Shown here piece after piece: positions 1 through 64,000 of a DNA stretch of 64,000 nucleotides. The notes under the pieces are model-generated. The model did no database searches. It saw only the letters and a list, made by a program, of their open reading frames with translations, and was not told the origin of the DNA. The translations under genes and the position numbers were made by a program. Position 1 is the first letter of the stretch; each line of letters opens with the position of its first letter. This stretch comes from Anaeromicrobium sediminis. Its GTDB lineage: Bacteria; Bacillota; Clostridia; Peptostreptococcales; Thermotaleaceae. Location of the stretch: positions 62,001 through 126,000 of the forward strand of contig NZ_NIBG01000003.1 of assembly GCF_002270055.1 (NCBI RefSeq), read 5' to 3'.

Positions 1-526
1 TTAAAGGGAAGCTAAAATCCTTCATATTAGTAAGATAACTAACTAGATCAATAGTGGAAAATCCAAAATCTGAAAATAGGTCGTTGTAATGAGGACTATT
101 ATAGGCCATACCAAAGCTTTGTTTTTTATCATAGTCACTGGCTAAAAAGCCTAAACCATAATTAACATGTAGATTAAGACCAGCAGAAATTTTACTGGTG
201 CCTTTTTCACGCGCTCGTTTTAAAACATGGTCCATAAAAAGATTAAATGAATCCACATTATTATCTATAGCTTCAAAATAAGTGATTTGAAGGATTTCAT
301 CCATTCTATCTACTACTGCTAAAGTGGCACATAAAACAGGTTTATTTTCCTTGTAAATCATAATGGCTTCAATCCAAGAAGATTTACATATTTCACTTTT
401 TTCCTTTAAAATATCACTCATTACATTTAACATGGAATTTCTATATAGGACATTATCTTTATAAATATTTTTTACAAAGTTTATATATTCATTTACTTCA
501 TTTTTATTTAGAATTTTTAATTCCAT
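1..526 (-). CDS. GNAT-like hypothetical protein (3' end outside window)
   Basis: The reading frame starts at an ATG ending at 526 and stays open to the window edge, so about 175 N-terminal residues are visible and the C-terminus is missing. An AGGTG ribosome binding site (537-541) lies 10 bases upstream. The protein begins MELKILNKNEVNEY. Its alternating strand/helix pattern, with a stretch around residue 60 that reads like the central strands of an acetyltransferase fold, suggests a GNAT-type or YghO-like protein, but no acetyl-CoA loop is clear. It reads away from the next gene. Function is not recognised and the family call is tentative. Confidence 0.55.
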   Translation of the reverse strand, partial: MELKILNKNEVNEYINFVKNIYKDNVLYRNSMLNVMSDILKEKSEICKSSWIEAIMIYKENKPVLCATLAVVDRMDEILQITYFEAIDNNVDSFNLFMDHVLKRAREKGTSKISAGLNLHVNYGLGFLASDYDKKQSFGMAYNSPHYNDLFSDFGFSTIDLVSYLTNMKDFSFPL

Positions 527-804
527 AAGATTTATTCACCTACAATTTACATGAATTTATCTAATTATATCACATAAGAAAAAATTCATTATTTTACAAA
601 AAAGTTACATATATATGGAGATATATACATGAAAAAACATAATTATTTACAAATAGTTAAGGTGTTTACAGATTATGGTGATACTTGAAAAAACCGATAA
701 TAATAAATTTAACAAAATCCCACAAAAAGGTCTAAATACCCAATATAATAGATAGTAGAAAATATAACATTATTTATACGGCCTTTAATGGGGGTGGATT
801 TTAA

Positions 805-1386
805 ATGGCTGAAGATAGGATACACCTAAAATTAGAATCTTCCAATGATTATTCTCCGTATCATTATGATATTATATTCGAGATAATGTACGGAAAGAAA
901 ACCATTGGTTTCATAAAAGGAGTAGTTTTTAATTGCTTAAAGATGAAACAAGGAAAAAACAATATGTCAATGGAAGAGATATTTAGTAGTATGGGTTATA
1001 GGGAAGAAGATTTATGGAGAGCCCTAGTAAAGAATGATAAGGAATATGAAAAGAACAAGTATAATAGTAAGCAATATGAAGAGACCTTTAAGTTCTCATT
1101 TGCTAATTCAAATTATTTCTTCATAAAAGAATTTTATATGGAGAAATATTTTAGAGATAGGGATGGTTTTTCATTTGCCTTAGAGTTATTACCTTATTAT
1201 ATATGCAAGGAAAAGAAAAACTTTATAGAAATAATGATAGTCCATAATCCAGAGGATAAGAGTTGGAAAAGGAAGGTAGAAAAATATTTTTCAAGCTGTA
1301 AGAACTTTGATCCTATGGGGGAAACAGAATTTTTATTTCATAATATTTTATACGATATTAGTGAAGAAGTTGTTGCAACCGCATAA
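805..1386 (+). CDS. Hypothetical protein, 193 aa
   Basis: An ATG preceded by GGGGGTGG (790-797) opens a 193-residue soluble protein. It is charged and aromatic-rich, with no signal peptide, membrane segment or obvious catalytic motif. Residues 30-45 form a hydrophobic patch (KTIGFIKGVVFNCL) and the middle is rich in Glu, Lys, Phe and Tyr. It is a single-gene unit followed by a hairpin terminator at 1437-1464. I do not recognise the family. Good RBS, coding-like composition and a following terminator make it a real gene. Confidence 0.7.
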   Translation: MAEDRIHLKLESSNDYSPYHYDIIFEIMYGKKTIGFIKGVVFNCLKMKQGKNNMSMEEIFSSMGYREEDLWRALVKNDKEYEKNKYNSKQYEETFKFSFANSNYFFIKEFYMEKYFRDRDGFSFALELLPYYICKEKKNFIEIMIVHNPEDKSWKRKVEKYFSSCKNFDPMGETEFLFHNILYDISEEVVATA

Positions 1387-1436
1387 AGATGAACTTATTT
1401 TTGACTTACTTAACCCTTAAAAGATTATAAGCAAGA

Positions 1437-1464
1437 AATCCTGATTCTTCAGGATTTTTTGTTT
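1437..1464 (+). terminator. Rho-independent terminator of the 805-1386 gene
   Basis: An 8-bp stem (AATCCTGA at 1437-1444 with TCAGGATT at 1449-1456) and 4-base loop is followed by a T-rich run. Confidence 0.8.
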
Positions 1465-1651
1465 TTAGGAATAGAAATAGAAACTGAGGTATAAGGAGAA
1501 ATTCAAAGTATATATAAGCTAAAATCATATATAAATGAAATATTAATAATATTGAGTAAACCTGCTAATATATAGGCCTTTACTATAAAATAAATAATGG
1601 TATGATTATAAGGTAAAATAAGCTTAACAGGCAAACAGGAGGAAAAGCTAA

Positions 1652-2665
1652 ATGCTTCAAGAGAATTATAGACCCATGGACAAAAATGATTGGCAAGGAA
1701 GGATAGATAGTGTGATTAATTATGATGCCTTTAGATGGCATCAATGGGTTAAACCACTAGATTTAAATAGAGATGATTTAGAACCTTTTGAGGGAAAAGT
1801 AGGTTTTGCATTCATAGGCTTTCCATCTGATGAAGGAGTTAAGAGAAATAAGGGAAGAACTGGTACTGCTAAGGGGCCAGAGAGTATTAGAAAAGAGCTA
1901 TCACATTTACCATGCTCCTTTAGTGAAAAAGTGAAATTATTTGATGCAGGAAATATAATCTGCAAAAATAGAACACTAGAAGAAAATCAAAAACATTTAG
2001 GTGAAGCTGTAGAGAAAATACTTAGCCTGAATCTATTTCCTATTGTACTAGGTGGAGGTCATGCAGTGGCCTTTGGTCATTACAAGGGAATACTTAGTCA
2101 CTTAAGGAAAGAAAATGAGAAACCTAATATAGGAATAATAAACTTTGATGCCCATTTTGATATTAGACCATATCCAAATGGTGGAACATCTGGAACTATG
2201 TTTAGACAAATAGCTGATGTATGTGAAGAAGAAGATATTAATTATTCATATATGTGCGTAGGAATCCAAAAACATAGTAATACAGTAGATTTATTTAAAA
2301 CAGCAGAGGGGTTAGGAGCTAACTATATATTGGCTAAGGACATTAGAAATGGAGATAGTTGGAACTTACTTGAAACTATAGATAAATTCATGAGAACTCA
2401 GGATCATATTTATATGACCATATGCGCAGATGTATTTTCTACAGCATATGCGCCAGGTGTAAGTGCTACTCAGCCGTTAGGACTAGAGCCAGAAAAAGTA
2501 CTTAACTTTATGAAATATATATTAAAATCTAAAAAAGTAATAAGTTTTGATATAGCTGAGGTGTCACCTCGTTTTGACCAAGATAATACAACGGCAAACT
2601 TGGCAGCCGTATTAATATTTTCAGTGGTAAACACAATTTCTAAGATGAATAACCTATCCATTTAA
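1652..2665 (+). CDS. hutG: Formimidoylglutamase (ureohydrolase family)
   Basis: Arginase/agmatinase-fold enzyme of 337 residues, predicted to hydrolyse N-formimidoyl-L-glutamate to glutamate and formamide in histidine breakdown. The N-terminus (WQGRID near residue 14, then DEGVKRNKGR) is typical of the HutG branch. The family motifs are present: GGGHA near residue 130, DAHFD (Asp166, His168, Asp170) as manganese ligands, and a second motif reading Cys258-Ala-Asp260 where many arginases have Asp-x-Asp. APGVSA follows, as in HutG. An AGGAGG site lies 8 bases before the ATG. No hutH, hutU or hutI neighbours are visible, so it is a lone pathway gene here. Confidence 0.85.
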   Translation: MLQENYRPMDKNDWQGRIDSVINYDAFRWHQWVKPLDLNRDDLEPFEGKVGFAFIGFPSDEGVKRNKGRTGTAKGPESIRKELSHLPCSFSEKVKLFDAGNIICKNRTLEENQKHLGEAVEKILSLNLFPIVLGGGHAVAFGHYKGILSHLRKENEKPNIGIINFDAHFDIRPYPNGGTSGTMFRQIADVCEEEDINYSYMCVGIQKHSNTVDLFKTAEGLGANYILAKDIRNGDSWNLLETIDKFMRTQDHIYMTICADVFSTAYAPGVSATQPLGLEPEKVLNFMKYILKSKKVISFDIAEVSPRFDQDNTTANLAAVLIFSVVNTISKMNNLSI

Positions 2666-2683
2666 ATGGATAGGTTATTTTTT
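2648..2683 (+). terminator. Terminator overlapping the end of hutG
   Basis: Positions 2648-2679 form a perfect 32-base self-complementary sequence centred on 2663/2664 and followed by T residues. The last hutG codons (Asn-Asn-Leu-Ser-Ile-stop) lie inside the 5' arm, so the terminator encodes the protein C-terminus. Confidence 0.88.
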
Positions 2684-2685
2684 AC

Positions 2686-2850
2686 GCTATGAAAAACTAT
2701 AAATTTTCAAAACTGTGGATAAGTAAAAAAATGAAGGGGGTGTGGGGGAAGAATTCCCCTGCTTATTTAAAGGAGGGTGCTCAGCAACTTCAGTTGCGTC
2801 GAAGGGAACCATAGGGTTCCATAGCGAAGCATACGAAGTATGCCTTTTTT
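2686..2850 (+). repeat. Dispersed structured element, copy 1 of 4
   Basis: A 165-bp element starting after TTAC (2682-2685) at the hutG terminator T-run. It holds an AT-rich left hairpin, a conserved GTGGATAAGT block, a GGGGAA/TTCCCC hairpin, a GCAACT/AGTTGC hairpin, a GAACC/GGTTC hairpin, and a final GCATAC/GTATGC hairpin (2829-2843) followed by T6. The other copies are at 24075, 40828 and 49813. In copy 1 the third hairpin has an entirely different sequence from the other copies (which read GATTGC/GCAATC) yet still pairs, which indicates selection on structure. Confidence 0.9.
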
Positions 2851-2917
2851 ACTTAGGTAACAATAAATTTGGACAATGAATAAATTATATTAAGTAATAA
2901 TATAAGGAGGTGCTACT

Positions 2918-3358
2918 GTGAGTGCATTAATTCAGAAGCATCTTTATGTTAACTTTCAACAAGGAGTAACGCCTACTGCTCCCATATTAAATAGATGCTA
3001 TACCGTAACCTGTTGTGAGAAAACATGTCAGATATATTTATCAGTAGGTAGAGAATATAATATTCAAAATGTAAGATCTATGAGAGGAATGTTACTGGCA
3101 CGTTGGACATGCATAAAAAACAGATATGTGCTAAAATGCTGTTGTCCTTTAGGCGGTGGTACAAGGGCAGAGATTAAAAAAGGATATGCAAAATGCAGAT
3201 GTGATTTACCATTAGCACTAGGGGCCATAGTATATGGAGATAGATTATTATTAGAAGCTAATCCTTGTTTATGTAGAGCTCCTATCTATGTAGAATTCAC
3301 ATCTCCATATTATGGTCCCCAGAGATGGAAAACTGTAGATAATTGGAGAATAGACTAG
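2918..3358 (+). CDS. Staygreen-family protein, divergent Cys-rich paralogue
   Basis: A 146-residue protein collinear with the next gene's product (same VTPxAPILxRxYT start, same LPLALxAIxYGDR and APIYVEFxSPY blocks), so it belongs to the Staygreen (PF12638-type) family related to chlorophyll Mg-dechelatase. GTG start with AAGGAGG 7 bases upstream. It differs in two ways: it has 12 Cys residues, and the positions corresponding to His32, Asp34 and Asp57 of its neighbour are Cys32, Glu34 and Gly57. It is therefore probably not a dechelatase; metal binding by the cysteines is an inference. Arranged in tandem with its paralogue, 42 bases apart. Confidence 0.8.
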   Translation: MSALIQKHLYVNFQQGVTPTAPILNRCYTVTCCEKTCQIYLSVGREYNIQNVRSMRGMLLARWTCIKNRYVLKCCCPLGGGTRAEIKKGYAKCRCDLPLALGAIVYGDRLLLEANPCLCRAPIYVEFTSPYYGPQRWKTVDNWRID

Positions 3359-3400
3359 AAGGGATTATATAAATAATTAGAAAATAAGGATGTGCTTGTT

Positions 3401-3850
3401 ATGAGTAGATTAGATCCAAATAAGCTTCAAGTGGACTATTTTCAAGGAGTAACCCCCGTAGCCCCCATACTAGGTAGACACTATACCTTAACCCATAGTG
3501 ATGAAACAGCAGAATTATTTTTGGCAATAGGAAGAAGATACGCTTATGAAAGGATAGGTCCCATGAGGGATGAAGTGTTAGGCCATTGGTTTTGTTGTGG
3601 AACAGAATGTATACTAAAATTTTCAGTCTATCTTGGAGGCGAAAATAGAGAGCTTGTTAAAAAGAGATATGAAATTTTCGTAAGGGAATTACCATTGGCA
3701 TTAGAGGCCATAATGTATGGAGATCGATGTCTATTTGAAAGTAGGCCTTTCTTATATGAAACACCCATATTCATACATTTTCAATCCCCATATGAGGACT
3801 TTGATCATGTGGAACAATGGGGAGTAGCAGGAGATTGGAAAATATATTAA
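3401..3850 (+). CDS. Staygreen-family protein (Mg-dechelatase-like)
   Basis: A 149-residue Staygreen-family protein. The start is set at ATG 3401 because AGGA (3387-3390) is correctly spaced for it; an upstream in-frame GTG at 3392 would sit directly against the RBS. Family blocks seen: GVTPVAPILGRHYTLTHSDET, MRDEVLG and RELPLALEAI. His32, Asp34 and Asp57 correspond to conserved polar positions reported, to my recollection, as needed for Mg removal by bacterial homologues. Clostridia make no chlorophyll, so the natural substrate is unknown; metal removal from another tetrapyrrole is possible. Tandem with a degenerate Cys-rich paralogue upstream. Confidence 0.85.
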   Translation: MSRLDPNKLQVDYFQGVTPVAPILGRHYTLTHSDETAELFLAIGRRYAYERIGPMRDEVLGHWFCCGTECILKFSVYLGGENRELVKKRYEIFVRELPLALEAIMYGDRCLFESRPFLYETPIFIHFQSPYEDFDHVEQWGVAGDWKIY

Positions 3851-3851
3851 A

Positions 3852-3896
3852 AATAACTCAAGTGATAAGAAAAAAATCTTATCACTTTTGTTATTT
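3852..3896 (+). terminator. Terminator after the Staygreen pair
   Basis: AAGTGATAAGA (3860-3870) pairs with TCTTATCACTT (3877-3887); outer AATAAC/GTTATT flanks extend the stem, and T residues follow. Confidence 0.8.
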
Positions 3897-4100
3897 AGAA
3901 TAAAAATTATGATTAAAACTTTATTCCATATACAAAAAAATTAGTGTAACATACTATGGATATTATAGGGAATATGAGGGGAAAAAATTTAATATATAGG
4001 GTATAACCACCTTTTTAACATTATAATACGTTAATCTATATTTTGTGAATTATTGATTATACCCTAGTATTTTTTCATAACAAAACAGAAAAATAACTAT

Positions 4101-4421
4101 TTAATATTCAGTAACCATCAAATAATTGTTTTGATCTTGTAATACTGCAACAACTACAACTTCAACAAAAGAGCTAGAATTATCCTGATGATTACCACTG
4201 TTATCGGTCATAGTAACAATTACCTGTACTTTAATCCTTCTTGGGTCCATCACAATTTGTGTGGTATCTACTTCAATTTTTGCTACATGGTGATCTCCAC
4301 TAGGATACTGAACATTAAATCCTTTAATAAAAACTTGAGAACTAATTATATCAGCATCAAAAGTAAATATATGAAAACCTTGACCATTAGTTATGTTTGC
4401 AGTTTGAAATACTAATCCCAT
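4101..4421 (-). CDS. Hypothetical protein, 106 aa, beta-rich
   Basis: The start is placed at the ATG ending at 4421 because GGAGGAA (complement of 4428-4434) lies 7-8 bases upstream; an ATG 15 bases further up would translate the RBS itself. The 106-residue product (MGLVFQTANITNGQ) is dominated by alternating hydrophobic residues, for example VEVVVVAVLQ near the C-terminus, and by Asn/Gln/Asp, which suggests a compact beta-sheet protein. No signal peptide, membrane segment or catalytic motif is visible. Converges with the Staygreen genes. Not recognised. Confidence 0.6.
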   Translation of the reverse strand: MGLVFQTANITNGQGFHIFTFDADIISSQVFIKGFNVQYPSGDHHVAKIEVDTTQIVMDPRRIKVQVIVTMTDNSGNHQDNSSSFVEVVVVAVLQDQNNYLMVTEY

Positions 4422-4532
4422 TGTAAGTTCCTCCAATCTAAATTTATTTTTTGCTATAGATCTTCTTTTATCGATATATATATGCTGGTTGGGACAAGTT
4501 GTTACTATGTTATTAAGGTAGCTTGGAGATTA

Positions 4533-4650
4533 AAAACATGCCATAGAATATAATTATTTTTTAAGTGAATTGAAATAATAAGGATTAAGAGGCCTAAGAG
4601 AATAAAAGACGAATAAGGAGTGATGATAGATATCATTACTTTTTATAATG
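4533..4650 (+). repeat. Direct repeat A flanking the TetR/EFR1 cassette
   Basis: About 118 bp, roughly 80 % identical to 6207-6325. Shared blocks include AAAACATG, ATAGAATATAA, TTAAGAGG and GAATAAAAG. Each copy ends in a hairpin (here AGTGATGATA/TATCATTACT, 4619-4640) followed by TTTTTATAATG. This copy ends immediately before the tetR promoter. Confidence 0.8.
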
Positions 4651-4699
4651 TTGACAAAATTTAAAAGAGTATATAAAATAAGAGTGAGTAGTCACTCTT
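4651..4699 (+). promoter_or_regulatory. tetR promoter with palindromic operator
   Basis: TTGACA (4651-4656) and TAAAAT (4674-4679) are separated by 17 bases. Directly downstream, 4680-4699 reads AAGAGTGAGTAGTCACTCTT, an almost perfect palindrome covering the expected transcription start. A perfect copy lies at 5333-5352 before the ferredoxin gene, so the local TetR repressor probably controls both its own gene and the next. Confidence 0.78.
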
Positions 4700-4716
4700 G
4701 AAAGAGGAGGGTATTT

Positions 4717-5280
4717 GTGAACGATAATACAAAAGAAACTATTATAATAGAAGCGCTGAAACTCTTTAATGAGTTTGGATTCCATGGCACATCCACATCG
4801 AAAATTGCAAAAGCTGCAGGCGTATCTAACGGGGCGTTATTCAATCGTTTCAAGACGAAAGATGAGCTTATCAATGGAATCTACATGTATGTGAAGTTAC
4901 ATTTTAAACAGTATATAGATAGTAAATTTGATGAAAGCCTTGAAACGGAAGAAGCGGTGAAATCACTTTGGAAAAGTACCGTAAAATGGGGCATCGAGAA
5001 TCCCGAATATCTGAAATTTCAAGGGCAGTTTAATAATTCACCTTACGTCAACTGTGTAAATAAAGAAACTAGCAAAGATGCATTACAAGTTGCTTGTGAA
5101 AGAAAGAACCTTTTGAAGAAAAACAGAGAAATTAGTGACGAAGATTTTAATCTACTAGTTATCTGTATGGCAGGAGCAACAAATGCCTTGTCATTTCATC
5201 TGATAAATAACGAGGTTGATGATATCGATGTCCATATGGATAGTGTCTTTGAACTTTTATTTAAAGGCATACTGAAATAA
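4717..5280 (+). CDS. TetR-family transcriptional regulator
   Basis: A 187-residue one-component regulator. Residues 1-55 are a typical TetR helix-turn-helix (ALKLFNEFGFHGTSTSKIAK then GVSNGALFNRFKTKDEL); the remainder is a helical ligand domain with no recognisable specificity. GTG start with GAGGAGG 5-6 bases upstream. A 20-bp palindrome lies over its promoter and a matching one precedes the downstream EFR1 ferredoxin gene, which suggests autorepression and control of that gene. The gene looks slightly less AT-rich than its neighbours and sits inside a cassette bounded by direct repeats, consistent with acquisition as a unit. Confidence 0.9.
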   Translation: MNDNTKETIIIEALKLFNEFGFHGTSTSKIAKAAGVSNGALFNRFKTKDELINGIYMYVKLHFKQYIDSKFDESLETEEAVKSLWKSTVKWGIENPEYLKFQGQFNNSPYVNCVNKETSKDALQVACERKNLLKKNREISDEDFNLLVICMAGATNALSFHLINNEVDDIDVHMDSVFELLFKGILK

Positions 5281-5296
5281 TAATTAAGTTTGTAAT

Positions 5297-5320
5297 GAGG
5301 AACGTAATGTTCCTCGTATT
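5297..5320 (+). terminator. Hairpin after tetR
   Basis: GAGGAAC (5297-5303) pairs with GTTCCTC (5309-5315), with a weak T-rich tail. It separates tetR from the operator before the ferredoxin gene. Confidence 0.6.
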
Positions 5321-5332
5321 TTAGGCCATCTT

Positions 5333-5352
5333 AAGAGTGACTAGTCACTCTT
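5333..5352 (+). promoter_or_regulatory. Second TetR operator, perfect 20-bp palindrome
   Basis: AAGAGTGACTAGTCACTCTT is perfectly self-complementary and matches the operator at 4680-4699 at 19 of 20 positions. It lies 75 bases before the EFR1-ferredoxin start codon. Confidence 0.8.
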
Positions 5353-5426
5353 TGGGCGATTGTTATCCATATTAAAACTTACAGAACTATTGATAAAATA
5401 AATTTGATGAATGGAGGAATTCACAC

Positions 5427-6185
5427 ATGAAACTATTTTACTTTACAGCATCAGGGAATTGTCTTGCTGTAGCTAAAAAACTTGGAGGAGAGCTGCATTC
5501 CATACCACAGGTTTTGAAAGAAGGAGATTTTACTTTTGAAGATGATCAAATTGGCATTATATTTCCATGTTACGCCGTAAGCACTCCAACCATAGTGGAA
5601 GAATTTCTTGAAAAAGTGAAGTTGAAATCTGATTATATCTTTGGAATTGTCACATATGGTAAAACACATGGTGGAGTACTAGAACATTTTGAAAAGATTG
5701 CCAAAAAAAATGGTATAGAGTTGTCTTACATGAACAGCCTATTGATGGTAGATAATTCAATAAAATTCTATGATATGGATAAACAAATTAGGGACCAACA
5801 TACAAAGAGAATTGACGAACACATGGAGATGATCCTTGAGGATATCCAATCTAGGAGAGAATTGAAAAAAACATCAAACTTCTTAATGAAGTACCTTAGC
5901 AATTTAGGCAACCATATGTATAAAAAAGAAGTTGGAGATTATGATAAGAAATTTACGGTGGAAAGCCATTGTAATGGATGTGGAGTTTGTGAAAAAGTTT
6001 GTCCAGTAAATAATATTCACGTTAATGATAGACCTGAGTTTAAACATAATTGTATCAGATGTTATGCATGTACTCATAATTGCCCACAAAACGCCATTAG
6101 ATTGAAAGGGGAAAAGAGCAAAGCGCGATTTAGAAATGAAAATGTACAATTAAGAGAAATTATGGAAGCCAATAATCAAAACTAA
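5427..6185 (+). CDS. EFR1-type flavodoxin-ferredoxin fusion protein
   Basis: A 252-residue protein combining an N-terminal flavodoxin-like domain (KLFYFTASGNCLAVAKKL, a phosphate-binding loop with Ser/Thr and Gly-Asn) with a C-terminal bacterial two-[4Fe-4S] ferredoxin module: CNGCGVCEKVCP and CIRCYACTHNCP near residues 185-220. Such fusions are expected to pass electrons between FMN and iron-sulfur clusters in the cytoplasm; the partner is unknown. TGGAGG lies 9 bases before the ATG. A palindromic operator matching that of the adjacent tetR suggests induction by the TetR ligand. The gene is followed by direct repeat B, which ends in a hairpin and acts as terminator. Confidence 0.88.
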   Translation: MKLFYFTASGNCLAVAKKLGGELHSIPQVLKEGDFTFEDDQIGIIFPCYAVSTPTIVEEFLEKVKLKSDYIFGIVTYGKTHGGVLEHFEKIAKKNGIELSYMNSLLMVDNSIKFYDMDKQIRDQHTKRIDEHMEMILEDIQSRRELKKTSNFLMKYLSNLGNHMYKKEVGDYDKKFTVESHCNGCGVCEKVCPVNNIHVNDRPEFKHNCIRCYACTHNCPQNAIRLKGEKSKARFRNENVQLREIMEANNQN

Positions 6186-6206
6186 TGAGTTGCTAACAGA
6201 TGCAAT

Positions 6207-6325
6207 AAAACATGAAATAGAATATAACTATATTTTAAGAGAATTAAAATAATAAAGTATTAAGAGGATAAAAAGAATAAAAGCCGAATAAAAAGTGATG
6301 AGAAGTATCATCACTTTTTATTATG
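6207..6325 (+). repeat. Direct repeat B flanking the TetR/EFR1 cassette
   Basis: Second copy of the ~118-bp repeat at 4533-4650. It ends with the hairpin AAAGTGATGA/TATCATCACTTT and T-run near 6293-6318, a plausible terminator for the ferredoxin gene. Stem differences between the two copies preserve pairing. Confidence 0.8.
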
Positions 6326-6396
6326 CTTCAAGTCATTATTTTATGTAAAATTATTAATTTAGAAAAATATAAAAGTAATTTTAAAAGGGAGGATTT

Positions 6397-6822
6397 ATGA
6401 AATATATAAGAACTGATAATCCCAAAGAGGAAGAGATTAGTGAAATTCGCAACAAGTTAATAGAATACAATCTTTCTCATATTGAGTCAAAAGAAGTTAA
6501 GCCTATAGCAATTTTTGTTAGTGACGAAGATGACAATAAAATAGGAGGCATTTCAGCAACAACTCATGGTAATTGGTTAGAGATAACCTTTTTATGGGTT
6601 GATGAAAATTTAAGAGGGCAAAAAATAGGTTCAAAGCTATTAAAAGATGTGGAGGAAGAAGCAATAAAAAGAGGCTGTAAATATTCATTTCTTGATACTT
6701 TTAGTTTTCAAGCTAGAGATTTTTATATAAAGTTAGGTTACGAAGAAGTTTTCACATTAGAAGAATATCCACTAACTAGTAAACGCCATTATTTTGTAAA
6801 GGAATTAATGGAAAATAAGTAA
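6397..6822 (+). CDS. GNAT-family N-acetyltransferase
   Basis: A 141-residue GNAT domain: hydrophobic strand KIGGISATTHGNWLEITFLWVDENLRGQ containing the central beta-bulge, then the acetyl-CoA loop RGQKIGSKLL (Q/RxxGxG/A type), then a C-terminal DTFSFQARDFYIKLGYEEV typical of the fold. It should acetylate a small molecule or protein amine in the cytoplasm; the substrate cannot be read from sequence. GGGAGG lies 4-5 bases before the ATG. Single-gene unit followed by a hairpin. Confidence 0.85.
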   Translation: MKYIRTDNPKEEEISEIRNKLIEYNLSHIESKEVKPIAIFVSDEDDNKIGGISATTHGNWLEITFLWVDENLRGQKIGSKLLKDVEEEAIKRGCKYSFLDTFSFQARDFYIKLGYEEVFTLEEYPLTSKRHYFVKELMENK

Positions 6823-6824
6823 TG

Positions 6825-6845
6825 GACTAATTACATTAGTCATTT
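6825..6845 (+). terminator. Hairpin after the GNAT gene
   Basis: GACTAAT (6825-6831) pairs with ATTAGTC (6835-6841), followed by ATTT. The T-run is weak; a second stem at 6981-7006 may back it up. Confidence 0.55.
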
Positions 6846-6980
6846 AGTTCTATGAAATTACAAATTTTGGGATTGTCTATGTAATGATTATAAACGGAAA
6901 TTATGCGTTTAACTAATAGTTAATGCACGCTATACAACCTATATTAACCTTTAATTTAGACAATAATTGATAAAATGAAT

Positions 6981-7015
6981 CTCCCACTACTTATAGAAGA
7001 TGGGAGTTTTCTTTT
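6981..7015 (+). terminator. Hairpin between convergent genes
   Basis: CTCCCA (6981-6986) pairs with TGGGAG (7001-7006), followed by TTTTCTTTT. It lies between the + strand GNAT gene and the - strand gene at 7035. The rest of the 6846-7034 gap shows nothing else. Confidence 0.6.
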
Positions 7016-7034
7016 GCGTTTTTAGATAAAAATA

Positions 7035-7334
7035 TTACTTTAGTTTTACGCCACAGTTTGGGCAACTTGAAGGAAAAAATCTGTATTTTCCCATAAACAT
7101 GCCACAATAAGGGCATCGTCTTAAAAAAATATTAGATAAAAACATAATTGCTATAATAGCAAAACATAGATATAATAATGGTTTTTCTATTGCTAATTGA
7201 TTGTGTTCAGCTAATAATCCACTAATAACCAGTAGTGGAAGTATAAATAAAGAGACTCCTGTAATTACCATATTGGTAGTTTGTGCTCTCTGAAACTTTC
7301 TAATAATTTCTTTTTCTTGTATGTTTTTTTTCAT
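7035..7334 (-). CDS. Small membrane protein with C-terminal zinc ribbon
   Basis: A 99-residue protein with two hydrophobic segments (about residues 20-42 and 54-70) followed by a zinc-ribbon tail, CPYCG...CPNCG (residues ~74-95). AGGAAAGGG lies just before the ATG. Such proteins are common single-gene units in Clostridia; the ribbon is predicted to face the cytoplasm and bind one zinc. Function is unknown. Its promoter side (7335-7578) is AT-rich and shows no clear element. Confidence 0.75.
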   Translation of the reverse strand: MKKNIQEKEIIRKFQRAQTTNMVITGVSLFILPLLVISGLLAEHNQLAIEKPLLYLCFAIIAIMFLSNIFLRRCPYCGMFMGKYRFFPSSCPNCGVKLK

Positions 7335-7578
7335 AACCCTTTCCTTTCTTATAAAAATCTTTTCTATAACTTAGTATACTAAATTATAGAAAAGATCATA
7401 TAGAAATTATTTTTTAATTTAGGGTATAGCCAATATTTCCAATAAAACATATATATCTTAAATAATAACTGAAAAGAAGATCACATAATGGGGAATAATT
7501 AAGCTTGAAAGGAATATGAAGTCCTATATATAGGGACAATAAAAATAATTACAGTATATTAAGTAAGGGAGTGATGGT

Positions 7579-7659
7579 ATGAATATATCTTACATAGCAA
7601 TTATAGTTATGGGTATTGTAGCTATTGGGGCCATATATATGGTTACTAGTAAAAAGTAA
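7579..7659 (+). CDS. Small single-pass membrane peptide, 26 aa
   Basis: ATG at 7579, preceded by AAGGGAGTG (7566-7574), encodes a 26-residue peptide: a short polar start, one continuous hydrophobic helix (residues ~5-22) and a positively charged tail ending SKK. A strong terminator follows at 7697-7740. RBS, single-helix design and terminator make a genuine small membrane protein likely, although it falls below usual annotation length. No function can be assigned; regulatory, toxin-like or complex-stabilising roles are all possible. Confidence 0.6.
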   Translation: MNISYIAIIVMGIVAIGAIYMVTSKK

Positions 7660-7696
7660 GTGTTTTATAATATCTAATAATCTAATCATAATATTT

Positions 7697-7742
7697 AAAA
7701 TGATATCAAGGTGACCGTTGATTACCCTGATATCATTTTTTG
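7697..7742. terminator. Bidirectional terminator
   Basis: A long stem (AAAATGATATCA near 7697-7708 with TGATATCATTTT near 7728-7739, plus an inner GGT/ACC) with T residues on the + side and A residues on the opposite side. It separates the 26-aa peptide gene from the convergent gene at 7746. Confidence 0.75.
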
Positions 7743-7745
7743 TTC

Positions 7746-8498
7746 TTAGTTTTCTACTCTTATATATTTAAGAAAGTTAATTCCAGTTGAGACAGTTAAT
7801 TTTTCACCAATTGAAGTGACTATGATCAATGTAAAAAGTATAAAAAAAATAATTTTGATCGAAGGCCATAGAAAAGACTCCCGTGAATAATTTTTTTTAC
7901 GTTCTCGGGAGGTAGGTATACAGAATCCTACGCCTACCCCGCAAATCAGGAAATTTTCGAAAGTTAATAAAAAGCGAGAAAAAGTTATTGAATAGTCGTT
8001 CGTGATGTATATTAAGAAGGATATTACAGGGGAAGCTATAGCTATATATATCATTCTTTCTATATTTTCATCAGACATGAATTTGTGCTTCCAAGTCTTT
8101 GTTTTCTTCTTTTTCCTTTTTTTATGCAGTTCTTTACAATAGTCGTCTATACTCTCTTTATTTACTACGACTGGGTTATTATATATATCAATAGGTAATT
8201 TTTGCGTGCTATGACAGGACTCACATATAAATGATTGAGGTCTTTTTCTTGAATTTAGTATAATCACATCTGAGCCTTGACAATTTGTACAGTGTCTATG
8301 GAGTTGGGACTGACTGCATTTACCACATACAACATAGGTGTTATGGCTTTCGCTTAAATCAAAAGAGCCATAGTTACCACATCTATCACAAGAAAATAGC
8401 TCTTCGTCTATAGAAATTTCTTCTCCAGAACAAAATGTGGTTACTGTCCAAGATAAGCATTTCATTAATCTGCGTAAAATAGGATTTTTTATAACCAT
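7746..8498 (-). CDS. Multi-zinc-knuckle membrane protein, 250 aa
   Basis: The start is set at the ATG ending at 8498 because AAGGAGA lies 7 bases upstream; a longer frame to 8579 has no RBS. The N-terminal ~120 residues carry four Cys pairs in order: CDRC, CGKC, CTNC and CESC, forming probably two zinc ribbons. A Lys-rich linker (KKRKKKKTK) follows, then hydrophobic segments at about residues 148-168, 178-196 and 212-232. The soluble zinc domain is predicted to be cytoplasmic. No family recognised; the layout resembles membrane-tethered nucleic-acid or protein-binding ribbons. Confidence 0.72.
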   Translation of the reverse strand: MVIKNPILRRLMKCLSWTVTTFCSGEEISIDEELFSCDRCGNYGSFDLSESHNTYVVCGKCSQSQLHRHCTNCQGSDVIILNSRKRPQSFICESCHSTQKLPIDIYNNPVVVNKESIDDYCKELHKKRKKKKTKTWKHKFMSDENIERMIYIAIASPVISFLIYITNDYSITFSRFLLTFENFLICGVGVGFCIPTSRERKKNYSRESFLWPSIKIIFFILFTLIIVTSIGEKLTVSTGINFLKYIRVEN

Positions 8499-8657
8499 AA
8501 CATCTTCTCCTTTTGTGCGTATTGATTTGATATTAACCATTAGTTTAATGCATGATCCATGGATATAATTATACCACATTCATTTCCAAAAACTGTAATT
8601 CTATAAAACTAAATAATTATATAATGTAACAAAATCTAATTTGTGTATTATATTTAA

Positions 8658-8735
8658 AGACAAGGTTTACTAGAAAAAGAAGGAATTGCTTTAGTAAAAG
8701 TGGAAGGGAAATATGTATACGGACGTAAAAAATAA
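8658..8735 (+). pseudogene. Possible 3' gene remnant
   Basis: In one frame, 8658-8735 reads as 25 residues (GLLEKEGIALVKVEGKYVYG in part) with coding-like composition, ending in TAA, but it has no start codon or RBS. The rest of 8581-8811 shows nothing recognisable. It may be a decayed C-terminus; chance is not excluded. Confidence 0.25.
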
Positions 8736-8811
8736 AATTCCATGAGAATTAGGAAGATATTTATAAATAGTGGTGGTTAATAGAAATAATACATATAAGG
8801 AGGAGCAATTA

Positions 8812-9534
8812 ATGATAGAAGGTGCAATATTAAAACTTAAAGAGATGATCGAAAACTCTAAATTAACAGTAATACTAACAGGGGCAGGCATGGATACGGA
8901 AAGTAATATACCAGACTTTAGAAGCAAAGATGGCTGGTGGAGAAATATAGACCCAAGGACTGTGGCAAGTACAGATGCATTATATGGCAACTATGAATTA
9001 TTCCATGAATTTTACTCTATGAGAATAAATAATTTAACAAAATGCAAACCTCACAGGGGACATTATATATTGACAGAATTACAAGAAAAGGGATTAATAC
9101 ATAGTGTAGCAACTCAAAATGTATCTGGATTACAGAATTTATCAGGAACTAAAAATATATATGAGCTTCATGGAAATATTCAAAGGATAAGATGTGAAAG
9201 ATGCAGTGAGGAAGCTACTATAGAGGAATTTTTAAATAAACATAATTGTAAGGAATGTGGAAGTAGTATGTTAAGGCCTGGAGTAACATTATTTGGTGAG
9301 TCCTTACCACAAGAGGATTGGAATAATGCCATAAGGGATATAGAAAAGGCAGATTTATTGATTGTTATAGGTACAAGTCTTCAGGTATCCCCAGTAAATC
9401 AGTTGCCCCTTATGATGAAGGGAAATAAGGTACTTATTAATAGGGAAGATGTGGATGAAGACTATGATTTTCATTTGAAGATATTAGGTAGTGCGGGAGA
9501 TGTACTTAGAAAGCTAGAAGAGGCTATAGAATAG
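8812..9534 (+). CDS. Sir2-family NAD-dependent protein deacylase
   Basis: A 240-residue sirtuin. ATG 8812 is chosen because AAGGAGGAG lies 6 bases upstream; an upstream GTG has no RBS. Motifs: GAGMDTESNIPDFRS for NAD binding, catalytic His120 in ELHG, a zinc site made by CERC and CKEC, RPGVTLFGESLP, and GTSLQVSP. The TQNxDGLH motif reads TQNVSGLQ: Asn103 is kept but the Asp and His are Ser105 and Gln108, which is unusual. It should remove acyl groups from lysines using NAD. It precedes a GNAT gene by 27 bases, so an acetylation writer/eraser pair is possible. Confidence 0.88.
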   Translation: MIEGAILKLKEMIENSKLTVILTGAGMDTESNIPDFRSKDGWWRNIDPRTVASTDALYGNYELFHEFYSMRINNLTKCKPHRGHYILTELQEKGLIHSVATQNVSGLQNLSGTKNIYELHGNIQRIRCERCSEEATIEEFLNKHNCKECGSSMLRPGVTLFGESLPQEDWNNAIRDIEKADLLIVIGTSLQVSPVNQLPLMMKGNKVLINREDVDEDYDFHLKILGSAGDVLRKLEEAIE

Positions 9535-9561
9535 TATAGAGTGTATATGGGAGGAGCTATA

Positions 9562-10098
9562 ATGAGGGAAATAAAATTAAAAGATGGAAGTACACTTATA
9601 ATCAAAGAAGGGAATAGATCCCATGCTAAAGAAATGATGAAATACATAGATGCAATAAGCACAGAATCAGATTTTCTAACTTTCGGTCAAGGGGAATTTA
9701 ACATAACTTTAGAAGAAGAAGAGAAATTTATTGAAAGTGTATCAAAGAAGGACAATGCTATATTCATAGTAGCAGAAATAGAAGGTAAAATAGTGGGAAA
9801 CCTAAGCTTTTCAGGAGGTGGAAGACCTAGAATAGCACATACGGGAGAGATGGGAGTAAGTGTATTAAAAGATTATTGGGGGCAGGGAATAGGTACAGAA
9901 CTTATTAAATACCTGATTCATTGGTCAAAAGAATCAAACATAATTAAAAAGATAAATCTGAGAGTTAGAACAGATAATGTATCTGGAATAGGTTTATACA
10001 AAAAACTTGGATTTGTTGAAGAAGGTAGCATAAAAAGAGACTTCTTTACAGATGGCAAATTTTATGATTCCTTATGCATGGGACTTTTAATAGATTAA
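9562..10098 (+). CDS. GNAT-family N-acetyltransferase
   Basis: A 178-residue acetyltransferase. ATG 9562 follows GGGAGGAG by 5 bases; the in-frame GTG at 9541 lies before this RBS and is unlikely. The fold is visible: IVAEIEGKIVGNLSF, EMGVSVLKDYWGQGIGTELI (acetyl-CoA loop with QGIGT), LRVRTDNVSGIGLYKKLGF and a C-terminal strand. It resembles cytoplasmic GNATs acting on ribosomal or small-molecule amines. Likely co-transcribed with the upstream sirtuin and downstream nucleotidyltransferase-like gene (17-base gap). Confidence 0.87.
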   Translation: MREIKLKDGSTLIIKEGNRSHAKEMMKYIDAISTESDFLTFGQGEFNITLEEEEKFIESVSKKDNAIFIVAEIEGKIVGNLSFSGGGRPRIAHTGEMGVSVLKDYWGQGIGTELIKYLIHWSKESNIIKKINLRVRTDNVSGIGLYKKLGFVEEGSIKRDFFTDGKFYDSLCMGLLID

Positions 10099-10115
10099 TA
10101 TGAAGGTGAGATAAA

Positions 10116-10676
10116 ATGACAGATAAGAAAACACTATTTAATGTTTTATATAAGATAGCCAAAGAATTTAATGAAAAAAATATCCTATGGGCAGTGGGGG
10201 CATCCATACTATTAAATCATTATAATTTAATAGATGAAATAAATGATATAGACATATTTGTCCATGAAGATCATATAGAAAAGGCAGACGCATTATTAAA
10301 AAAGTTAGGAAATAAAAAGGAAAGAGAAAAGGTAGGGACCTATTCTACTAAGTACTTTTATGAATATGTTATAGATCATATAGACATAGATGTGATGGCT
10401 GGATTTGTTATTAATCATGGTTCTGGTCAATATAATTACATATTTGATGAAAAATCTATTACTGCATATATGCATATGGGAGAAATACAAGTCCCTTTAA
10501 CTGCTTTAGAAGATTGGTATGTCATATACAATCTAATTCCTAATAGGCAATATAAAGTAAAATTAATAGAAGATTATTTGAATAAGAACAAAGTAATACA
10601 TCCATACTTATTAAAAAGAGCATTAAATAATCATCTACCTAAAAAAGTGGAAAAAAATATACATGGATTGCTCTAG
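10116..10676 (+). CDS. Nucleotidyltransferase-fold protein
   Basis: A 186-residue protein with the start of a minimal nucleotidyltransferase fold: LWAVGASILLNHYNL followed by EINDIDIFVHEDH (the D-x-D metal pair) and a later HIDIDVMAGF that may supply the third acidic residue. Such proteins resemble aminoglycoside nucleotidyltransferase-like or uncharacterised MNT domains. The substrate is unknown. AAGGTGAG lies 5 bases before the ATG. It ends the Sir2-GNAT run; its stop codon lies inside the terminator stem. Confidence 0.75.
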   Translation: MTDKKTLFNVLYKIAKEFNEKNILWAVGASILLNHYNLIDEINDIDIFVHEDHIEKADALLKKLGNKKEREKVGTYSTKYFYEYVIDHIDIDVMAGFVINHGSGQYNYIFDEKSITAYMHMGEIQVPLTALEDWYVIYNLIPNRQYKVKLIEDYLNKNKVIHPYLLKRALNNHLPKKVEKNIHGLL

Positions 10677-10698
10677 CATAAAAGCTAGAGTTTTTTTT
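10671..10698 (+). terminator. Terminator overlapping the nucleotidyltransferase stop codon
   Basis: CTCTAGC (10671-10677) pairs with GCTAGAG (10684-10690), then T8. The TAG stop is within the 5' arm. Confidence 0.85.
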
Positions 10699-10778
10699 AT
10701 TTCATTCAAAAATTTACAAATTTCTTATGGTAAAAATAATATAATTGTAGTATCTATTAATTTTAAGGGAGCGTTCAT

Positions 10779-11258
10779 ATGATTACTATACTTTTTATTA
10801 CTTTTAATATAATTCTTATCTATTTTTATCTAATTAGAGCAGAGATAAGAAGAAGGAGTAGAGGAGAAATTTTGGTTTCAAATGGAAACGGAATCAATCA
10901 TAGATTATTTATGGGAATATCCTATGTAATTATTTCCGTCCTGTTATTTTTGAAGACTTCTAATATAGAACAATTTAGTATAAGAATGGGATTTTTCTTT
11001 TGTGGAGTAGTTTGGTTATACAAAGGATTACTAAAAACACAATTATGTGAGAACGGTATTTACACTCCTGAATATATTATAAATTGGGAGAAGATAAAAA
11101 ACTATAAATGGATAAGCAACTATGGAGAACCCTATGACCTAGTAGAGTTTGATGTGAAGATATTTAAGGGAGAAAAGAAAGTAATTATGGATGTGGAGAG
11201 GATATATAAGGAATATGTGGAGGAATTTCTAAGTGAAAGAGTAAAGAAGGTGGAGTAA
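10779..11258 (+). CDS. Hypothetical membrane protein, 159 aa
   Basis: Hydrophobic segments at about residues 2-20, 46-60 and 68-85, followed by a soluble C-terminal domain of ~70 residues beginning YTPEYIINWEKIKNYKW, a pattern of small PH-like or DUF-type membrane-anchored domains. AAGGGAG lies 8 bases before the ATG. It is followed after one base by a second small membrane gene, so the two are translationally linked and may work together. Function not recognised. Confidence 0.72.
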   Translation: MITILFITFNIILIYFYLIRAEIRRRSRGEILVSNGNGINHRLFMGISYVIISVLLFLKTSNIEQFSIRMGFFFCGVVWLYKGLLKTQLCENGIYTPEYIINWEKIKNYKWISNYGEPYDLVEFDVKIFKGEKKVIMDVERIYKEYVEEFLSERVKKVE

Positions 11259-11259
11259 G

Positions 11260-11463
11260 ATGTGGAAAAATCCTAAGGTAGTTTTAATGGCCACTTTAAC
11301 CCTATTGATCATAGGCATATTGCAAATAACATATGAAAATTTTGTAGGTCAATTCTTTGAAGCTATTGTAGGAGTATGGATATTTTTGATAATAGTATGT
11401 GTAGTTCATTTTTATTTTAAATTTATAGGATTGAAATCAGATTATGCTAAATTAAAGAAATAA
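11260..11463 (+). CDS. Small two-helix membrane protein, 67 aa
   Basis: ATG directly follows the stop codon of the upstream gene, with AAGGTGGAG inside that gene's end. Two hydrophobic helices (about residues 8-25 and 35-55) and a basic tail (LKSDYAKLKK) are seen. Probably an inner-membrane partner of the upstream protein. No family recognised. Confidence 0.68.
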   Translation: MWKNPKVVLMATLTLLIIGILQITYENFVGQFFEAIVGVWIFLIIVCVVHFYFKFIGLKSDYAKLKK

Positions 11464-11484
11464 AATATAGGTATATAAATTTAG

Positions 11485-11513
11485 GCTCTAGTTTAAATAA
11501 CTAGAGCTTTTTT
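11485..11513 (+). terminator. Terminator of the two small membrane genes
   Basis: GCTCTAGTT (11485-11493) pairs with AACTAGAGC (11499-11507), followed by T-rich sequence. Confidence 0.85.
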
Positions 11514-11662
11514 ATTGCTCATATATAGATTAAGGACATACCTAAGATATATATATCATAACCATATAAAAAGAGCTGAATGGAAGGCTTGCTAAAACTG
11601 TTATCATTTACTGAAATATTAGTATAAGAATTGCATATATTTATTAGGAAAGAAGTGAAGAG

Positions 11663-13585
11663 ATGAGAAAAAGAATTGAATGTGATGATTTTTTAAAAAA
11701 CCATGTCTTGACTAATTTAAAAATGAATGGAAAAAAGACTAGAGGTCTCTATTTTGTTAATACACTAAACTTAGAAGCTAATTGTTATGAGAAACATGTG
11801 TATGTATTTGAATTGGAAGGTTTAAAGACAAGACACTTGATTTTAAGTATTGAACCGGATGATTTTGAGTTTTTTGGTGATAAAGTGATTTTTAAGGTTT
11901 GGAAGGAAGAACATACAGAACTTTACCATTATGACTTTCACACAAAGGAAATTCATCCATATGCCAAAATTCCCTATAAGGTTGAAAAGTTTAGTATTTG
12001 TGGTGAAAATATCTATTTTACTGTCACTGTTAAGAAAAATAGTAGTGAAAATTATATTCATAGTGGTGAAAAACTACCATTTTATGAAGAGGGCGTAGGG
12101 TTTTCAGCTCAAAGTAGGACTTCTTTGCTTAAATTTAATAATAAGGACTCTCAAATTAGTATTTTAACTGATTCAAATATTCATATTGATGATATTGTAT
12201 TTGATTTTGAAAATAATAGAATTGTATTTACTGCCTTTGAAGGCGGAAATATAAAATCAATTGCCTCTAATGTATATACATTTGATTTGACCTGTGAATC
12301 CATAAGAAGATGGACTAATGGTACTTATCGCATTAGTTATGTGGATGTATTATCTTCTCAAGAGTTAATCTTCTCAGGCGTAGACTTAAGAAATAAGAGC
12401 CGCAATGATAATGGCCAGTTATATTTCATTAATACATCAACTGGTTGTTGCAAACCATTAGGCCGTCCTCTTCATAAGAGTAATGAAATGCCAGGGGTTG
12501 TATCGGATAGTAGATTTTCCATATCACGTCCTGTAATGACTCAAAAGGAACATTTTTACTTTTTAACAGTAGATCGTTATGGGGTAACTTTAAATAAAAT
12601 AGGCAGAAAAGGTAACCTAACCTCGTTTAAAACGGGTTTAACCACTATTGACAGTTATGGAATTTTAAAAGAAGGAATGGTACTTATCGGGTTAAAAGGG
12701 TTAGGTCTTCATGAAATTTACTATTTTAAAGATGATAAGTTGAGTCAAGTAACAGCGTATAATGATTGGTTATTAAAAGAACGACATCTTAGTGTGCCAG
12801 AATATATGAAAGTTTATAATTATGGAATTGACATAGATGGTTGGGTTATTCCACCCTTAGGGATTAAGCCAGGTAAAAAGTATCCTGGTGTGTTAATGAT
12901 CCACGGTGGCCCTAAATTAATATACAGTCATGTATATCATCATGATATGCAATTATTATCAGCCAATGGTTATTATGTATTTTATGCTAATCCAAAGGGG
13001 AGTGACGGTCGAGGTGATGATTTTTCTAATATAAGAGGTTCCTATGGCACTAGAGCCTATAAAGAATTAATGACATTTACTGATGAAGTAATTAGTAAAT
13101 ACCCTCAAATAGATAAGGATGCTCTTGGAGTAACTGGTCCATCCTATGGTGGATATATGACCAACTACATTATAACCAGAACTGACAGGTTTAAAGGAGC
13201 AGTGCCTGAGAGTGGAATTAGTAATTTGATTACTGCTTTTACATCATCAGATATTGGATATAAGTATATATTTGAATATATGGGAAATAAAAATACACCT
13301 TGGAACAATAGTGAAGTCTATATTGAACAATCCCCAATTATGAAGGCAAACAATGTAAAAACACCAACTTTATTTATTCACGGAAAAGAAGATTATAGGT
13401 GTAATTATACTGAGTCTTTAAACATGTATTCTGCATTAAAGTATCACGGAGTGGATACTAAACTATGTGTTTTTGAAAAAGAGAATCATAACTTAAATGT
13501 AAGGGGAAGGCCTAAAAGCAAAAAAATTCGACATGAGGAAATGCTAAATTGGTTCAATAGGTACTTAAAAAAGGAGAAAATTTAA
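11663..13585 (+). CDS. S9 family prolyl-oligopeptidase-like peptidase
   Basis: A 640-residue cytoplasmic serine peptidase without signal peptide: an N-terminal beta-propeller-like region (~1-380) and a C-terminal alpha/beta-hydrolase domain. The triad is visible: Ser494 in GPSYGGY, Asp577 in HGKEDYRC and His609 in ENHNLN; the oxyanion region HGGP follows the strand YPGVLMI. Acylaminoacyl- or oligopeptidase activity on imported short peptides is likely, because it heads a run with a complete peptide ABC transporter (12 bases to the substrate-binding protein frame). GAAGTGAAGAG precedes the ATG. A weak CodY-like box (11605-11619, 11 of 15 consensus) lies upstream. Confidence 0.87.
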   Translation: MRKRIECDDFLKNHVLTNLKMNGKKTRGLYFVNTLNLEANCYEKHVYVFELEGLKTRHLILSIEPDDFEFFGDKVIFKVWKEEHTELYHYDFHTKEIHPYAKIPYKVEKFSICGENIYFTVTVKKNSSENYIHSGEKLPFYEEGVGFSAQSRTSLLKFNNKDSQISILTDSNIHIDDIVFDFENNRIVFTAFEGGNIKSIASNVYTFDLTCESIRRWTNGTYRISYVDVLSSQELIFSGVDLRNKSRNDNGQLYFINTSTGCCKPLGRPLHKSNEMPGVVSDSRFSISRPVMTQKEHFYFLTVDRYGVTLNKIGRKGNLTSFKTGLTTIDSYGILKEGMVLIGLKGLGLHEIYYFKDDKLSQVTAYNDWLLKERHLSVPEYMKVYNYGIDIDGWVIPPLGIKPGKKYPGVLMIHGGPKLIYSHVYHHDMQLLSANGYYVFYANPKGSDGRGDDFSNIRGSYGTRAYKELMTFTDEVISKYPQIDKDALGVTGPSYGGYMTNYIITRTDRFKGAVPESGISNLITAFTSSDIGYKYIFEYMGNKNTPWNNSEVYIEQSPIMKANNVKTPTLFIHGKEDYRCNYTESLNMYSALKYHGVDTKLCVFEKENHNLNVRGRPKSKKIRHEEMLNWFNRYLKKEKI

Positions 13586-13672
13586 GGATGATTTTAGATG
13601 GAGACATTTAAAATAAATGAGAAAAATCACATGATTAAATACGACATGAAAATGAATAAGGGAGGGTTAAGG

Positions 13673-15223
13673 TTGTTAAAAAAAGTGTTATGTATGTGTA
13701 TGGTCCTAGTTCTTATTTTAGGTACACTTTCAGGCTGCGGATCTAAGGTAGAAAATCCAGGTAATGAAAGAGCTAATAATGAAAAGGAGAATACACAAAA
13801 GGCTGAAATTGTTAAGGATGAAATCAAAGTAGCACTAGAATCAGATATTGTATCATTAGATCCTCAAGGACATAATGATACGGCATCAGAAAAAGTATCA
13901 TTTTTACTATTTAACAGACTCTTTAAATTAAATACGGAATTTGAAGCAGTGCCAGATTTAGTTGAAGAATGGTCACAACCATCAGACAAGGAATGGTTAT
14001 TAAAAATCAAAGAAGGAGTTAAGTTCCACGATGGGACAGAAATCACATCTGAAGATGTTAAGTTCAGTATGGAAAGATCAAAGGAATCTCCAACAGTACA
14101 ACATGTTTTAGCAGAAGTAGAAAAGGTAGAAATTGTAGATAAGTATACGGTAAAAGTCACAACCAAAGTGGTTTTTGCACCATTTTTATATACTCTTGCC
14201 CATGCAGGTGTATCTATTGTGCCTAAACACTATGTGGAATCGGATGATAACTGGAAAATGCCAGTTGGATCAGGTCAATATAAGTTTGTAGAGTGGGTAT
14301 CAGGGGATAAGGTAGTATTAGGAAAATATGATGAGTATTATGACGAAGCTGACAGGGGTATGGCTAAAAAGATCACTTTTAAAGTAATACCAGAAGGAAC
14401 AAGTAGAACAATTGCCCTTGAAACAGGAGAAGTAGATATTATTGCAAGTTTAGAGTCTATGGATTCAGCTAAAGTAGAAGAAAATCCAGAGTTATCTTTA
14501 TATGAAAAACCATCCACATCAATTGCCTATGTTGGAATGAATGTTGAAAAGGCTCCTTTTGACAATGTACTTGTAAGGAGAGCTATGAACTATGCAATAG
14601 ACAAGGAGGCAATATTAGAGATTTCATTAAATGGTGCAGGGACTGTTGCTAAGTCAGTAACATCAACAGCCATAATGGGTCAAAAGGATGGGGATTACAT
14701 ATATGATCCAGAAAAGGCAAAGGAACTTTTAAAAGAAGCAGGATATGATGGAAATCTAACTATTGATTTATGGGCATCAGGAGATTTAAGAAAGAGAACT
14801 GCTGAAGTTGTTCAGGCTAATTTAATGGAAGTAGGAGTAACTGCTAATATTGAAATGTTTGAATGGGGTGCTTATCTTGAAGCAACTAATTCTGGAAAGC
14901 AATCAATGTTCGTCCTTGGATGGACGTCAAATCCAGATCCAGATGCCACATTAACACCACAATTTAGTAAAGGCAGTATTAGAGCACAAAACAGAACAAG
15001 ATATGTAAGTGAAAAGGTTGAGCAATTATTAGCAGATGGTAGAGTAGAACTAGATTTAGCTAAGCGTAAAGCCATCTATAACGAGTTACATGCAACAGTA
15101 ATGGAAGATGCACCATGGGTACCTCTTTATGTAAGTAATAAATTAGTTGGTGCAAACAGTCAATTAAAAGGTGTAGAGTTAAATCCACAAGGTTTAGCTA
15201 ATCTACATAAGCTTCATTACTAA
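13673..15223 (+). CDS. Peptide ABC transporter substrate-binding lipoprotein
   Basis: A solute-binding protein family 5 (DppA/OppA-type) lipoprotein. TTG 13673 is taken as start because GGGAGGG lies 7 bases upstream and translation then begins with a proper signal (LLKKVLCMCMVLVLILGTLSGC); the longer frame from 13598 would put 25 polar residues before it. Cys of the LSGC lipobox would be lipidated. The mature protein shows the family core: SLDPQ, KWLLKIKEGVKFHDGTEITSEDV-type region and GSGQYKF. About 516 residues, normal for the family. Expected to bind di- or oligopeptides outside the membrane. Confidence 0.9.
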   Translation: MLKKVLCMCMVLVLILGTLSGCGSKVENPGNERANNEKENTQKAEIVKDEIKVALESDIVSLDPQGHNDTASEKVSFLLFNRLFKLNTEFEAVPDLVEEWSQPSDKEWLLKIKEGVKFHDGTEITSEDVKFSMERSKESPTVQHVLAEVEKVEIVDKYTVKVTTKVVFAPFLYTLAHAGVSIVPKHYVESDDNWKMPVGSGQYKFVEWVSGDKVVLGKYDEYYDEADRGMAKKITFKVIPEGTSRTIALETGEVDIIASLESMDSAKVEENPELSLYEKPSTSIAYVGMNVEKAPFDNVLVRRAMNYAIDKEAILEISLNGAGTVAKSVTSTAIMGQKDGDYIYDPEKAKELLKEAGYDGNLTIDLWASGDLRKRTAEVVQANLMEVGVTANIEMFEWGAYLEATNSGKQSMFVLGWTSNPDPDATLTPQFSKGSIRAQNRTRYVSEKVEQLLADGRVELDLAKRKAIYNELHATVMEDAPWVPLYVSNKLVGANSQLKGVELNPQGLANLHKLHY

Positions 15224-15232
15224 AAATAATAT

Positions 15233-15273
15233 AACTAAATCATATGGTTCCTTTAGAACCATATGATTTAGTT
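15233..15273 (+). terminator. Intra-operon hairpin between binding protein and permease
   Basis: A perfect 18-bp stem (15233-15250 with 15256-15273) and 5-base loop, without a strong T-run. Placed right after the binding-protein gene, it probably stabilises that transcript end and lowers read-through into the permeases, a usual way to over-produce the binding protein. Confidence 0.75.
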
Positions 15274-15307
15274 AATTAAAATTGTGAAATATAGATTAGG
15301 AGGGCCC

Positions 15308-16234
15308 ATGATTAGATATGTAATTAAAAGATTATTAATGCTAATACCAGTGGTGGTTGGGGTAACCTTTTTAGTGTTTTTTATTATCAGCCTGACTCCT
15401 GGGGATGTGGCAGCAATGATCATAGGTGAGGGGGCTACACAAGAATCAATTCAACAATTGAGGACAGATATGGGACTAGATGATCCGATTATAGTTCAAT
15501 ATGGAAGATATATGGGGAATTTAGTAACTGGAGATATGGGAAATTCTTATGCTACGGGGAAGGCCGTATCCGCTGAAATCGGTTCAAGATTTCCTAACAC
15601 CTTTAAGTTAACGGTACTTAGTATTCTCATCTCAATAGGAATATCCATTCCAATAGGTGTAGTTTCAGCAACGAAACAGTACTCCATATTTGATAATTTA
15701 GGAATGGTATTAGCTCTCATAGGAATTTCCATGCCATCATTCTGGTTAGGCCTTATATTAATCATTATTTTCGCCTTAGGGCTCGGGTGGTTTCCATCAG
15801 GGGGAGCAGATAGTTTCAAAAGCGTAATACTACCTGCAATCACCTTAGGTGTAGCATCAACAGCCAGTATTACCAGAACTACAAGGTCATCCATGCTTGA
15901 AGTTGTGAGACAAGACTATATTAGAACAGCAAAGGCAAAGGGAGTTAGTAATAGGGTTGTAATTAGGAAACATGCTCTAAAGAATGCTCTTATTCCAGCC
16001 ATTACAGTCATAGGTTTAGAGTTTGGTGTTTTACTAGGGGGAGCCATTTTAACTGAAACGGTTTTTTCATGGCCAGGAATTGGCAGGTTGATGGTAGAGT
16101 CCATTCAAAGAAAAGATGCCCCCATGGTTTTAGGATGTATTATTATATTTTCCGTGTGCTTTAGTATAGTAAACCTAGTGATTGATATTTTGTATGCATA
16201 TATTGATCCTAGGATTAAAGCAAATTATGAGTAG
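15308..16234 (+). CDS. dppB: Peptide ABC transporter permease, DppB-type
   Basis: A 308-residue BPD-transporter permease with six hydrophobic helices. ATG 15308 follows AGGAGGG; the in-frame GTG at 15284 precedes the RBS. Begins MIRYVIKRLLMLIPVVVGVTF and continues with the TPGDVA motif, both typical of DppB/OppB; the EAA loop reads DYIRTAKAKGVSNRVVIRKHALKNAL. It forms the channel with the next permease. 15 bases separate their coding regions. Confidence 0.9.
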   Translation: MIRYVIKRLLMLIPVVVGVTFLVFFIISLTPGDVAAMIIGEGATQESIQQLRTDMGLDDPIIVQYGRYMGNLVTGDMGNSYATGKAVSAEIGSRFPNTFKLTVLSILISIGISIPIGVVSATKQYSIFDNLGMVLALIGISMPSFWLGLILIIIFALGLGWFPSGGADSFKSVILPAITLGVASTASITRTTRSSMLEVVRQDYIRTAKAKGVSNRVVIRKHALKNALIPAITVIGLEFGVLLGGAILTETVFSWPGIGRLMVESIQRKDAPMVLGCIIIFSVCFSIVNLVIDILYAYIDPRIKANYE

Positions 16235-16248
16235 AGTGGGTGGGTTTT

Positions 16249-17145
16249 ATGAGTGAGACTTCTATTAATAGGGCAGAAAATATTAAGAAAAAATATAAGA
16301 AAAGAAGTCAATCTGCTGATGTTTGGCGTCGATTAAAGAGAAATAGGATGGCCATGATAGGAATCTTTGTAATTATGATTTTCTTAACTATGGCAATTTT
16401 TGCAGATTTTATAGCTGATTACAATAGTGAGGTTATTAAACTAAATGTGAAAGAAAGGCTGCAGGAACCAAGCTCTAACCATTGGTTTGGAACTGATGAA
16501 TATGGACGAGATATATTTTCAAGAATTGTTCATGGAACAAGAATTTCTCTATTTGTAGGGGTGATCTCTGTAGGAATTGCCTTAACCTTTGGTGGGACTC
16601 TAGGGGCCATTTCAGGCTATTATGGGGGGAAACTTGACAATATAGTTATGAGACTTCTGGATGTTCTCCTTGCCATTCCAGCCATTTTATTAGCCATAAC
16701 TATTGTGGCATCAATGGGGGCTAGTATTGTTAACTTAATGATTGCCGTTGGAATTTCCAATATACCAGGTTTTGCACGGGTAGTAAGGGCAGCCGTTTTG
16801 AGTGTAAAAGACCAAGAGTATATAGAAGCGGCAAGATCCATTGGAGCAAAGGATCATACTATTATTATTAAGCATGTACTACCAAACTGTCTAGCACCTA
16901 TTATTGTATACTCAACCCTAAAGGTGGCAACGGCTATCATGGCTACGGCAGGACTTAGTTTCATTGGTCTTGGTGTAAAACCACCAGCACCAGAATGGGG
17001 AAGCATGTTAGCAGGAGGACGTGCTTTTATTAGGGATAAAATGTATATAGTACTCTTTCCTGGCTTAGCAATTATGGCAACAATTTTATCACTTAACTTA
17101 ATTGGAGATGGACTTAGGGATGCCCTTGATCCAAGATTGAAATAA
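16249..17145 (+). CDS. dppC: Peptide ABC transporter permease, DppC-type
   Basis: A 298-residue second channel subunit. ATG 16249 is used, with GGGTGGG 5 bases upstream; an in-frame GTG at 16240 overlaps that RBS. The N-terminus has the DppC features [17 protein letters not shown] and [15 protein letters not shown], and the EAA loop is [20 protein letters not shown]. Pairs with DppB and the two ATPases downstream. Confidence 0.9.
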
Positions 17146-17159
17146 CAAGAGGTGATTAT

Positions 17160-18164
17160 TTGAATAATAAAACACTGGAAATAGAAAACCTTGTGATTCA
17201 GTATGACACAGATGATGGCATTGTGGAAGCTGTGAATGGTATTGACTTGTGCCTAAATAAGGGTAAAACTATAGGTCTAGTAGGCGAAACGGGGGCGGGA
17301 AAAACAACTATGGCCCTTTCTATTTTAAATCTAATTCCAATGCCTCCAGGAAAAATAGTGAGTGGTTCCATTAGGGTAGATGGTATTCACATATTGGAAA
17401 AAACAGAAAAGGAACTAGAAGGGATTAGGGGAAGGATTGTTTCAATGATTTTCCAAGATCCTATGACTGCACTCAATCCTGTTATTACAGTAGGAGAGCA
17501 GATTGCAGAAGTAATAAGAATTCATCAAAAGGTGGACAACAAAGAAGCCAGGAAAAAAGCAGAAAAAATGCTTGAACTAGTGGGTATTCCAAAGGGACGA
17601 ATGCTTGAATATCCACATCAGTTTTCAGGTGGCATGAAACAAAGGGTTGTTATTGCCATTGCTTTAGCCTGTAGCCCCAAGTTACTCATTGCAGATGAAT
17701 CAACAACGGCTCTAGATGTAACAATACAGGCTCAAGTATTGGAACTAATGAAGGACTTAAAGGAAAAGTTACATATGTCCATGATTATGATTACCCATGA
17801 CCTAGGGATAGTGGCAGAAGTATGTGATGAAGTGGCTATTATGTATGCAGGAAGAATCGTAGAGCAGGGAAGTCTAGTTGATATATTTGAAAATCCAAAG
17901 CATCCATATACGGAGGGACTTTTTAATTCCATTCCAAATATTGATGATAGAAAAGCTAAGTTAAAACCTATTAAAGGCTTAATGTCAGATCCTTATAACT
18001 TACCAAAGGGATGTGCCTTTTGTGATAGATGTGATTATACCATGGATAAGTGTAAAACCATGAAGCCAGAGAAAATTATCTTTAGTGAAAGCCATTTTGT
18101 AGAGTGTCATATTTATAAGGACAATAAGAACTATACTTTAAAGTATGGAGATAAAAAATATTAA
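17160..18164 (+). CDS. dppD: Peptide ABC transporter ATPase, DppD-type
   Basis: A 334-residue ATPase: Walker [10 protein letters not shown], signature FSGGMKQR, Walker B LLIADE, switch His in ITHDLG, and the C-terminal Cys-containing oligopeptide-transporter extension (CAFCDRC...CKTMKP...VECHIY). Those Cys residues are commonly associated with an iron-sulfur or metal site in this family. TTG start with AGAGGTGA upstream. Works as a heterodimer with the next ATPase. Confidence 0.9.
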
Positions 18165-18177
18165 GGGGTGTTATTAA

Positions 18178-19134
18178 GTGTCTGATATATTACTAGAAGT
18201 AAAAAATTTGAAGAAATATTTTAAGACCCCAAAGGGCATGTTGCATGCTGTAGATGATGTAAGTTTTAAACTAAAAAAGGGAACAACTCTTGGCCTTGTG
18301 GGGGAATCTGGTTGTGGTAAATCTACAACGGGACGAGTTCTCTTAAGATTATTAGAAGCCACTGGTGGAGAAGTAATATATGATGGAAAGAACATTATGG
18401 ATTTAAGTAATGATCAAATGAGAAAACTCAGAAAAGAAATGCAAATGATTTTCCAAGATCCCTTTTCATCTTTAAACCCAAGAATGACAGTAAGTGAGAT
18501 TATAGAAGAACCAATTAAGTTACATAAGCTAATCAAGGATAAAGAAAAGCGCTTTGAAAAGGTTCTTGAGCTAATGGAGTTAGTAGGGCTCTCAGAGCGA
18601 TTAATTAATACCTATCCCCACGAACTTGATGGAGGAAGAAGGCAACGAATTGGTATAGCAAGGGCTTTGGCTCTAGATACAAAGTTTATCGTGTGCGATG
18701 AACCTGTGTCCGCCTTAGACGTTTCCATTCAGGCACAGATACTCAATTTAATGAAAGAGTTACAGGAAAAACTAGGGCTTACTTATATCTTTATTACTCA
18801 TGACCTATCCGTAGTAAATCATTTTGCAGATGAAATAGCAGTTATGTATCTAGGGAAAATTGTTGAAAGAGCCCCTTCAGAAGAGTTGTTTAATAACCCA
18901 ATACATCCTTACACAAAAGCTTTATTATCAGCAATTCCAAGGCCAACCCTTAAGAAAACCCATGAGAAGATAATATTAAAGGGGGAGATTACTTCTCCTA
19001 TTAATCCAGAGACAAACTGTCGATTCTCAAATCGTTGTATTTATACAACGGAAATATGCAAGTTAAAGGAACCAACCTTAGAAAATATATGTGAAAATCA
19101 TTCTGTTGCATGTCATATTGTTAATAGAAAGTAA
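18178..19134 (+). CDS. dppF: Peptide ABC transporter ATPase, DppF-type
   Basis: A 318-residue ATPase: Walker [10 protein letters not shown], Walker B FIVCDEP, ITHDLS and a C-terminal Cys cluster (CRFSNRC...CKLKEP...VACHI). The ABC signature reads LDGGRRQR instead of LSGGQ; this S-to-D variant occurs in DppF-type subunits and probably marks the asymmetric site of the heterodimer. GTG start with GGGGTG upstream. Last gene of the peptide operon. Confidence 0.9.
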
Positions 19135-19190
19135 AGAAAGTTAAAATTGTTTTAATATTATGAATTTTATGAAAAGATATGTAGAAACTA

Positions 19191-19220
19191 TTGCTCCTAG
19201 GACAAACAAAAAGTTATAAT
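19191..19220 (+). promoter_or_regulatory. Possible promoter of the alkaline phosphatase gene
   Basis: TATAAT at 19215-19220 with TTGCTC (19191-19196) 18 bases upstream. The -35 is weak; the -10 is perfect. Confidence 0.5.
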
Positions 19221-19262
19221 ATACGTGCATGGTAAAAAAATCCAAATTGAGGAGGAGATTGT

Positions 19263-20699
19263 ATGAAAAGAAATATGAGGAGACTTGTTGTGCTTATGTT
19301 AATCCTTACTTTAGCATTCACATCTAGTATTGCTTATGCTGGAGAGGCTAAGGAAGTTAAAGCACCTAAGTACATATTTTATTTCATTGGTGATGGTTTA
19401 GGCTTATCACAAAGACAAGTGGGGGAATTATTTTTACAAGAAGCTAGCAATGATAAATCTAAGAAGTTAATGATGAATACTTTACCTGTGACAGGACTTA
19501 AAACTACTTATTCATCTAACACATTAGTTACAGATTCAGCAGCTGCAGGAACTGCCCTTGCTACTGGACATAAAACTGATAATGGAGTTATATCTAAAAC
19601 TCCAGATGGAAAAGATCTTAAAACTATACTAGAGTTAGCAGAAGAAAAGGGATATGCTACAGGTCTAGTAAGTACTACTAGAATAACTCATGCTACACCA
19701 GCATCTTTTGCATCTCACAATGTAAATAGAGATAATGAAAATGAAATAGCAGTAGACTTCCTAGATAGTGGTGTGGAATTCTTTGCAGGTGGTGGATATA
19801 GACACTTTGCACCAAAGGCATGGGAATTTGGAAAATCTAAGAGAAAAGATGAAAGAGATTTATTAAAGGAATTTGCAGGCTTAGGATACAACGTATTTGC
19901 AGGGGAAAAGGATAGTGCTAATTTCTTAAAGTTTGCTCCAAAGGGAAAAGAAAAAGTATTTGCAGCTTTATCTTATTCTCATTTACCATATGATATTGAT
20001 AGATTAAGTACTTTAGATACTCCTAGTTTATCTCAATTAACTGAAAAAGGTATTGAAGTATTATCTCAATATGAAGATGGATTCTTTATGATGGTTGAAG
20101 GTGGAAGAATTGACCACGCAGCTCACTCAAATGATCCTGTTGGAACTATTCATGACGTATTAGCATTTGATGATGCTATTAAAAAGGCTTATAAATTCTA
20201 TGAAAAGAATCCAGCGGATACTTTGATTATAGTTGCTGCTGACCACGAAACTGGTGGACTTGGATTAGGTATGGGTCTTGATTATTTCTTAAATTTAGAA
20301 GAACTATTTGATGTGAAAGCTTCTACAGAGGCTATAGGATATGAAGATAAGAAATATGATGGAAATAGAGAAGAATACTTTAAGTATATAGAAAAAGTAT
20401 ATAGCTTAGAAAATTTAACTGAAAAAGAAAGAGCAGAAATAGAAAAGGCTATGGATTTAGAAGACAAAGGTATTGAAGGTAGCAAGAGAGAATATGGTTA
20501 CCTAACTAAGGAACCTACTGCCATTGCCGTAGCTCACGTGATTTCTAATAGAGCTAATATTTACTGGACTACTTTTGCTCACTCTGGAGTACCAATTCCA
20601 CTTACAGCTGTTGGCGTTAATGCTGAAGATTTCAGCGGATACAATGATAATACTATGATAGCTAAAAAATTAGCTAAAATCATAGGTGGAGAATTATAA
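19263..20699 (+). CDS. Alkaline phosphatase (PhoA family), secreted
   Basis: A 478-residue exported phosphomonoesterase. A signal peptide (MKRNMRRLVVLMLILTLAF to AYAG) is followed by the metal-binding YFIGDGLG, the nucleophile Ser92 in TDSAAAGTALATGHKT, HATPASFASHN, EGGRIDHAAHSNDP and ADHETGG, so the two zinc sites and the nucleophile are all present. It should hydrolyse phosphate esters outside the cell membrane. GAGGAGG lies 8 bases before the ATG. Single-gene unit ending in a terminator at 20708. No Pho-box-like direct repeats were recognised upstream. Confidence 0.92.
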   Translation: MKRNMRRLVVLMLILTLAFTSSIAYAGEAKEVKAPKYIFYFIGDGLGLSQRQVGELFLQEASNDKSKKLMMNTLPVTGLKTTYSSNTLVTDSAAAGTALATGHKTDNGVISKTPDGKDLKTILELAEEKGYATGLVSTTRITHATPASFASHNVNRDNENEIAVDFLDSGVEFFAGGGYRHFAPKAWEFGKSKRKDERDLLKEFAGLGYNVFAGEKDSANFLKFAPKGKEKVFAALSYSHLPYDIDRLSTLDTPSLSQLTEKGIEVLSQYEDGFFMMVEGGRIDHAAHSNDPVGTIHDVLAFDDAIKKAYKFYEKNPADTLIIVAADHETGGLGLGMGLDYFLNLEELFDVKASTEAIGYEDKKYDGNREEYFKYIEKVYSLENLTEKERAEIEKAMDLEDKGIEGSKREYGYLTKEPTAIAVAHVISNRANIYWTTFAHSGVPIPLTAVGVNAEDFSGYNDNTMIAKKLAKIIGGEL

Positions 20700-20707
20700 G
20701 AATACAA

Positions 20708-20730
20708 AAAGCTGGGGAAACCCAGCTTTT
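20708..20730 (+). terminator. Terminator of the alkaline phosphatase gene
   Basis: AAAGCTGGG pairs with CCCAGCTTT around a GAAA tetraloop, followed by T residues. Confidence 0.88.
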
Positions 20731-20786
20731 GAATTATAGACATATTACATATAACGTTTCTTTATTTTGGATGGGAGCATTAAAGT

Positions 20787-21911
20787 ATGAGAAATTACAA
20801 AAGCAGCGTAGTTATGATAATACTAATGATATTAGTAGTTGGAATTTTAATAGTTGATAGGGAGAATGATTCAAAGATAGAAGATGTATTTGAAGTGAAG
20901 GCTAGAGTTATGAAGGTGAACAATGATAATTTAATACAGTCTAATATTGCAAATATGGGAGTGCAAAATTTAGAAGTGAGGATACTAGAAGGAGAATTTA
21001 AAGGACAATTTACTAATTCTCTAAATACTTTAGTGGGCAATTTATCAGTGGAAAATACCTATAAAAAGGGAGACACAATAATAGTAGCCATTAGGATCGA
21101 AGACGGAAAAATAGCAGATAGTAAGGCCATTGATTTATATAGACAAAACTACCATGTACTATTATTTGGTACTTTCGTAATATGCTTAATTATATTTGCA
21201 AAGCAAATAGGAATTAAGGCATTATTCTCATTTATAATGAGTTTGTTTGTCATATGGAAATTTCTAATTCCAGGACTCCTTGAAGGAAAGGACCCACTAT
21301 TATTATCCATGTGGGTACTAGTATTACTTACGGCAATAATTTTATTTTCCATATCTGGAATTACTAAAAAGGGAGTGGCAGCCTTTGTAGGAACCATAAC
21401 AGGACTGTCCATAACTATAGGATTGACCTTATTCTTTGGAAGTAGGATGGAGTTGTATGGAATGACAGCCCCCTTTGCAGAAACCCTAATGTTTAATGGA
21501 CATCTTGATCTAGATATGAGAAAAATATTTTATGCGGCCATAGTAATTGGAGCTTCAGGTGCAGCCATGGATATAGCCATGGATGTGGCATCATCCATGT
21601 ATGAAATTAAAAGTCATAAACCCAATATTTCCATGAAAGACCTTATAAAATCAGGATTTAATGTGGGACGAGATGTGGTAGGAACTATGACAACTACCCT
21701 TTTATTGGCTTATTCGGGTGGGTATCTAACATTACTTATGCTTTTTATGGATAAAAACTCTAGTTTTAATAGAATAATAAATTTCAAAATAGTATCAGCA
21801 GAAATAATGAGGACCGTAATAGGTAGTATAGGATTAGTATTAGTGGCCCCTATTACAGCAATAGTAGCAGGTATTATATATAGTAAAGTAAAAGAAAATG
21901 TAACTAATTAG
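20787..21911 (+). CDS. YibE/F-family membrane protein
   Basis: A 374-residue integral membrane protein with an N-terminal helix, an extracytoplasmic beta-type domain (residues ~35-120) and about seven C-terminal helices. The block GAAMDIAMDVASSMYEIK followed by a GRDVVGTMTTTLLLAYSGG region is the YibE/F (PF07907-type) signature. Transport function is presumed but not established. GGGAG lies 9-10 bases before the ATG. It is followed, after its own promoter, by an FMN-binding lipoprotein gene. Confidence 0.85.
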   Translation: MRNYKSSVVMIILMILVVGILIVDRENDSKIEDVFEVKARVMKVNNDNLIQSNIANMGVQNLEVRILEGEFKGQFTNSLNTLVGNLSVENTYKKGDTIIVAIRIEDGKIADSKAIDLYRQNYHVLLFGTFVICLIIFAKQIGIKALFSFIMSLFVIWKFLIPGLLEGKDPLLLSMWVLVLLTAIILFSISGITKKGVAAFVGTITGLSITIGLTLFFGSRMELYGMTAPFAETLMFNGHLDLDMRKIFYAAIVIGASGAAMDIAMDVASSMYEIKSHKPNISMKDLIKSGFNVGRDVVGTMTTTLLLAYSGGYLTLLMLFMDKNSSFNRIINFKIVSAEIMRTVIGSIGLVLVAPITAIVAGIIYSKVKENVTN

Positions 21912-21948
21912 TTGATGATAAAAATAATCAAATGATATAAATTATCTA

Positions 21949-21978
21949 TTGACAATGTGTTAACGAAATTATTATAAT
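21949..21978 (+). promoter_or_regulatory. Promoter of the FMN-binding lipoprotein gene
   Basis: TTGACA (21949-21954) and TATAAT (21973-21978), both consensus, separated by 18 bases, 48 bases before the start codon. Confidence 0.8.
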
Positions 21979-22025
21979 TTAGTTGGACATATAGTAATAG
22001 ACAAACACATTGGAGGGAACAATAA

Positions 22026-22523
22026 ATGTTAAAGAAGAAAGCTTTATTAATAGGTATGACATTAGTAGTAGCAGCAGGATTATTCGTAGGTTGTGGTTCA
22101 AAGCCGGAAGAGGCAGCTACTGAAAATACTCAAGTAGAACAAAAGGCTGAAGAAGTTGCATATAAAGATGGTGTATATAAGGCAGAAGGTGATGAATTCC
22201 AAAATGGATGGAAAGCAACAGTTTCTATAGAAGTTAAAGATGGAAAAATAGTTTCAGCTGATTGGAATGGAGTAGATGAAGAGGGAGCAACTAAGAAAGA
22301 TGCTTCTAAAGATGGTAAATATCCAATGGTAGAAAAGGCAGGAGCTAAAGCACCTTGGCATGAACAAGCTCAGTTAGCGGAAGCATACTTAATAGAAACT
22401 CAAGATCCAAAAAATATTAAATATACGGATGATGAAGGACATACGGATGCAATTTCTGGAGCATCTATTAAAGTTTCAGAATTCTTTACATTAGCAGAAA
22501 AGGCACTAGAGGAAGCTAAATAG
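22026..22523 (+). CDS. FMN-binding domain lipoprotein
   Basis: A 165-residue lipoprotein: signal and lipobox (VAAGLFVGC), an acidic linker, then one FMN-binding domain (PF04205-type) with DGVYKAEG and the flavinylation-like motif Asp141-Ala-Ile-Ser-Gly-Ala-Ser147. Characterised motifs usually end in Thr as flavin acceptor; Ser here may still serve. Proteins of this kind carry electrons outside the membrane in extracellular electron transfer or Rnf-like systems. No ApbE flavin transferase gene is seen in the window. GGAGG precedes the ATG; consensus promoter upstream suggests high expression. Confidence 0.85.
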   Translation: MLKKKALLIGMTLVVAAGLFVGCGSKPEEAATENTQVEQKAEEVAYKDGVYKAEGDEFQNGWKATVSIEVKDGKIVSADWNGVDEEGATKKDASKDGKYPMVEKAGAKAPWHEQAQLAEAYLIETQDPKNIKYTDDEGHTDAISGASIKVSEFFTLAEKALEEAK

Positions 22524-22535
22524 ATTTTAAAATAA

Positions 22536-22580
22536 AAAATAGTGATTAAGTATATAATATATACTTAATCACTATTTTTT
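22536..22580 (+). terminator. Strong terminator of the FMN lipoprotein gene
   Basis: A roughly 20-bp nearly perfect stem (AATAGTGATTAAGTATAT with its complement) followed by T7. Confidence 0.9.
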
Positions 22581-22675
22581 TATGGATAGAGAACTAAAAA
22601 AAGTATTAACAATTTATTAAATCTATTACAAAATGTAAATTTTAACATATAATTGTAAATGCAGGAGGAGAAAAT

Positions 22676-24025
22676 ATGAACGAAAGAAGTTATATGTTAG
22701 AAAATGAGAAAATAAGCAAAGTGTTGATGAAGTTATCATTGCCTGCAACGGTGGGAATGATAGTTAATGCCTTATATAATATAGTAGATACTATATTTAT
22801 AGGAAGGGGAGTAGGAACCATAGCCATAGGAGCTTTGGCAATAGCCTTTCCCATACAAATGATCATAATGGCCATAGCTCAGACGGTTGGAGTTGGAGGA
22901 GCATCTGCCCTATCTAGAAGTCTTGGAGCCAAAGATATAGAAAGGGCAGATAAGGTTGCTGGAAATTCTTTCATATCTGTATTTATTGTAAGTATAATTA
23001 CTGTAGTATTTAGTTTTATATTTATGGAACCTATACTTAGACTATTTGGAGCTACAGAGAATATACTTCCTTATGCAATGGAATATTTAAAAGTAATACT
23101 TTTAGGAAGCCTATATTTTCCCTTTGTAGTTTGTGCTAATAATTTAATAAGGGCAGAAGGTAATGCTAAAGCATCAATGATAATAATGGTAATAGGTACT
23201 GGTTTAAACATTATACTAGATCCTCTATTTATATTTGTATTTAATATGGGAATTGCTGGAGCAGCATGGGCCACTATTATTTCTCAATTTGCATCCCTTG
23301 TATATGTGGGCATTTACATGTATGGAGGAAAAAGCGCATTAAAAATTAGGATTAGACACTTGAAATTAGAAGGATCCATTGTAAAAGAAATATTTACAGT
23401 GGGCTTCTCATCCTTTACAAGACAAGCGGCAGGAAGTGTTGTTGCCATTGTAGTAAATAACTCTCTAAAGTTTTATGGTGGAGATATGGCCATATCCATA
23501 TATGGAACTGTAAATAAGGTAATAATGTTCTTATTTATGCCTTTGTTTGGAGTAGTTCAAGGTATGCAGCCTATAGTTGGGTATAACTATGGAGCGAAAA
23601 AGGTTAGTAGAGTTAAGGAAACGGTAAAGTTATCTATTATAGTCACTACAATATTAGCTACAACTAGTGTATTAATAGGGGAGTTATTTCCTAATTTAAT
23701 TATGAAAGTGTTTACAAAGGATAAGGCATTTATAGAAAGTAGTGCAAGTGTACTTAGAATCATAATAGCAGGAATACCTGTTATAGGAGTACAAGTGGTA
23801 GGATCCACATTGTTTCAATCTATAGGAAAGGCTGTACCAGCCTTAATATTATCACTACTTAGACAGGTGTTATTTTTAATTCCACTAGTTTTAATATTAC
23901 CAAGAATAGGAAATCTAGGTTTAATAGGAATTTGGATGGCATATCCTATAGCAGATATATTATCAACCGCAGTAACTGGATTTTTATTAAAAAATGAAAT
24001 GAAAAAAATGTATTCTGTAGAGTAG
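22676..24025 (+). CDS. MATE-family multidrug/cation exporter
   Basis: A 449-residue membrane protein with twelve hydrophobic segments in two homologous halves. Begins with the usual LMKLSLPATVGMIVNALYNI and contains GMQPIVGYNYGAKK after helix 7, both typical of NorM/DinF-like MATE proteins. It should export cationic compounds using a Na+ or H+ gradient. GGAGGAG lies 6 bases before the ATG. A second MATE gene lies at 47771 on the other strand; they are distinct paralogues. Followed by terminator and repeat copy 2. Confidence 0.9.
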   Translation: MNERSYMLENEKISKVLMKLSLPATVGMIVNALYNIVDTIFIGRGVGTIAIGALAIAFPIQMIIMAIAQTVGVGGASALSRSLGAKDIERADKVAGNSFISVFIVSIITVVFSFIFMEPILRLFGATENILPYAMEYLKVILLGSLYFPFVVCANNLIRAEGNAKASMIIMVIGTGLNIILDPLFIFVFNMGIAGAAWATIISQFASLVYVGIYMYGGKSALKIRIRHLKLEGSIVKEIFTVGFSSFTRQAAGSVVAIVVNNSLKFYGGDMAISIYGTVNKVIMFLFMPLFGVVQGMQPIVGYNYGAKKVSRVKETVKLSIIVTTILATTSVLIGELFPNLIMKVFTKDKAFIESSASVLRIIIAGIPVIGVQVVGSTLFQSIGKAVPALILSLLRQVLFLIPLVLILPRIGNLGLIGIWMAYPIADILSTAVTGFLLKNEMKKMYSVE

Positions 24026-24027
24026 AT

Positions 24028-24073
24028 AAAGATTGTTCCATTATTTAAAAAATTATGGAACAATCTTTTTTTA
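24028..24073 (+). terminator. Terminator of the MATE gene
   Basis: AAAGATTGTTCCAT (24028-24041) pairs with ATGGAACAATCTTT (24055-24068), followed by T residues. Dispersed element copy 2 starts in this T-tract. Confidence 0.88.
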
Positions 24074-24074
24074 C

Positions 24075-24241
24075 TTACAAGAAAATTATAAATTTTTCGA
24101 TCTGTGAATAAGTAAAAAAAGTAAGGGGTTGTAGGGGAAGAATTACCCTGCCTCTTTAAAGGAAGGTGTTCAGATTGCGGTAGCAATCGTCGAAGGGAAC
24201 CATAGGGTTCCATAACGATGCATACGAAGTATGGTTTTTTT
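24075..24241 (+). repeat. Dispersed structured element, copy 2 of 4
   Basis: A 167-bp copy after TTAC. Left hairpin AAAATT/AATTTT, GTGAATAAGT block, GATTGC/GCAATC hairpin, GAACC/GGTTC hairpin, and CATAC/GTATG hairpin (24221-24233) followed by T residues. The GGGGAA/TTCCCC stem has one mismatch here. The AT-rich stretch 24242-24397 after it carries two TTTTAGTAAA-type sites. Confidence 0.9.
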
Positions 24242-24242
24242 A

Positions 24243-24426
24243 TTTTTTAGTAAAAAATTTAATAAAAAAAGAGACATTAAATAATGTAATGTATTAAAGA
24301 ACTAGTACATATACATGTAATGTGGAATTTTAGTAAAGGGGACAAGAGGTAGTGTTAATGAATTAATACTAAAAAATTTCTAAAAATAAAAAATTCATTG
24401 ACAGTTTACTAAAATTTTACTAAAAT
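24243..24426 (+). promoter_or_regulatory. mglB promoter region with four TTTTAGTAAA-type sites
   Basis: TTGACA (24398-24403) and TAAAAT (24421-24426), 17 bases apart. Palindromic TTTTAGTAAAA-like sites occur at 24243-24257, 24328-24337, 24405-24414 and 24415-24425; the last two lie in tandem between -35 and -10 and read on the opposite strand. They are candidate operators for a LacI-type regulator, perhaps that at 30334. Confidence 0.62.
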
Positions 24427-24484
24427 TTAAGTAGGAAAAGGATTCCATGAAAATTGTGGAAAAAAATTAAATGGGGGATTGTTT

Positions 24485-25537
24485 ATGAAAAAACTATTAT
24501 CGGTGTTAATGATATTAACACTAATGTTCTCACTAGCAGCATGTGGATCATCTGAGCAATCAAGTTCAGAAGCTCAACCAGAAGCAGAAGCAAGTGCTCC
24601 AAAGATAGGTGTAACTATCTATAAGTTTGACGATAACTTCATGTCTTTCGTACGTAGATCTATCGAAAAGAGTGCAGGAGATCAAGCTGAACTTGTGTTA
24701 AATGACTCACAAAATGATCAAGCTAAGCAAAATGAGCAAGTAGAAATGATGATTTCTAAGGGTGTAAAATCTTTAGCTATCAACTTAGTTGACCCTCAAG
24801 CGGCAGCTACTATTATCTCTAAGGCTAAAGAGGCTGAGTTACCAGTAGTATTCTTTAACAAAGAGCCAAGTGAACAAGATATGGCTTCTTATGATAAAGC
24901 TTGGTATGTAGGAACTACTTCATCTGAATCTGGAGTTATCCAAGGTGAATTAATTGCTGATTCTTGGAAAGCAAATCCAGCATGGGATAAAAATGGCGAT
25001 GGTAAAATCCAATACGTATTATTAAAGGGTGAGCCAGGACATCCAGATGCAGAAGCTCGTACTAAGTATGCAGTAGAAACTGTTGTTGAAAAAGGTATTG
25101 AAGTTGAAGAATTAGAACTTCAAACTGGAATGTGGGACTCTGTAAAGGGTAAAGAATTAATGGATGCTTGGATTGCTAAGCATGGAGACAAGATTGAGTA
25201 CGTTATAGCTAACAACGATGCTATGGCACTTGGAGCTATTAACTCATTAAAGGCTGAAGGATACTTTGAAGGAGATAAGTTTATGCCAGTAGTTGGTGTA
25301 GATGCTATCCCTGATGCTTTAACTCAAATTGAAGCGGGAACTTTAGTTGGTAGTGTACTTAACGATGCTGCAAACCAAGGTAAAGCAACTGTAGATTTAG
25401 CTATTAACGTTGCTAATGGTAAGGATGTATTAGAAGGAACTGAGTGGAAACTTGATGACAAGAAAGCAGTTCGTGTACCTTACTTAGCTATAACTAAGGA
25501 CAATATCCAAGTAGCTAAAGACTGTTACGCTGAATAA
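24485..25537 (+). CDS. mglB: Galactose/glucose ABC binding lipoprotein
   Basis: A 350-residue binding protein. ATG 24485 is preferred over the TTG at 24479 because GGGGGA is then correctly spaced. Signal and lipobox (FSLAAC) give a membrane-anchored lipoprotein. The mature protein follows E. coli MglB closely: a calcium-binding DKNGDGKIQ loop, LLKGEPGHPDAEARTKY, WD, IANNDAMALGA, VVGVDAIPDAL and VLNDAANQGKAT, so it should bind D-galactose or D-glucose. Followed by two intergenic hairpins and then mglA. Confidence 0.92.
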   Translation: MKKLLSVLMILTLMFSLAACGSSEQSSSEAQPEAEASAPKIGVTIYKFDDNFMSFVRRSIEKSAGDQAELVLNDSQNDQAKQNEQVEMMISKGVKSLAINLVDPQAAATIISKAKEAELPVVFFNKEPSEQDMASYDKAWYVGTTSSESGVIQGELIADSWKANPAWDKNGDGKIQYVLLKGEPGHPDAEARTKYAVETVVEKGIEVEELELQTGMWDSVKGKELMDAWIAKHGDKIEYVIANNDAMALGAINSLKAEGYFEGDKFMPVVGVDAIPDALTQIEAGTLVGSVLNDAANQGKATVDLAINVANGKDVLEGTEWKLDDKKAVRVPYLAITKDNIQVAKDCYAE

Positions 25538-25549
25538 TAAAAACTATGG

Positions 25550-25632
25550 GACGGTTATTTTTAAATAACCGACCCCTTATTAATACTAATAAAAGGTGCA
25601 TGGTGCATTTTAAATGCATATGCATCTTTATT
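25550..25632 (+). terminator. Two intra-operon hairpins between mglB and mglA
   Basis: GGTTATTT/AAATAACC (25555-25573) and a compound stem at 25590-25632 (AAAGGTGCAT/ATGCATCTTT around an inner TGCATTT/AAATGCA). Neither has a strong T-run. As in many sugar operons they likely protect the mglB transcript and reduce read-through. Confidence 0.65.
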
Positions 25633-25673
25633 AATATAATTATGCTTGCAATAATGTGAAAGGAGGCTTGAAT

Positions 25674-27191
25674 ATGGCAGAAGTTAGTAGAAACAATGGA
25701 GATTATCTATTAGAAATGTTGGGAATATCTAAGGAGTTTCCAGGAGTTAAAGCATTAGACAAAGTAAACTTGAGAGTAAGAAAAGGAACAGTCCATGCCT
25801 TAATGGGAGAAAATGGTGCAGGCAAATCAACTTTAATGAAGTGTTTATTTGGTATATATCATAGGGATGAAGGTGAAATTTTACTTGAAGGAAAGAGTGT
25901 AAAGTTTAATTCATCAAGACAAGCACTAGATAATGGTGTATCCATGGTACATCAAGAGCTTAATCAAGTACAAAGTACTAACATAATGGACAATATTTGG
26001 CTAGGACGTTTTCCTAGAAAGGGATTATTCATAGATGAACAAAAAATGTACAATGATACATTAAAAATATTTAAGGACCTAGATATTAACTTAGATCCTC
26101 GTAGAAAGGTAGAGAGTTTACCCGTATCTGAAAGTCAGATGGTAGAAATAGCTAAGGCCGTTTCTTATAACTCTAAAATAATAGTAATGGATGAACCTAC
26201 TTCATCTTTAACGGAAAAGGAAGTTGGCCATTTATTTAAAATCATAAGAGCCTTAAAGGAAAGAGGCGTAGGAATAATATATATTTCTCATAAAATGGAA
26301 GAAATCAAGCAAATTGCAGATGATGTTACTATAATGCGTGATGGTCAATGGATTGCCACTAAAGACGCTAAAACAATCACTACAGACGAAATAATAAATT
26401 TAATGGTTGGACGTGACCTAACTAATCGTTTCCCACCTATGACAAATACTCCAGGTGAAGTAATAATGGAGGTTAAGAACTTAACTGCTACTTATCAACC
26501 TTCAATTCAAGATATATCTTTTGAGCTTAGAAAAGGTGAGATATTAGGTGTGGCAGGTCTTGTGGGAGCTAGAAGAACAGAACTTATAGAATCCATATTT
26601 GGAGCAAGAAATGTAAATGGTGGTTCTATTTACTTACATGGAAAGAAATTAAATAATGAAAATCCCCATGTGGCTATAAAAAATGGTTTTGCATTAGTAA
26701 CAGAAGAGCGTAGAGCAACGGGAATATTCTCTATGCTAGATATTACTTTTAACTCTTTTATAGCTAACATAGATAATTATATAAACAAATTTGGTCTACT
26801 AGACTTTGCTAGGATAGGTAAAGACACTAAGTGGGTTATAGACAGTATGAGGGTTAAGACACCATCTCATAAAACTCATATAAGTTCCCTCTCAGGAGGA
26901 AATCAACAAAAGGTTATTGTTGGTCGTTGGCTACTTACAGAACCTGAAATTCTATTATTGGATGAACCTACTCGTGGTATAGACGTAGGGGCTAAATACG
27001 AAATATATCAATTGATGATTGATCTTGCCAATAAGGGAAAGGGTGTCATGATGGTATCCTCTGAAATGGCAGAATTACTAGGAGTTACAGACAGAATATT
27101 AGTAATGAGTAATGGAAGATTAGCTGGAATAGTAAATACTAAAGACACATCTCAAGAGGAAATATTAAAGCTATCAGCTAAGTATTTATAG
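25674..27191 (+). CDS. mglA: Galactose/methylgalactoside ABC importer ATPase
   Basis: A 505-residue tandem ATPase of the CUT2 group. ATG 25674 follows AAAGGAGG by 7 bases. First domain: Walker [10 protein letters not shown], signature [14 protein letters not shown] and Walker B IIVMDEPT; second domain has a degenerate Walker A (GLVGARRTE) and intact LSGGNQQK with LLLDEPTRG. This asymmetric arrangement is normal for MglA/RbsA. Energises MglC for uptake of the sugar delivered by MglB. Confidence 0.93.
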
Positions 27192-27207
27192 AATAGGAGG
27201 GATAATT

Positions 27208-28254
27208 GTGTCAGCAGTTAATGAAAGCAAAGGGACATTTAAGAAAGAAAATGTGCTAAATTGGATGATGAATAATGCCATAGTTTTAGTTCTTATTGGT
27301 CTTTTAATAATTATAGTATCAGTTGAACCAGACTTTATATCCTTAAGAAACTTTAGAAATATATTATCACAAGCATCTACTCGTATCATCATGGCCCTTG
27401 GTGTTGGTGGTATTATCGTGGCAAAGGGAACCGACTTATCACTTGGTCGTCAAGTAGGTCTTGCAGCAGTTATTTCTGCTTCTTTATTGCAAGCATCAGA
27501 TTATGCATATAAAATGTATCCCAATTTACCAGAATTAAATTTATTTATGATGTTTATGATAATAGTACTTGTTATGGTAATAACGGGATTTATTGGATTA
27601 ACAAATGGATTTGTAGTAGCTAAATTAAAGGTAGACCCTTTCATTGCCACATTGGGAATGATGGTAATAGTATATGGTGTAAACTCCATATATTTTGATA
27701 GACCACCTTATGGGGCTCAGCCTATTGGAGGTTTAGATCCTAGATTTACAAAGTTTGCTCAAGGAGCATTTAAGATTGCTGGATTTAAGATTCCATTCCT
27801 TGTAATATATGCAGCTATAGTTACTTTTGTTGTTTGGGTATTATGGAATAAAACTAAGTTTGGTAAAAACATATTTGCCATTGGTGGAAACCAAGAAGCA
27901 GCCATAGTATCTGGTGTAAATGTAGTTAAGTACTTATTATTAGTTTATATGTTAGGTGGAATATTATATGGACTAGGTGGAACACTAGAGGCTGCACGTA
28001 TAGGTACTGCAACTAACAACACGGGTAATATGTACGAACTGGACGCCATATCTGCATGTATCGTGGGAGGACTTTCCTTCTCGGGTGGTATAGGTACTGT
28101 AGGTGGAATTGTTACAGGGGTATTAATATTCCAAGTAATCGCCTATGGATTATCGTTCATAGGAGTAAATCCATACTTACAATTTATAATTAAAGGTTTA
28201 ATAATTATTACAGCCGTAGCAATAGATTCTAGAAAATATATTAAGAGAAAATAA
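27208..28254 (+). CDS. mglC: Galactose/methylgalactoside ABC importer permease
   Basis: A 348-residue CUT2 permease (BPD-type 2) with about ten hydrophobic segments. Contains KGTDLSLGRQVGLAAVISA, PFIATLGMMVIVYG, FAIGGNQEAA and GIGTVGG, as in MglC. GTG start with AGGAGGG 7 bases upstream. Likely co-expressed with mglBA; a strong terminator at 28261 separates it from the GH42 gene, although partial read-through may occur. Confidence 0.92.
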   Translation: MSAVNESKGTFKKENVLNWMMNNAIVLVLIGLLIIIVSVEPDFISLRNFRNILSQASTRIIMALGVGGIIVAKGTDLSLGRQVGLAAVISASLLQASDYAYKMYPNLPELNLFMMFMIIVLVMVITGFIGLTNGFVVAKLKVDPFIATLGMMVIVYGVNSIYFDRPPYGAQPIGGLDPRFTKFAQGAFKIAGFKIPFLVIYAAIVTFVVWVLWNKTKFGKNIFAIGGNQEAAIVSGVNVVKYLLLVYMLGGILYGLGGTLEAARIGTATNNTGNMYELDAISACIVGGLSFSGGIGTVGGIVTGVLIFQVIAYGLSFIGVNPYLQFIIKGLIIITAVAIDSRKYIKRK

Positions 28255-28260
28255 TTTCAC

Positions 28261-28297
28261 AAAAAGGGGTAGTTTAATAATTAACTACCCCTTTTTT
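28261..28297 (+). terminator. Terminator of the mgl operon
   Basis: AAAAAGGGGTAGTT (28261-28274) pairs with AACTACCCCTTTTT (28283-28296). Confidence 0.88.
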
Positions 28298-28338
28298 AAA
28301 ACACATAGATAAACCGTAATTATGTGGGAGGTCACCGT

Positions 28339-30288
28339 ATGTACTTAGGAGTAGATTATTATCCAGAACATTGGGATACTAGTATGATAGATGAAGATTT
28401 GACACGTATAAAGGAAATGGGTTCTAATATTATTAGGATAGGAGAGTTTGCATGGCACCTGATGGAGAAGAGGGAAGGGGAGTATGATTTTTCATATTTT
28501 GATATGGTCATAAAAAAGGCTAAGGAATATGATTTGAAAATCATGTTTGGAACTCCAACGGCTACCTTTCCAGCTTGGCTTGCTAAAAAACATCCATCCA
28601 TATTGTCTAAAGATGAGTTAGGGCATACTAGGGTCTTTGGAGGAAGAAGGCAATATTGTTTTAATTCTAAAGAATATATGAAGTATACAAAGATAATAGT
28701 AGAGAAATTAGTTAGCCACTATAAAAATGAAGAATCCATAATAAGCTGGCAAGTGGATAATGAATTTGGTCATGAAGGTAGCGATATGTGCTATTGTGAC
28801 CAATGTGAAGAAAAATTTATAGAGTATTTAAAGGATAAATATGAGATTATAGATAAATTTAATGAAGTATGCGGAACTATATTTTGGGGTCAAACTTATA
28901 ATGACTTTAGTGAAATTCCATTACCAAAACCTACTATTACTACCCATAACCCCACTCTAAAGTTAGAACATGCTAGATTTAGGTCCTATTCCATAAACAA
29001 ATTTGGAAAGGAACAAATAGAACATATAAGAAAATTCAAAGGAGAGAAACAAGAAATTACCCATAATTTCTTTGGAGGCTTCTTTGATAGGGCTTACGAT
29101 CAAAATGTATTATCAGAAGATTTGGATTTTGTATCCTATGATAATTATCCCGTATGGGGAGGGTTAGAAAAGCCCATAGAAAGTCATCATATAGCCATGA
29201 CTTTAGATTATATAAGGGGACTTAAGAATGAAAATTACTGGATAGTAGAAGAAATAATGGGAGCACAAGGCCACGATTTCATAGGATATTTACCACGACC
29301 TAATCAAGCTAAAATGTGGGCTTACCAAGCTATGGCCCATGGTTGTAAAAACATGTTATTCTTTAGATGGCGTGGAATGACTAGGGGAGCTGAACAGTTT
29401 TGCTTAGGGATAATAGATCAACATAACGAAAAGGGACGAAAATATGAGGAAGTAAAATCTTTTATGACTCATATTAAAGGACATGAAGAACTAGTTAAAA
29501 GTCCAATAAAAGCCCAAGTAGCCCTATTATATGATTTTGATAATATTTGGTCATGGAATTATCAAAGACAATCTAGTGAATTTAATTTTACTAAGGAAGT
29601 ATTAAGACTATACAAGCCCTTTTATGACTTAAATACTAATATGGATGTAATAAGTATTAAAAAATCCTTTAAAGGGTATAAAGTATTAGTAGTGCCAGTC
29701 ATGTCCATAATAGATGAAGAATTAGCAAAGAAATTTGAAAATTTTGTAAAAGACGGAGGATCAATAGTATTCTCCTTTAGGTCAGGAATCAAAGATAGGA
29801 ATAATAATCTTAATTTTAAAAATCCATTTCCTAGTCATATAAGGCAGATGACAGGGATTAAAATTGAAGAATCAGAATCCTTAGGCCAAGGTGGCACAGT
29901 TGAAATAATAGGAATGGGTGAGTATAATGGGAAAAAGGGAAAATGTGAAGTTTGGCGTGATTTAATAAGCCTTGAGGGAGCTAAAGAGTTATATAGATAT
30001 GATGATAAATTTTATAATACTAAATCTTGTATTACTGAAAATGAATATGAATCGGGAAAAGTATATTATGTCGGTGCAGGGGTAGATAATAGTACTATAG
30101 GGCAGGTGGTAGAAAAAATAGTAATTGAAAATAATATTGAACATATTAAATCTCAAGAAGGCTTAGAAGTATATATGAGACATTTGAATGATGAAAGATG
30201 GTTCTTTATAACTAATCATACGGATGAGGAATTAGATTATAATAATACTATTATAGAGCCTTATGAGAGTAAAATTATAAAGGGATAG
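28339..30288 (+). CDS. Beta-galactosidase, glycoside hydrolase family 42
   Basis: A 649-residue intracellular enzyme without signal peptide. ATG 28339 follows GGGAGGT. It begins YLGVDYYPEHWD, the usual GH42 start, and carries acid/base Glu142 in DNEFG, nucleophile candidate Glu304 in WIVEE, and the CYCDQCEEKF Cys cluster that binds zinc in several GH42 enzymes. The C-terminal ~250 residues form the glutamine-amidotransferase-like trimerisation domain. It should cleave beta-galactosides after import, feeding galactose metabolism together with the mgl transporter upstream; exact substrate unknown. Confidence 0.92.
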   Translation: MYLGVDYYPEHWDTSMIDEDLTRIKEMGSNIIRIGEFAWHLMEKREGEYDFSYFDMVIKKAKEYDLKIMFGTPTATFPAWLAKKHPSILSKDELGHTRVFGGRRQYCFNSKEYMKYTKIIVEKLVSHYKNEESIISWQVDNEFGHEGSDMCYCDQCEEKFIEYLKDKYEIIDKFNEVCGTIFWGQTYNDFSEIPLPKPTITTHNPTLKLEHARFRSYSINKFGKEQIEHIRKFKGEKQEITHNFFGGFFDRAYDQNVLSEDLDFVSYDNYPVWGGLEKPIESHHIAMTLDYIRGLKNENYWIVEEIMGAQGHDFIGYLPRPNQAKMWAYQAMAHGCKNMLFFRWRGMTRGAEQFCLGIIDQHNEKGRKYEEVKSFMTHIKGHEELVKSPIKAQVALLYDFDNIWSWNYQRQSSEFNFTKEVLRLYKPFYDLNTNMDVISIKKSFKGYKVLVVPVMSIIDEELAKKFENFVKDGGSIVFSFRSGIKDRNNNLNFKNPFPSHIRQMTGIKIEESESLGQGGTVEIIGMGEYNGKKGKCEVWRDLISLEGAKELYRYDDKFYNTKSCITENEYESGKVYYVGAGVDNSTIGQVVEKIVIENNIEHIKSQEGLEVYMRHLNDERWFFITNHTDEELDYNNTIIEPYESKIIKG

Positions 30289-30300
30289 ACTATAATATAA

Positions 30301-31335
<1,035 letters not shown>

Positions 31336-31345
31336 ATCATATAAA

Positions 31346-31408
31346 GTTTAGCAGCTAGAAATTAGTACTTTAAAATAAAATTTTAGTACTAATTTCTAGC
31401 TGCTAAAC
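31346..31408. terminator. Bidirectional terminator, 24-bp stem
   Basis: 31346-31369 is complementary to 31385-31408 over 24 bases around a 15-base AT loop, between the convergent lacI-type and MCP genes. Confidence 0.88.
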
Positions 31409-31414
31409 TATTTA

Positions 31415-32245
31415 TTAAAGCTCTTTAGCTAAATCAGCTAAGAGTCCAGTAGTTTTATTTAATTCTTCTACGGCAGTAACTATTTGTTTAGTAGTTTCTG
31501 CTTGAGCCTTAGTAATATGATTAGTGTCATCAATGGAAGTGGTAACTTCATTAACAGAAGTTTTTATGTTTTCTAATATGGTAGTAATATTACTTACAGC
31601 ACTTTTAGTTTCATCAGAAAGTTTTCTAATCTCTTCGGCTACTACAGAAAAACCCCTACCTAATTCTCCAGCACGAGCTGCTTCTATGGCTGCATTTAAT
31701 CCTAACATATTAGTTTGGTCTGAAATCTTTTTTATGTATTTTAATATATCATCTGTTTTATCAACTTCTTTTCTAGCATCACTATTTTTTGTAGAAATTT
31801 CATCAGTAGCAGATGAAATCTTTATGGCACCACTTGAGACTTCATCTATATTAGTGGTGATTTCATTTAGGGCATGGGCCACATTTTGTGACAATTCATT
31901 TAAAGTATTTTGCTTTTTTAAGCTCTTTCCTATTCCTATAGTACCAATACATTGTCCATGGTCATCTCTAATAGGAATTACAATTCCTTTAAATGGAACA
32001 CCAAAGGCTTCCTTAGGAACTATTCTGGTGACCTTTTTATTATTAGTTACACATTCATACATCATAGTCCCTCTTGCTAATAGAGAACCTTCCTTATCAT
32101 CTATATCCAATTCATCTCCAGGTATATATTTTAAAATCTTTTCTCTATCTGAGAGGGAAAAGAATGCATCCTCATCTACAATATCTTTAATATACTCTCC
32201 TACTTTCAACAACGAATCAAAAAAGTCAATTTCACTATAGCCCAA
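31415..32245 (-). CDS. Soluble methyl-accepting chemotaxis-type protein
   Basis: A 276-residue cytoplasmic receptor with no membrane segment. Residues ~1-110 form a PAS/Cache-like sensory domain ([21 protein letters not shown]), and ~120-276 a short MCP signalling hairpin with the invariant tip [16 protein letters not shown] then GRGF. It should modulate CheA through CheW in response to an intracellular signal. The start is TTG ending at 32245, with AAGGAGGAG 5-6 bases upstream. A weak CodY-like box lies near 32336. Neighbouring sugar genes hint at a nutrient link, but this is speculative. Confidence 0.88.
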
Positions 32246-32534
32246 AATATTCTCCTCCTTTGTATGGGAATTTCTAGTATATAATTTATATTATTGCTGT
32301 TTATATTATATAATAATTGACTTCGAATAACAAAAAATTCTAAAAAATCAGACAAGAGAACAACATTATAAGAGTTCTTTCACATATAAGAAGAAAATTG
32401 TGAAAGGTGCATATAGAAATGATTTATAGGAAAATAAAAAATTATAAAAAAAAATTAAAAGACTAGACAGTAGACAAATACATGTATAGACAAGCTGTTG
32501 TTGAAGTTTGATTATACAGAAAATTGAAAATAGG

Positions 32535-32582
32535 TTGAAAGAAATAAAATGAAATGATATAATTCAGTTGTAAACGTTTACA
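32535..32582 (+). promoter_or_regulatory. lacI-type promoter and operator of the GH65 locus
   Basis: TTGAAA (32535-32540), 17-base spacer, TATAAT (32558-32563), then a perfect 14-bp palindrome TGTAAACGTTTACA (32569-32582) over the expected start site. A near-identical site, TGTAAACGATTACA, lies at 33603-33616 before the permease genes. The preceding 32246-32534 stretch is AT-rich and shows nothing else firm. Confidence 0.82.
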
Positions 32583-32596
32583 TGAAAGGAGTCATT

Positions 32597-33586
32597 ATGG
32601 CAATAAGTATAAAAGACGTTGCAAAAATGGCTGAAGTATCAGTGGCAACTGTATCAAGAGTTCTTAACAAAAATACTAATGTAAAAGAAGAAACAGAAAA
32701 AAGAGTACTTGATGCAATTGAAAAGACTGGATATAAGCCTAATGCAATTGCTAGAAGTTTAAAAGTAAAGAATACTAGAACAATCGGAATAATGATACCA
32801 GACATTTCTAGTAACTTTTTTCCTGAGGTAGTACGAGGAATAGAAGATGTGGCTAATGAATTTAATTATAATATAATATTATGTAATACGGATTTAGACA
32901 GAGAAAAGGAATCTAAGTATTTAGATATTTTAGTTGAAAAGCAAGTGGATGGAATTATATATATGAGTAATACATTTACAGATCAATTAGCTGAGAAAGT
33001 GAAAAAGATGGGAATAGAAATAGTATTAATATCTACAGATTATAAGGATTTACCATCTATAACTATAGACAATGTTAAAGCATCTAAGGATGCAGTAGAT
33101 TACTTAATAGAAAAGGGTTATGAAAATATTGCCTTAATAGGAGGTCAAATGACGGACCCTAATGCAGGTCTTCCAAGATACAATGGATATATAAATGCCA
33201 TGTCTCATGCAGGAAAGACTATAAATAAAGATTTCATTGTGGAAGGAAACTATAAATTTGAAAGTGGCTACACTGGCATGAAAAAATTACTTGAATTAGA
33301 AAAAAAACCTGATGCTGTTTTCACTGTTAGTGATGAGATGGCAGTAGGTATAATAAGAGCAGTTTTAGAATCTGGCTACAAAGTTCCTAAGGATATGGCC
33401 GTAATAGGCTTTGATAATACAAATATGGCTAAAATGACATATCCATCCCTTACTACCCTATCTCAACCCCTATATGAAATGGGTGCAGTAGGAATGAGAC
33501 TTTTAACTAAGCTGCTAAATAAAGAAGAAGTAGAAAATCATAAGATAGTATTAGAACATGAGTTAATAAAAAGAGAGAGTGCGTAA
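32597..33586 (+). CDS. LacI-family regulator of the GH65 disaccharide locus
   Basis: A 329-residue repressor. ATG 32597 is selected because AAAGGAG lies 5 bases upstream; an ATG at 32582 precedes the RBS. HTH: MAISIKDVAKMAEVSVATVSRVL with the hinge NAIARSLKVKNTRTIGIMIP. The sugar domain is complete. The operator TGTAAACGTTTACA covers its own promoter and a second copy precedes malF-like, so it probably represses itself and the operon and releases on binding the imported sugar. Confidence 0.92.
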   Translation: MAISIKDVAKMAEVSVATVSRVLNKNTNVKEETEKRVLDAIEKTGYKPNAIARSLKVKNTRTIGIMIPDISSNFFPEVVRGIEDVANEFNYNIILCNTDLDREKESKYLDILVEKQVDGIIYMSNTFTDQLAEKVKKMGIEIVLISTDYKDLPSITIDNVKASKDAVDYLIEKGYENIALIGGQMTDPNAGLPRYNGYINAMSHAGKTINKDFIVEGNYKFESGYTGMKKLLELEKKPDAVFTVSDEMAVGIIRAVLESGYKVPKDMAVIGFDNTNMAKMTYPSLTTLSQPLYEMGAVGMRLLTKLLNKEEVENHKIVLEHELIKRESA

Positions 33587-33602
33587 AAATTTTTAATATG
33601 AA

Positions 33603-33616
33603 TGTAAACGATTACA
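33603..33616 (+). promoter_or_regulatory. Second operator of the GH65-locus LacI regulator
   Basis: TGTAAACGATTACA, 12 bases before the permease start codon, matches the palindrome at 32569-32582 at 13 of 14 positions. No separate promoter is evident, so it may act as a roadblock or internal operator. Confidence 0.72.
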
Positions 33617-33628
33617 AGAGGTGATTAT

Positions 33629-34519
33629 ATGGGCAAATTTCTAAAGAAATATTGTTTTGAAATAATTTTAATTTTACCTTTAACCCTTTATATTATGTAC
33701 TTTACATTAGTACCTGTGCTAGAGACCATAAGACTTGGTTTTTTAGATGGAGCTACTAATGAATTTAGTTTATCTAATTATAATTATCTATTTGGAAGAG
33801 ACGACTTTAGGAAAGCGTTTTTCAATACGGTAGTTATAGCATTATTAGGGTTAATAGCTCAATTGACAGTAGGACTAACTTTGGCTTTAATGCTAAAAAG
33901 AGCATTTAAAGGAAAGGGAATATTTAGAGCATTAATATTAACACCAATGGGTATCCCAACCATAGTATCAGGTGTGGCTTTACTTTATATATTTGATACA
34001 CAAGGATATTTCAATGAAGTTTTATATAGAGGTAGTGAAGCCTTAAAGTATTTAGGACTTATATCAGAAACTTATAGATTTATACCAATAGATTGGGCTG
34101 AGGGAGGTATGAGAACTATACTTTTAGTAGTATTTGGAGATATGTGGAAGGTAACTCCAATAGTTACATTACTTCTATTAGCAGGTCTAGAGTCTATACC
34201 GGGTACCGTATATGAAGCGGCTAGAATTGACGGAGCCTCCATGTGGCAAACCTTTACAAATATAACACTGCCCCTACTTAAACCAGCCATTACAATGACT
34301 GTAGTGTTAAGGGCTGTAGATTTATTTAGGATATTTGAGTTACCAATGATTTTAGCAAGAAAGAGTACTCCTGTTCTTGCAACATTTGCCTTTGAAGAAT
34401 ATAGGGTTTATAACAATCCAAATGTATCAGGAGCAGCATCTACTATCCTACTAGTAATCATATTTACATTCATATTATTATATCTAAAGTATGTAGATAA
34501 AGGGGAGGGGTTAGCCTAG
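33629..34519 (+). CDS. Sugar ABC transporter permease, MalF/UgpA type
   Basis: A 296-residue CUT1 permease with six hydrophobic helices: PLTLYIMYFTLVPVLETIRLG at the first, and the EAA loop YEAARIDGASMWQTFTNITLPLLKP. AGGTG precedes the ATG. Its stop overlaps the GTG start of the next permease by one base, so the two are translationally coupled and form one channel. Substrate is most likely an alpha-linked disaccharide because a GH65 phosphorylase follows. Confidence 0.91.
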   Translation: MGKFLKKYCFEIILILPLTLYIMYFTLVPVLETIRLGFLDGATNEFSLSNYNYLFGRDDFRKAFFNTVVIALLGLIAQLTVGLTLALMLKRAFKGKGIFRALILTPMGIPTIVSGVALLYIFDTQGYFNEVLYRGSEALKYLGLISETYRFIPIDWAEGGMRTILLVVFGDMWKVTPIVTLLLLAGLESIPGTVYEAARIDGASMWQTFTNITLPLLKPAITMTVVLRAVDLFRIFELPMILARKSTPVLATFAFEEYRVYNNPNVSGAASTILLVIIFTFILLYLKYVDKGEGLA

Positions 34520-35352
34520 TGAACGAAATTAAAAAGGATAAGTTTGGGACGGTTGTAAATAAAATTTCCTTTCCGCTGTTAATATTATTTACAATTGCCA
34601 CTTTGATACCAATCTATATATTGATTAAAGTATCTATAAGTAAACCGGCAGATGTGTTAACACAACACCCTACATTCTTAATACATAACTTTACGACTAA
34701 GCATTGGAGTAAGGTATTGGCATCGGGTAAGTTATGGCCTGCATTCAATAGGTCATTTACAGTTGCTTCCTTTACGGCACTATTTGCCATTATAATTGCA
34801 ACACCAGCATCTTACGTTATATCTAGATTAGATAAAAAAGTTAAATATGTGGTTATATTAAGCTTATTCTTTACAAGAATGTTCCCAAATGTGGGAATTG
34901 CATTACCCATATCTGTAAAGTTTATAAAGTGGAACTTAATAGATTCAAATCTTGGTTTAGTATTGGCCCATTTAATTGAGCAGCTACCATTTATAACTTG
35001 GATTTTAGTAGGTACCTTTGAAACAATCCCTGTTGATCTTGAAAAAAGTGCAATGATAGATGGTGCTTCTAGAATCAGAGCTTTAATTAGCATAGTTATA
35101 CCTATTGCGACGCCTGGTATAGCGGTGGCTGCTTTATATGTATGGTTAAATTCATGGAATGAATTTACCTACGCATTATATTTATCATTATCAGAGAATA
35201 CTCTACCTCTACAAGTATATTACTACATTAATAGGGGAGGATTCTTCCAAACTGCTACTTATGCCACAATACTTGCTATACCAGTGGCATTAATAACATA
35301 TGCACTACAGAAACATCTGAAGTCAGATAGTTTAGGTGGGGCTATAAAATAA
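34519..35352 (+). CDS. Sugar ABC transporter permease, MalG/UgpE type
   Basis: A 277-residue partner permease. GTG start overlapping the preceding stop codon. EAA loop: LEKSAMIDGASRIRALISIVIPIATPG; the C-terminus has the usual WNEFTYAL segment. Pairs with the upstream MalF-type protein and uses the MsmK-like ATPase encoded at 39698. Confidence 0.91.
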   Translation: MNEIKKDKFGTVVNKISFPLLILFTIATLIPIYILIKVSISKPADVLTQHPTFLIHNFTTKHWSKVLASGKLWPAFNRSFTVASFTALFAIIIATPASYVISRLDKKVKYVVILSLFFTRMFPNVGIALPISVKFIKWNLIDSNLGLVLAHLIEQLPFITWILVGTFETIPVDLEKSAMIDGASRIRALISIVIPIATPGIAVAALYVWLNSWNEFTYALYLSLSENTLPLQVYYYINRGGFFQTATYATILAIPVALITYALQKHLKSDSLGGAIK

Positions 35353-35372
35353 AAATAATTAGGAGGATTAAT

Positions 35373-36614
35373 ATGAAAAGCTTTAAAAAGGTTGTATCAT
35401 TATTCCTTATTTCAGCTCTTGCACTTGGAGCTTTTGCCGGTTGCGGAAGCAAAGAAGCTGCAAAGGAAGAAGTGAAAGAAGAGGCAAAGGTTTTAAGAGT
35501 TAGTATGGCACTTGGTGAATCTGAGTGGGAAGTAATGAAGGAAAAAGTATTTCCAAAATTTGAAGAGGCTAATAATGTAAAGATTGAGCCACTACAAATT
35601 GAGCCTACAGACTTAATTACTAAGTTAGAGGCTATGAAGGAAGCAGACAAAATGGAAATAGACATTATTACACAAGACAATATGGCTTTAGCTCAACTTG
35701 TGGATAAGGGTCTAGTTGAAGATTTAAGTGAGTATAGAGAACTAATACCAGCAGAAATTATTCCATCATTAGTACCAGTTGGAGAATTTAGTGACAAATT
35801 ATTCTTTATGCCTTATAGACCAAATGTGGAAATTAACTTATACAATGAGAATAAATTTAATGAATATGGACTTAAGCCTCCTACTAACTGGGATGAACTT
35901 TTAGAAGTGGCTAAGACTTTAAAGGAAAAAGAAGGTTTAGGAAGAGTTGCTATTAAAGGTACATTAGATGCAAATACTACTGTACAATTATTCGAGTTTA
36001 TTAGACAGGCAGGAGGAGACCCTCTAGTACTTAATGACGAAGGATCTGTAAAAGCTTATACATTCTTACAAGAATTATATAAATACTTATCTCCAGACAC
36101 TAAGAAAGCTGACTGGAATACTATGAACAAGTACTTAGCAACTGAATCAGTATACTATGGAGCTAACTGGCCATTTGCTGTAAATGTAATTGTTAAGGAT
36201 GGAGAAAAGGAAGAAATTAAACCAGCTATGTCTTTCACAGGACCAGTTAAGAAGTCTAGAGTATTAGGTGGAGAAGTTATTGGTATACCAGTAGGATCTC
36301 AAAATAAGGAATTAGCCTTTGAATTTATGAAGTATTTAATGAGTAAAGAAACTCAAGAAATATTGGTATCTGAAATGGGATGGCCAGCTGCTAGAACTGA
36401 TGCTTATGGTGAAGTTGAAGAGTGGCAACAACCATACTTTGCAGCGGTTAATGAAGCTATTCAAGTGGCAGAAGCTAGACCAAATGTTGTTTACTGGGAT
36501 GTGGTAGATAAGGCCTTAAATGATGCTTTAAGAGAAATTGCTATTGAAGGTAAGGACGTAAAAGAAACACTAGACAAATATGCAGCAATTATAGAAGAAG
36601 CTAAGAACAAGTAA
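35373..36614 (+). CDS. Sugar ABC transporter binding lipoprotein, family 1
   Basis: A 413-residue extracellular solute-binding protein. Signal and lipobox LGAFAGC give a lipoprotein; AGGAGG lies 6 bases before the ATG. The mature protein has the family-1 layout (LRVSMALGESEWEVMKEKVF at the start, a LYNENKFNEYGLKPPTNWDEL block and a C-terminal GWPAAR). Its ligand is likely the disaccharide consumed by GH65. Gene order permease-permease-binding protein is less common than binding protein first. A terminator-like hairpin follows. Confidence 0.9.
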   Translation: MKSFKKVVSLFLISALALGAFAGCGSKEAAKEEVKEEAKVLRVSMALGESEWEVMKEKVFPKFEEANNVKIEPLQIEPTDLITKLEAMKEADKMEIDIITQDNMALAQLVDKGLVEDLSEYRELIPAEIIPSLVPVGEFSDKLFFMPYRPNVEINLYNENKFNEYGLKPPTNWDELLEVAKTLKEKEGLGRVAIKGTLDANTTVQLFEFIRQAGGDPLVLNDEGSVKAYTFLQELYKYLSPDTKKADWNTMNKYLATESVYYGANWPFAVNVIVKDGEKEEIKPAMSFTGPVKKSRVLGGEVIGIPVGSQNKELAFEFMKYLMSKETQEILVSEMGWPAARTDAYGEVEEWQQPYFAAVNEAIQVAEARPNVVYWDVVDKALNDALREIAIEGKDVKETLDKYAAIIEEAKNK

Positions 36615-36620
36615 AGTATA

Positions 36621-36655
36621 GTGGGACATATGAAAAAACATATGTCCCACAAAAT
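36621..36655 (+). terminator. Hairpin between binding protein and GH65 gene
   Basis: GTGGGACATATG (36621-36632) pairs with CATATGTCCCAC (36639-36650), followed by AAAATTT rather than T-run; probably an intra-operon stabiliser or attenuator. Confidence 0.7.
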
Positions 36656-36693
36656 TTATGAGATTATATATCTTTTACAAGGAGCGATAAGTT

Positions 36694-39030
36694 ATGACAA
36701 ACAAATTGAATACTAATGACTGCAGTGAATGGAATATTGTAGAAAGTAAATTTCATATAGAAAGTAATGCCCATTATGAAACTCTTTTTTCCCTTGGAAA
36801 TGGATATATAGGAATGAGAGGGACCTTTGAAGAAGGATATAATGGACCTGATGGAACTGGAATTGAAGGAAACTATATAAATGGTTTTTACGATAGTCAT
36901 GTGATTAAATATGGAGAAGTTGCCTACGGATATGCAAAAGAAGGGCAAACAATGTTAAATGTTACTAATGGAAAGATTATAAAGGTTTATTTAGGAGAGG
37001 AAGAATTAGACTTAACAAAGGGAACAATTAATGAATATGAAAGAGTACTTAGATTAAAAGAAGGAATACTTACAAGGGAATTAATATGGACATCACCTAA
37101 AGGAAAGAAAATTAAAGTTGAAAGCAAAAGATTAGTTTCTTTTAAACATAAAAATTTAGCAGCAATAAACTATAGTGTTACAGCACTTAACTTTGAAGAA
37201 GAGGTAAAATTAGTATCTGTAATAGATGGAAATGTAACTAACATGAGTACTAAAGATGATCCAAGGGTAGGTTCAAGCTTTGATGGGTCCGTACTCACTA
37301 CAGAGGATATAAATATAGAAGATTCCTTTGGATTCGTTGGTCAAAGAACAAAAAATACTAAATTTAAAGTAATTTGTGCCATGGAAAATGAAATTGAAAC
37401 GAGAAATTCATATGAAATTGAAAATAACAAACTGGACAACAGGGTTGAGACTATATATAAGATTCAAGCTAAGAAAGATGAAAAGATTACATTAAATAAA
37501 TATATATCCTATGTTACATCTAGAGATTTAAAAGAAGAAGAACTTATACCAAGGGCAAAGGAAGTAGTTAAAAGAGCTAAGATAGATAAATTTGAAAGAT
37601 TATTAGAAGATCAGATAAATTATTTAGAAGAATATTGGTATAAGGCAGATGTACATATAAAAGGAGATGAGCAGTTACAACAGGGCCTTAGATTTAACAT
37701 GTTCCACTTGCTTCAATCGGCAGGTAGGGATGGAAAAACTAATATTGCTGCGAAGGGCCTTACAGGAGAAGGTTATGAAGGGCATTATTTCTGGGATACA
37801 GAAATTTATATGTTACCATTCTTCCTGTATCATCATCCTGAAATAAGTAGAAAATTATTAGAATATAGATACAGTATATTAGACAAGGCAAGGGAAAGGG
37901 CTAGAGAAATGGCTCATCCTACAGGTGCATTATTCCCTTGGAGGACTATAGCAGGGGAAGAGTGTTCAGCCTATTATCCAGCAGGAACAGCTCAATATCA
38001 CATTAATGGAGATGTGGCATTAGCTATTAAGAGATATATGGATACTACAGAGGACACAGAATTTTTACTAAAATATGGTGCTGAAATGATCTTTGAAACG
38101 GCAAGACTTTGGGCTGATTTAGGCACATTTATAGAAAAGAAAGGATTTTGTATAAATGGGGTAACAGGTCCAGATGAGTACACAGCCATAGTAAATAACA
38201 ACATATACACTAACCTAATTGCAAAGGTTAACTTAAGTTATGCTAATGAAGTTGCAACTTGGATAAAAGAAAATGAACCTAAAGCCTATGAAGAATTAGC
38301 TAAAAAAATTGACTTAAAGGGTGGAGAGTTAGAGTTATTTAAAAGAGCTGCTGATGAAATGTATGTACCATGCGATAAGGAAAGAGGATTATACGCTCAA
38401 GATGATAATTTCTTTGAAAGGGGAGTTTGGGATTTTGAAAATACTCCTAAGGAAAAATATCCGCTTTTACTACATTTCCATCCCCTAGTAATATACAGAC
38501 ATCAAGTATGTAAGCAAGCAGATTTAGTTTTAGCCTTATTTCTATTAGGTGAAAACTTTACTCTAGAGGAAAAGAAGAAAAACTACGATTATTATGAAAA
38601 GATAACTACTCACGATTCATCTTTATCTACTTGTATATTTAGTATTATGGCAAGTGAAATAGGATATCATGAAAAGGCCTATGACTATTTTATGAAAACG
38701 GCAAGAATGGATTTAGATGACCATAAGGGAAATACTACCCATGGAGTTCATGCAGCTAACATGGCTGGAACTTGGATGAGTGTGGTAAATGGCTTTGGAG
38801 GTCTTAGGGTATTTGGAGATAATATAAGCTTTAAACCTTGTCTTCCAAAGAAATGGGATGAATACGATTTTAAAGTTATTCATAAGGGTCGTTTAATACA
38901 TGTACTGATAAATAAAAATGGAACTACATATAGATTATTAGAAGGTGAAGATATAACTATTAAACATTATGATAGGCATATTCTTCTAAAGGCTAAAGGA
39001 GAAGTAAAGATAGGAATAGGAGAAAATTAA
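36694..39030 (+). CDS. GH65 disaccharide phosphorylase
   Basis: A 778-residue family 65 enzyme (maltose/trehalose/kojibiose/nigerose phosphorylase group). N-terminal beta-sandwich (~1-270), linker, (alpha/alpha)6 barrel with general acid Glu495 in VTGPDEYTA, and a C-terminal beta-sheet domain. FPWRTIAGEECSAYYPAGTA is the substrate loop, of the type with GEECSAYYPAGTAQ. It splits an alpha-glucosyl disaccharide with phosphate into glucose and beta-glucose-1-phosphate. The exact linkage cannot be assigned by eye. beta-PGM lies one base downstream, completing the route. Confidence 0.92.
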   Translation: MTNKLNTNDCSEWNIVESKFHIESNAHYETLFSLGNGYIGMRGTFEEGYNGPDGTGIEGNYINGFYDSHVIKYGEVAYGYAKEGQTMLNVTNGKIIKVYLGEEELDLTKGTINEYERVLRLKEGILTRELIWTSPKGKKIKVESKRLVSFKHKNLAAINYSVTALNFEEEVKLVSVIDGNVTNMSTKDDPRVGSSFDGSVLTTEDINIEDSFGFVGQRTKNTKFKVICAMENEIETRNSYEIENNKLDNRVETIYKIQAKKDEKITLNKYISYVTSRDLKEEELIPRAKEVVKRAKIDKFERLLEDQINYLEEYWYKADVHIKGDEQLQQGLRFNMFHLLQSAGRDGKTNIAAKGLTGEGYEGHYFWDTEIYMLPFFLYHHPEISRKLLEYRYSILDKARERAREMAHPTGALFPWRTIAGEECSAYYPAGTAQYHINGDVALAIKRYMDTTEDTEFLLKYGAEMIFETARLWADLGTFIEKKGFCINGVTGPDEYTAIVNNNIYTNLIAKVNLSYANEVATWIKENEPKAYEELAKKIDLKGGELELFKRAADEMYVPCDKERGLYAQDDNFFERGVWDFENTPKEKYPLLLHFHPLVIYRHQVCKQADLVLALFLLGENFTLEEKKKNYDYYEKITTHDSSLSTCIFSIMASEIGYHEKAYDYFMKTARMDLDDHKGNTTHGVHAANMAGTWMSVVNGFGGLRVFGDNISFKPCLPKKWDEYDFKVIHKGRLIHVLINKNGTTYRLLEGEDITIKHYDRHILLKAKGEVKIGIGEN

Positions 39031-39031
39031 T

Positions 39032-39682
39032 ATGAAAAATATAGAAGCTATAATATTTGACTTGGATGGAGTTATAGTAGATACGGCTAAGTATCATTTC
39101 TTAGCATGGCAAAGGCTTGCTAGGGAATTGGACATAGAATTTACCATAGAGGATAATGAAAGGTTAAAGGGAGTTAGTCGTATGAGATCCCTTGAAATAA
39201 TATTAGAAATAGGTAATAAAACATTAGATGAAAAAGAAAAGGAAGATTTGGCATTTAAAAAGAATGAATGGTATAAGGAATATATTGCTAATATGGATGA
39301 GAGTGAAATATTAGAAGGTGCCAAAGAGTTTATAGAACTTTTAAGGGAAAACAATATAAAAGTAGTTTTAGGGTCGGCTAGTAAAAATGCCAAAACCATA
39401 TTAGAGAAGCTTAATCTGATAGATTGTTTTCATGCTATTATAGATGGAACATGTGTCACAAAGGCAAAACCAGACCCGCAAGTATTCCTACAAGGGGCTG
39501 AGGCAGTAGGAATTGATCCTATAAACTGCATAGTATTTGAAGATGCAGAAGCTGGAATTGAAGCGGCTAAGAGAGCTGGAATGGTAGCCATTGGAGTAGG
39601 TGAAGCAGACACATTAAAGGATGCTCATATTCAAATAAAGGGCTTATACGAAATGAATATGGAAAGACTCATGAGCTTATAA
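39032..39682 (+). CDS. pgmB: Beta-phosphoglucomutase
   Basis: A 216-residue HAD phosphomutase. DLDGVIVDTAKYHFLAW holds the nucleophile Asp10 and acid/base Asp12, and includes the His of the beta-PGM cap motif; GSASKNAKTIL and KAKPDPQVF then EDAEAGIEAAK complete HAD motifs II-IV. It converts beta-glucose-1-phosphate from GH65 into glucose-6-phosphate. Starts one base after the GH65 stop. Size and motifs match PgmB rather than a general phosphatase. Confidence 0.93.
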   Translation: MKNIEAIIFDLDGVIVDTAKYHFLAWQRLARELDIEFTIEDNERLKGVSRMRSLEIILEIGNKTLDEKEKEDLAFKKNEWYKEYIANMDESEILEGAKEFIELLRENNIKVVLGSASKNAKTILEKLNLIDCFHAIIDGTCVTKAKPDPQVFLQGAEAVGIDPINCIVFEDAEAGIEAAKRAGMVAIGVGEADTLKDAHIQIKGLYEMNMERLMSL

Positions 39683-39697
39683 AAGGGAGAGATGAAA

Positions 39698-40783
39698 GTG
39701 GCAGGTTTATCACTTAAAAATATAGAGAAAAAATATCCTAATGGATTTCATGCAGTAAAAAATCTAAATTTAGAAATACATGATAAGGAATTTTTAATAC
39801 TAGTAGGGCCATCTGGCTGTGGTAAGTCCACTACCTTAAGAATGGTAGCAGGCCTTGAGGATATTTCATCTGGAGAAATGTATATAGGAGATAGGATTGT
39901 AAATGAGGTGGAACCTAAAGATAGAGATATTGCCATGGTATTTCAAAATTACGCCCTATATCCTCATATGACCATATACGATAATATGGCCTTTAGTTTA
40001 AAACTAAGAAAACTAAGTAAAGAAGATATAGACAAGAAAGTAAAGGAAGCAGCAAATATCCTTGGAATAGAATCCCTATTAGATAGAAAGCCTAAGGAAC
40101 TATCTGGTGGACAAAGACAAAGGGTAGCCCTAGGTCGTGCTATCGTAAGAAAGCCTAAAGTATTCTTAATGGATGAGCCATTATCTAACTTGGATGCAAA
40201 ATTAAGGGTGCAAATGAGAACGGAACTTAGTAAATTACATCAAGAATTACAAACTACTTTCATATATGTAACCCATGATCAAACAGAGGCCATGACTATG
40301 GGAAGCAGAATAGCAGTTATGAAAGACGGCATACTACAGCAAGTGGCAGACCCTCAAACTATTTATACTAATCCAACAAACATGTTCGTTGCATCATTTA
40401 TAGGATCACCTCAAATGAATTTCATAGACTGCAAAGTAGTTAAAGATAATGGGGTATCACTAGATTATAAGGGTCATAACATATGTATTACAAAGGAAAG
40501 AACTAAGAGTCTAGAAGAGAGTGTATACCTTGGAAAGGATGTAGTGCTAGGAATTAGACCAGAAAACATATTAGTAAACAATGAATCACCAATAAAGGCT
40601 AAGGTAGAAGTAAAGGAAATGTTAGGATCAGAAACATACTTATATTTAAATATGGATGGGAAAAACATGATTGCAAGGGTAGAACCAAGTTTACAAGTGG
40701 AAATAGGAGAAGTAATAGGTCTTGAATTTATTAAGGATAAAATTCATATATTTGATAAGGAAACTGAATTAAGAATTAAGTAA
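39698..40783 (+). CDS. Sugar ABC transporter ATPase, MsmK/UgpC type
   Basis: A 361-residue ATPase. The GTG at 39698 is chosen because GGGAG (39685-39689) is 8 bases upstream and the product then begins AGLSLKNIEKKYPNG, the usual MsmK start; ATG 39692 would be too near the RBS. Walker A GPSGCGKST, signature LSGGQRQR, Walker B VFLMDEP and a C-terminal MOBE/TOBE domain are present. It should power the CUT1 permease pair upstream and is last in the operon. Confidence 0.91.
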   Translation: MAGLSLKNIEKKYPNGFHAVKNLNLEIHDKEFLILVGPSGCGKSTTLRMVAGLEDISSGEMYIGDRIVNEVEPKDRDIAMVFQNYALYPHMTIYDNMAFSLKLRKLSKEDIDKKVKEAANILGIESLLDRKPKELSGGQRQRVALGRAIVRKPKVFLMDEPLSNLDAKLRVQMRTELSKLHQELQTTFIYVTHDQTEAMTMGSRIAVMKDGILQQVADPQTIYTNPTNMFVASFIGSPQMNFIDCKVVKDNGVSLDYKGHNICITKERTKSLEESVYLGKDVVLGIRPENILVNNESPIKAKVEVKEMLGSETYLYLNMDGKNMIARVEPSLQVEIGEVIGLEFIKDKIHIFDKETELRIK

Positions 40784-40789
40784 TGAAAA

Positions 40790-40825
40790 AAACTCTAGTG
40801 GATATTTTCACTAGAGTCTTTTTTT
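40790..40825 (+). terminator. Terminator of the GH65 operon
   Basis: ACTCTAGTG (40792-40800) pairs with CACTAGAGT (40809-40817), followed by CTTTTTTT. Dispersed element copy 3 starts at the end of this T-run. Confidence 0.88.
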
Positions 40826-40827
40826 AC

Positions 40828-40992
40828 TTTATGGGAAATGATAACATTCCCAAAATCGTGGATAAGTAAAAAAAAGGGGTTGTAGGAGAAGAATTCCCCT
40901 GCCTCTTTAAAGGAAGGTACTCAGATTGCGATAGCAATCGTCGAAGGAAAACATAGGGTTTCCTAGCGAAGCATACGGAGTATGCCTTTTTT
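40828..40992 (+). repeat. Dispersed structured element, copy 3 of 4
   Basis: A 165-bp copy after TTAC (40824-40827). Here the left hairpin is GGGAA/TTCCC instead of the AT-only stem in copies 1, 2 and 4, so pairing is kept with different bases. GTGGATAAGT, GATTGC/GCAATC, GGAAA/TTTCC and GCATAC/GTATGC (40971-40985) with T6 follow. The last T-run touches the stop codon of the convergent gene at 40991. Confidence 0.9.
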
Positions 40993-41257
40993 ATTCTTCA
41001 AGAGTACTTTTCCATTCTTTAAATATCAATTCTCTTGATTTCTCTTTTACAGCAGGATCTTCTGATGCTAATTTATAAGCAGTATCATAGTCAGCTGCCT
41101 TATAGATGATCAATCCACCTGAATGATCCATAAAAGGACCCTTTGCATAGATATTGCCCAATTCTATATGTTTATTCAAATAATCAATATGAATCTCCAG
41201 TAACTCTTTGTCCTTTTCAGGATCAACTTTATTTAAAAACGCAATAAAATATGGCAT
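40991..41257 (-). CDS. YciI-family protein
   Basis: An 88-residue dimeric alpha/beta-barrel (ferredoxin-like) domain protein: MPYFIAFLNKVDPE..HIDYLNKHIELGNIYAKGPF with the conserved His/Asp pair and GGLIIYKAADYDTAYKLASEDP typical of YciI. The start is the ATG ending at 41257 with AGGAG 9 bases upstream; an upstream TTG abuts the RBS. Cellular role is unknown for most members. Divergent from the AGCS gene, sharing an intergenic region with CodY-like boxes. Confidence 0.87.
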   Translation of the reverse strand: MPYFIAFLNKVDPEKDKELLEIHIDYLNKHIELGNIYAKGPFMDHSGGLIIYKAADYDTAYKLASEDPAVKEKSRELIFKEWKSTLEE

Positions 41258-41317
41258 ACCCTTCAACTCCTATTATCTTTTTTTATATTATACCACTTTA
41301 TTACAATTGAATTATGG

Positions 41318-41440
41318 AATTTTCAGAAAATTAAAGCAAGCCTTTATTAGTATTATCTTGTCTTCTATTAGAGTGTTGAGTTCTCTCATTTCTCATATTA
41401 CTTCAGCTTTTTAAATAAATCACTAAATATTCTGAAAAAT
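41318..41440 (+). promoter_or_regulatory. Two CodY-like boxes upstream of the AGCS symporter
   Basis: AATTTTCAGAAAATT at 41318-41332 is an exact match to the 15-bp CodY consensus AATTTTCWGAAAATT. AATATTCTGAAAAAT at 41426-41440 matches at 13 of 15. They lie between divergent yciI-like and AGCS genes. CodY represses amino-acid uptake when branched-chain amino acids and GTP are abundant, which fits an alanine/glycine symporter. Nothing else stands out in 41258-41571. Confidence 0.8.
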
Positions 41441-41571
41441 CAGACAATGAAAACAAGATTAAAACGGTTATTAAAATAGTAGTTAAAACGATACTGCAAT
41501 CAAAAAAATATATCATAATATTAGGACATATTAGTATGACACATAAAAATCACACGGGGAGGAGTATTTTT

Positions 41572-42948
41572 ATGGAAGGTTTTTTGGAAGCAGTAGCTAA
41601 AATATCTGGATGGATATGGGGAACTCCAATGCGAGTAACTCTAGTAGGAGGAGGAATATGGCTTACCATAGCCTTAGGATTTTTTCAATTTAGGTATTTT
41701 CCATTCATTATGAAAGAGACATTTGGCAAGATATTTCATAAGGCAGAAGGTGAAGGAACCATATCACCATTTCAGGCGGCAACATCTGCCCTTGCATCAA
41801 CTATAGGTGCATCTAATATTGTTGGAGTTCCTGTGGCAATAGCATTTGGAGGACCAGGAGCAATATTTTGGATGTGGGTTACGGCTTTAGTTGGATGTTC
41901 TTTGAAATTTTCAGAGGTTATGTTGGGAATGAAATACAGGGAAAAGAACAAAGAAGGAGAGTTTGTTGGAGGACCTATGTATTACCTCACAAAGGGATTA
42001 AAATCACCATTTTTAGGAGGGTTGTTTGCCTTTGGATTAATGTTAGAATTGGCACCATCTATAGCTACACAGGCTGTATCTGTAGTTCAAACAGCTAGTA
42101 CAATAGGTATCCCTAAGATGGCTTCAGGAATCACATTAACTATTATTGTTGCACTAGTAGTATATGGGGGAATAAAGAGAATCGCTCAAGTTACAGAGAA
42201 GTTAGTACCTTTTATGGCAATTTTATATCTTATTGGAGCATTAATAATTATATTTGCAAATGCAGCCAGAATACCAGAAGCCTTTGCATTAATATTTAAG
42301 TATGCATTTACACCTATTGCTGCCACTGGTGGTTTTGCAGGAGCAGGAATTGCAGCTGGTATGAGATGGGGAGTAGCTAGAGGTTGTTACTCTAATGAAG
42401 CAGGGATGGGTACTGCACCTATAGCCCATGCAGCAGCTGTAACAGATCATCCTGCTAGACAGGCAATGTGGGGAGTATTTGAAGTTATTGTTGATACGGG
42501 AATCGTTTGTACAACTACAGCAATACTTGTACTTACTACAGGAATATGGAAAGACATACCTGCATCAGAGGCTGCATCCATGCCGGCACGTGCATTCCAA
42601 GCCCTATTAGGAGATGCAGTTGGTGGAGGAGTAGTAACTTTTAGTATATTAATGTTTGTATTATCTACAATTATTGTGCTTGTGTATTATGGCGAAAAAC
42701 AAGCTGAGTACTTATTTGGAACTAAATTCTCTAAATTCATGAGAGTTGTGTATGTATTATCAATCATTATGGGGGCAGTAGGTGGAATTGAGTTCCTATA
42801 TCAATTCTTAGATATATTACTAGCTATAATTATATTCCCTAATATGATTGGTTTAATATTAAAAACTAAGGAATTAAAAGAAATGAAAGATGAGTTTTTC
42901 AACGACCCTAAATATTATCCAGGGGCTAAGGTTAAAAACACAAATTAA
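41572..42948 (+). CDS. AGCS-family alanine/glycine:cation symporter
   Basis: A 458-residue membrane protein with about eleven hydrophobic segments. ATG 41572 follows GGGGAGGAG; the longer frame from 41536 lies over the RBS. Family motifs seen: FQAATSALASTIGASNIVGVPVAI (usually GTGNI, here GASNI), GGPGAIFWMWV, KYREK..GGPMYYL and RWGVARGCYSNEAGMGTAPIAHAAA. It should import alanine, glycine or a related amino acid with Na+ or H+. The GTGN-to-GASN change in the substrate/ion loop may shift substrate choice. CodY-like boxes upstream. Confidence 0.88.
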   Translation: MEGFLEAVAKISGWIWGTPMRVTLVGGGIWLTIALGFFQFRYFPFIMKETFGKIFHKAEGEGTISPFQAATSALASTIGASNIVGVPVAIAFGGPGAIFWMWVTALVGCSLKFSEVMLGMKYREKNKEGEFVGGPMYYLTKGLKSPFLGGLFAFGLMLELAPSIATQAVSVVQTASTIGIPKMASGITLTIIVALVVYGGIKRIAQVTEKLVPFMAILYLIGALIIIFANAARIPEAFALIFKYAFTPIAATGGFAGAGIAAGMRWGVARGCYSNEAGMGTAPIAHAAAVTDHPARQAMWGVFEVIVDTGIVCTTTAILVLTTGIWKDIPASEAASMPARAFQALLGDAVGGGVVTFSILMFVLSTIIVLVYYGEKQAEYLFGTKFSKFMRVVYVLSIIMGAVGGIEFLYQFLDILLAIIIFPNMIGLILKTKELKEMKDEFFNDPKYYPGAKVKNTN

Positions 42949-43029
42949 GATTATATTACATAGGTTTAATACTTTAAAACTGTATTTAATAAATAGCTAG
43001 TTTGGAAATCTTTACTCTTATATCAATAG

Positions 43030-43106
43030 GGTTGAGAGATCAGAGTTTAGAGTTAAGGGTTTTAATTATTAAACACCAAACCCTAAACCTTGAACACTGA
43101 ACTCTT
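43030..43106. repeat. Inverted tract of degenerate heptamers
   Basis: 43033-43055 reads as 7-base units (AGAGTTT, AGAGTTA, AGGGTTT) and 43078-43106 as opposite-strand units (AAACCCT, AAACCTT, GAACACT, GAACTCT). The two arms can fold on each other. This is the only structure in the 42949-43141 gap. Confidence 0.7.
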
Positions 43107-43141
43107 AAACATATAGCTAGGAAAAAATGGGGGGCATAATT

Positions 43142-44794
43142 ATGTTAAAGTGGAATAATCCAGAGGGGTTAAAAGAATTAGCAATGAAATTGATAGGTCA
43201 AAGAAGTGTATCGGGAACTACGAGTGAAATAGATATGGCAAAACTAATTTATAATACTTTAGGAGAAGCAGATTATTTTAATGAAAATCCACAAAATTTA
43301 TTTTTACAAGATATAGATGGAGATTTATTAGGAAGAAAATTTGTAGGTGCCTTAATGGAAGGAAAGGGAAAATCAAAGGACACATTAGTATTAGTAGGTC
43401 ATATGGATACGGTAGATGTTCAAGATTTTGGACTTTTAAAGGAATATGCATTTAATCCTTATGAGTATACTAAAAGACTTGACCCAGATGCGTTATTTAA
43501 AGATGCTAAAGAGGATCTTCTTTCTGGAGAATGGTTATTTGGTAGAGGTACTATGGATATGAAAACAGGTATGGCTTGGCAAATGTCATTATTAGAAGAG
43601 TATAGTATGAAAAATGACTTTGAAGGTAACTTTTTATTTTTAGCAGTACCCGATGAAGAATCAAATTCGGCAGGTGCATTAGCAGCTATTCCATTTGTAA
43701 ACAGATTAGCAGAGGAAAGAGGACTAAATCCAATAGCCGTATTAAACTGCGAACCTAATTTTGGAGCATATCCTGGTGATAATAATAAGTATGTATACTT
43801 AGGCACAGCAGGTAAAATATTACCTGGATTCTTCTTTGTAGGTAAGGAAAGCCATGTGGGAGAATCACTAGCTGGATTAAATGTAAACATGATTGGTGCA
43901 GAGTTCATGAGGCGATTGGAAGTTGACACAGAGTTATGTGATGAGGTAGATGGAGAGGTAACAGTACCTCCAACTTGTTTGAAGTATAAGGACTTAAAGG
44001 AGTTATATTCTGCTCAAACACCTATAACTTCCATAGCTTATTATAACCTTCAAACCCTGAGCATGTCTCCTAAGGTGGCTTTAGATAAATTTAGAAAAAT
44101 GGCAGAAGAAGCCCTAGATGAATGTATTAGAAAGGTTGAAGAACAAGGAGACATATACAAGAAAAGATCTAATCTTCCCGTTAGAGATATTAAATTTAAA
44201 CCTCGTGTATTACTTTATACTGACTTATATGATATGGCTAAAGAAGTACATGGTGATTACTTAGACAAACATATTGAAGAATGTATGAATAAGTGGAAAG
44301 ATGATACAACATTAGATGAAAGGGAATTAAACACAAAGTTAATAGCAGAAGTTCACTCCCTTTGTCCAGTAAGAGAACCTATGATAGTAATGTTTTTCGC
44401 TCCACCTTATTATCCTCATGTAGGCCTTCATGGTAAGAACGAGTTTGAAAGAAATTTAATAAATTTATCAGATAGATTAATAGATAAGGCAGAAAAGGAT
44501 TTTGACGAAAAAATATTAAAACAAAAATATTTCCAAGGTCTATCAGATTTAAGCTATTTTGCTCTACAAGATGCGGAAGAAGTAATAGACTATCTTGTAC
44601 CCAATACGCCATCCTGGGGAGTTAGATACAAGTTTCCTGTTGAAGAAATTAGAAAATTAGATTTACCTGTAATAAACTTTGGACCTCATGGTAGGGATCC
44701 ACATAAATTTACAGAAAGAATTTTACTTGAGTATTCTTATGAAAAGGGACCAAAACTACTAAGATTTTTAGTGGATGAAATATTTAAGTTATAG
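43142..44794 (+). CDS. rocB: RocB-like M20 family peptidase
   Basis: A 550-residue metallo-peptidase-fold protein. Metal-site motifs: VGHMDTVD near residue 90, GRGTMDMKTG near 140 and VPDEESNSAGA near 175, followed by NCEPN. The unusual length and the insertions match RocB, an arginine-degradation-associated protein of unknown exact activity. ATG 43142 is preferred with the G-rich RBS 43129-43134; an ATG at 43127 lies before it. It may hydrolyse a peptide or amide related to arginine use. Separated by a hairpin from an amidohydrolase gene. Confidence 0.85.
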   Translation: MLKWNNPEGLKELAMKLIGQRSVSGTTSEIDMAKLIYNTLGEADYFNENPQNLFLQDIDGDLLGRKFVGALMEGKGKSKDTLVLVGHMDTVDVQDFGLLKEYAFNPYEYTKRLDPDALFKDAKEDLLSGEWLFGRGTMDMKTGMAWQMSLLEEYSMKNDFEGNFLFLAVPDEESNSAGALAAIPFVNRLAEERGLNPIAVLNCEPNFGAYPGDNNKYVYLGTAGKILPGFFFVGKESHVGESLAGLNVNMIGAEFMRRLEVDTELCDEVDGEVTVPPTCLKYKDLKELYSAQTPITSIAYYNLQTLSMSPKVALDKFRKMAEEALDECIRKVEEQGDIYKKRSNLPVRDIKFKPRVLLYTDLYDMAKEVHGDYLDKHIEECMNKWKDDTTLDERELNTKLIAEVHSLCPVREPMIVMFFAPPYYPHVGLHGKNEFERNLINLSDRLIDKAEKDFDEKILKQKYFQGLSDLSYFALQDAEEVIDYLVPNTPSWGVRYKFPVEEIRKLDLPVINFGPHGRDPHKFTERILLEYSYEKGPKLLRFLVDEIFKL

Positions 44795-44810
44795 TGGATG
44801 AAATACTAAT

Positions 44811-44834
44811 ACCCCCTTATATGTGTAAGGGGGT
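44811..44834 (+). terminator. Hairpin after rocB-like gene
   Basis: ACCCCCTTA (44811-44819) pairs with TAAGGGGGT (44826-44834). The stem is strong but the T-run is poor. Confidence 0.65.
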
Positions 44835-44914
44835 ATGTATATTAGATGAAGGAAAATACAAGATTTTGTTGAATTAAAGACCATAGTAGCTAAATCTTTT
44901 ATTGGGAGGCTAAA

Positions 44915-46459
44915 ATGGGACAAAATGAATTAGTGTTATACAATGGACAACTTATAACATTAGATTCTAAGGGATCTAATGCTAATTGGATATATATTAA
45001 AGATGGATATATTAAGGATTTCGGTATAGATGATGGATATGAGAAATATAAAGAAAATGTTAAAATGATGGATTTAAAAAATAAATATGCTATTCCTGGA
45101 TTCATAGATAGTCATGTACACCTTGTACAGACGGGATTAAATAAATTGGCAAATAACTTTTCAGCATGTAGGTCTATAAAAGATGTGGTAAGTGTGATTA
45201 AAGATGGAAATATGGAAAAAAGTTCTATGGGCCCAGTAATAAGAGGGGTTGCCTTAGAAGAAATAAAACTGGAAGAAAAACGTATGCCGACTAGGTGGGA
45301 ACTTGATGTGGTTCATCCTAAAAAGATCCTATGGATATCTACTGTAGATTATCAGATCACCGTAGTAAATACCCATACTTATAAGTTTTTAAATTTACCA
45401 TACAACATAGAAGGCATAGAACGAGATGAAAGGGGAATTCCTACAGGAGTACTTACAGGTAGGGCTAATTTCATAGCTAGAAAGAAACTACTTGGTATTA
45501 TCTCTGATGAAGAGAGGAAAGAGGGAGTAGAAATAGCCTTAAAGGAAGCAATAAAGAAGGGCGTGACCACTATAAATGCCATGGAAGGTGGATTTTTATT
45601 CCATGATAAGGACGCATTATATGTACATGAAAATATAAAAAAATTTCCAATTGATGTAGAGTTATTCTTTCAAACTACCCATGTGGAGAAAGTTAAGGAG
45701 TTAGGCTTAAACAGAATTGGTGGAAGTATATTTCTAGATGGGTCTTTTCAAGCTAGGACTGCAGCTATGGAACTTCCCTATGAAGACCTAAATAGTACAA
45801 GGGGAGATTTATACTTTACATATGATGAATTAGAAGCATTTATATTAGCTGGCATTAAGATGAATATGGATACTACCATCCATGCGGTGGGAGAGAGGGC
45901 CATAAGTAGAATAATAAAAGTATATGAAGAAGCTAAGAGTCAGTTTCCTGATAGTAAGAGCATAATGAGGGTTCAACACTTTGAAATACCAAGAGAAGAG
46001 GATATGGATAAAGGATCAAAACTAGGTATAATAGCATCTATGACGCCAGCTTTTGAATATTTCTGGGGTGGAGAAGGAAAGACCTATGATAAAAGATTGG
46101 GAAAAGAAAGAATCATGAAAACTAATCCATTTAAAACCTTAATTGAAAAGGGATTTGTAATTGCAGGTGGATCTGAAAGTGATTTGACTCCAATAGATCC
46201 TTTGCTAGGTATTCATGCAATCTTGAATCACCATAACAAAGAAGAACGTATAAGTAATAAGGATGCCCTTCATATGTTTACCTTAAACGGAGCCAAGGCC
46301 ATAGGTAAAGATAATATTAAAGGTAAATTGGAAAAGGGATATATGGCAGATATATGTATATTAGATGAGAATCCACTAGAGTGTGACAGGAAGAAGATTA
46401 AAGATATAAGTGTGTTAGCTACTATTAAGTCTGGAAAAATACTGTTTAATAATATATAG
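44915..46459 (+). CDS. YtcJ-like metal-dependent amidohydrolase
   Basis: A 514-residue TIM-barrel amidohydrolase. N-terminal metal motif FIDSHVHL, later HAVGERA and GGSESDLTPIDP (for the active-site Asp), and the C-terminal beta-sandwich with GKLEKGYMADICILDENP. Members hydrolyse C-N bonds in small molecules; exact substrate unknown. GGAGG lies 5-6 bases before the ATG. It is followed after 24 bases by a SARP-like regulator gene and is preceded by rocB, a likely amino-compound catabolic cluster. Confidence 0.88.
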   Translation: MGQNELVLYNGQLITLDSKGSNANWIYIKDGYIKDFGIDDGYEKYKENVKMMDLKNKYAIPGFIDSHVHLVQTGLNKLANNFSACRSIKDVVSVIKDGNMEKSSMGPVIRGVALEEIKLEEKRMPTRWELDVVHPKKILWISTVDYQITVVNTHTYKFLNLPYNIEGIERDERGIPTGVLTGRANFIARKKLLGIISDEERKEGVEIALKEAIKKGVTTINAMEGGFLFHDKDALYVHENIKKFPIDVELFFQTTHVEKVKELGLNRIGGSIFLDGSFQARTAAMELPYEDLNSTRGDLYFTYDELEAFILAGIKMNMDTTIHAVGERAISRIIKVYEEAKSQFPDSKSIMRVQHFEIPREEDMDKGSKLGIIASMTPAFEYFWGGEGKTYDKRLGKERIMKTNPFKTLIEKGFVIAGGSESDLTPIDPLLGIHAILNHHNKEERISNKDALHMFTLNGAKAIGKDNIKGKLEKGYMADICILDENPLECDRKKIKDISVLATIKSGKILFNNI

Positions 46460-46483
46460 AGATAGCAGATTGGGGAGATAGTC

Positions 46484-47620
46484 TTGCTAAAGATGAAATT
46501 TTTAGGGGAGCCTAAAGTTATTTTTGAGGACAAGGATATTACTAAATCCATAAGTAGTAAGGGAATCGGCATTCTGGCATATTTAATGTCTAAAAAGAGG
46601 GGCATGAAAATTCATAGGGAAAAGCTTGCCACTCTATTTTGGAATGATAGTTCAGATAAATCTGCAAAATACAATTTAAGATATACTTTATGGGCAATAA
46701 AAAAATCACTAAAGAATTATAATATGGACCATATAATACTTTCCAATGATAAAAGTTATTGTTTAATCGATGAAAATGCAAATTTAGAATGTGATTTAGA
46801 ATATTTTGAGACAATGGCAGAAGAAATCTTTAAGGGAAACTGGCAAGGTATAGAGGAATTTACCACCCTATATAAGGGAGAATTTCTTCAAGATTTCCAT
46901 GTATATAATAATAGAGATTTAGACGACTGGATTATATATCAAAGGGAAAGGATACAAAAGATATATTTTAAAGGTTTAAAGAAATTATCAGAAACCTTTT
47001 GTGAACTAGAAGAATACTCTAAGGCAATAGAGTATTTAGAAAAACTGTTATATATGAACCCTTTAGATGAAGATATACACAGAAGACTAATGAAAATATA
47101 TTTTCTAGGAGGCAATAGGGTTGCTGCCATTAAGCAATACGAAAAATGTAGGAATATACTTCGAACTGAGCTAAATATAAGCCCTATGGAGAAAACTAGA
47201 AAGATGTATGAAAATATTAAAAATGGAGATATAAAGAATCAAGAAGAAAATAAAGGAACAGTGGAGTATGTGTATCCAGAATTTTTCATACTTACAGAGA
47301 TAATTGAGCAGACTTTAAATACATATCCAAATCTTTTAGAAAATATAAAAGACTCATATAAGGCTGAGTTAATTAAGATTATACCAGAGGTTGAGATGGA
47401 TGAAGGCCAATGGAATATTACTTATTTGTCACCCCATATAGAAAAACTTAGGATATTTAGAGCATGTGGAGAGATTTTAAAGATATCTTTAAAGTTTGGG
47501 GAATTACCTATAATTAAGGTGAATGGACAGGTTGATAAAATATCTAGAGAGTTTTTAGAATATGTTAAGAGAAAATTTCCACAGGTATATATAGAACTTA
47601 CCTTTAGTTATACTAAATAA
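46484..47620 (+). CDS. SARP/BTAD-type transcriptional activator
   Basis: A 378-residue regulator. Residues ~1-95 are a winged-helix OmpR-type DNA-binding domain (KGIGILAYLMSKKRG, HREKLATLFW, AKYNLRYTLWAIKKSL), then a bacterial transcriptional activation domain with TPR-like helices (~100-250; EYLEKLLYMNPLDEDIHRRLMK). The C-terminal ~130 residues are unrecognised. TTG start with GGGGAGA upstream. SARP proteins are best known in Actinobacteria; Clostridia carry similar ones. Position suggests control of the adjacent amidohydrolase/rocB genes. Confidence 0.83.
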   Translation: MLKMKFLGEPKVIFEDKDITKSISSKGIGILAYLMSKKRGMKIHREKLATLFWNDSSDKSAKYNLRYTLWAIKKSLKNYNMDHIILSNDKSYCLIDENANLECDLEYFETMAEEIFKGNWQGIEEFTTLYKGEFLQDFHVYNNRDLDDWIIYQRERIQKIYFKGLKKLSETFCELEEYSKAIEYLEKLLYMNPLDEDIHRRLMKIYFLGGNRVAAIKQYEKCRNILRTELNISPMEKTRKMYENIKNGDIKNQEENKGTVEYVYPEFFILTEIIEQTLNTYPNLLENIKDSYKAELIKIIPEVEMDEGQWNITYLSPHIEKLRIFRACGEILKISLKFGELPIIKVNGQVDKISREFLEYVKRKFPQVYIELTFSYTK

Positions 47621-47662
47621 GAAAAAGCTCTAGTCATTTTTTTATCTAAATATAGTATGATG

Positions 47663-47712
47663 AATATAGGATAGATAGTTTAATATGACTATAATATCCT
47701 ATATTTTTTTAT
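47663..47712 (+). terminator. Terminator of the SARP-like gene
   Basis: AATATAGGATA (47663-47673) pairs with TATCCTATATT (47695-47705), followed by T7. The loop is 21 bases. Confidence 0.7.
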
Positions 47713-47770
47713 TAGGATTATTAAAGATAGTTCATTAGTTACTAGCTAAAATAACTGCTGGTATCTATTT

Positions 47771-49099
47771 CTAATCTTTTAATACTGGAATTAACATGAT
47801 AATGGTAACAAGTACCGCTAACCCGTCTGCTATTGGTGTTGAAAGCCATACTCCCGTCAATCCTAATACTCTTGGTAGTAAAAGCACAACAGGTATTAAG
47901 AAAATAAATTGTCTTGCAGCACTAAGGAACAGAGCTTTTTTAATTTGAGCAACGGATTGGAAATAGGCTGTTCCAAGTAAGTTAATGCTTAATAGGGGTA
48001 ACATGACATTAAATAATCGGACTCCATTAACTGCTATGGGCATAGTTGGTGAACTTGGTTCTATAAAGAGTTCCATAAATATAGTTGGAACAGTTTCTAA
48101 TAATATAAATACTACTGTTGAAAATGCAACTGCCATACTTGTAGCAACAATTAATGTTTTTTTAACTCTGTCCTTTAAATTAGCCCCATGATTATAACCA
48201 ATAATAGGTTGCATACCTTGTTGAATTCCCATTACAGGCATTATAAACATGCTATAAAGACTATTAACACCACCCATGGCTGTAATTGCAGCATTACCAC
48301 CGTATTTTACCAATGATACATTAAGGAGTATCATGGCCATACTAGAACCAATGGGTGTAATAAAAGAGGAAGCGCCTATACTCACTATTTCTTTAACTAG
48401 CTTAACATCTGGTATTAAATCTTTTACTACAATTTTAAGAACACCTTTGCCTTTCAAATAATAAAATCCTAACACTAAAAGCCCAGAAAATTGGCCAATA
48501 ATTGTTGCTATGGCTGCTCCTCTAACACCCCATCCCAAAATATCAATAAAGATATAGTCTAAGACTATATTGGTTAAGGCTGATGTTACCATGGCTATCA
48601 TGGATAAGTTGGGTTGTCCTTCCGTTCTAACAGCACTAGCAAGTGAAAAGGAAATAAGTTGAAATGTAACACCAATCAAAACAATGTTCATATAGTCTAT
48701 TGAATAGGGAAGAACGGCTTTATCTGCACCAAGACCTATTAGTAGACCCTCTAGATTCAAATAGCCTCCAATAGTTACAATTAATCCAACAATGGCTGCC
48801 ATACTCAACATATTACTAAAAATATGATTGGCACTTTTTTGGTTGCCCTCACCAAGTTTAATTGAAATCAAAGCAGTACCACCAACACCCACTAAACTAG
48901 CAAATCCAAAGATTAATATCATTAGGGGAAATGAGATAGTAAGGCCAGCTAATGCATTTTCTCCTACAAACTTTCCAATAAAAATTCTATCCACTATATT
49001 ATAAATGGCATTAACTAAATTAGCTATAACTGCGGGTATAGAGTACTGTGCTAAAAGTTTCGGTATAGACTGTTGTCCTAACCTAGATGTATTATCCAT
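47771..49099 (-). CDS. MATE-family exporter
   Basis: A 442-residue, twelve-segment MATE protein beginning MDNTSRLGQQSIPKLLAQYS and containing NAIYNIVDRIFIGKFVG, SLVGVGGTALISIKLGEG and GIQQGMQPIIGYNHGAN. Multidrug/cation antiport is expected. Complement of AGGAGA lies before the ATG. Divergent from a MarR regulator gene, the usual repressor-exporter arrangement; the promoter TTGACA-17-TATTAT for this gene is on the opposite strand at 49175-49147. Confidence 0.9.
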   Translation of the reverse strand: MDNTSRLGQQSIPKLLAQYSIPAVIANLVNAIYNIVDRIFIGKFVGENALAGLTISFPLMILIFGFASLVGVGGTALISIKLGEGNQKSANHIFSNMLSMAAIVGLIVTIGGYLNLEGLLIGLGADKAVLPYSIDYMNIVLIGVTFQLISFSLASAVRTEGQPNLSMIAMVTSALTNIVLDYIFIDILGWGVRGAAIATIIGQFSGLLVLGFYYLKGKGVLKIVVKDLIPDVKLVKEIVSIGASSFITPIGSSMAMILLNVSLVKYGGNAAITAMGGVNSLYSMFIMPVMGIQQGMQPIIGYNHGANLKDRVKKTLIVATSMAVAFSTVVFILLETVPTIFMELFIEPSSPTMPIAVNGVRLFNVMLPLLSINLLGTAYFQSVAQIKKALFLSAARQFIFLIPVVLLLPRVLGLTGVWLSTPIADGLAVLVTIIMLIPVLKD

Positions 49100-49146
49100 A
49101 TTGCATTCTCCTTACATTAAAGATAGTTAGTTTTCTTACGATATAA

Positions 49147-49224
49147 ATAATAACATCTTGAAATATTCGTGTCAACAGGTTGCATTTCTAACCAATTGAC
49201 CTTCTTCTTATTCATTGGTATAAT
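49147..49224. promoter_or_regulatory. Back-to-back promoters of MATE (-) and MarR (+)
   Basis: Minus strand: TTGACA (49175-49170) and TATTAT (49152-49147), 17-base spacing, for MATE. Plus strand: TTGACC (49196-49201) and TATAAT (49219-49224), 17-base spacing, for MarR. The sites are only about 20 bases apart, so one MarR dimer in between could control both. Confidence 0.75.
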
Positions 49225-49323
49225 ATTATTAATATAACCAAACCTTTAGTTCAATAATCGGCTCAGTTAGTATTGAGGTTGGAAAGTTAAGGCATTAAAA
49301 TATATTAGAAGAGGTGATTAACC

Positions 49324-49776
49324 ATTATACGGACAGATGAGACAATACAAACCATTCTTGATCTTTTTCCTATGATTACAGAAATCTTTTTTAATGATTT
49401 TCAAACAGCATCAGATCTATTAAAGGATCTTAATAGCACACATACAAAAACACTTATGGCCCTTAAATATGAAGGTAGTTCTACTATGAGTTCTATTAGT
49501 CGTAAAATTGAACTTGAAAAAGGATCGTTCACTCCTGTAGCCAATAAGCTCATTAAATTAGGTTATATTGAGAAGGTTCAATCTACTGAAGATAAACGTA
49601 AAAGCCTATTACAATTAACTGAATCAGGTCATAACTTTGCTGAAAGATTTCATGAAGAACATACTAAATATATTTACAATCAGCTTAGTAAACTTTCTGA
49701 AGCTGAAAGAGGTGCTTATTTAGCTGCTATCAATTTAGTTCAATGTTTATCTAGAAAGATATTAGAAGAAAAATAA
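49324..49776 (+). CDS. MarR-family regulator, probable ATT start
   Basis: A 150-residue winged-helix regulator: ALKYEGSSTMSSISRKIELEKGSFTPVANKL is the DNA-recognition region and the wing has EDKRKSLLQLTESG. The first in-frame ATG is 49372, but it has no RBS, while GAGGTG (49311-49316) is correctly spaced for ATT at 49324, giving a coding-like N-terminus (IIRTDETIQTILDLFP) and the usual first helix. An in-frame TGA lies three codons before that ATT, and no ATG/GTG/TTG occurs between. The ATT start is therefore favoured. Likely represses the divergent MATE gene. Confidence 0.75.
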   Translation: MIRTDETIQTILDLFPMITEIFFNDFQTASDLLKDLNSTHTKTLMALKYEGSSTMSSISRKIELEKGSFTPVANKLIKLGYIEKVQSTEDKRKSLLQLTESGHNFAERFHEEHTKYIYNQLSKLSEAERGAYLAAINLVQCLSRKILEEK

Positions 49777-49812
49777 AAGCCTAACCAAGTTTTTTAGGTT
49801 GGACTTTTTTAC
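49777..49812 (+). terminator. Terminator of the marR gene
   Basis: AAGCCTAACC (49777-49786) pairs with GGTTGGACTT (49797-49806) with one mismatch and one G-T pair, then T-run. Dispersed element copy 4 follows. Confidence 0.7.
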
Positions 49813-49977
49813 TTACTAGGAAATTATAAATTTTTGCAACTGTGAATAAGTAAAAATAAGGGGTTGTAGGGGAAGAATTCCCCTGCCCGCTGTAAAGGAA
49901 GGTGCTCAGATTGCGATAGCAATCGTCGAAGGAAACCATAGGGTTTCCTAGGGAAGCACAGGTCGTATGCTTTTTTT
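49813..49977 (+). repeat. Dispersed structured element, copy 4 of 4
   Basis: A 165-bp copy after TTAC (49809-49812). Left hairpin AAATT/AATTT, GTGAATAAGT, GGGGAA/TTCCCC, GATTGC/GCAATC and GGAAACC/GGTTTCC; the last stem differs from copies 1 and 2 by a G-C to A-T pair exchange. The final hairpin is weakened (GCACAGGTCGTATGC) but still ends in T7. Confidence 0.9.
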
Positions 49978-49988
49978 ATATTTTACCT

Positions 49989-52169
49989 TTATATTACTCT
50001 TATAATATCCTTTAATAAATCTTCATCCCTTGAAGAACTTCCCACCATTATTTCAAATTCTCCAGGCTCAACTAGAGATTCATTATTTTTGTTAATTAAG
50101 CTTAAGGACGAAATGGAAAGGGGAATATGTACTGTAGTTTTTTCACCTTTCTCTAAAGTCACACGACTAAAGGCCTTAAGTTCCTTTATTGGTGTAGTTA
50201 TAGATGAATAAATATCATTTATATATAATTGAATTATTTCAGTACCAGTACGGTTTCCTATGTTTTCTATATCTATAGATACGGAAATAGTATCCTTAGG
50301 AGAAACTTCCTTTGATGATATTTTTAGATTAGAATATTTATATTTAGTATAGGACAGGCCGTATCCAAAGGGAAATAGGGCCGTATCATCCATTTCCACA
50401 TATTCTCCACCATGCCATCCTGGCATTTTATTATAATATACAGGTTGTTGGCCCACATGTTTAGGAAAGGAAATGGTTAATTTCCCAGAAGGATTGTAAT
50501 CTCCAAATAGGATAGAGGCTATGGCATTACCACCTTCCATACCAGGGTTAAATGCCTCTAATATGCCATGGGCATGTTCCTTTATCCAAGGAATAGTAAG
50601 GGGCTTTCCATTTAAAAGTACCACTATTAGGGGTTTATTTGTATTATATAGTTCCTTTAATAACCTATCTTGCGCCCCTGTTAAATTCAAATCTACCCTA
50701 TCTCTCATCTCACCATTTAATATGTTAGTGTCTCCTACTACAGCTATTATCACATCTGAATCCATAGCGATGTTAACAGCTTCATCTATGAAGTGATTAT
50801 TTTCATCTAACATGTCACATCCTTTGTTGTATACTAATTTAGTATTAGGGCCTAACCTTTTTTTCATACCATTTAAAACAGTAACTATAGGGCTAATATC
50901 ATAATCTTTATGATAATTATAAGTAGGTATTTTGGGATGTTCCCTCGTTCCAAAGGACCAGTCTCCCAGTTGAGCCTGAACATCATCACAACTAGGTCCT
51001 ATTAAGGCTATTTGCTTTAAATCATCCCTAAGGGGCAGTATATTATCTTCATTTTTTAATAATACTATGGATTCGAGAGCTACTTCATAGGCAAACTTTT
51101 TATGATTAGGACAACCGATTATTTTCTCCTTCTCATCCATATCTGGAAATCTCTTTTTATCAAATAAACCAAGTTTAAATTTGTATTCTAATATTGGTCT
51201 ACAGGCTTTATTTAAGAGTTTTTCTGAAATAGTACCTTCCTTTACTAGCTCTACTGTATGGTCATAAAAATCAGGAGTGGACATGATCATGTTATTACCA
51301 CATTCTACAGCTATCTTACAAGCCTCTTTCATTGAAGCGGCTACTTTTTGTTTTGTATGTAGATTTCCCACATTATCCCAATCTGTTACTACAAAACCTT
51401 TAAATTTCCACTCATCCTTTAATATGTCCTTGAGCATCCAACTATTTGCAGAACAAGGTATGCCATCTATGGAATTATATCCGGCCATAAATGTGGAGCA
51501 TCCTGATTCAACAGCTTTTTTAAAGGGCGGGAAGAATAGGGATTTTAATTGACGTTCTGACACATGGGCCTCTGATGAATCTCGACCTCCCACCGTTTCT
51601 CCATAGGCGGCAAAGTGCTTAGCACAAGCCAATATGCTAGTGGGTGATGATAAATTTTCTCCTTGATATCCTTCAATCATGGCTGATGATAATTCTCCTA
51701 TTAGATAAGGGTCTTCACCAAAGGTTTCATCAACTCTACCCCATCTCATATCTCTACCTATACATAATATGGGAGAGAAGGTCCAGTGCATTCCTGTTAA
51801 AATCACTTCATGGGCTGTGATTCGTGCCACCTTTTCTAGAAGCTCAGGATTCCAACTAGAGGCCATAGCCAATTGAGATGGAAATACGGTGGCACCACTA
51901 TAAAAGGCATGGCCATGGACTGCGTCTATGCCAAATAATATGGGAATACCTAACCTAGTTTTTAAAGCCATCTTCTGCAATTTTATAGGAGCATCACCAG
52001 TCACATGTAAAAAAGAACCCACATGTCTTTCGTATATCCATTTCTCAGGTTCAATTCTACCGTCTATTTGACACATTTGTCCTACTTTTTCTTCTATGGT
52101 CATTCTTTTAAGTAAATCATTAGTTCTTTCCTCTGGTGTGTATGAAGGATTTTTATAGATTTGTGACAT
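49989..52169 (-). CDS. bglX: Glycoside hydrolase family 3 beta-glucosidase
   Basis: A 726-residue enzyme without signal peptide, so intracellular. GH3 N-terminal barrel (~20-330: ILFGIDAVHG, RDMRWGRVDETFGEDP) with nucleophile Asp in VVTDWDNV, C-terminal alpha/beta sandwich (KNEDNILPL), and a fibronectin-III-like domain at the end (SNLKISSKEVSP onward). It should remove beta-linked glucose or xylose from short oligosaccharides. GGGAGG lies 7 bases before the ATG. Single-gene unit; no linked transporter, convergent with repeat copy 4. Confidence 0.91.
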   Translation of the reverse strand: MSQIYKNPSYTPEERTNDLLKRMTIEEKVGQMCQIDGRIEPEKWIYERHVGSFLHVTGDAPIKLQKMALKTRLGIPILFGIDAVHGHAFYSGATVFPSQLAMASSWNPELLEKVARITAHEVILTGMHWTFSPILCIGRDMRWGRVDETFGEDPYLIGELSSAMIEGYQGENLSSPTSILACAKHFAAYGETVGGRDSSEAHVSERQLKSLFFPPFKKAVESGCSTFMAGYNSIDGIPCSANSWMLKDILKDEWKFKGFVVTDWDNVGNLHTKQKVAASMKEACKIAVECGNNMIMSTPDFYDHTVELVKEGTISEKLLNKACRPILEYKFKLGLFDKKRFPDMDEKEKIIGCPNHKKFAYEVALESIVLLKNEDNILPLRDDLKQIALIGPSCDDVQAQLGDWSFGTREHPKIPTYNYHKDYDISPIVTVLNGMKKRLGPNTKLVYNKGCDMLDENNHFIDEAVNIAMDSDVIIAVVGDTNILNGEMRDRVDLNLTGAQDRLLKELYNTNKPLIVVLLNGKPLTIPWIKEHAHGILEAFNPGMEGGNAIASILFGDYNPSGKLTISFPKHVGQQPVYYNKMPGWHGGEYVEMDDTALFPFGYGLSYTKYKYSNLKISSKEVSPKDTISVSIDIENIGNRTGTEIIQLYINDIYSSITTPIKELKAFSRVTLEKGEKTTVHIPLSISSLSLINKNNESLVEPGEFEIMVGSSSRDEDLLKDIIRVI

Positions 52170-52350
52170 GTTATTACCTCCCTTTTTTATTCAACAAAAC
52201 TAATTCTGGTCTAAATGTATATGAACTTACTTCGGTCATATAAATAAAAAATATTCCTCTATTCTCTACTAACATTAGTAGGCTCTAAAATATATTTATA
52301 AACAAGAGTAACTGTCCCTGTGGTATGATATAGTCAAAGGAGGGGATTAA

Positions 52351-52971
52351 GTGTATAAGGTTAAAAAATTGCATATATTTTATCTAATAACTACTATAAT
52401 AATGTTAATATTATCAGGGATTAATCCCTATGAAAGAAGTACTTGGTTTTTAGAAATAGCCCCTGTGTTAATTGCGCTACCCATATTAATTTATACTTAT
52501 AATAAATTTAGACTTACAGATCTTACATACACATTAATATGGATTCATTGTATTATATTAATGGTGGGAGGACATTATACTTATGCAAAGGTTCCATTAT
52601 TTGACTATATAAGGGATTATTTTGGTCTTGTAAGAAATTATTATGATAGGTTAGGCCATATAGCCCAGGGATTCATACCAGCCATTATAGCCAGGGAATT
52701 GTTAATAAGAAAGACTCCATTGAAATCAGGTGGATGGTTATTTACTATAGTTGTATTTATGTGTTTGGGAGTTAGTGCGGCCTATGAATTAATAGAGTTT
52801 TTGGCAGCTAAGATATTAGGTGAAAATGCAGAAGCATTCTTAGGAACTCAAGGTGATGTTTGGGATACTCAATGGGATATGACTTGTGCTTTAATTGGAA
52901 GTATAACTTCCTTAATAATCTTTAGGAAATATCATGATAGATTAATTAAAAATTTAAACTTTCGTTCTTAG
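52351..52971 (+). CDS. DUF2238/YjdF-family membrane protein
   Basis: A 206-residue membrane protein with five or six hydrophobic segments. The family core is clear: DYFGLVRNYYDRLGHIAQGF, AYELIEFLAAKILGE and GTQGDVWDTQWDMTCALIG, matching DUF2238 (YjdF). Function unknown. GTG start with AGGAGGGG upstream. The last residues (DRLIKNLNFRS) and the terminator they overlap are closely similar at DNA level to the end of the spo0E-like gene at 57411. Confidence 0.85.
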   Translation: MYKVKKLHIFYLITTIIMLILSGINPYERSTWFLEIAPVLIALPILIYTYNKFRLTDLTYTLIWIHCIILMVGGHYTYAKVPLFDYIRDYFGLVRNYYDRLGHIAQGFIPAIIARELLIRKTPLKSGGWLFTIVVFMCLGVSAAYELIEFLAAKILGENAEAFLGTQGDVWDTQWDMTCALIGSITSLIIFRKYHDRLIKNLNFRS

Positions 52972-52986
52972 GGATGAAAGTTTTTT
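52959..52986 (+). terminator. Terminator overlapping the yjdF-like stop codon
   Basis: CTTTCGTT (52959-52966) pairs with GATGAAAG (52973-52980) including two G-T pairs, then T6. The stem encodes the last residues Phe-Arg-Ser. Confidence 0.8.
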
Positions 52987-53137
52987 ATTATGTCTTAAGA
53001 AAAAAATTCCAGTAAATAGTATTCCTAATCTCTTTTTTTTAAGTAAAGGTGATATAATTATAAGAAGTAAATAAGACATCCGTATATGGATGATATTACA
53101 TAAATGATAGACTTAAATAATATGAGGATGATAATTC

Positions 53138-54964
53138 ATGATGAATAGACAAATGATTAGAGACTCTTTATGGACGAGTATAAAAAGAAATAGGCCTATT
53201 ATTGGAGTATCAGTAGGTTCTGGATTATCAGCAAAACAGGCTGATGAAGGAGGAGCAGATCTAATCCTTGCTTTAAGTGCAGGAAGATTTCGAAATGCTG
53301 GAGTAGCGTCATTAGGATGTATGATGCCCTTTGCTAATAGTAATGACTTAGTTATGGATTTTGGGCAAAAGGAAATTTTACAAAGGGTTTGTAATAAACC
53401 AGTTATATTTGGGGCATGTGGTACAGATTTAACATATGATCAAAATGAATTATTAAATAAAATCATTGAAGCAGGTTTTCACGGAATAACCAATTTTCCT
53501 ACAATAGGCATGATTGATGGAATATTTAGAGAAGCACTAGAAGAAATTGGGTTAGGATATGAATGTGAAGTAGAGATGATGAAAAAGGCAGTGAAAAAGG
53601 GCATATTTACCATAGCCTTTGTATTCAACAAGGAACAGGCTGCAAAGATGGCAAATGAAAACGTTGATGTCATATGTACACAACTAGGCTGGACTAGTGG
53701 TGGAGATAAGGGAGTAAAACAAAGGATAAGCATAAATGAGCATATAAAATATGTAGATGAAATAATAAAAACTGTTAAAGGTATAAACCCAAATATTTTC
53801 AATATGGTGTATGGGGGGCCTATAAATGATCCAGAGCAGGCAAATGAATTTTATGAAAAAACTGGAGCAATTGGATATATAGGTGGTTCCAGTTTCGAAA
53901 GAATACCTACAGAAATAAGTATAAAGAAAACTACTGAGAAATTTAAAAATTTTTATAAACTAAAAAAGGAAAATATACGACTAAAACAAGAATTAATAAA
54001 GAAAAAGGGATTCGATGAAATTGTAGGTAAAAGTAAAGGAATGCAGGAAATATATGACATAGTAAATAAAGTTGCAGATAAAAATGTAAATGTTTTAGTC
54101 CAAGGTGAAAGTGGAACGGGAAAAGAATTAATCGTAAGGGCTATTCACTACAACAGTAAAAGATATAAGGGACCCTTCGTAAAAATAAATTGTGCGGCTA
54201 TTTCTAAAAGCATTTTGGAAAGTGAACTTTTTGGCCACGAAAAAGGTTCGTTCACTGGGGCAGATAAGAGAAGATTAGGGAAATTTGAATTGGCTAATAA
54301 AGGAACATTATTTTTAGATGAAGTGGGAGAAATGGATTTAGATGTTCAAGTAAAGCTTCTTAGAATTATTCAGCAGCAGGAATTTCAAAGAGTAGGTGGA
54401 AGTGAAACTATAAAAATAGATGTAAGGATTATCTGCGCTACTAATGTAAATTTGAGGGAAGCTGTAGATAAAGGAAAGTTTAGAGAAGATTTATATTACA
54501 GATTAAATGTAATTTCAATTAATACACCTCCGCTTCGAAAGCATAAAGAAGATATACCACTTCTTATAAATCACTTTTTAAAAAAAATAGATAATAAATT
54601 CGGTTATAATAACACAAAATTAACACCAAATGTTTTAGATATATTTATGGAATATGATTGGCCAGGTAATGTACGAGAATTAGAGCATGTATTGGAAAGA
54701 GCAAGTATATTAAGTGATGGAGAATATATAAGGGTACATGCATTACCTGAGTATTTGCAAAAGGTTTCTGACAAATTACATATTTCATCTGAAAATACCT
54801 TTATTAAACAAAGTATAGAGACCTTTGATCATGTGGAAAAACAATTAATCATGGAAGCTTTGAATCAAACATCATGGAATAGAACCAAGGCAGCTGAAAA
54901 GTTAGGAATTACTCGAAGAACCTTATACAATAAGGTGAAAAAATATAATTTAGAAAAAAGATGA
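53138..54964 (+). CDS. TIM-barrel sensor / sigma-54 enhancer-binding activator
   Basis: A 608-residue one-component activator. Residues ~1-275 are a TIM-barrel domain homologous end to end with the product of the gene at 56368 (phosphoenolpyruvate-hydrolase-like family, PF09370 type); residues ~290-530 are an AAA+ sigma-54 domain ([14 protein letters not shown] in place of [21 protein letters not shown]), and ~565-608 a Fis-type HTH. In the TIM barrel, His182 and His225 of the enzyme-like protein are Gln182 and Tyr225 here. No receiver domain or kinase, so it probably senses a ligand directly and activates the -24/-12 promoter at 55069. GAGG RBS upstream. Confidence 0.9.
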
Positions 54965-54986
54965 GAATTATTTTCTCATCTTTTTT
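54955..54986 (+). terminator. Terminator overlapping the activator stop codon
   Basis: GATGAGAA (54960-54967) pairs with TTCTCATC (54973-54980), then T6. The TGA stop lies in the stem. It isolates the activator gene from the sigma-54 promoter behind it. Confidence 0.85.
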
Positions 54987-54998
54987 AGAGTGAGAAAT

Positions 54999-55030
54999 AA
55001 ATTCCCAGTTATGAGGAGACGTGGGAATTT
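54999..55030 (+). promoter_or_regulatory. Candidate enhancer: inverted repeat upstream of the sigma-54 promoter
   Basis: AAATTCCCA (54999-55007) and TGGGAATTT (55022-55030) are perfect 9-bp inverted arms with 14 bases between, ending 38 bases before the -24 element. Position and symmetry fit a binding site for the Fis-type HTH of the adjacent activator. Confidence 0.68.
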
Positions 55031-55068
55031 ACTTTCTCAAAATGTACCAAAATCCAACAAAAATGAAT

Positions 55069-55083
55069 TGGCATAGTCATTGC
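55069..55083 (+). promoter_or_regulatory. Sigma-54 (-24/-12) promoter
   Basis: TGGCATAGTCATTGC matches the TGGCAY-N5-TTGC consensus exactly: GG at 55070-55071 and GC at 55082-55083, 10 bases between. It lies 51 bases before the Tm-1-like start codon and just after the activator gene. Confidence 0.9.
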
Positions 55084-55133
55084 AATACAAATATTGGGAA
55101 TGGAATAGTAAATCCTAAAAGGGGTGTATATAA

Positions 55134-56354
55134 ATGGACAAACAGGTCGTAGTTTTAGGGACTTTAGATACAAAGGGAAAAGAATTTAAGTTTATTAAAG
55201 AAATTATTGAATCACAAGGTATAGGGACAATTGTTATTAACACAGGTGTTAAAGGGGAAGCACTTTGTGAAGCTCATATTTCTAATGAGGAAGTGGCTCA
55301 GGCTGGAGGAAAATCAATAGTAGAATTAATTAGGGATAATGATAGAGGAAAAGCCATGGATGTGATGATGAAGGGCGCTGCCAAGATTGTATTAGATTTA
55401 CATGTAAAAGGTGTACTAGCTGGCATTATAAGTTTAGGAGGATCAGCAGGAACAACAATAGCAACCCATGCAATGAGGGCTTTGCCAGTGGGAGTTCCTA
55501 AAGTAATGGTTTCAACATTAGCTTCAGGAGATACAACACCCTATGTGGGAGTGAAAGATATAACTATGATGTATTCAGTAGTGGATATATCAGGAATAAA
55601 CAGTTTTTCATCAAAAATCCTTGCAAATGCAGCATATGCAATAGCTGGAATGGCAAATGCAGTTTTACCAAAATTAGAAGAAGAAAAGCCTCTTATAGGC
55701 GCCACTATGTTTGGTGTAACCACTCCTTGTGTAACAAAGGCAAGGGAATATCTTGAATCAAAAGGCTATGAAGTATTGGTATTCCATGCCACAGGAACAG
55801 GTGGTAAAGCGATGGAAGATTTAATTGAAGCAGGCTATATTAAAGGAGTACTGGATGTTACTACTACAGAGTGGTGTGATGAGTTAGTAGGTGGCGTATT
55901 ATCAGCAGGACCCCATAGATTAGAAGCAGCAGCTAGACAAGGAATACCACAGGTTGTATCAACAGGAGCTTTAGATATGGTGAATTTTGGGCCAATAGAA
56001 ACTTTACCAGAAAAATTTAAGGATAGAAATATTTATAAACATAATACCACAGTAACTTTAATGCGTACAACATTAGAAGAAAATAAGCAGTTAGGAGAAA
56101 TTATTGCTGATAAATTAAACATGGCAAAAGGAAATACTGCATTATTCCTTCCATTGAAAGGAGTATCCCTAATTGATGTAGAAGGACAACCTTTTTATGG
56201 AAAGGAAGAAGATGAAGTGTTATTTAATACATTAAGAAACAATATTGATCAGAAGAAGATAGAACTATTTGAAATGGAAACACATATTAATGATGAAAAA
56301 TTCGCTTTGGCAATGGCTGAAAAATTAATAGAGATGGTAGAAAAAAAGAATTAA
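55134..56354 (+). CDS. Tm-1-like ATP-binding protein (UPF0261)
   Basis: A 406-residue protein of the UPF0261 family, homologous to the N-terminal half of the tomato Tm-1 virus-inhibitor protein. Two Rossmann-like halves are visible: [14 protein letters not shown] at the start, [31 protein letters not shown], and [15 protein letters not shown] then [22 protein letters not shown] or another nucleotide is expected to bind near the Gly-rich loops. AGGGGTG precedes the ATG. Sigma-54 promoter directly upstream; the TIM-barrel gene follows after 13 bases, so the pair is a split version of Tm-1's two domains. Confidence 0.9.
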
Positions 56355-56367
56355 GGAGGATCCACAT

Positions 56368-57201
56368 ATGACACTTTCAAAAAAAGAAATGAGAGATAGA
56401 TTAGAAAAACAAATAAATGAAGGAAAGCCTATTATTGGCGCTGGTGCAGGAACTGGTATTTCAGCAAAATCTGCTGAAGCAGGTGGAGTGGATCTAATTA
56501 TTATTTACAACTCTGGTAGATATAGAATGGCAGGAAGAGGTTCATTAGCAGGATTATTGCCATATGGAGATGCAAATAAAATTGTGGTTGAGATGGCAAG
56601 TGAAGTACTTACAATTGTAAAGGATACACCTGTACTTGCAGGGGTATGTGGAACGGATCCATTCAGAAATATGGATGTGTTTTTAAGACAATTAAAAAAT
56701 ATTGGATTTTCAGGAGTTCAAAATTTTCCAACAGTAGGATTAATAGATGGTAAATTTAGAGCCAATCTTGAAGAAACAGGAATGGGATATGACTTAGAAG
56801 TGGAAATGATTAGAAAAGCCAATGAATTAGGATTGTTCACAACGCCATATGTATTTAATGAAGAAGATGCTAAGAAAATGGCAGAAGCAGGAGCAGATGT
56901 ATTGGTTGCCCATATGGGACTTACAACGAAGGGAAGTATTGGAGCAGAAACAGCTTTAACATTAGATGATTGTGTTAAGAAAATACAAGGAATTCATGAT
57001 GCGGGAAAATCAGTAAATCCAGATATTATGGTAATATGTCACGGGGGACCAGTAGCAGAACCTGAGGATGCACAGTATATAATGGAAAGAACGAATGGAA
57101 TTTGTGGTTTCTTTGGAGCTTCCAGCATTGAAAGAATTCCTACGGAAATTGCTATTAGAGATCAGGTTGTAAATTTCAAAAACATAAACTTCAATAAATA
57201 A
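56368..57201 (+). CDS. Phosphoenolpyruvate-hydrolase-like TIM-barrel protein
   Basis: A 277-residue TIM-barrel protein (PF09370 type) matching the C-terminal half of Tm-1. Blocks: [56 protein letters not shown] (His182), MVICHGGP (His225) and [11 protein letters not shown]. The reaction is not established; the family name comes from a presumed PEP hydrolase activity. AGGAGG lies 7 bases before the ATG. Co-transcribed with the Tm-1-like gene; a full-length homologue is fused to the regulator upstream, so substrate or product probably also acts as inducer. Confidence 0.88.
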
Positions 57202-57234
57202 AATTATACTATACAACAAAGGAGTACACAAAAT

Positions 57235-57411
57235 ATGAATCAGGTGGAACAGATCATATATGAATTAGAAGAACTCAGAGGACAATTGAATGGTTTGATT
57301 AAGGAAAAGACAGAACTTATGGAACCACAAATTATAGAGACAAGTCAAAAACTAGATAGAGTGTTAAATAGATATGATAAATTAATTAACAATTTAGGCT
57401 TTCGCTCTTAG
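57235..57411 (+). CDS. Spo0E-family aspartyl-phosphate phosphatase
   Basis: ATG at 57235 with AAAGGAG 9 bases upstream opens a 58-residue, two-helix protein. The second helix carries the family signature TSQKLDRVLNRYDKLI (SQxLD motif). Such proteins dephosphorylate Spo0A-phosphate and delay sporulation, so the host is probably a spore former. It lies 33 bases after the TIM-barrel gene and may be carried on the sigma-54 transcript. Its last residues are encoded inside its terminator, which resembles that of the yjdF-like gene. Confidence 0.88.
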   Translation: MNQVEQIIYELEELRGQLNGLIKEKTELMEPQIIETSQKLDRVLNRYDKLINNLGFRS

Positions 57412-57426
57412 TAGCGAAAGTTTTTT
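57399..57426 (+). terminator. Terminator overlapping the spo0E-like stop codon
   Basis: CTTTCGCT (57399-57406) pairs with AGCGAAAG (57413-57420), followed by T6. The stop codon is in the loop. Confidence 0.88.
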
Positions 57427-57561
57427 ATATTTATGTAAAAAAATAAAAAACTTTACAAATATTTACTAGAGGACAGGTCTAGAAATAAAAATAAAAAATA
57501 TAAGAGCTAATGGAACAAAATAAAAATATGGCCGTCTAGTATTATATAGGAGGCGATTGAA

Positions 57562-58359
57562 ATGAAAAAATATTTAAGCATATTGTTAACATTAATCATA
57601 GGAGTAAGCCTTATAGGATGTGCTTCAAATGCTCAAGATAGAGGAACAACACAATCTAAGGTAATAGTTGGTGAAGATAAGGCTATAACGGATGAGATGA
57701 AAGAGTATTATACAGTAGGAGAAATAATTGAATTTGAAGAAAATGCCGTTCATGTACTAACAGGTGATATAGCAGAAGTATTTAAAGTAGATAAGCATAG
57801 TATGACGGATTTCTATCTAGGAGAAACTGTAGGCGTAGTTAAATTAGGAGAAGACAGTTATAAATTAGATAGATATAAGATTAAGGACTTTAGTATAAGA
57901 CATACGAATATGGGACAAATAATAGAAACTATAGAGGGAACAGTAAAATCTGTAGATAAACAATTCTTTGAAATAAATACTAAAGATGGGGTTATGAAGT
58001 TTAACGCTTATAAGGATATTTACTTAGAAATAGGTGAAAAAATAACAGTGGAATATCTAGAGTTTGGAGATCAAAAGGGGCTTGTACAATTTTACAATGA
58101 AGATTCTAAAATTGATCTAGTAGTTAAGGGGATAAATAGACTGGATGAAACGGGAATAATGAAAGTTAATACGGTGGATTCCAATGGAAATGAATATAAA
58201 GTATACGTATTAGGAAGTACAGTACTAAACTTTAACCATTCAGATTTAAAAGTAGAAGATAAAATAACCGTATATCCAGAAGTGATAAGAGAAATTTATC
58301 CAGCGGAAATAGACCCTAAGAAGATAGTATTAATAAAAGAAGAAGTTAAGATTCAATAA
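57562..58359 (+). CDS. Hypothetical lipoprotein, 265 aa
   Basis: Signal and lipobox (IIGVSLIGC) give a membrane-anchored lipoprotein. The mature part consists of beta-rich segments resembling two or three OB-like units (VEGTVKSVDKQFFEINTKDG; KGINRLDETGIMKVNTVDSNG). No catalytic motif. AGGAGG lies 8 bases before the ATG. Ends at a very strong terminator. Family not recognised. Confidence 0.75.
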   Translation: MKKYLSILLTLIIGVSLIGCASNAQDRGTTQSKVIVGEDKAITDEMKEYYTVGEIIEFEENAVHVLTGDIAEVFKVDKHSMTDFYLGETVGVVKLGEDSYKLDRYKIKDFSIRHTNMGQIIETIEGTVKSVDKQFFEINTKDGVMKFNAYKDIYLEIGEKITVEYLEFGDQKGLVQFYNEDSKIDLVVKGINRLDETGIMKVNTVDSNGNEYKVYVLGSTVLNFNHSDLKVEDKITVYPEVIREIYPAEIDPKKIVLIKEEVKIQ

Positions 58360-58410
58360 TAGAGAAAAAATAGGAGATAATCTTGAGATTATCTCCTATT
58401 TTTTCTCTAT
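58359..58410 (+). terminator. Strong palindromic terminator
   Basis: 58359-58383 is complementary to 58386-58410 over 25 bases with a 2-base loop; it contains internal T-runs on the 3' arm. Confidence 0.85.
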
Positions 58411-58527
58411 TTACTACAAATTTCAACAATATATTATTAAAAGGTCTATTATAATCTATAATAATAAGAAAATAAATGGTTTTATAATTTTTTTTAGAGG
58501 TATGTATAGAAATAAGGGGGAATGAGA

Positions 58528-61125
58528 ATGAGAAGGATATTATGCCTATTCATACTAATATTTGTAGTTGCTCTTAGTGGTTGTGGAGATAAGAAGAAAG
58601 AGGTTAGTACAAATAATTCACAAACTACTAAAGAAGTTAAAAGGGATGAGAATACAGTTGTAGGTCAATTGGATAAGATGATAGAGGAAGAAAAGTATCA
58701 TGATGAAATATTTGAATTTGTAGATGAAAATATTGAGTCAGTTTCAAAGGAAGAAGCAGATGAAATAATAGAAAAATTAATAGGATATAGACAAACCTAC
58801 ATAAAAATAGTTTTTGAAGATGGATATAATGCAAAGTCATTTCAAGAAAGGCTACTTAGATTAAATGAAAATGGACAATCTGTCATATTCAATAGTACAT
58901 ATGACAAAACGGGAGATGTGATGATAGATAGATTCATAGCTAAATTAGAAAGTAGAGGCTGTAAACCTGTCAGTGATGAAGGAGAAATATATTTTGTAGA
59001 TGAGCTTCATTGGATAGATAAATATAATGAATATATAAGTGAAGAGATGAAATCTTATATATCAATAAAGCAAAAACTAGTAGAAAAAAAGGATGTATCC
59101 GATGCAGCCCTATTAATATCCTTTAATGAATTGTACGACAGAATAGGATTAATTGAGGAGTTTATAAAAAATTATCTAAATAGTAAACATAAAGAAGAGA
59201 TGGTAAGAAAATATGAATTTTATTTAAGAATGTATTTCTATGGTCTAGATAATACACCTACCTTTGAGTATAATGATGAGAAAATTAACAAGGAAGCATT
59301 AAAAAGTTATAAGGAAAAGTATTTAAATGGGGAAGATAGTATTACTAAAAGAATACTATTAGTTTATTTACCACTACTTGAAAAAAATGAATATACCTTT
59401 TCCGGGGAAATAGAACACTTTTTAGATGGGTTATTCACTTCTAAAGAAGGTAAGTATTTATTTGAAGATACTGACTTTAAAGGTGGATACGGACTATTTA
59501 GAAAGGGCCAATTCTATGACTATAACTCTTTAATGAAAATGGGTAATAGTAAAAGAAAGGAATTAGGAATTTCAAAGGAAGAAATAAATCACATTAAAGA
59601 TATTGCTAAGTATGGTGAAAATAAAGTCTTATATAAAAGATTTGAAGAGGGTATGTTAAAAATAACAAGTCTTAATAGGTTAGAAAATAGGGAAGACCTC
59701 AGTAAAGAGATAGAAGTGAAGGAACACGCAAAAATAACTTCCTTTGGTGACCATATATACTTTATAAAGACAGTAGGTAGCGGAGAGAGTGCTAAAAAAG
59801 TACTAGTAAAATATGATTACAAGGGAAATAAAGATGAAATATATTCACAAAATAATTTTGTATACACTATAGCACCTAATGAGGATTATGGAGCAGTAAA
59901 TTCTAATGAAACTATAGTACTTATGAAAAACAATGGGAATGTAGTAAAAAGGTATAAAGAAATATTTAAACTTGAAGATGAGAATGAATTTGTAGAGTTT
60001 GTAGGATGGAAAGATAATATTTTATGGTTAGAAAAAGGTGCACCAGGAGTTATTGGAGATGTATTTTATAAAATAGACGGCGATAACTTAAAGGTAAATG
60101 AGTATGATACATCATCTTTAAGTTTGAATTCTGAATATGATTTAAATATGAATACGGAAAAGCTGGTTTATAGTGACTACCCACTCATGTTTGCTGTTGA
60201 TTCAGCGGAAGACTTTCGTAAAGCTAATAAACCAGTAAATATATATTTGTATGACTTAAATAGTAAAGAAAATAAACTAATAAATACTATAAGAGGAAAA
60301 GAAGCTGAACCTGTTTGGATAGATGATGAAACTATAGAATATAATGATCCTAATGGATATAGATCCACCTATCATGTGGAAAATGAATATAATGTGGTGG
60401 AACTAGATGAATCAGGGAAAAATGCCATAAATGAATTCCACCCTATATTGTTTGTGTTTAAAGATAAGGATGGAGTTTTCTCTAAGGCCCGTGTCCTTGG
60501 AGGGTCTAAAGATGGAAATTGGTACAGTATATATGACTTTAAAATGCCTACAGACTTTATAGAAGAAGATTATGTGGACACTCAATTAGTAAGGGGAAGG
60601 GAACAATATAAGTTCTATTTTAAAGGTGAAGAAATAGGAAAAGTAATGGGAGATAGTCCTACCCTATACATATCACAGGCCAGTGGAGAATCTATACTTA
60701 GTGTAAAGATTCCTACCATAATAGAAAATAGGGGAGATTTCATAATTGGTATAAATGGAGAATGGACTGGCATACCAAGGAACATAGAAGAGTTAGACAT
60801 ATATAAATCCTATTTAGTAGATTTAGATAATGATGGGGAAAAGGAAAAGATATATATAGAGGAAGTTTCTCTAACAAGCAATGATGGAGAAAAGGCCAAA
60901 AAGTTACAACTTTATATAGAAAAGAATGGAAACCCGCTATTTGTAGAGTATATAATTCTAGATATAGTTTATTCTACTGAATATAAAATTTACTTTGCAG
61001 ATTTAAATGGAGATTCAAAAATTGAGATTATAACAGTGGCTAGAGGACACAACATGAATATAAGTGTATATGAATTAGACAATTTGAGAATAAAGAAGAT
61101 ACTTAATTTTTATGATGGAGATTAA
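58528..61125 (+). CDS. Large hypothetical lipoprotein, 865 aa
   Basis: The second of two in-frame ATGs (58528) is chosen because AGGGGG is then 7-8 bases upstream. Lipobox VVALSGC. An acidic, helical N-terminal third is followed by repeated beta-strand segments suggestive of a propeller (about residues 350-640), then Ca-binding-like DLDNDGEKEKIY and DLNGDSKIEII motifs near the C-terminus, as in FG-GAP/VCBS-type repeats. Surface-exposed; ligand unknown. It follows another lipoprotein gene and precedes a TPR-protease fusion. Confidence 0.75.
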   Translation: MRRILCLFILIFVVALSGCGDKKKEVSTNNSQTTKEVKRDENTVVGQLDKMIEEEKYHDEIFEFVDENIESVSKEEADEIIEKLIGYRQTYIKIVFEDGYNAKSFQERLLRLNENGQSVIFNSTYDKTGDVMIDRFIAKLESRGCKPVSDEGEIYFVDELHWIDKYNEYISEEMKSYISIKQKLVEKKDVSDAALLISFNELYDRIGLIEEFIKNYLNSKHKEEMVRKYEFYLRMYFYGLDNTPTFEYNDEKINKEALKSYKEKYLNGEDSITKRILLVYLPLLEKNEYTFSGEIEHFLDGLFTSKEGKYLFEDTDFKGGYGLFRKGQFYDYNSLMKMGNSKRKELGISKEEINHIKDIAKYGENKVLYKRFEEGMLKITSLNRLENREDLSKEIEVKEHAKITSFGDHIYFIKTVGSGESAKKVLVKYDYKGNKDEIYSQNNFVYTIAPNEDYGAVNSNETIVLMKNNGNVVKRYKEIFKLEDENEFVEFVGWKDNILWLEKGAPGVIGDVFYKIDGDNLKVNEYDTSSLSLNSEYDLNMNTEKLVYSDYPLMFAVDSAEDFRKANKPVNIYLYDLNSKENKLINTIRGKEAEPVWIDDETIEYNDPNGYRSTYHVENEYNVVELDESGKNAINEFHPILFVFKDKDGVFSKARVLGGSKDGNWYSIYDFKMPTDFIEEDYVDTQLVRGREQYKFYFKGEEIGKVMGDSPTLYISQASGESILSVKIPTIIENRGDFIIGINGEWTGIPRNIEELDIYKSYLVDLDNDGEKEKIYIEEVSLTSNDGEKAKKLQLYIEKNGNPLFVEYIILDIVYSTEYKIYFADLNGDSKIEIITVARGHNMNISVYELDNLRIKKILNFYDGD

Positions 61126-61158
61126 TACAAGTTGTATGAAAGAATTAAGGGGCTTTTT

Positions 61159-61187
61159 AAACCTAGCTATTAAACAGCTAGGTTTTA
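61159..61187 (+). terminator. Terminator of the 865-aa lipoprotein gene
   Basis: AAACCTAGCT (61159-61168) pairs with AGCTAGGTTT (61176-61185), then T residues. Confidence 0.85.
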
Positions 61188-61296
61188 ACTTTATTGTAAC
61201 TATTTATTTGCACTAAAATACTTACAATATTTTCAATTTAAGATATAATGGTCTTACATGCAAAATAGAAGCAAATGAGCTGAAGGAGTGACATGG

Positions 61297-63486
61297 GTGT
61301 CAAATAAAAGAAAAAGCATATTTTTAGTAGTAGTTATAACAATTCTTTTAAGTACTAATATTACTAATGCCATATCTAATCTAACGCACACTTATAATAA
61401 AACTGGATTAGAATTAATGGATAAAGAAAAGTATGAGGAAGCAATAGGGTATTTTGAAAAGTCATTAAAAGCATCACCAAAATATGAGGATGATTTTTTA
61501 AAGAATCCTAATAAAATATATGAAAAAGATGATGAACTGTGGGATGCACCTCTTAATAATTTAAGTTGGGCATACTACGAATTAGGTGAGTATGAAAAGA
61601 GTGTTCGATATATAAAAGAATCTCTAAGAATTTTACCTAATGATGATGTGGAATATTTTAATGGGGCAAAGACCTATTTTGAACTAGGTGACGTTGATAC
61701 GGCCCTAGGTTACTATAAAAAAGCAGCAGAGATGACAACGGAATATTACGAGGCCTATTTTGGAATAGGAAGGTGTTATTATGAAAAGGGAGAATACAAA
61801 AAAGCCCTAAATGCCTTCAATAAATACTTAGAATATAATAAGGATAGTATTAATACCAATTTGTTTAAAGTATATTGTTATTTGTATGATAATAAGGAAA
61901 AGGACGCCCTTATATATATAAACTATTTGATGAAAACTTATCCTGACAATCATAATATATATTATGATAAGGCAGAAGTTCTAAAGACCATAGGTAATTA
62001 TGATAAAATTAAAGAGTTTTATGATGATTATATTGAAAAATTCTCTGAAAAAGGGAATTTAGAATATGACATGGGAAGAATGGCTTATAGTAAAGGTAGA
62101 TTTGAAGAAGCATTAAACTATTTTACAAGGGCTACCCAAAAGGATAATGAAAATGAATATTACCATATTGCCATAGGTTATACCTATAGAGAGTTAGGAC
62201 AGTTGGAAAAGGCCTCCCAACATGGGGAAAAAGCCATAAGGGTAAATCCTAATAGTTATGCTGGTTATACCCTATTAGGAGATGTGGAAATTACTAGACA
62301 AGATTATGTGAAGGCTATAGAATTTTTTAATAAATCTATAAATATACAGCCTAATTTTGAAAGTGCCTATGAAGGAAAATTAGCAGCCCTTTATTTAAAC
62401 AAAAGATATGAAAAGGTAATAGAATCTGGATTAAAATATGAAGAGATGTTTGAGAACAATTATGGTATCTCTTTGTATCTAGGAAATAGTTATTTTCAAC
62501 TATTGAAGTATGATGAGGCCATAGATGAATACAAAAATATATATAGTATAGATCCTGAAAATAGTATGGTTTTAAGTTCAATAAGTATGAGTTATTTTTA
62601 TTTAGATGACTTTAATAATGCTAGAAATTTTGCTAATAAGGCATTAAAAATAGATCCAATGGATCCTAACAGCTTGTTTGTAAAAGAGTATTTAGAGGAT
62701 ATGGATAAACCTATAGTAAATTTAATAGATGAATTGTTTAAAGAAGAATATTTATATTATGGAGAATTAAAAGACTATAATAATGAAATAAAAGACTACT
62801 TAGATAAAAAAAATTTAAGCAATGGGAATGTGGATAAATTATTAAATGAATTGAAAAAGGAAGACGATATTTTCACATATAGTATTTATGGCAAAAACTA
62901 TGACTATGTGGAAAAGGAAGAAGAAGAAAGTGAAATTTTTACCTGGGCAGATAAGGATAAATATTATGTTAAAATAGATAATTTTTATTTAAATACGGAT
63001 GAACAATTTATAAAGTTCATAGACTCTATAGATAATCCAGAAAATAAAAAATTAATAATAGATCTACGTTATAATACGGGAGGTACTACTGAAAGTGCCA
63101 ATATCATATTAGATACATTATTACCAGAATGTATTGTGAGTAGTACTGTAGATAGAAATAATAAAAAATCCGAATACAAGTCAGATGCAGCTCAAACTAA
63201 ATTTGAAAAAATATATGTATTTGTAGATAAAGATACAGCTAGTGCAGCAGAATTATTAACATTGGGATTAAAAGACAAATTAGAAAATGTAACTATTATA
63301 GGTGAAAAGACATTCGGTAAGGGTGTAGGTCAAGTTGTGTATAACCATAAAAAGAAACATATATTATTAGCCATAGTAAATCACAAATGGTATGTGGGAG
63401 ATAAAAATGTATTAGGAGTAGGTATAGAACCAGATATAAAAGTATCAGGACCTACAAAGGAAGACTATTTTAAATATGTTAATTAA
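61297..63486 (+). CDS. Secreted TPR-repeat / S41 protease-domain fusion
   Basis: A 729-residue exported protein. GTG 61297 is used because AAGGAG (61283-61288) is 8 bases upstream. Signal peptide (KSIFLVVVITILLSTNITNA), then about eleven TPR units (EKYEEAIGYFEKSLKASP, GDVDTALGYYKKAAEM, SYAGYTLLGDVEITRQDYVKAIE), and a C-terminal S41/CtpA-like domain (~560-729): IIDLRYNTGGTTESA, Ser in DTASAAELLTLG and Lys in GEKTFGKGVGQ, so the Ser-Lys dyad is present. No PDZ domain is seen; TPRs may take its substrate-selecting role. Confidence 0.85.
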   Translation: MSNKRKSIFLVVVITILLSTNITNAISNLTHTYNKTGLELMDKEKYEEAIGYFEKSLKASPKYEDDFLKNPNKIYEKDDELWDAPLNNLSWAYYELGEYEKSVRYIKESLRILPNDDVEYFNGAKTYFELGDVDTALGYYKKAAEMTTEYYEAYFGIGRCYYEKGEYKKALNAFNKYLEYNKDSINTNLFKVYCYLYDNKEKDALIYINYLMKTYPDNHNIYYDKAEVLKTIGNYDKIKEFYDDYIEKFSEKGNLEYDMGRMAYSKGRFEEALNYFTRATQKDNENEYYHIAIGYTYRELGQLEKASQHGEKAIRVNPNSYAGYTLLGDVEITRQDYVKAIEFFNKSINIQPNFESAYEGKLAALYLNKRYEKVIESGLKYEEMFENNYGISLYLGNSYFQLLKYDEAIDEYKNIYSIDPENSMVLSSISMSYFYLDDFNNARNFANKALKIDPMDPNSLFVKEYLEDMDKPIVNLIDELFKEEYLYYGELKDYNNEIKDYLDKKNLSNGNVDKLLNELKKEDDIFTYSIYGKNYDYVEKEEEESEIFTWADKDKYYVKIDNFYLNTDEQFIKFIDSIDNPENKKLIIDLRYNTGGTTESANIILDTLLPECIVSSTVDRNNKKSEYKSDAAQTKFEKIYVFVDKDTASAAELLTLGLKDKLENVTIIGEKTFGKGVGQVVYNHKKKHILLAIVNHKWYVGDKNVLGVGIEPDIKVSGPTKEDYFKYVN

Positions 63487-63489
63487 ATA

Positions 63490-63525
63490 AAAACTCTTCT
63501 GATTTTTAAATCAGAAGAGTTTTTT
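63490..63525 (+). terminator. Terminator of the TPR-S41 gene
   Basis: AACTCTTCTGATTT (63492-63505) pairs with AAATCAGAAGAGTT (63508-63521), then T6. Confidence 0.88.
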
Positions 63526-63654
63526 CTTTAAATATTCAATTAAAGCTCATAAAATCCTCACATTTAATTCCTATAATATAGTTACAGGCAAGGCAAACAA
63601 AATGAAAATAACAAAATAAAATAAAAAGAAAATTATTAAAGAGGAGAGATTAGA

Positions 63655-64000
63655 ATGAAAAAATTTATAGGAATAGCTTTAATAGGAACAATGTTACTTT
63701 CAACAGGAGCTTCATTTGCGGATAATACAGAAGCTATAAAGAAAGAGGGATTGAAAAAAAGACCAGGAATAGTAAAGGAATTCGATAAGGAAAAGGCTGT
63801 AGAGAGAATCGAAAAATTACAAGAAGAAGGAAAGATAACAGCAGAGCAAGCTAAAGAGATGATGGATAGAGTAGATGAAAGAGAATATCTTGGAGAAGAT
63901 TTCAGAGAATTATCTATGGAAGAAAAGATTGAGAGAGTTAAAGATCTAGTAGACGAAGGTAAGATAGATGAAGATAGATATGATGATATTGTAAAAAGAA
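63655..64000 (+). CDS. Secreted Lys/Glu-rich protein (3' end outside window)
   Basis: ATG with GAGGAGAG upstream; a signal peptide (KKFIGIALIGTMLLSTGASFA) is followed by a highly charged helical region with a repeated pattern: RIEKLQEEGKITAEQAKEMMD and RVKDLVDEGKIDEDRYDDI, about 45 residues apart. Such repeats occur in small exported Clostridia proteins of unknown role. 115 residues are visible; the rest is beyond the window. Confidence 0.75.
   Translation, partial: MKKFIGIALIGTMLLSTGASFADNTEAIKKEGLKKRPGIVKEFDKEKAVERIEKLQEEGKITAEQAKEMMDRVDEREYLGEDFRELSMEEKIERVKDLVDEGKIDEDRYDDIVKR

Follow-up and report, generated by a model that had tools for sequence, protein, structure and literature searches.

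Two adjacent genes in the window, the 64,000-nucleotide stretch of Anaeromicrobium sediminis DNA analyzed here, raise the question of what a Staygreen-family protein does once it has lost the residues for Mg extraction. The first gene, copy A (2918..3358, + strand), begins with GTG and encodes a Staygreen-family protein of 146 amino acids, which contains 12 Cys residues and carries C32, E34, and G57 at the positions of the catalytic triad. The second gene, copy B (3401..3850, + strand), encodes a canonical Staygreen/Mg-dechelatase homologue of 149 amino acids (counted from its ATG), in which H32, D34, and D57 are intact. According to the available part of the study on the characterized homologue AbSGR-h (PMC8531759), the physiological function of Staygreen proteins in bacteria is not known. 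The best explanation of the locus, to which we assign about an even chance of being correct, is a duplication unit in which B is an ordinary dechelatase and A is a retained pseudo-dechelatase that possibly binds metal through its thiols.

Layout of the gene pair and predicted fold of its products

A and B lie head to tail and adjacent to each other on the same strand, and they are the only two Staygreen matches in the genome (4.71 Mb, 55 contigs). Both ORFs score above the curated cut-off of 27 bits for the Pfam family Staygreen (PF12638), with 97.2 bits for A and 160.5 bits for B, and the two proteins are 41% identical over 148 columns, which confirms the tandem Staygreen genes of the original prediction. 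A likely ribosome-binding site, AGGAGGTG (2905..2912, + strand), is located 5 nt before the GTG of A. The ORF of B can be read from GTG 3392 as 152 amino acids (3392-3850), but ATG 3401 appears to be the better start because a likely ribosome-binding site, AGGATGTG (3387..3394, + strand), is spaced 6 nt upstream of this ATG and GTG 3392 falls inside that site. The residue numbers H32, D34, and D57 first given for B hold if the protein begins at ATG 3401, and not if it is read from GTG 3392. Since the terminator consensus scan listed no terminator between A and B, and a bidirectional intrinsic terminator-like hairpin with a T-run at its stem (3860..3887, + strand; a consensus match only) follows B, the two genes are likely to share a single transcript.

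Two further terminator-like hairpins (2742..2843, + strand) are situated between A and an upstream arginase-family gene (1652-2665, assigned by Pfam), inside a repeat element. This intergenic repeat of about 160 bp (2690-2850), directly upstream of A, has a second copy at 24090-24240. Its core scores 74.6 bits with the Rfam Clostridiales-2 RNA (RF02937; gathering score 58.6), and it folds better than shuffled sequences (z = −3.0). In the same genome 40 scored copies are listed, itself included (82–100% identity, from 153 candidates), a number that would fit a repetitive or mobile element better than a lone sRNA gene.

Besides Staygreen, A had one sub-threshold Pfam match at E up to 1 (T2SSS_2) and no match in NCBIfam, and neither search related it to a described metal-binding Cys family. 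AlphaFold, with family alignments as model input, gave pLDDT values of 93.6 for A and 93.5 for B. In VIA-align comparisons with the structure of AbSGR-h from Anaerolineae bacterium SM23_63 (PDB 7Y5Y), the model of A reached Z = 21.8 (rmsd 2.0 over 143 residues, 28% identity) and that of B Z = 25.0 (rmsd 1.6 over 146 residues, 44% identity), an agreement that is expected for models built from family alignments. The structural rows after 7Y5Y dropped to Z = 5.1 and 5.0 for A and B. Other folds for A were rejected, as Foldseek produced no further hit at E ≤0.001 and all remaining VIA-align rows for the two models had Z values of at most 5.1. Retention of the Staygreen fold by A is thus a confident prediction of the model. 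AbSGR-h resembles A and B in family, fold, and length and has an intact triad in common with B, whereas A differs from it by the absence of H32, D34 (Glu in A), D62 (Gly in A), E63, and R95 and by its 12 Cys residues.

Catalytic and hexamer residues of the two copies

The active site proposed for AbSGR-h consists of H32, D34, and D62 (PMC11006732 and PMC8531759, both available in part). According to the accessible text of the latter, the variants D34N and D62N were soluble and inactive, H32A showed weak activity, and changes of R26, Y28, T29, and D114 resulted in insoluble protein. The same text describes AbSGR-h as a probable hexamer; T31A, R61A, E63Q, and R95A each abolished the hexamer, and R61A, E63Q, and R95A remained highly active despite this loss.

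The family set comprised 142 gathered Staygreen ORFs, with three loci that repeat the pair studied here dropped. Removal of the two fragments of one broken gene resulted in 140 full or near-full sequences including A and B. This broken gene, from the same order as A. sediminis (L060 of genome G202, 4906-5216), is present as two fragments only and likely represents decay. All three triad residues are kept in 127 of the 140 sequences. Hence, the positions that had been linked to Mg removal in the original prediction (His32, Asp34, and Asp57) are conserved in the family and match the AbSGR-h triad, and the alignment also bears out the Cys, Glu, and Gly reported for A at these positions. Because D34N and D62N inactivate AbSGR-h, H32A leaves weak activity, and most of the family keeps the triad, dechelatase activity is not expected of A; the triad loss, backed by these published mutants, makes it unlikely that A is an ordinary Mg-dechelatase. 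B retains the equivalents of H32, D34, and D62 together with all named solubility and hexamer residues, and it departs from its relatives at one column among those that they conserve at ≥90%. By analogy with the characterized homologue, B would be predicted to remove Mg from tetrapyrroles of the chlorophyll type.

The solubility residues R26, Y28, T29, and D114 are kept in both copies. A retains 28 of the 45 columns conserved at ≥90% and has lost the other 17. These losses show a trend toward enrichment in the published pocket, with a p value that depends on the column set: 6 of 9 pocket columns versus 11 of 36 others are lost if R95 is not counted as pocket (p = 0.063), and 7 of 10 versus 10 of 35 if R95 is added as in the list of the paper (p = 0.027). 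S33 is also replaced by Cys in A. A could still be an enzyme, that is, a dechelatase or related demetallase with a Cys/Glu site remodeled for another metal or tetrapyrrole. In this case E34 would preserve the carboxylate that, as D34 of AbSGR-h, is proposed to touch the metal (PMC11006732, available part), and both the retained pocket residues T31, T36, and R56 and the recurrence of Glu34 in 13 of 17 triad-altered copies from the order (see below) are consistent with such a site. Set against this are the change of D62 to Gly at a position where D62N inactivates AbSGR-h, the replacement of both H32 and S33 by Cys, and the loss of E63 and R95, although E63Q and R95A were active in AbSGR-h (PMC8531759, accessible text). 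On these grounds an enzymatic function of A seems unlikely, and a protein that does not perform dechelation is preferred.

Pseudoenzymes often regulate active partners, and A might thus be a regulatory subunit that tunes the activity of B in a mixed oligomer. The adjacency of the two genes on one strand with no listed terminator between them, the fold-core residues kept by A, and the probable hexamer of AbSGR-h (PMC8531759, available part) would all agree with this arrangement. However, two of the four hexamer residues are lost in A, which has Met in place of E63 and Gly in place of R95, the two positions whose substitutions E63Q and R95A each abolish hexamer formation in AbSGR-h. At the R95 position, 139 of the 140 sequences have Arg or Lys, and Gly occurs in A alone. 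A simple hetero-hexamer of A with B is disfavored by the loss of these two residues. With the caveat that the remaining hexamer residues T31 and R61 are kept in A, we regard a regulatory subunit as rather unlikely and continue to favor a non-catalytic A with a function of its own.

Origin of copy A, selection, and triad loss in the order

In a tree of 108 of the 140 sequences (thinned for redundancy), A was placed as sister to B with an SH-aLRT support of 94. The end branch of A had a length of 3.53, compared with 0 for B, and the composition of A was flagged as odd; a topology in which A joins the other triad-altered copies was not rejected (p-AU = 0.448). Other characters also point to B as the closest relative. 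A and B have 11 rare residues in common (each found in <10% of the other sequences), versus 7 for A and its best other partner, and at identical residues their codons agree in 32 of 56 cases, versus a mean of 42% for A and the other sequences, 8 of 138 of which reach the value of the A–B pair. Thus, A is likely the sister of B, and the data point to a local duplication, after which A changed rapidly, as the likely history. The changes in triad state on the tree number at least 4 in either direction. A single clade of all triad-altered copies including A was not the best tree, although its p-AU value gives no grounds to reject it.

We searched for an orthologue of A in several datasets. None was confirmed by a single-protein scan of genome contigs, and none of the best 80 of 243 relatives was more than 40% identical in an alignment scan, which needs conserved stretches and consequently favors intact copies. 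Matches outside the own genome were only 29–38% identical in 398 genomes of the phylum, three plasmid records were 32–34% identical, and phages yielded no match. A. sediminis is the sole member of its genus in the genome collection searched.

Pairwise estimates between A and B were dN = 0.52 and dS = 0.98 (NG86) or dN = 0.47 and dS = 0.68 (LWL85). A six-sequence codon model gave an omega of 0.46 on the branch of A versus 0.076 elsewhere (LRT = 6.8), and omega = 1 on this branch was not rejected (LRT = 1.03); branch lengths in this model are near saturation and the omega values are rough. With omega fixed at 1, the branch of A measured 1.15 per codon, or about 0.38 per site. A branch-site test for positive selection on A brought no gain. 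When B was evolved neutrally in silico, the stop-free copies numbered 24 of 3000 at a distance of 0.2 substitutions per site, fell to 4 of 3000 at 0.35, and were absent from the 3000 at 0.5 and from the 3000 at 0.7. At least 12 Cys residues were seen in 2 of 3000 copies at 0.7 and in 0 of 3000 at 0.2, 0.35, and 0.5, with a mean of about 4.

These results bear on the reading that A is a duplicate in decay on which selection acts weakly, if at all, with which an omega compatible with 1, the loss of 17 of 45 conserved columns, and the absence of an orthologue from the scans of genome contigs, phylum genomes, and the best 80 of 243 relatives would agree. Decay is nonetheless quite improbable given the intact frame and strong ribosome-binding site, the retained solubility residues, the confidently predicted fold, and the scarcity of stop-free copies in the simulation at divergences of 0.35 and 0.5 (compared with about 0.38 per site on the branch of A at omega = 1). 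The open frame and the simulation disfavor a pseudogene, even though omega is compatible with one, and A is probably a real protein, as the preferred reading of a retained pseudo-dechelatase presupposes.

Staygreen genes were found in 53 of 393 genomes sampled from the order and in 7 of 398 sampled from the phylum, the own genome included in both cases. The order census, from which alone the rate of triad loss derives, contained 58 full or near-full copies; the L060 fragments and, in genome G196, a 22-bit match with 11 stops were not counted. Among these copies, 41 have an H/D/D triad and 17, from 14 of the 53 genomes, have an altered one: eight are YED, three HED, and one each CEG, YTN, HDN, SNN, HEN, and YFN. 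In 13 of the 14 genomes with an altered copy (drafts included) no intact partner was found beside it, the only exception being the own genome. Seven genomes of the order have at least two Staygreen ORFs, one of them (G202) being the case with the two L060 fragments. In G222, a single gene separates two altered copies that lie about 2.2 kb apart. Among the named loci, Jeotgalibacillus salarius (L116) also carries two copies, here at a distance of about 3 kb, neither of which is listed with an altered triad. Multiple Staygreen genes thus do occur in relatives, but among the seven genomes of the order only the A–B pair is directly adjacent.

The altered copies of family f4 from the same order (e.g., L043, L044, L049, L050, L053, and L054) resemble A in that most fold residues are kept, one to three triad residues are changed, and Glu at position 34 is frequent. 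Unlike A, they have no intact partner that we could find, contain 0–7 Cys residues, and stand apart from A on the tree. All eight matched genomes of genus g44 (G065, G098, G103, G107, G111, G115, G146, and G196) encode Y/E/D at the triad positions of their single full Staygreen gene; several species of this genus have thus retained an altered copy.

The occurrence of a duplicated Staygreen gene in a Clostridium had been considered unexpected in the original prediction. This view was not supported, as Clostridium homologues have been known since 2009 and 17 of the 58 order copies are triad-altered. The available part of the 2009 study (PMC2716323) reports Staygreen genes in 11 of 44 Clostridium and 3 of 41 Bacillus genomes without an obvious conserved context and describes no triad-altered, Cys-rich copy in direct tandem. 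The surprise is therefore smaller, given how widely Staygreen is known to occur in Firmicutes and how often the triad is lost in the order; what looks special about A is its direct tandem with an intact partner and its Cys content. The titles and abstract openings among the literature matches listed, which mostly lay outside the subscription literature, named no triad-altered or Cys-rich bacterial Staygreen protein.

The lack of a widely shared neighbor in the 2009 data is mirrored in our context survey of 100 stretches (99 loci of ≥4500 bases and the first 12 kb of the window), in which no conserved operon around Staygreen was seen and the commonest cluster after Staygreen, an ABC-type ATPase, occurred in 12 of 100 stretches. 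In six f4 genomes (L045, L046, L048, L050, L051, and L053) a diverged Staygreen gene, with an altered triad in L045, L050, L051, and L053, lies near genes that group with HydF and radical SAM genes of the [FeFe]-hydrogenase maturation type (assigned by clustering, with Pfam on L053 only). Five of these six loci are also near a gene that clusters with a long subtilase (Pfam on L051 only). This neighborhood may reflect shared synteny only. In two other relatives (L125:5001-6200 and L068:5001-6191), the Staygreen domain is followed by a C-terminal part without a Pfam match, which clusters with stand-alone proteins from the Staygreen neighborhoods of L069 (an FG-GAP protein according to Pfam) and L080 (unmatched in Pfam). 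The own genome encodes two relatives of the L069 FG-GAP protein, located elsewhere. A functional link between the Staygreen family and such FG-GAP-type fusions or neighbors is possible from these arrangements.

Cysteines of copy A and its possible role

The 12 Cys residues of A are at positions 27, 32, 33, 37, 65, 74, 75, 76, 93, 95, 117, and 119 and include a pair (32-33) and a triplet (74-76). B has 4 Cys in 149 residues, which agrees with the counts first reported, and only C65 of A aligns with one of them, so that 11 Cys residues of A are found where B has none. Cys makes up 1.0% of residues in the 50 ORFs of at least 100 amino acids in the window (A included), and at this fraction the binomial probability of ≥12 Cys in 146 residues is 3.5e-8, or about 2e-6 when multiplied by 50 ORFs. 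The Cys count of A is the highest among the 140 family sequences, the next highest being 7. At 7 of the 12 Cys columns of A, Cys is absent from the 139 other sequences, at the other 5 it is present in 2–11 of them, and no other sequence has more than 2 of these Cys positions.

That A is a structural, disulfide-crosslinked protein, e.g., of the spore surface, is very unlikely: the Cys pair and triplet, the presence of spore-forming genera among the named relatives, and the two relatives with a Staygreen domain fused to a domain like the stand-alone FG-GAP-type proteins could be read in its favor, but Pfam recognized no sporulation protein among nine neighbors, and B and the other family sequences have just 0–7 Cys. 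Our preferred explanation remains that one Staygreen gene was duplicated to form the two-gene unit of A and B. B would be an ordinary bacterial Staygreen protein that, judging from its residues, extracts Mg from chlorophyll-type tetrapyrroles. A would have retained the fold, lost the Mg-extraction triad and two of four hexamer residues, and gained 11 cysteines relative to B. It would be co-transcribed with B, carry out no dechelation, and hold a soft metal ion such as Zn or Fe by its thiols. Cys sets of this kind in anaerobes often bind metal; nevertheless, the putative binding of a soft metal ion is the weakest link of the explanation. Most plausibly, A would be a metal- or tetrapyrrole-holding protein and thus a non-catalytic companion beside B.

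A more specific version, in which local duplication turned the dechelatase fold into a thiolate metal acceptor so that the metal which B extracts from a tetrapyrrole is taken over or stored by A, is speculative and has a small chance of being correct. If true, a dechelatase would here have a dedicated acceptor for its metal, with both proteins built from the same fold. Consistent with a non-photosynthetic organism, the Mg-chelatase/CobN family has no match in the own genome; one ferrochelatase match fell below the cut-off.

The presence of an intact and an altered triad copy in one cell provides a built-in control for finding what these proteins bind. The order census may be the more useful outcome of this analysis, as 14 of the 53 Staygreen-bearing genomes have an altered copy, beside which no intact one was found in 13. 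Since the fold is kept without the triad, our data suggest that the Staygreen family has a bacterial role independent of Mg extraction. Such a role would bear on the function of the family before its use by plants in chlorophyll breakdown.
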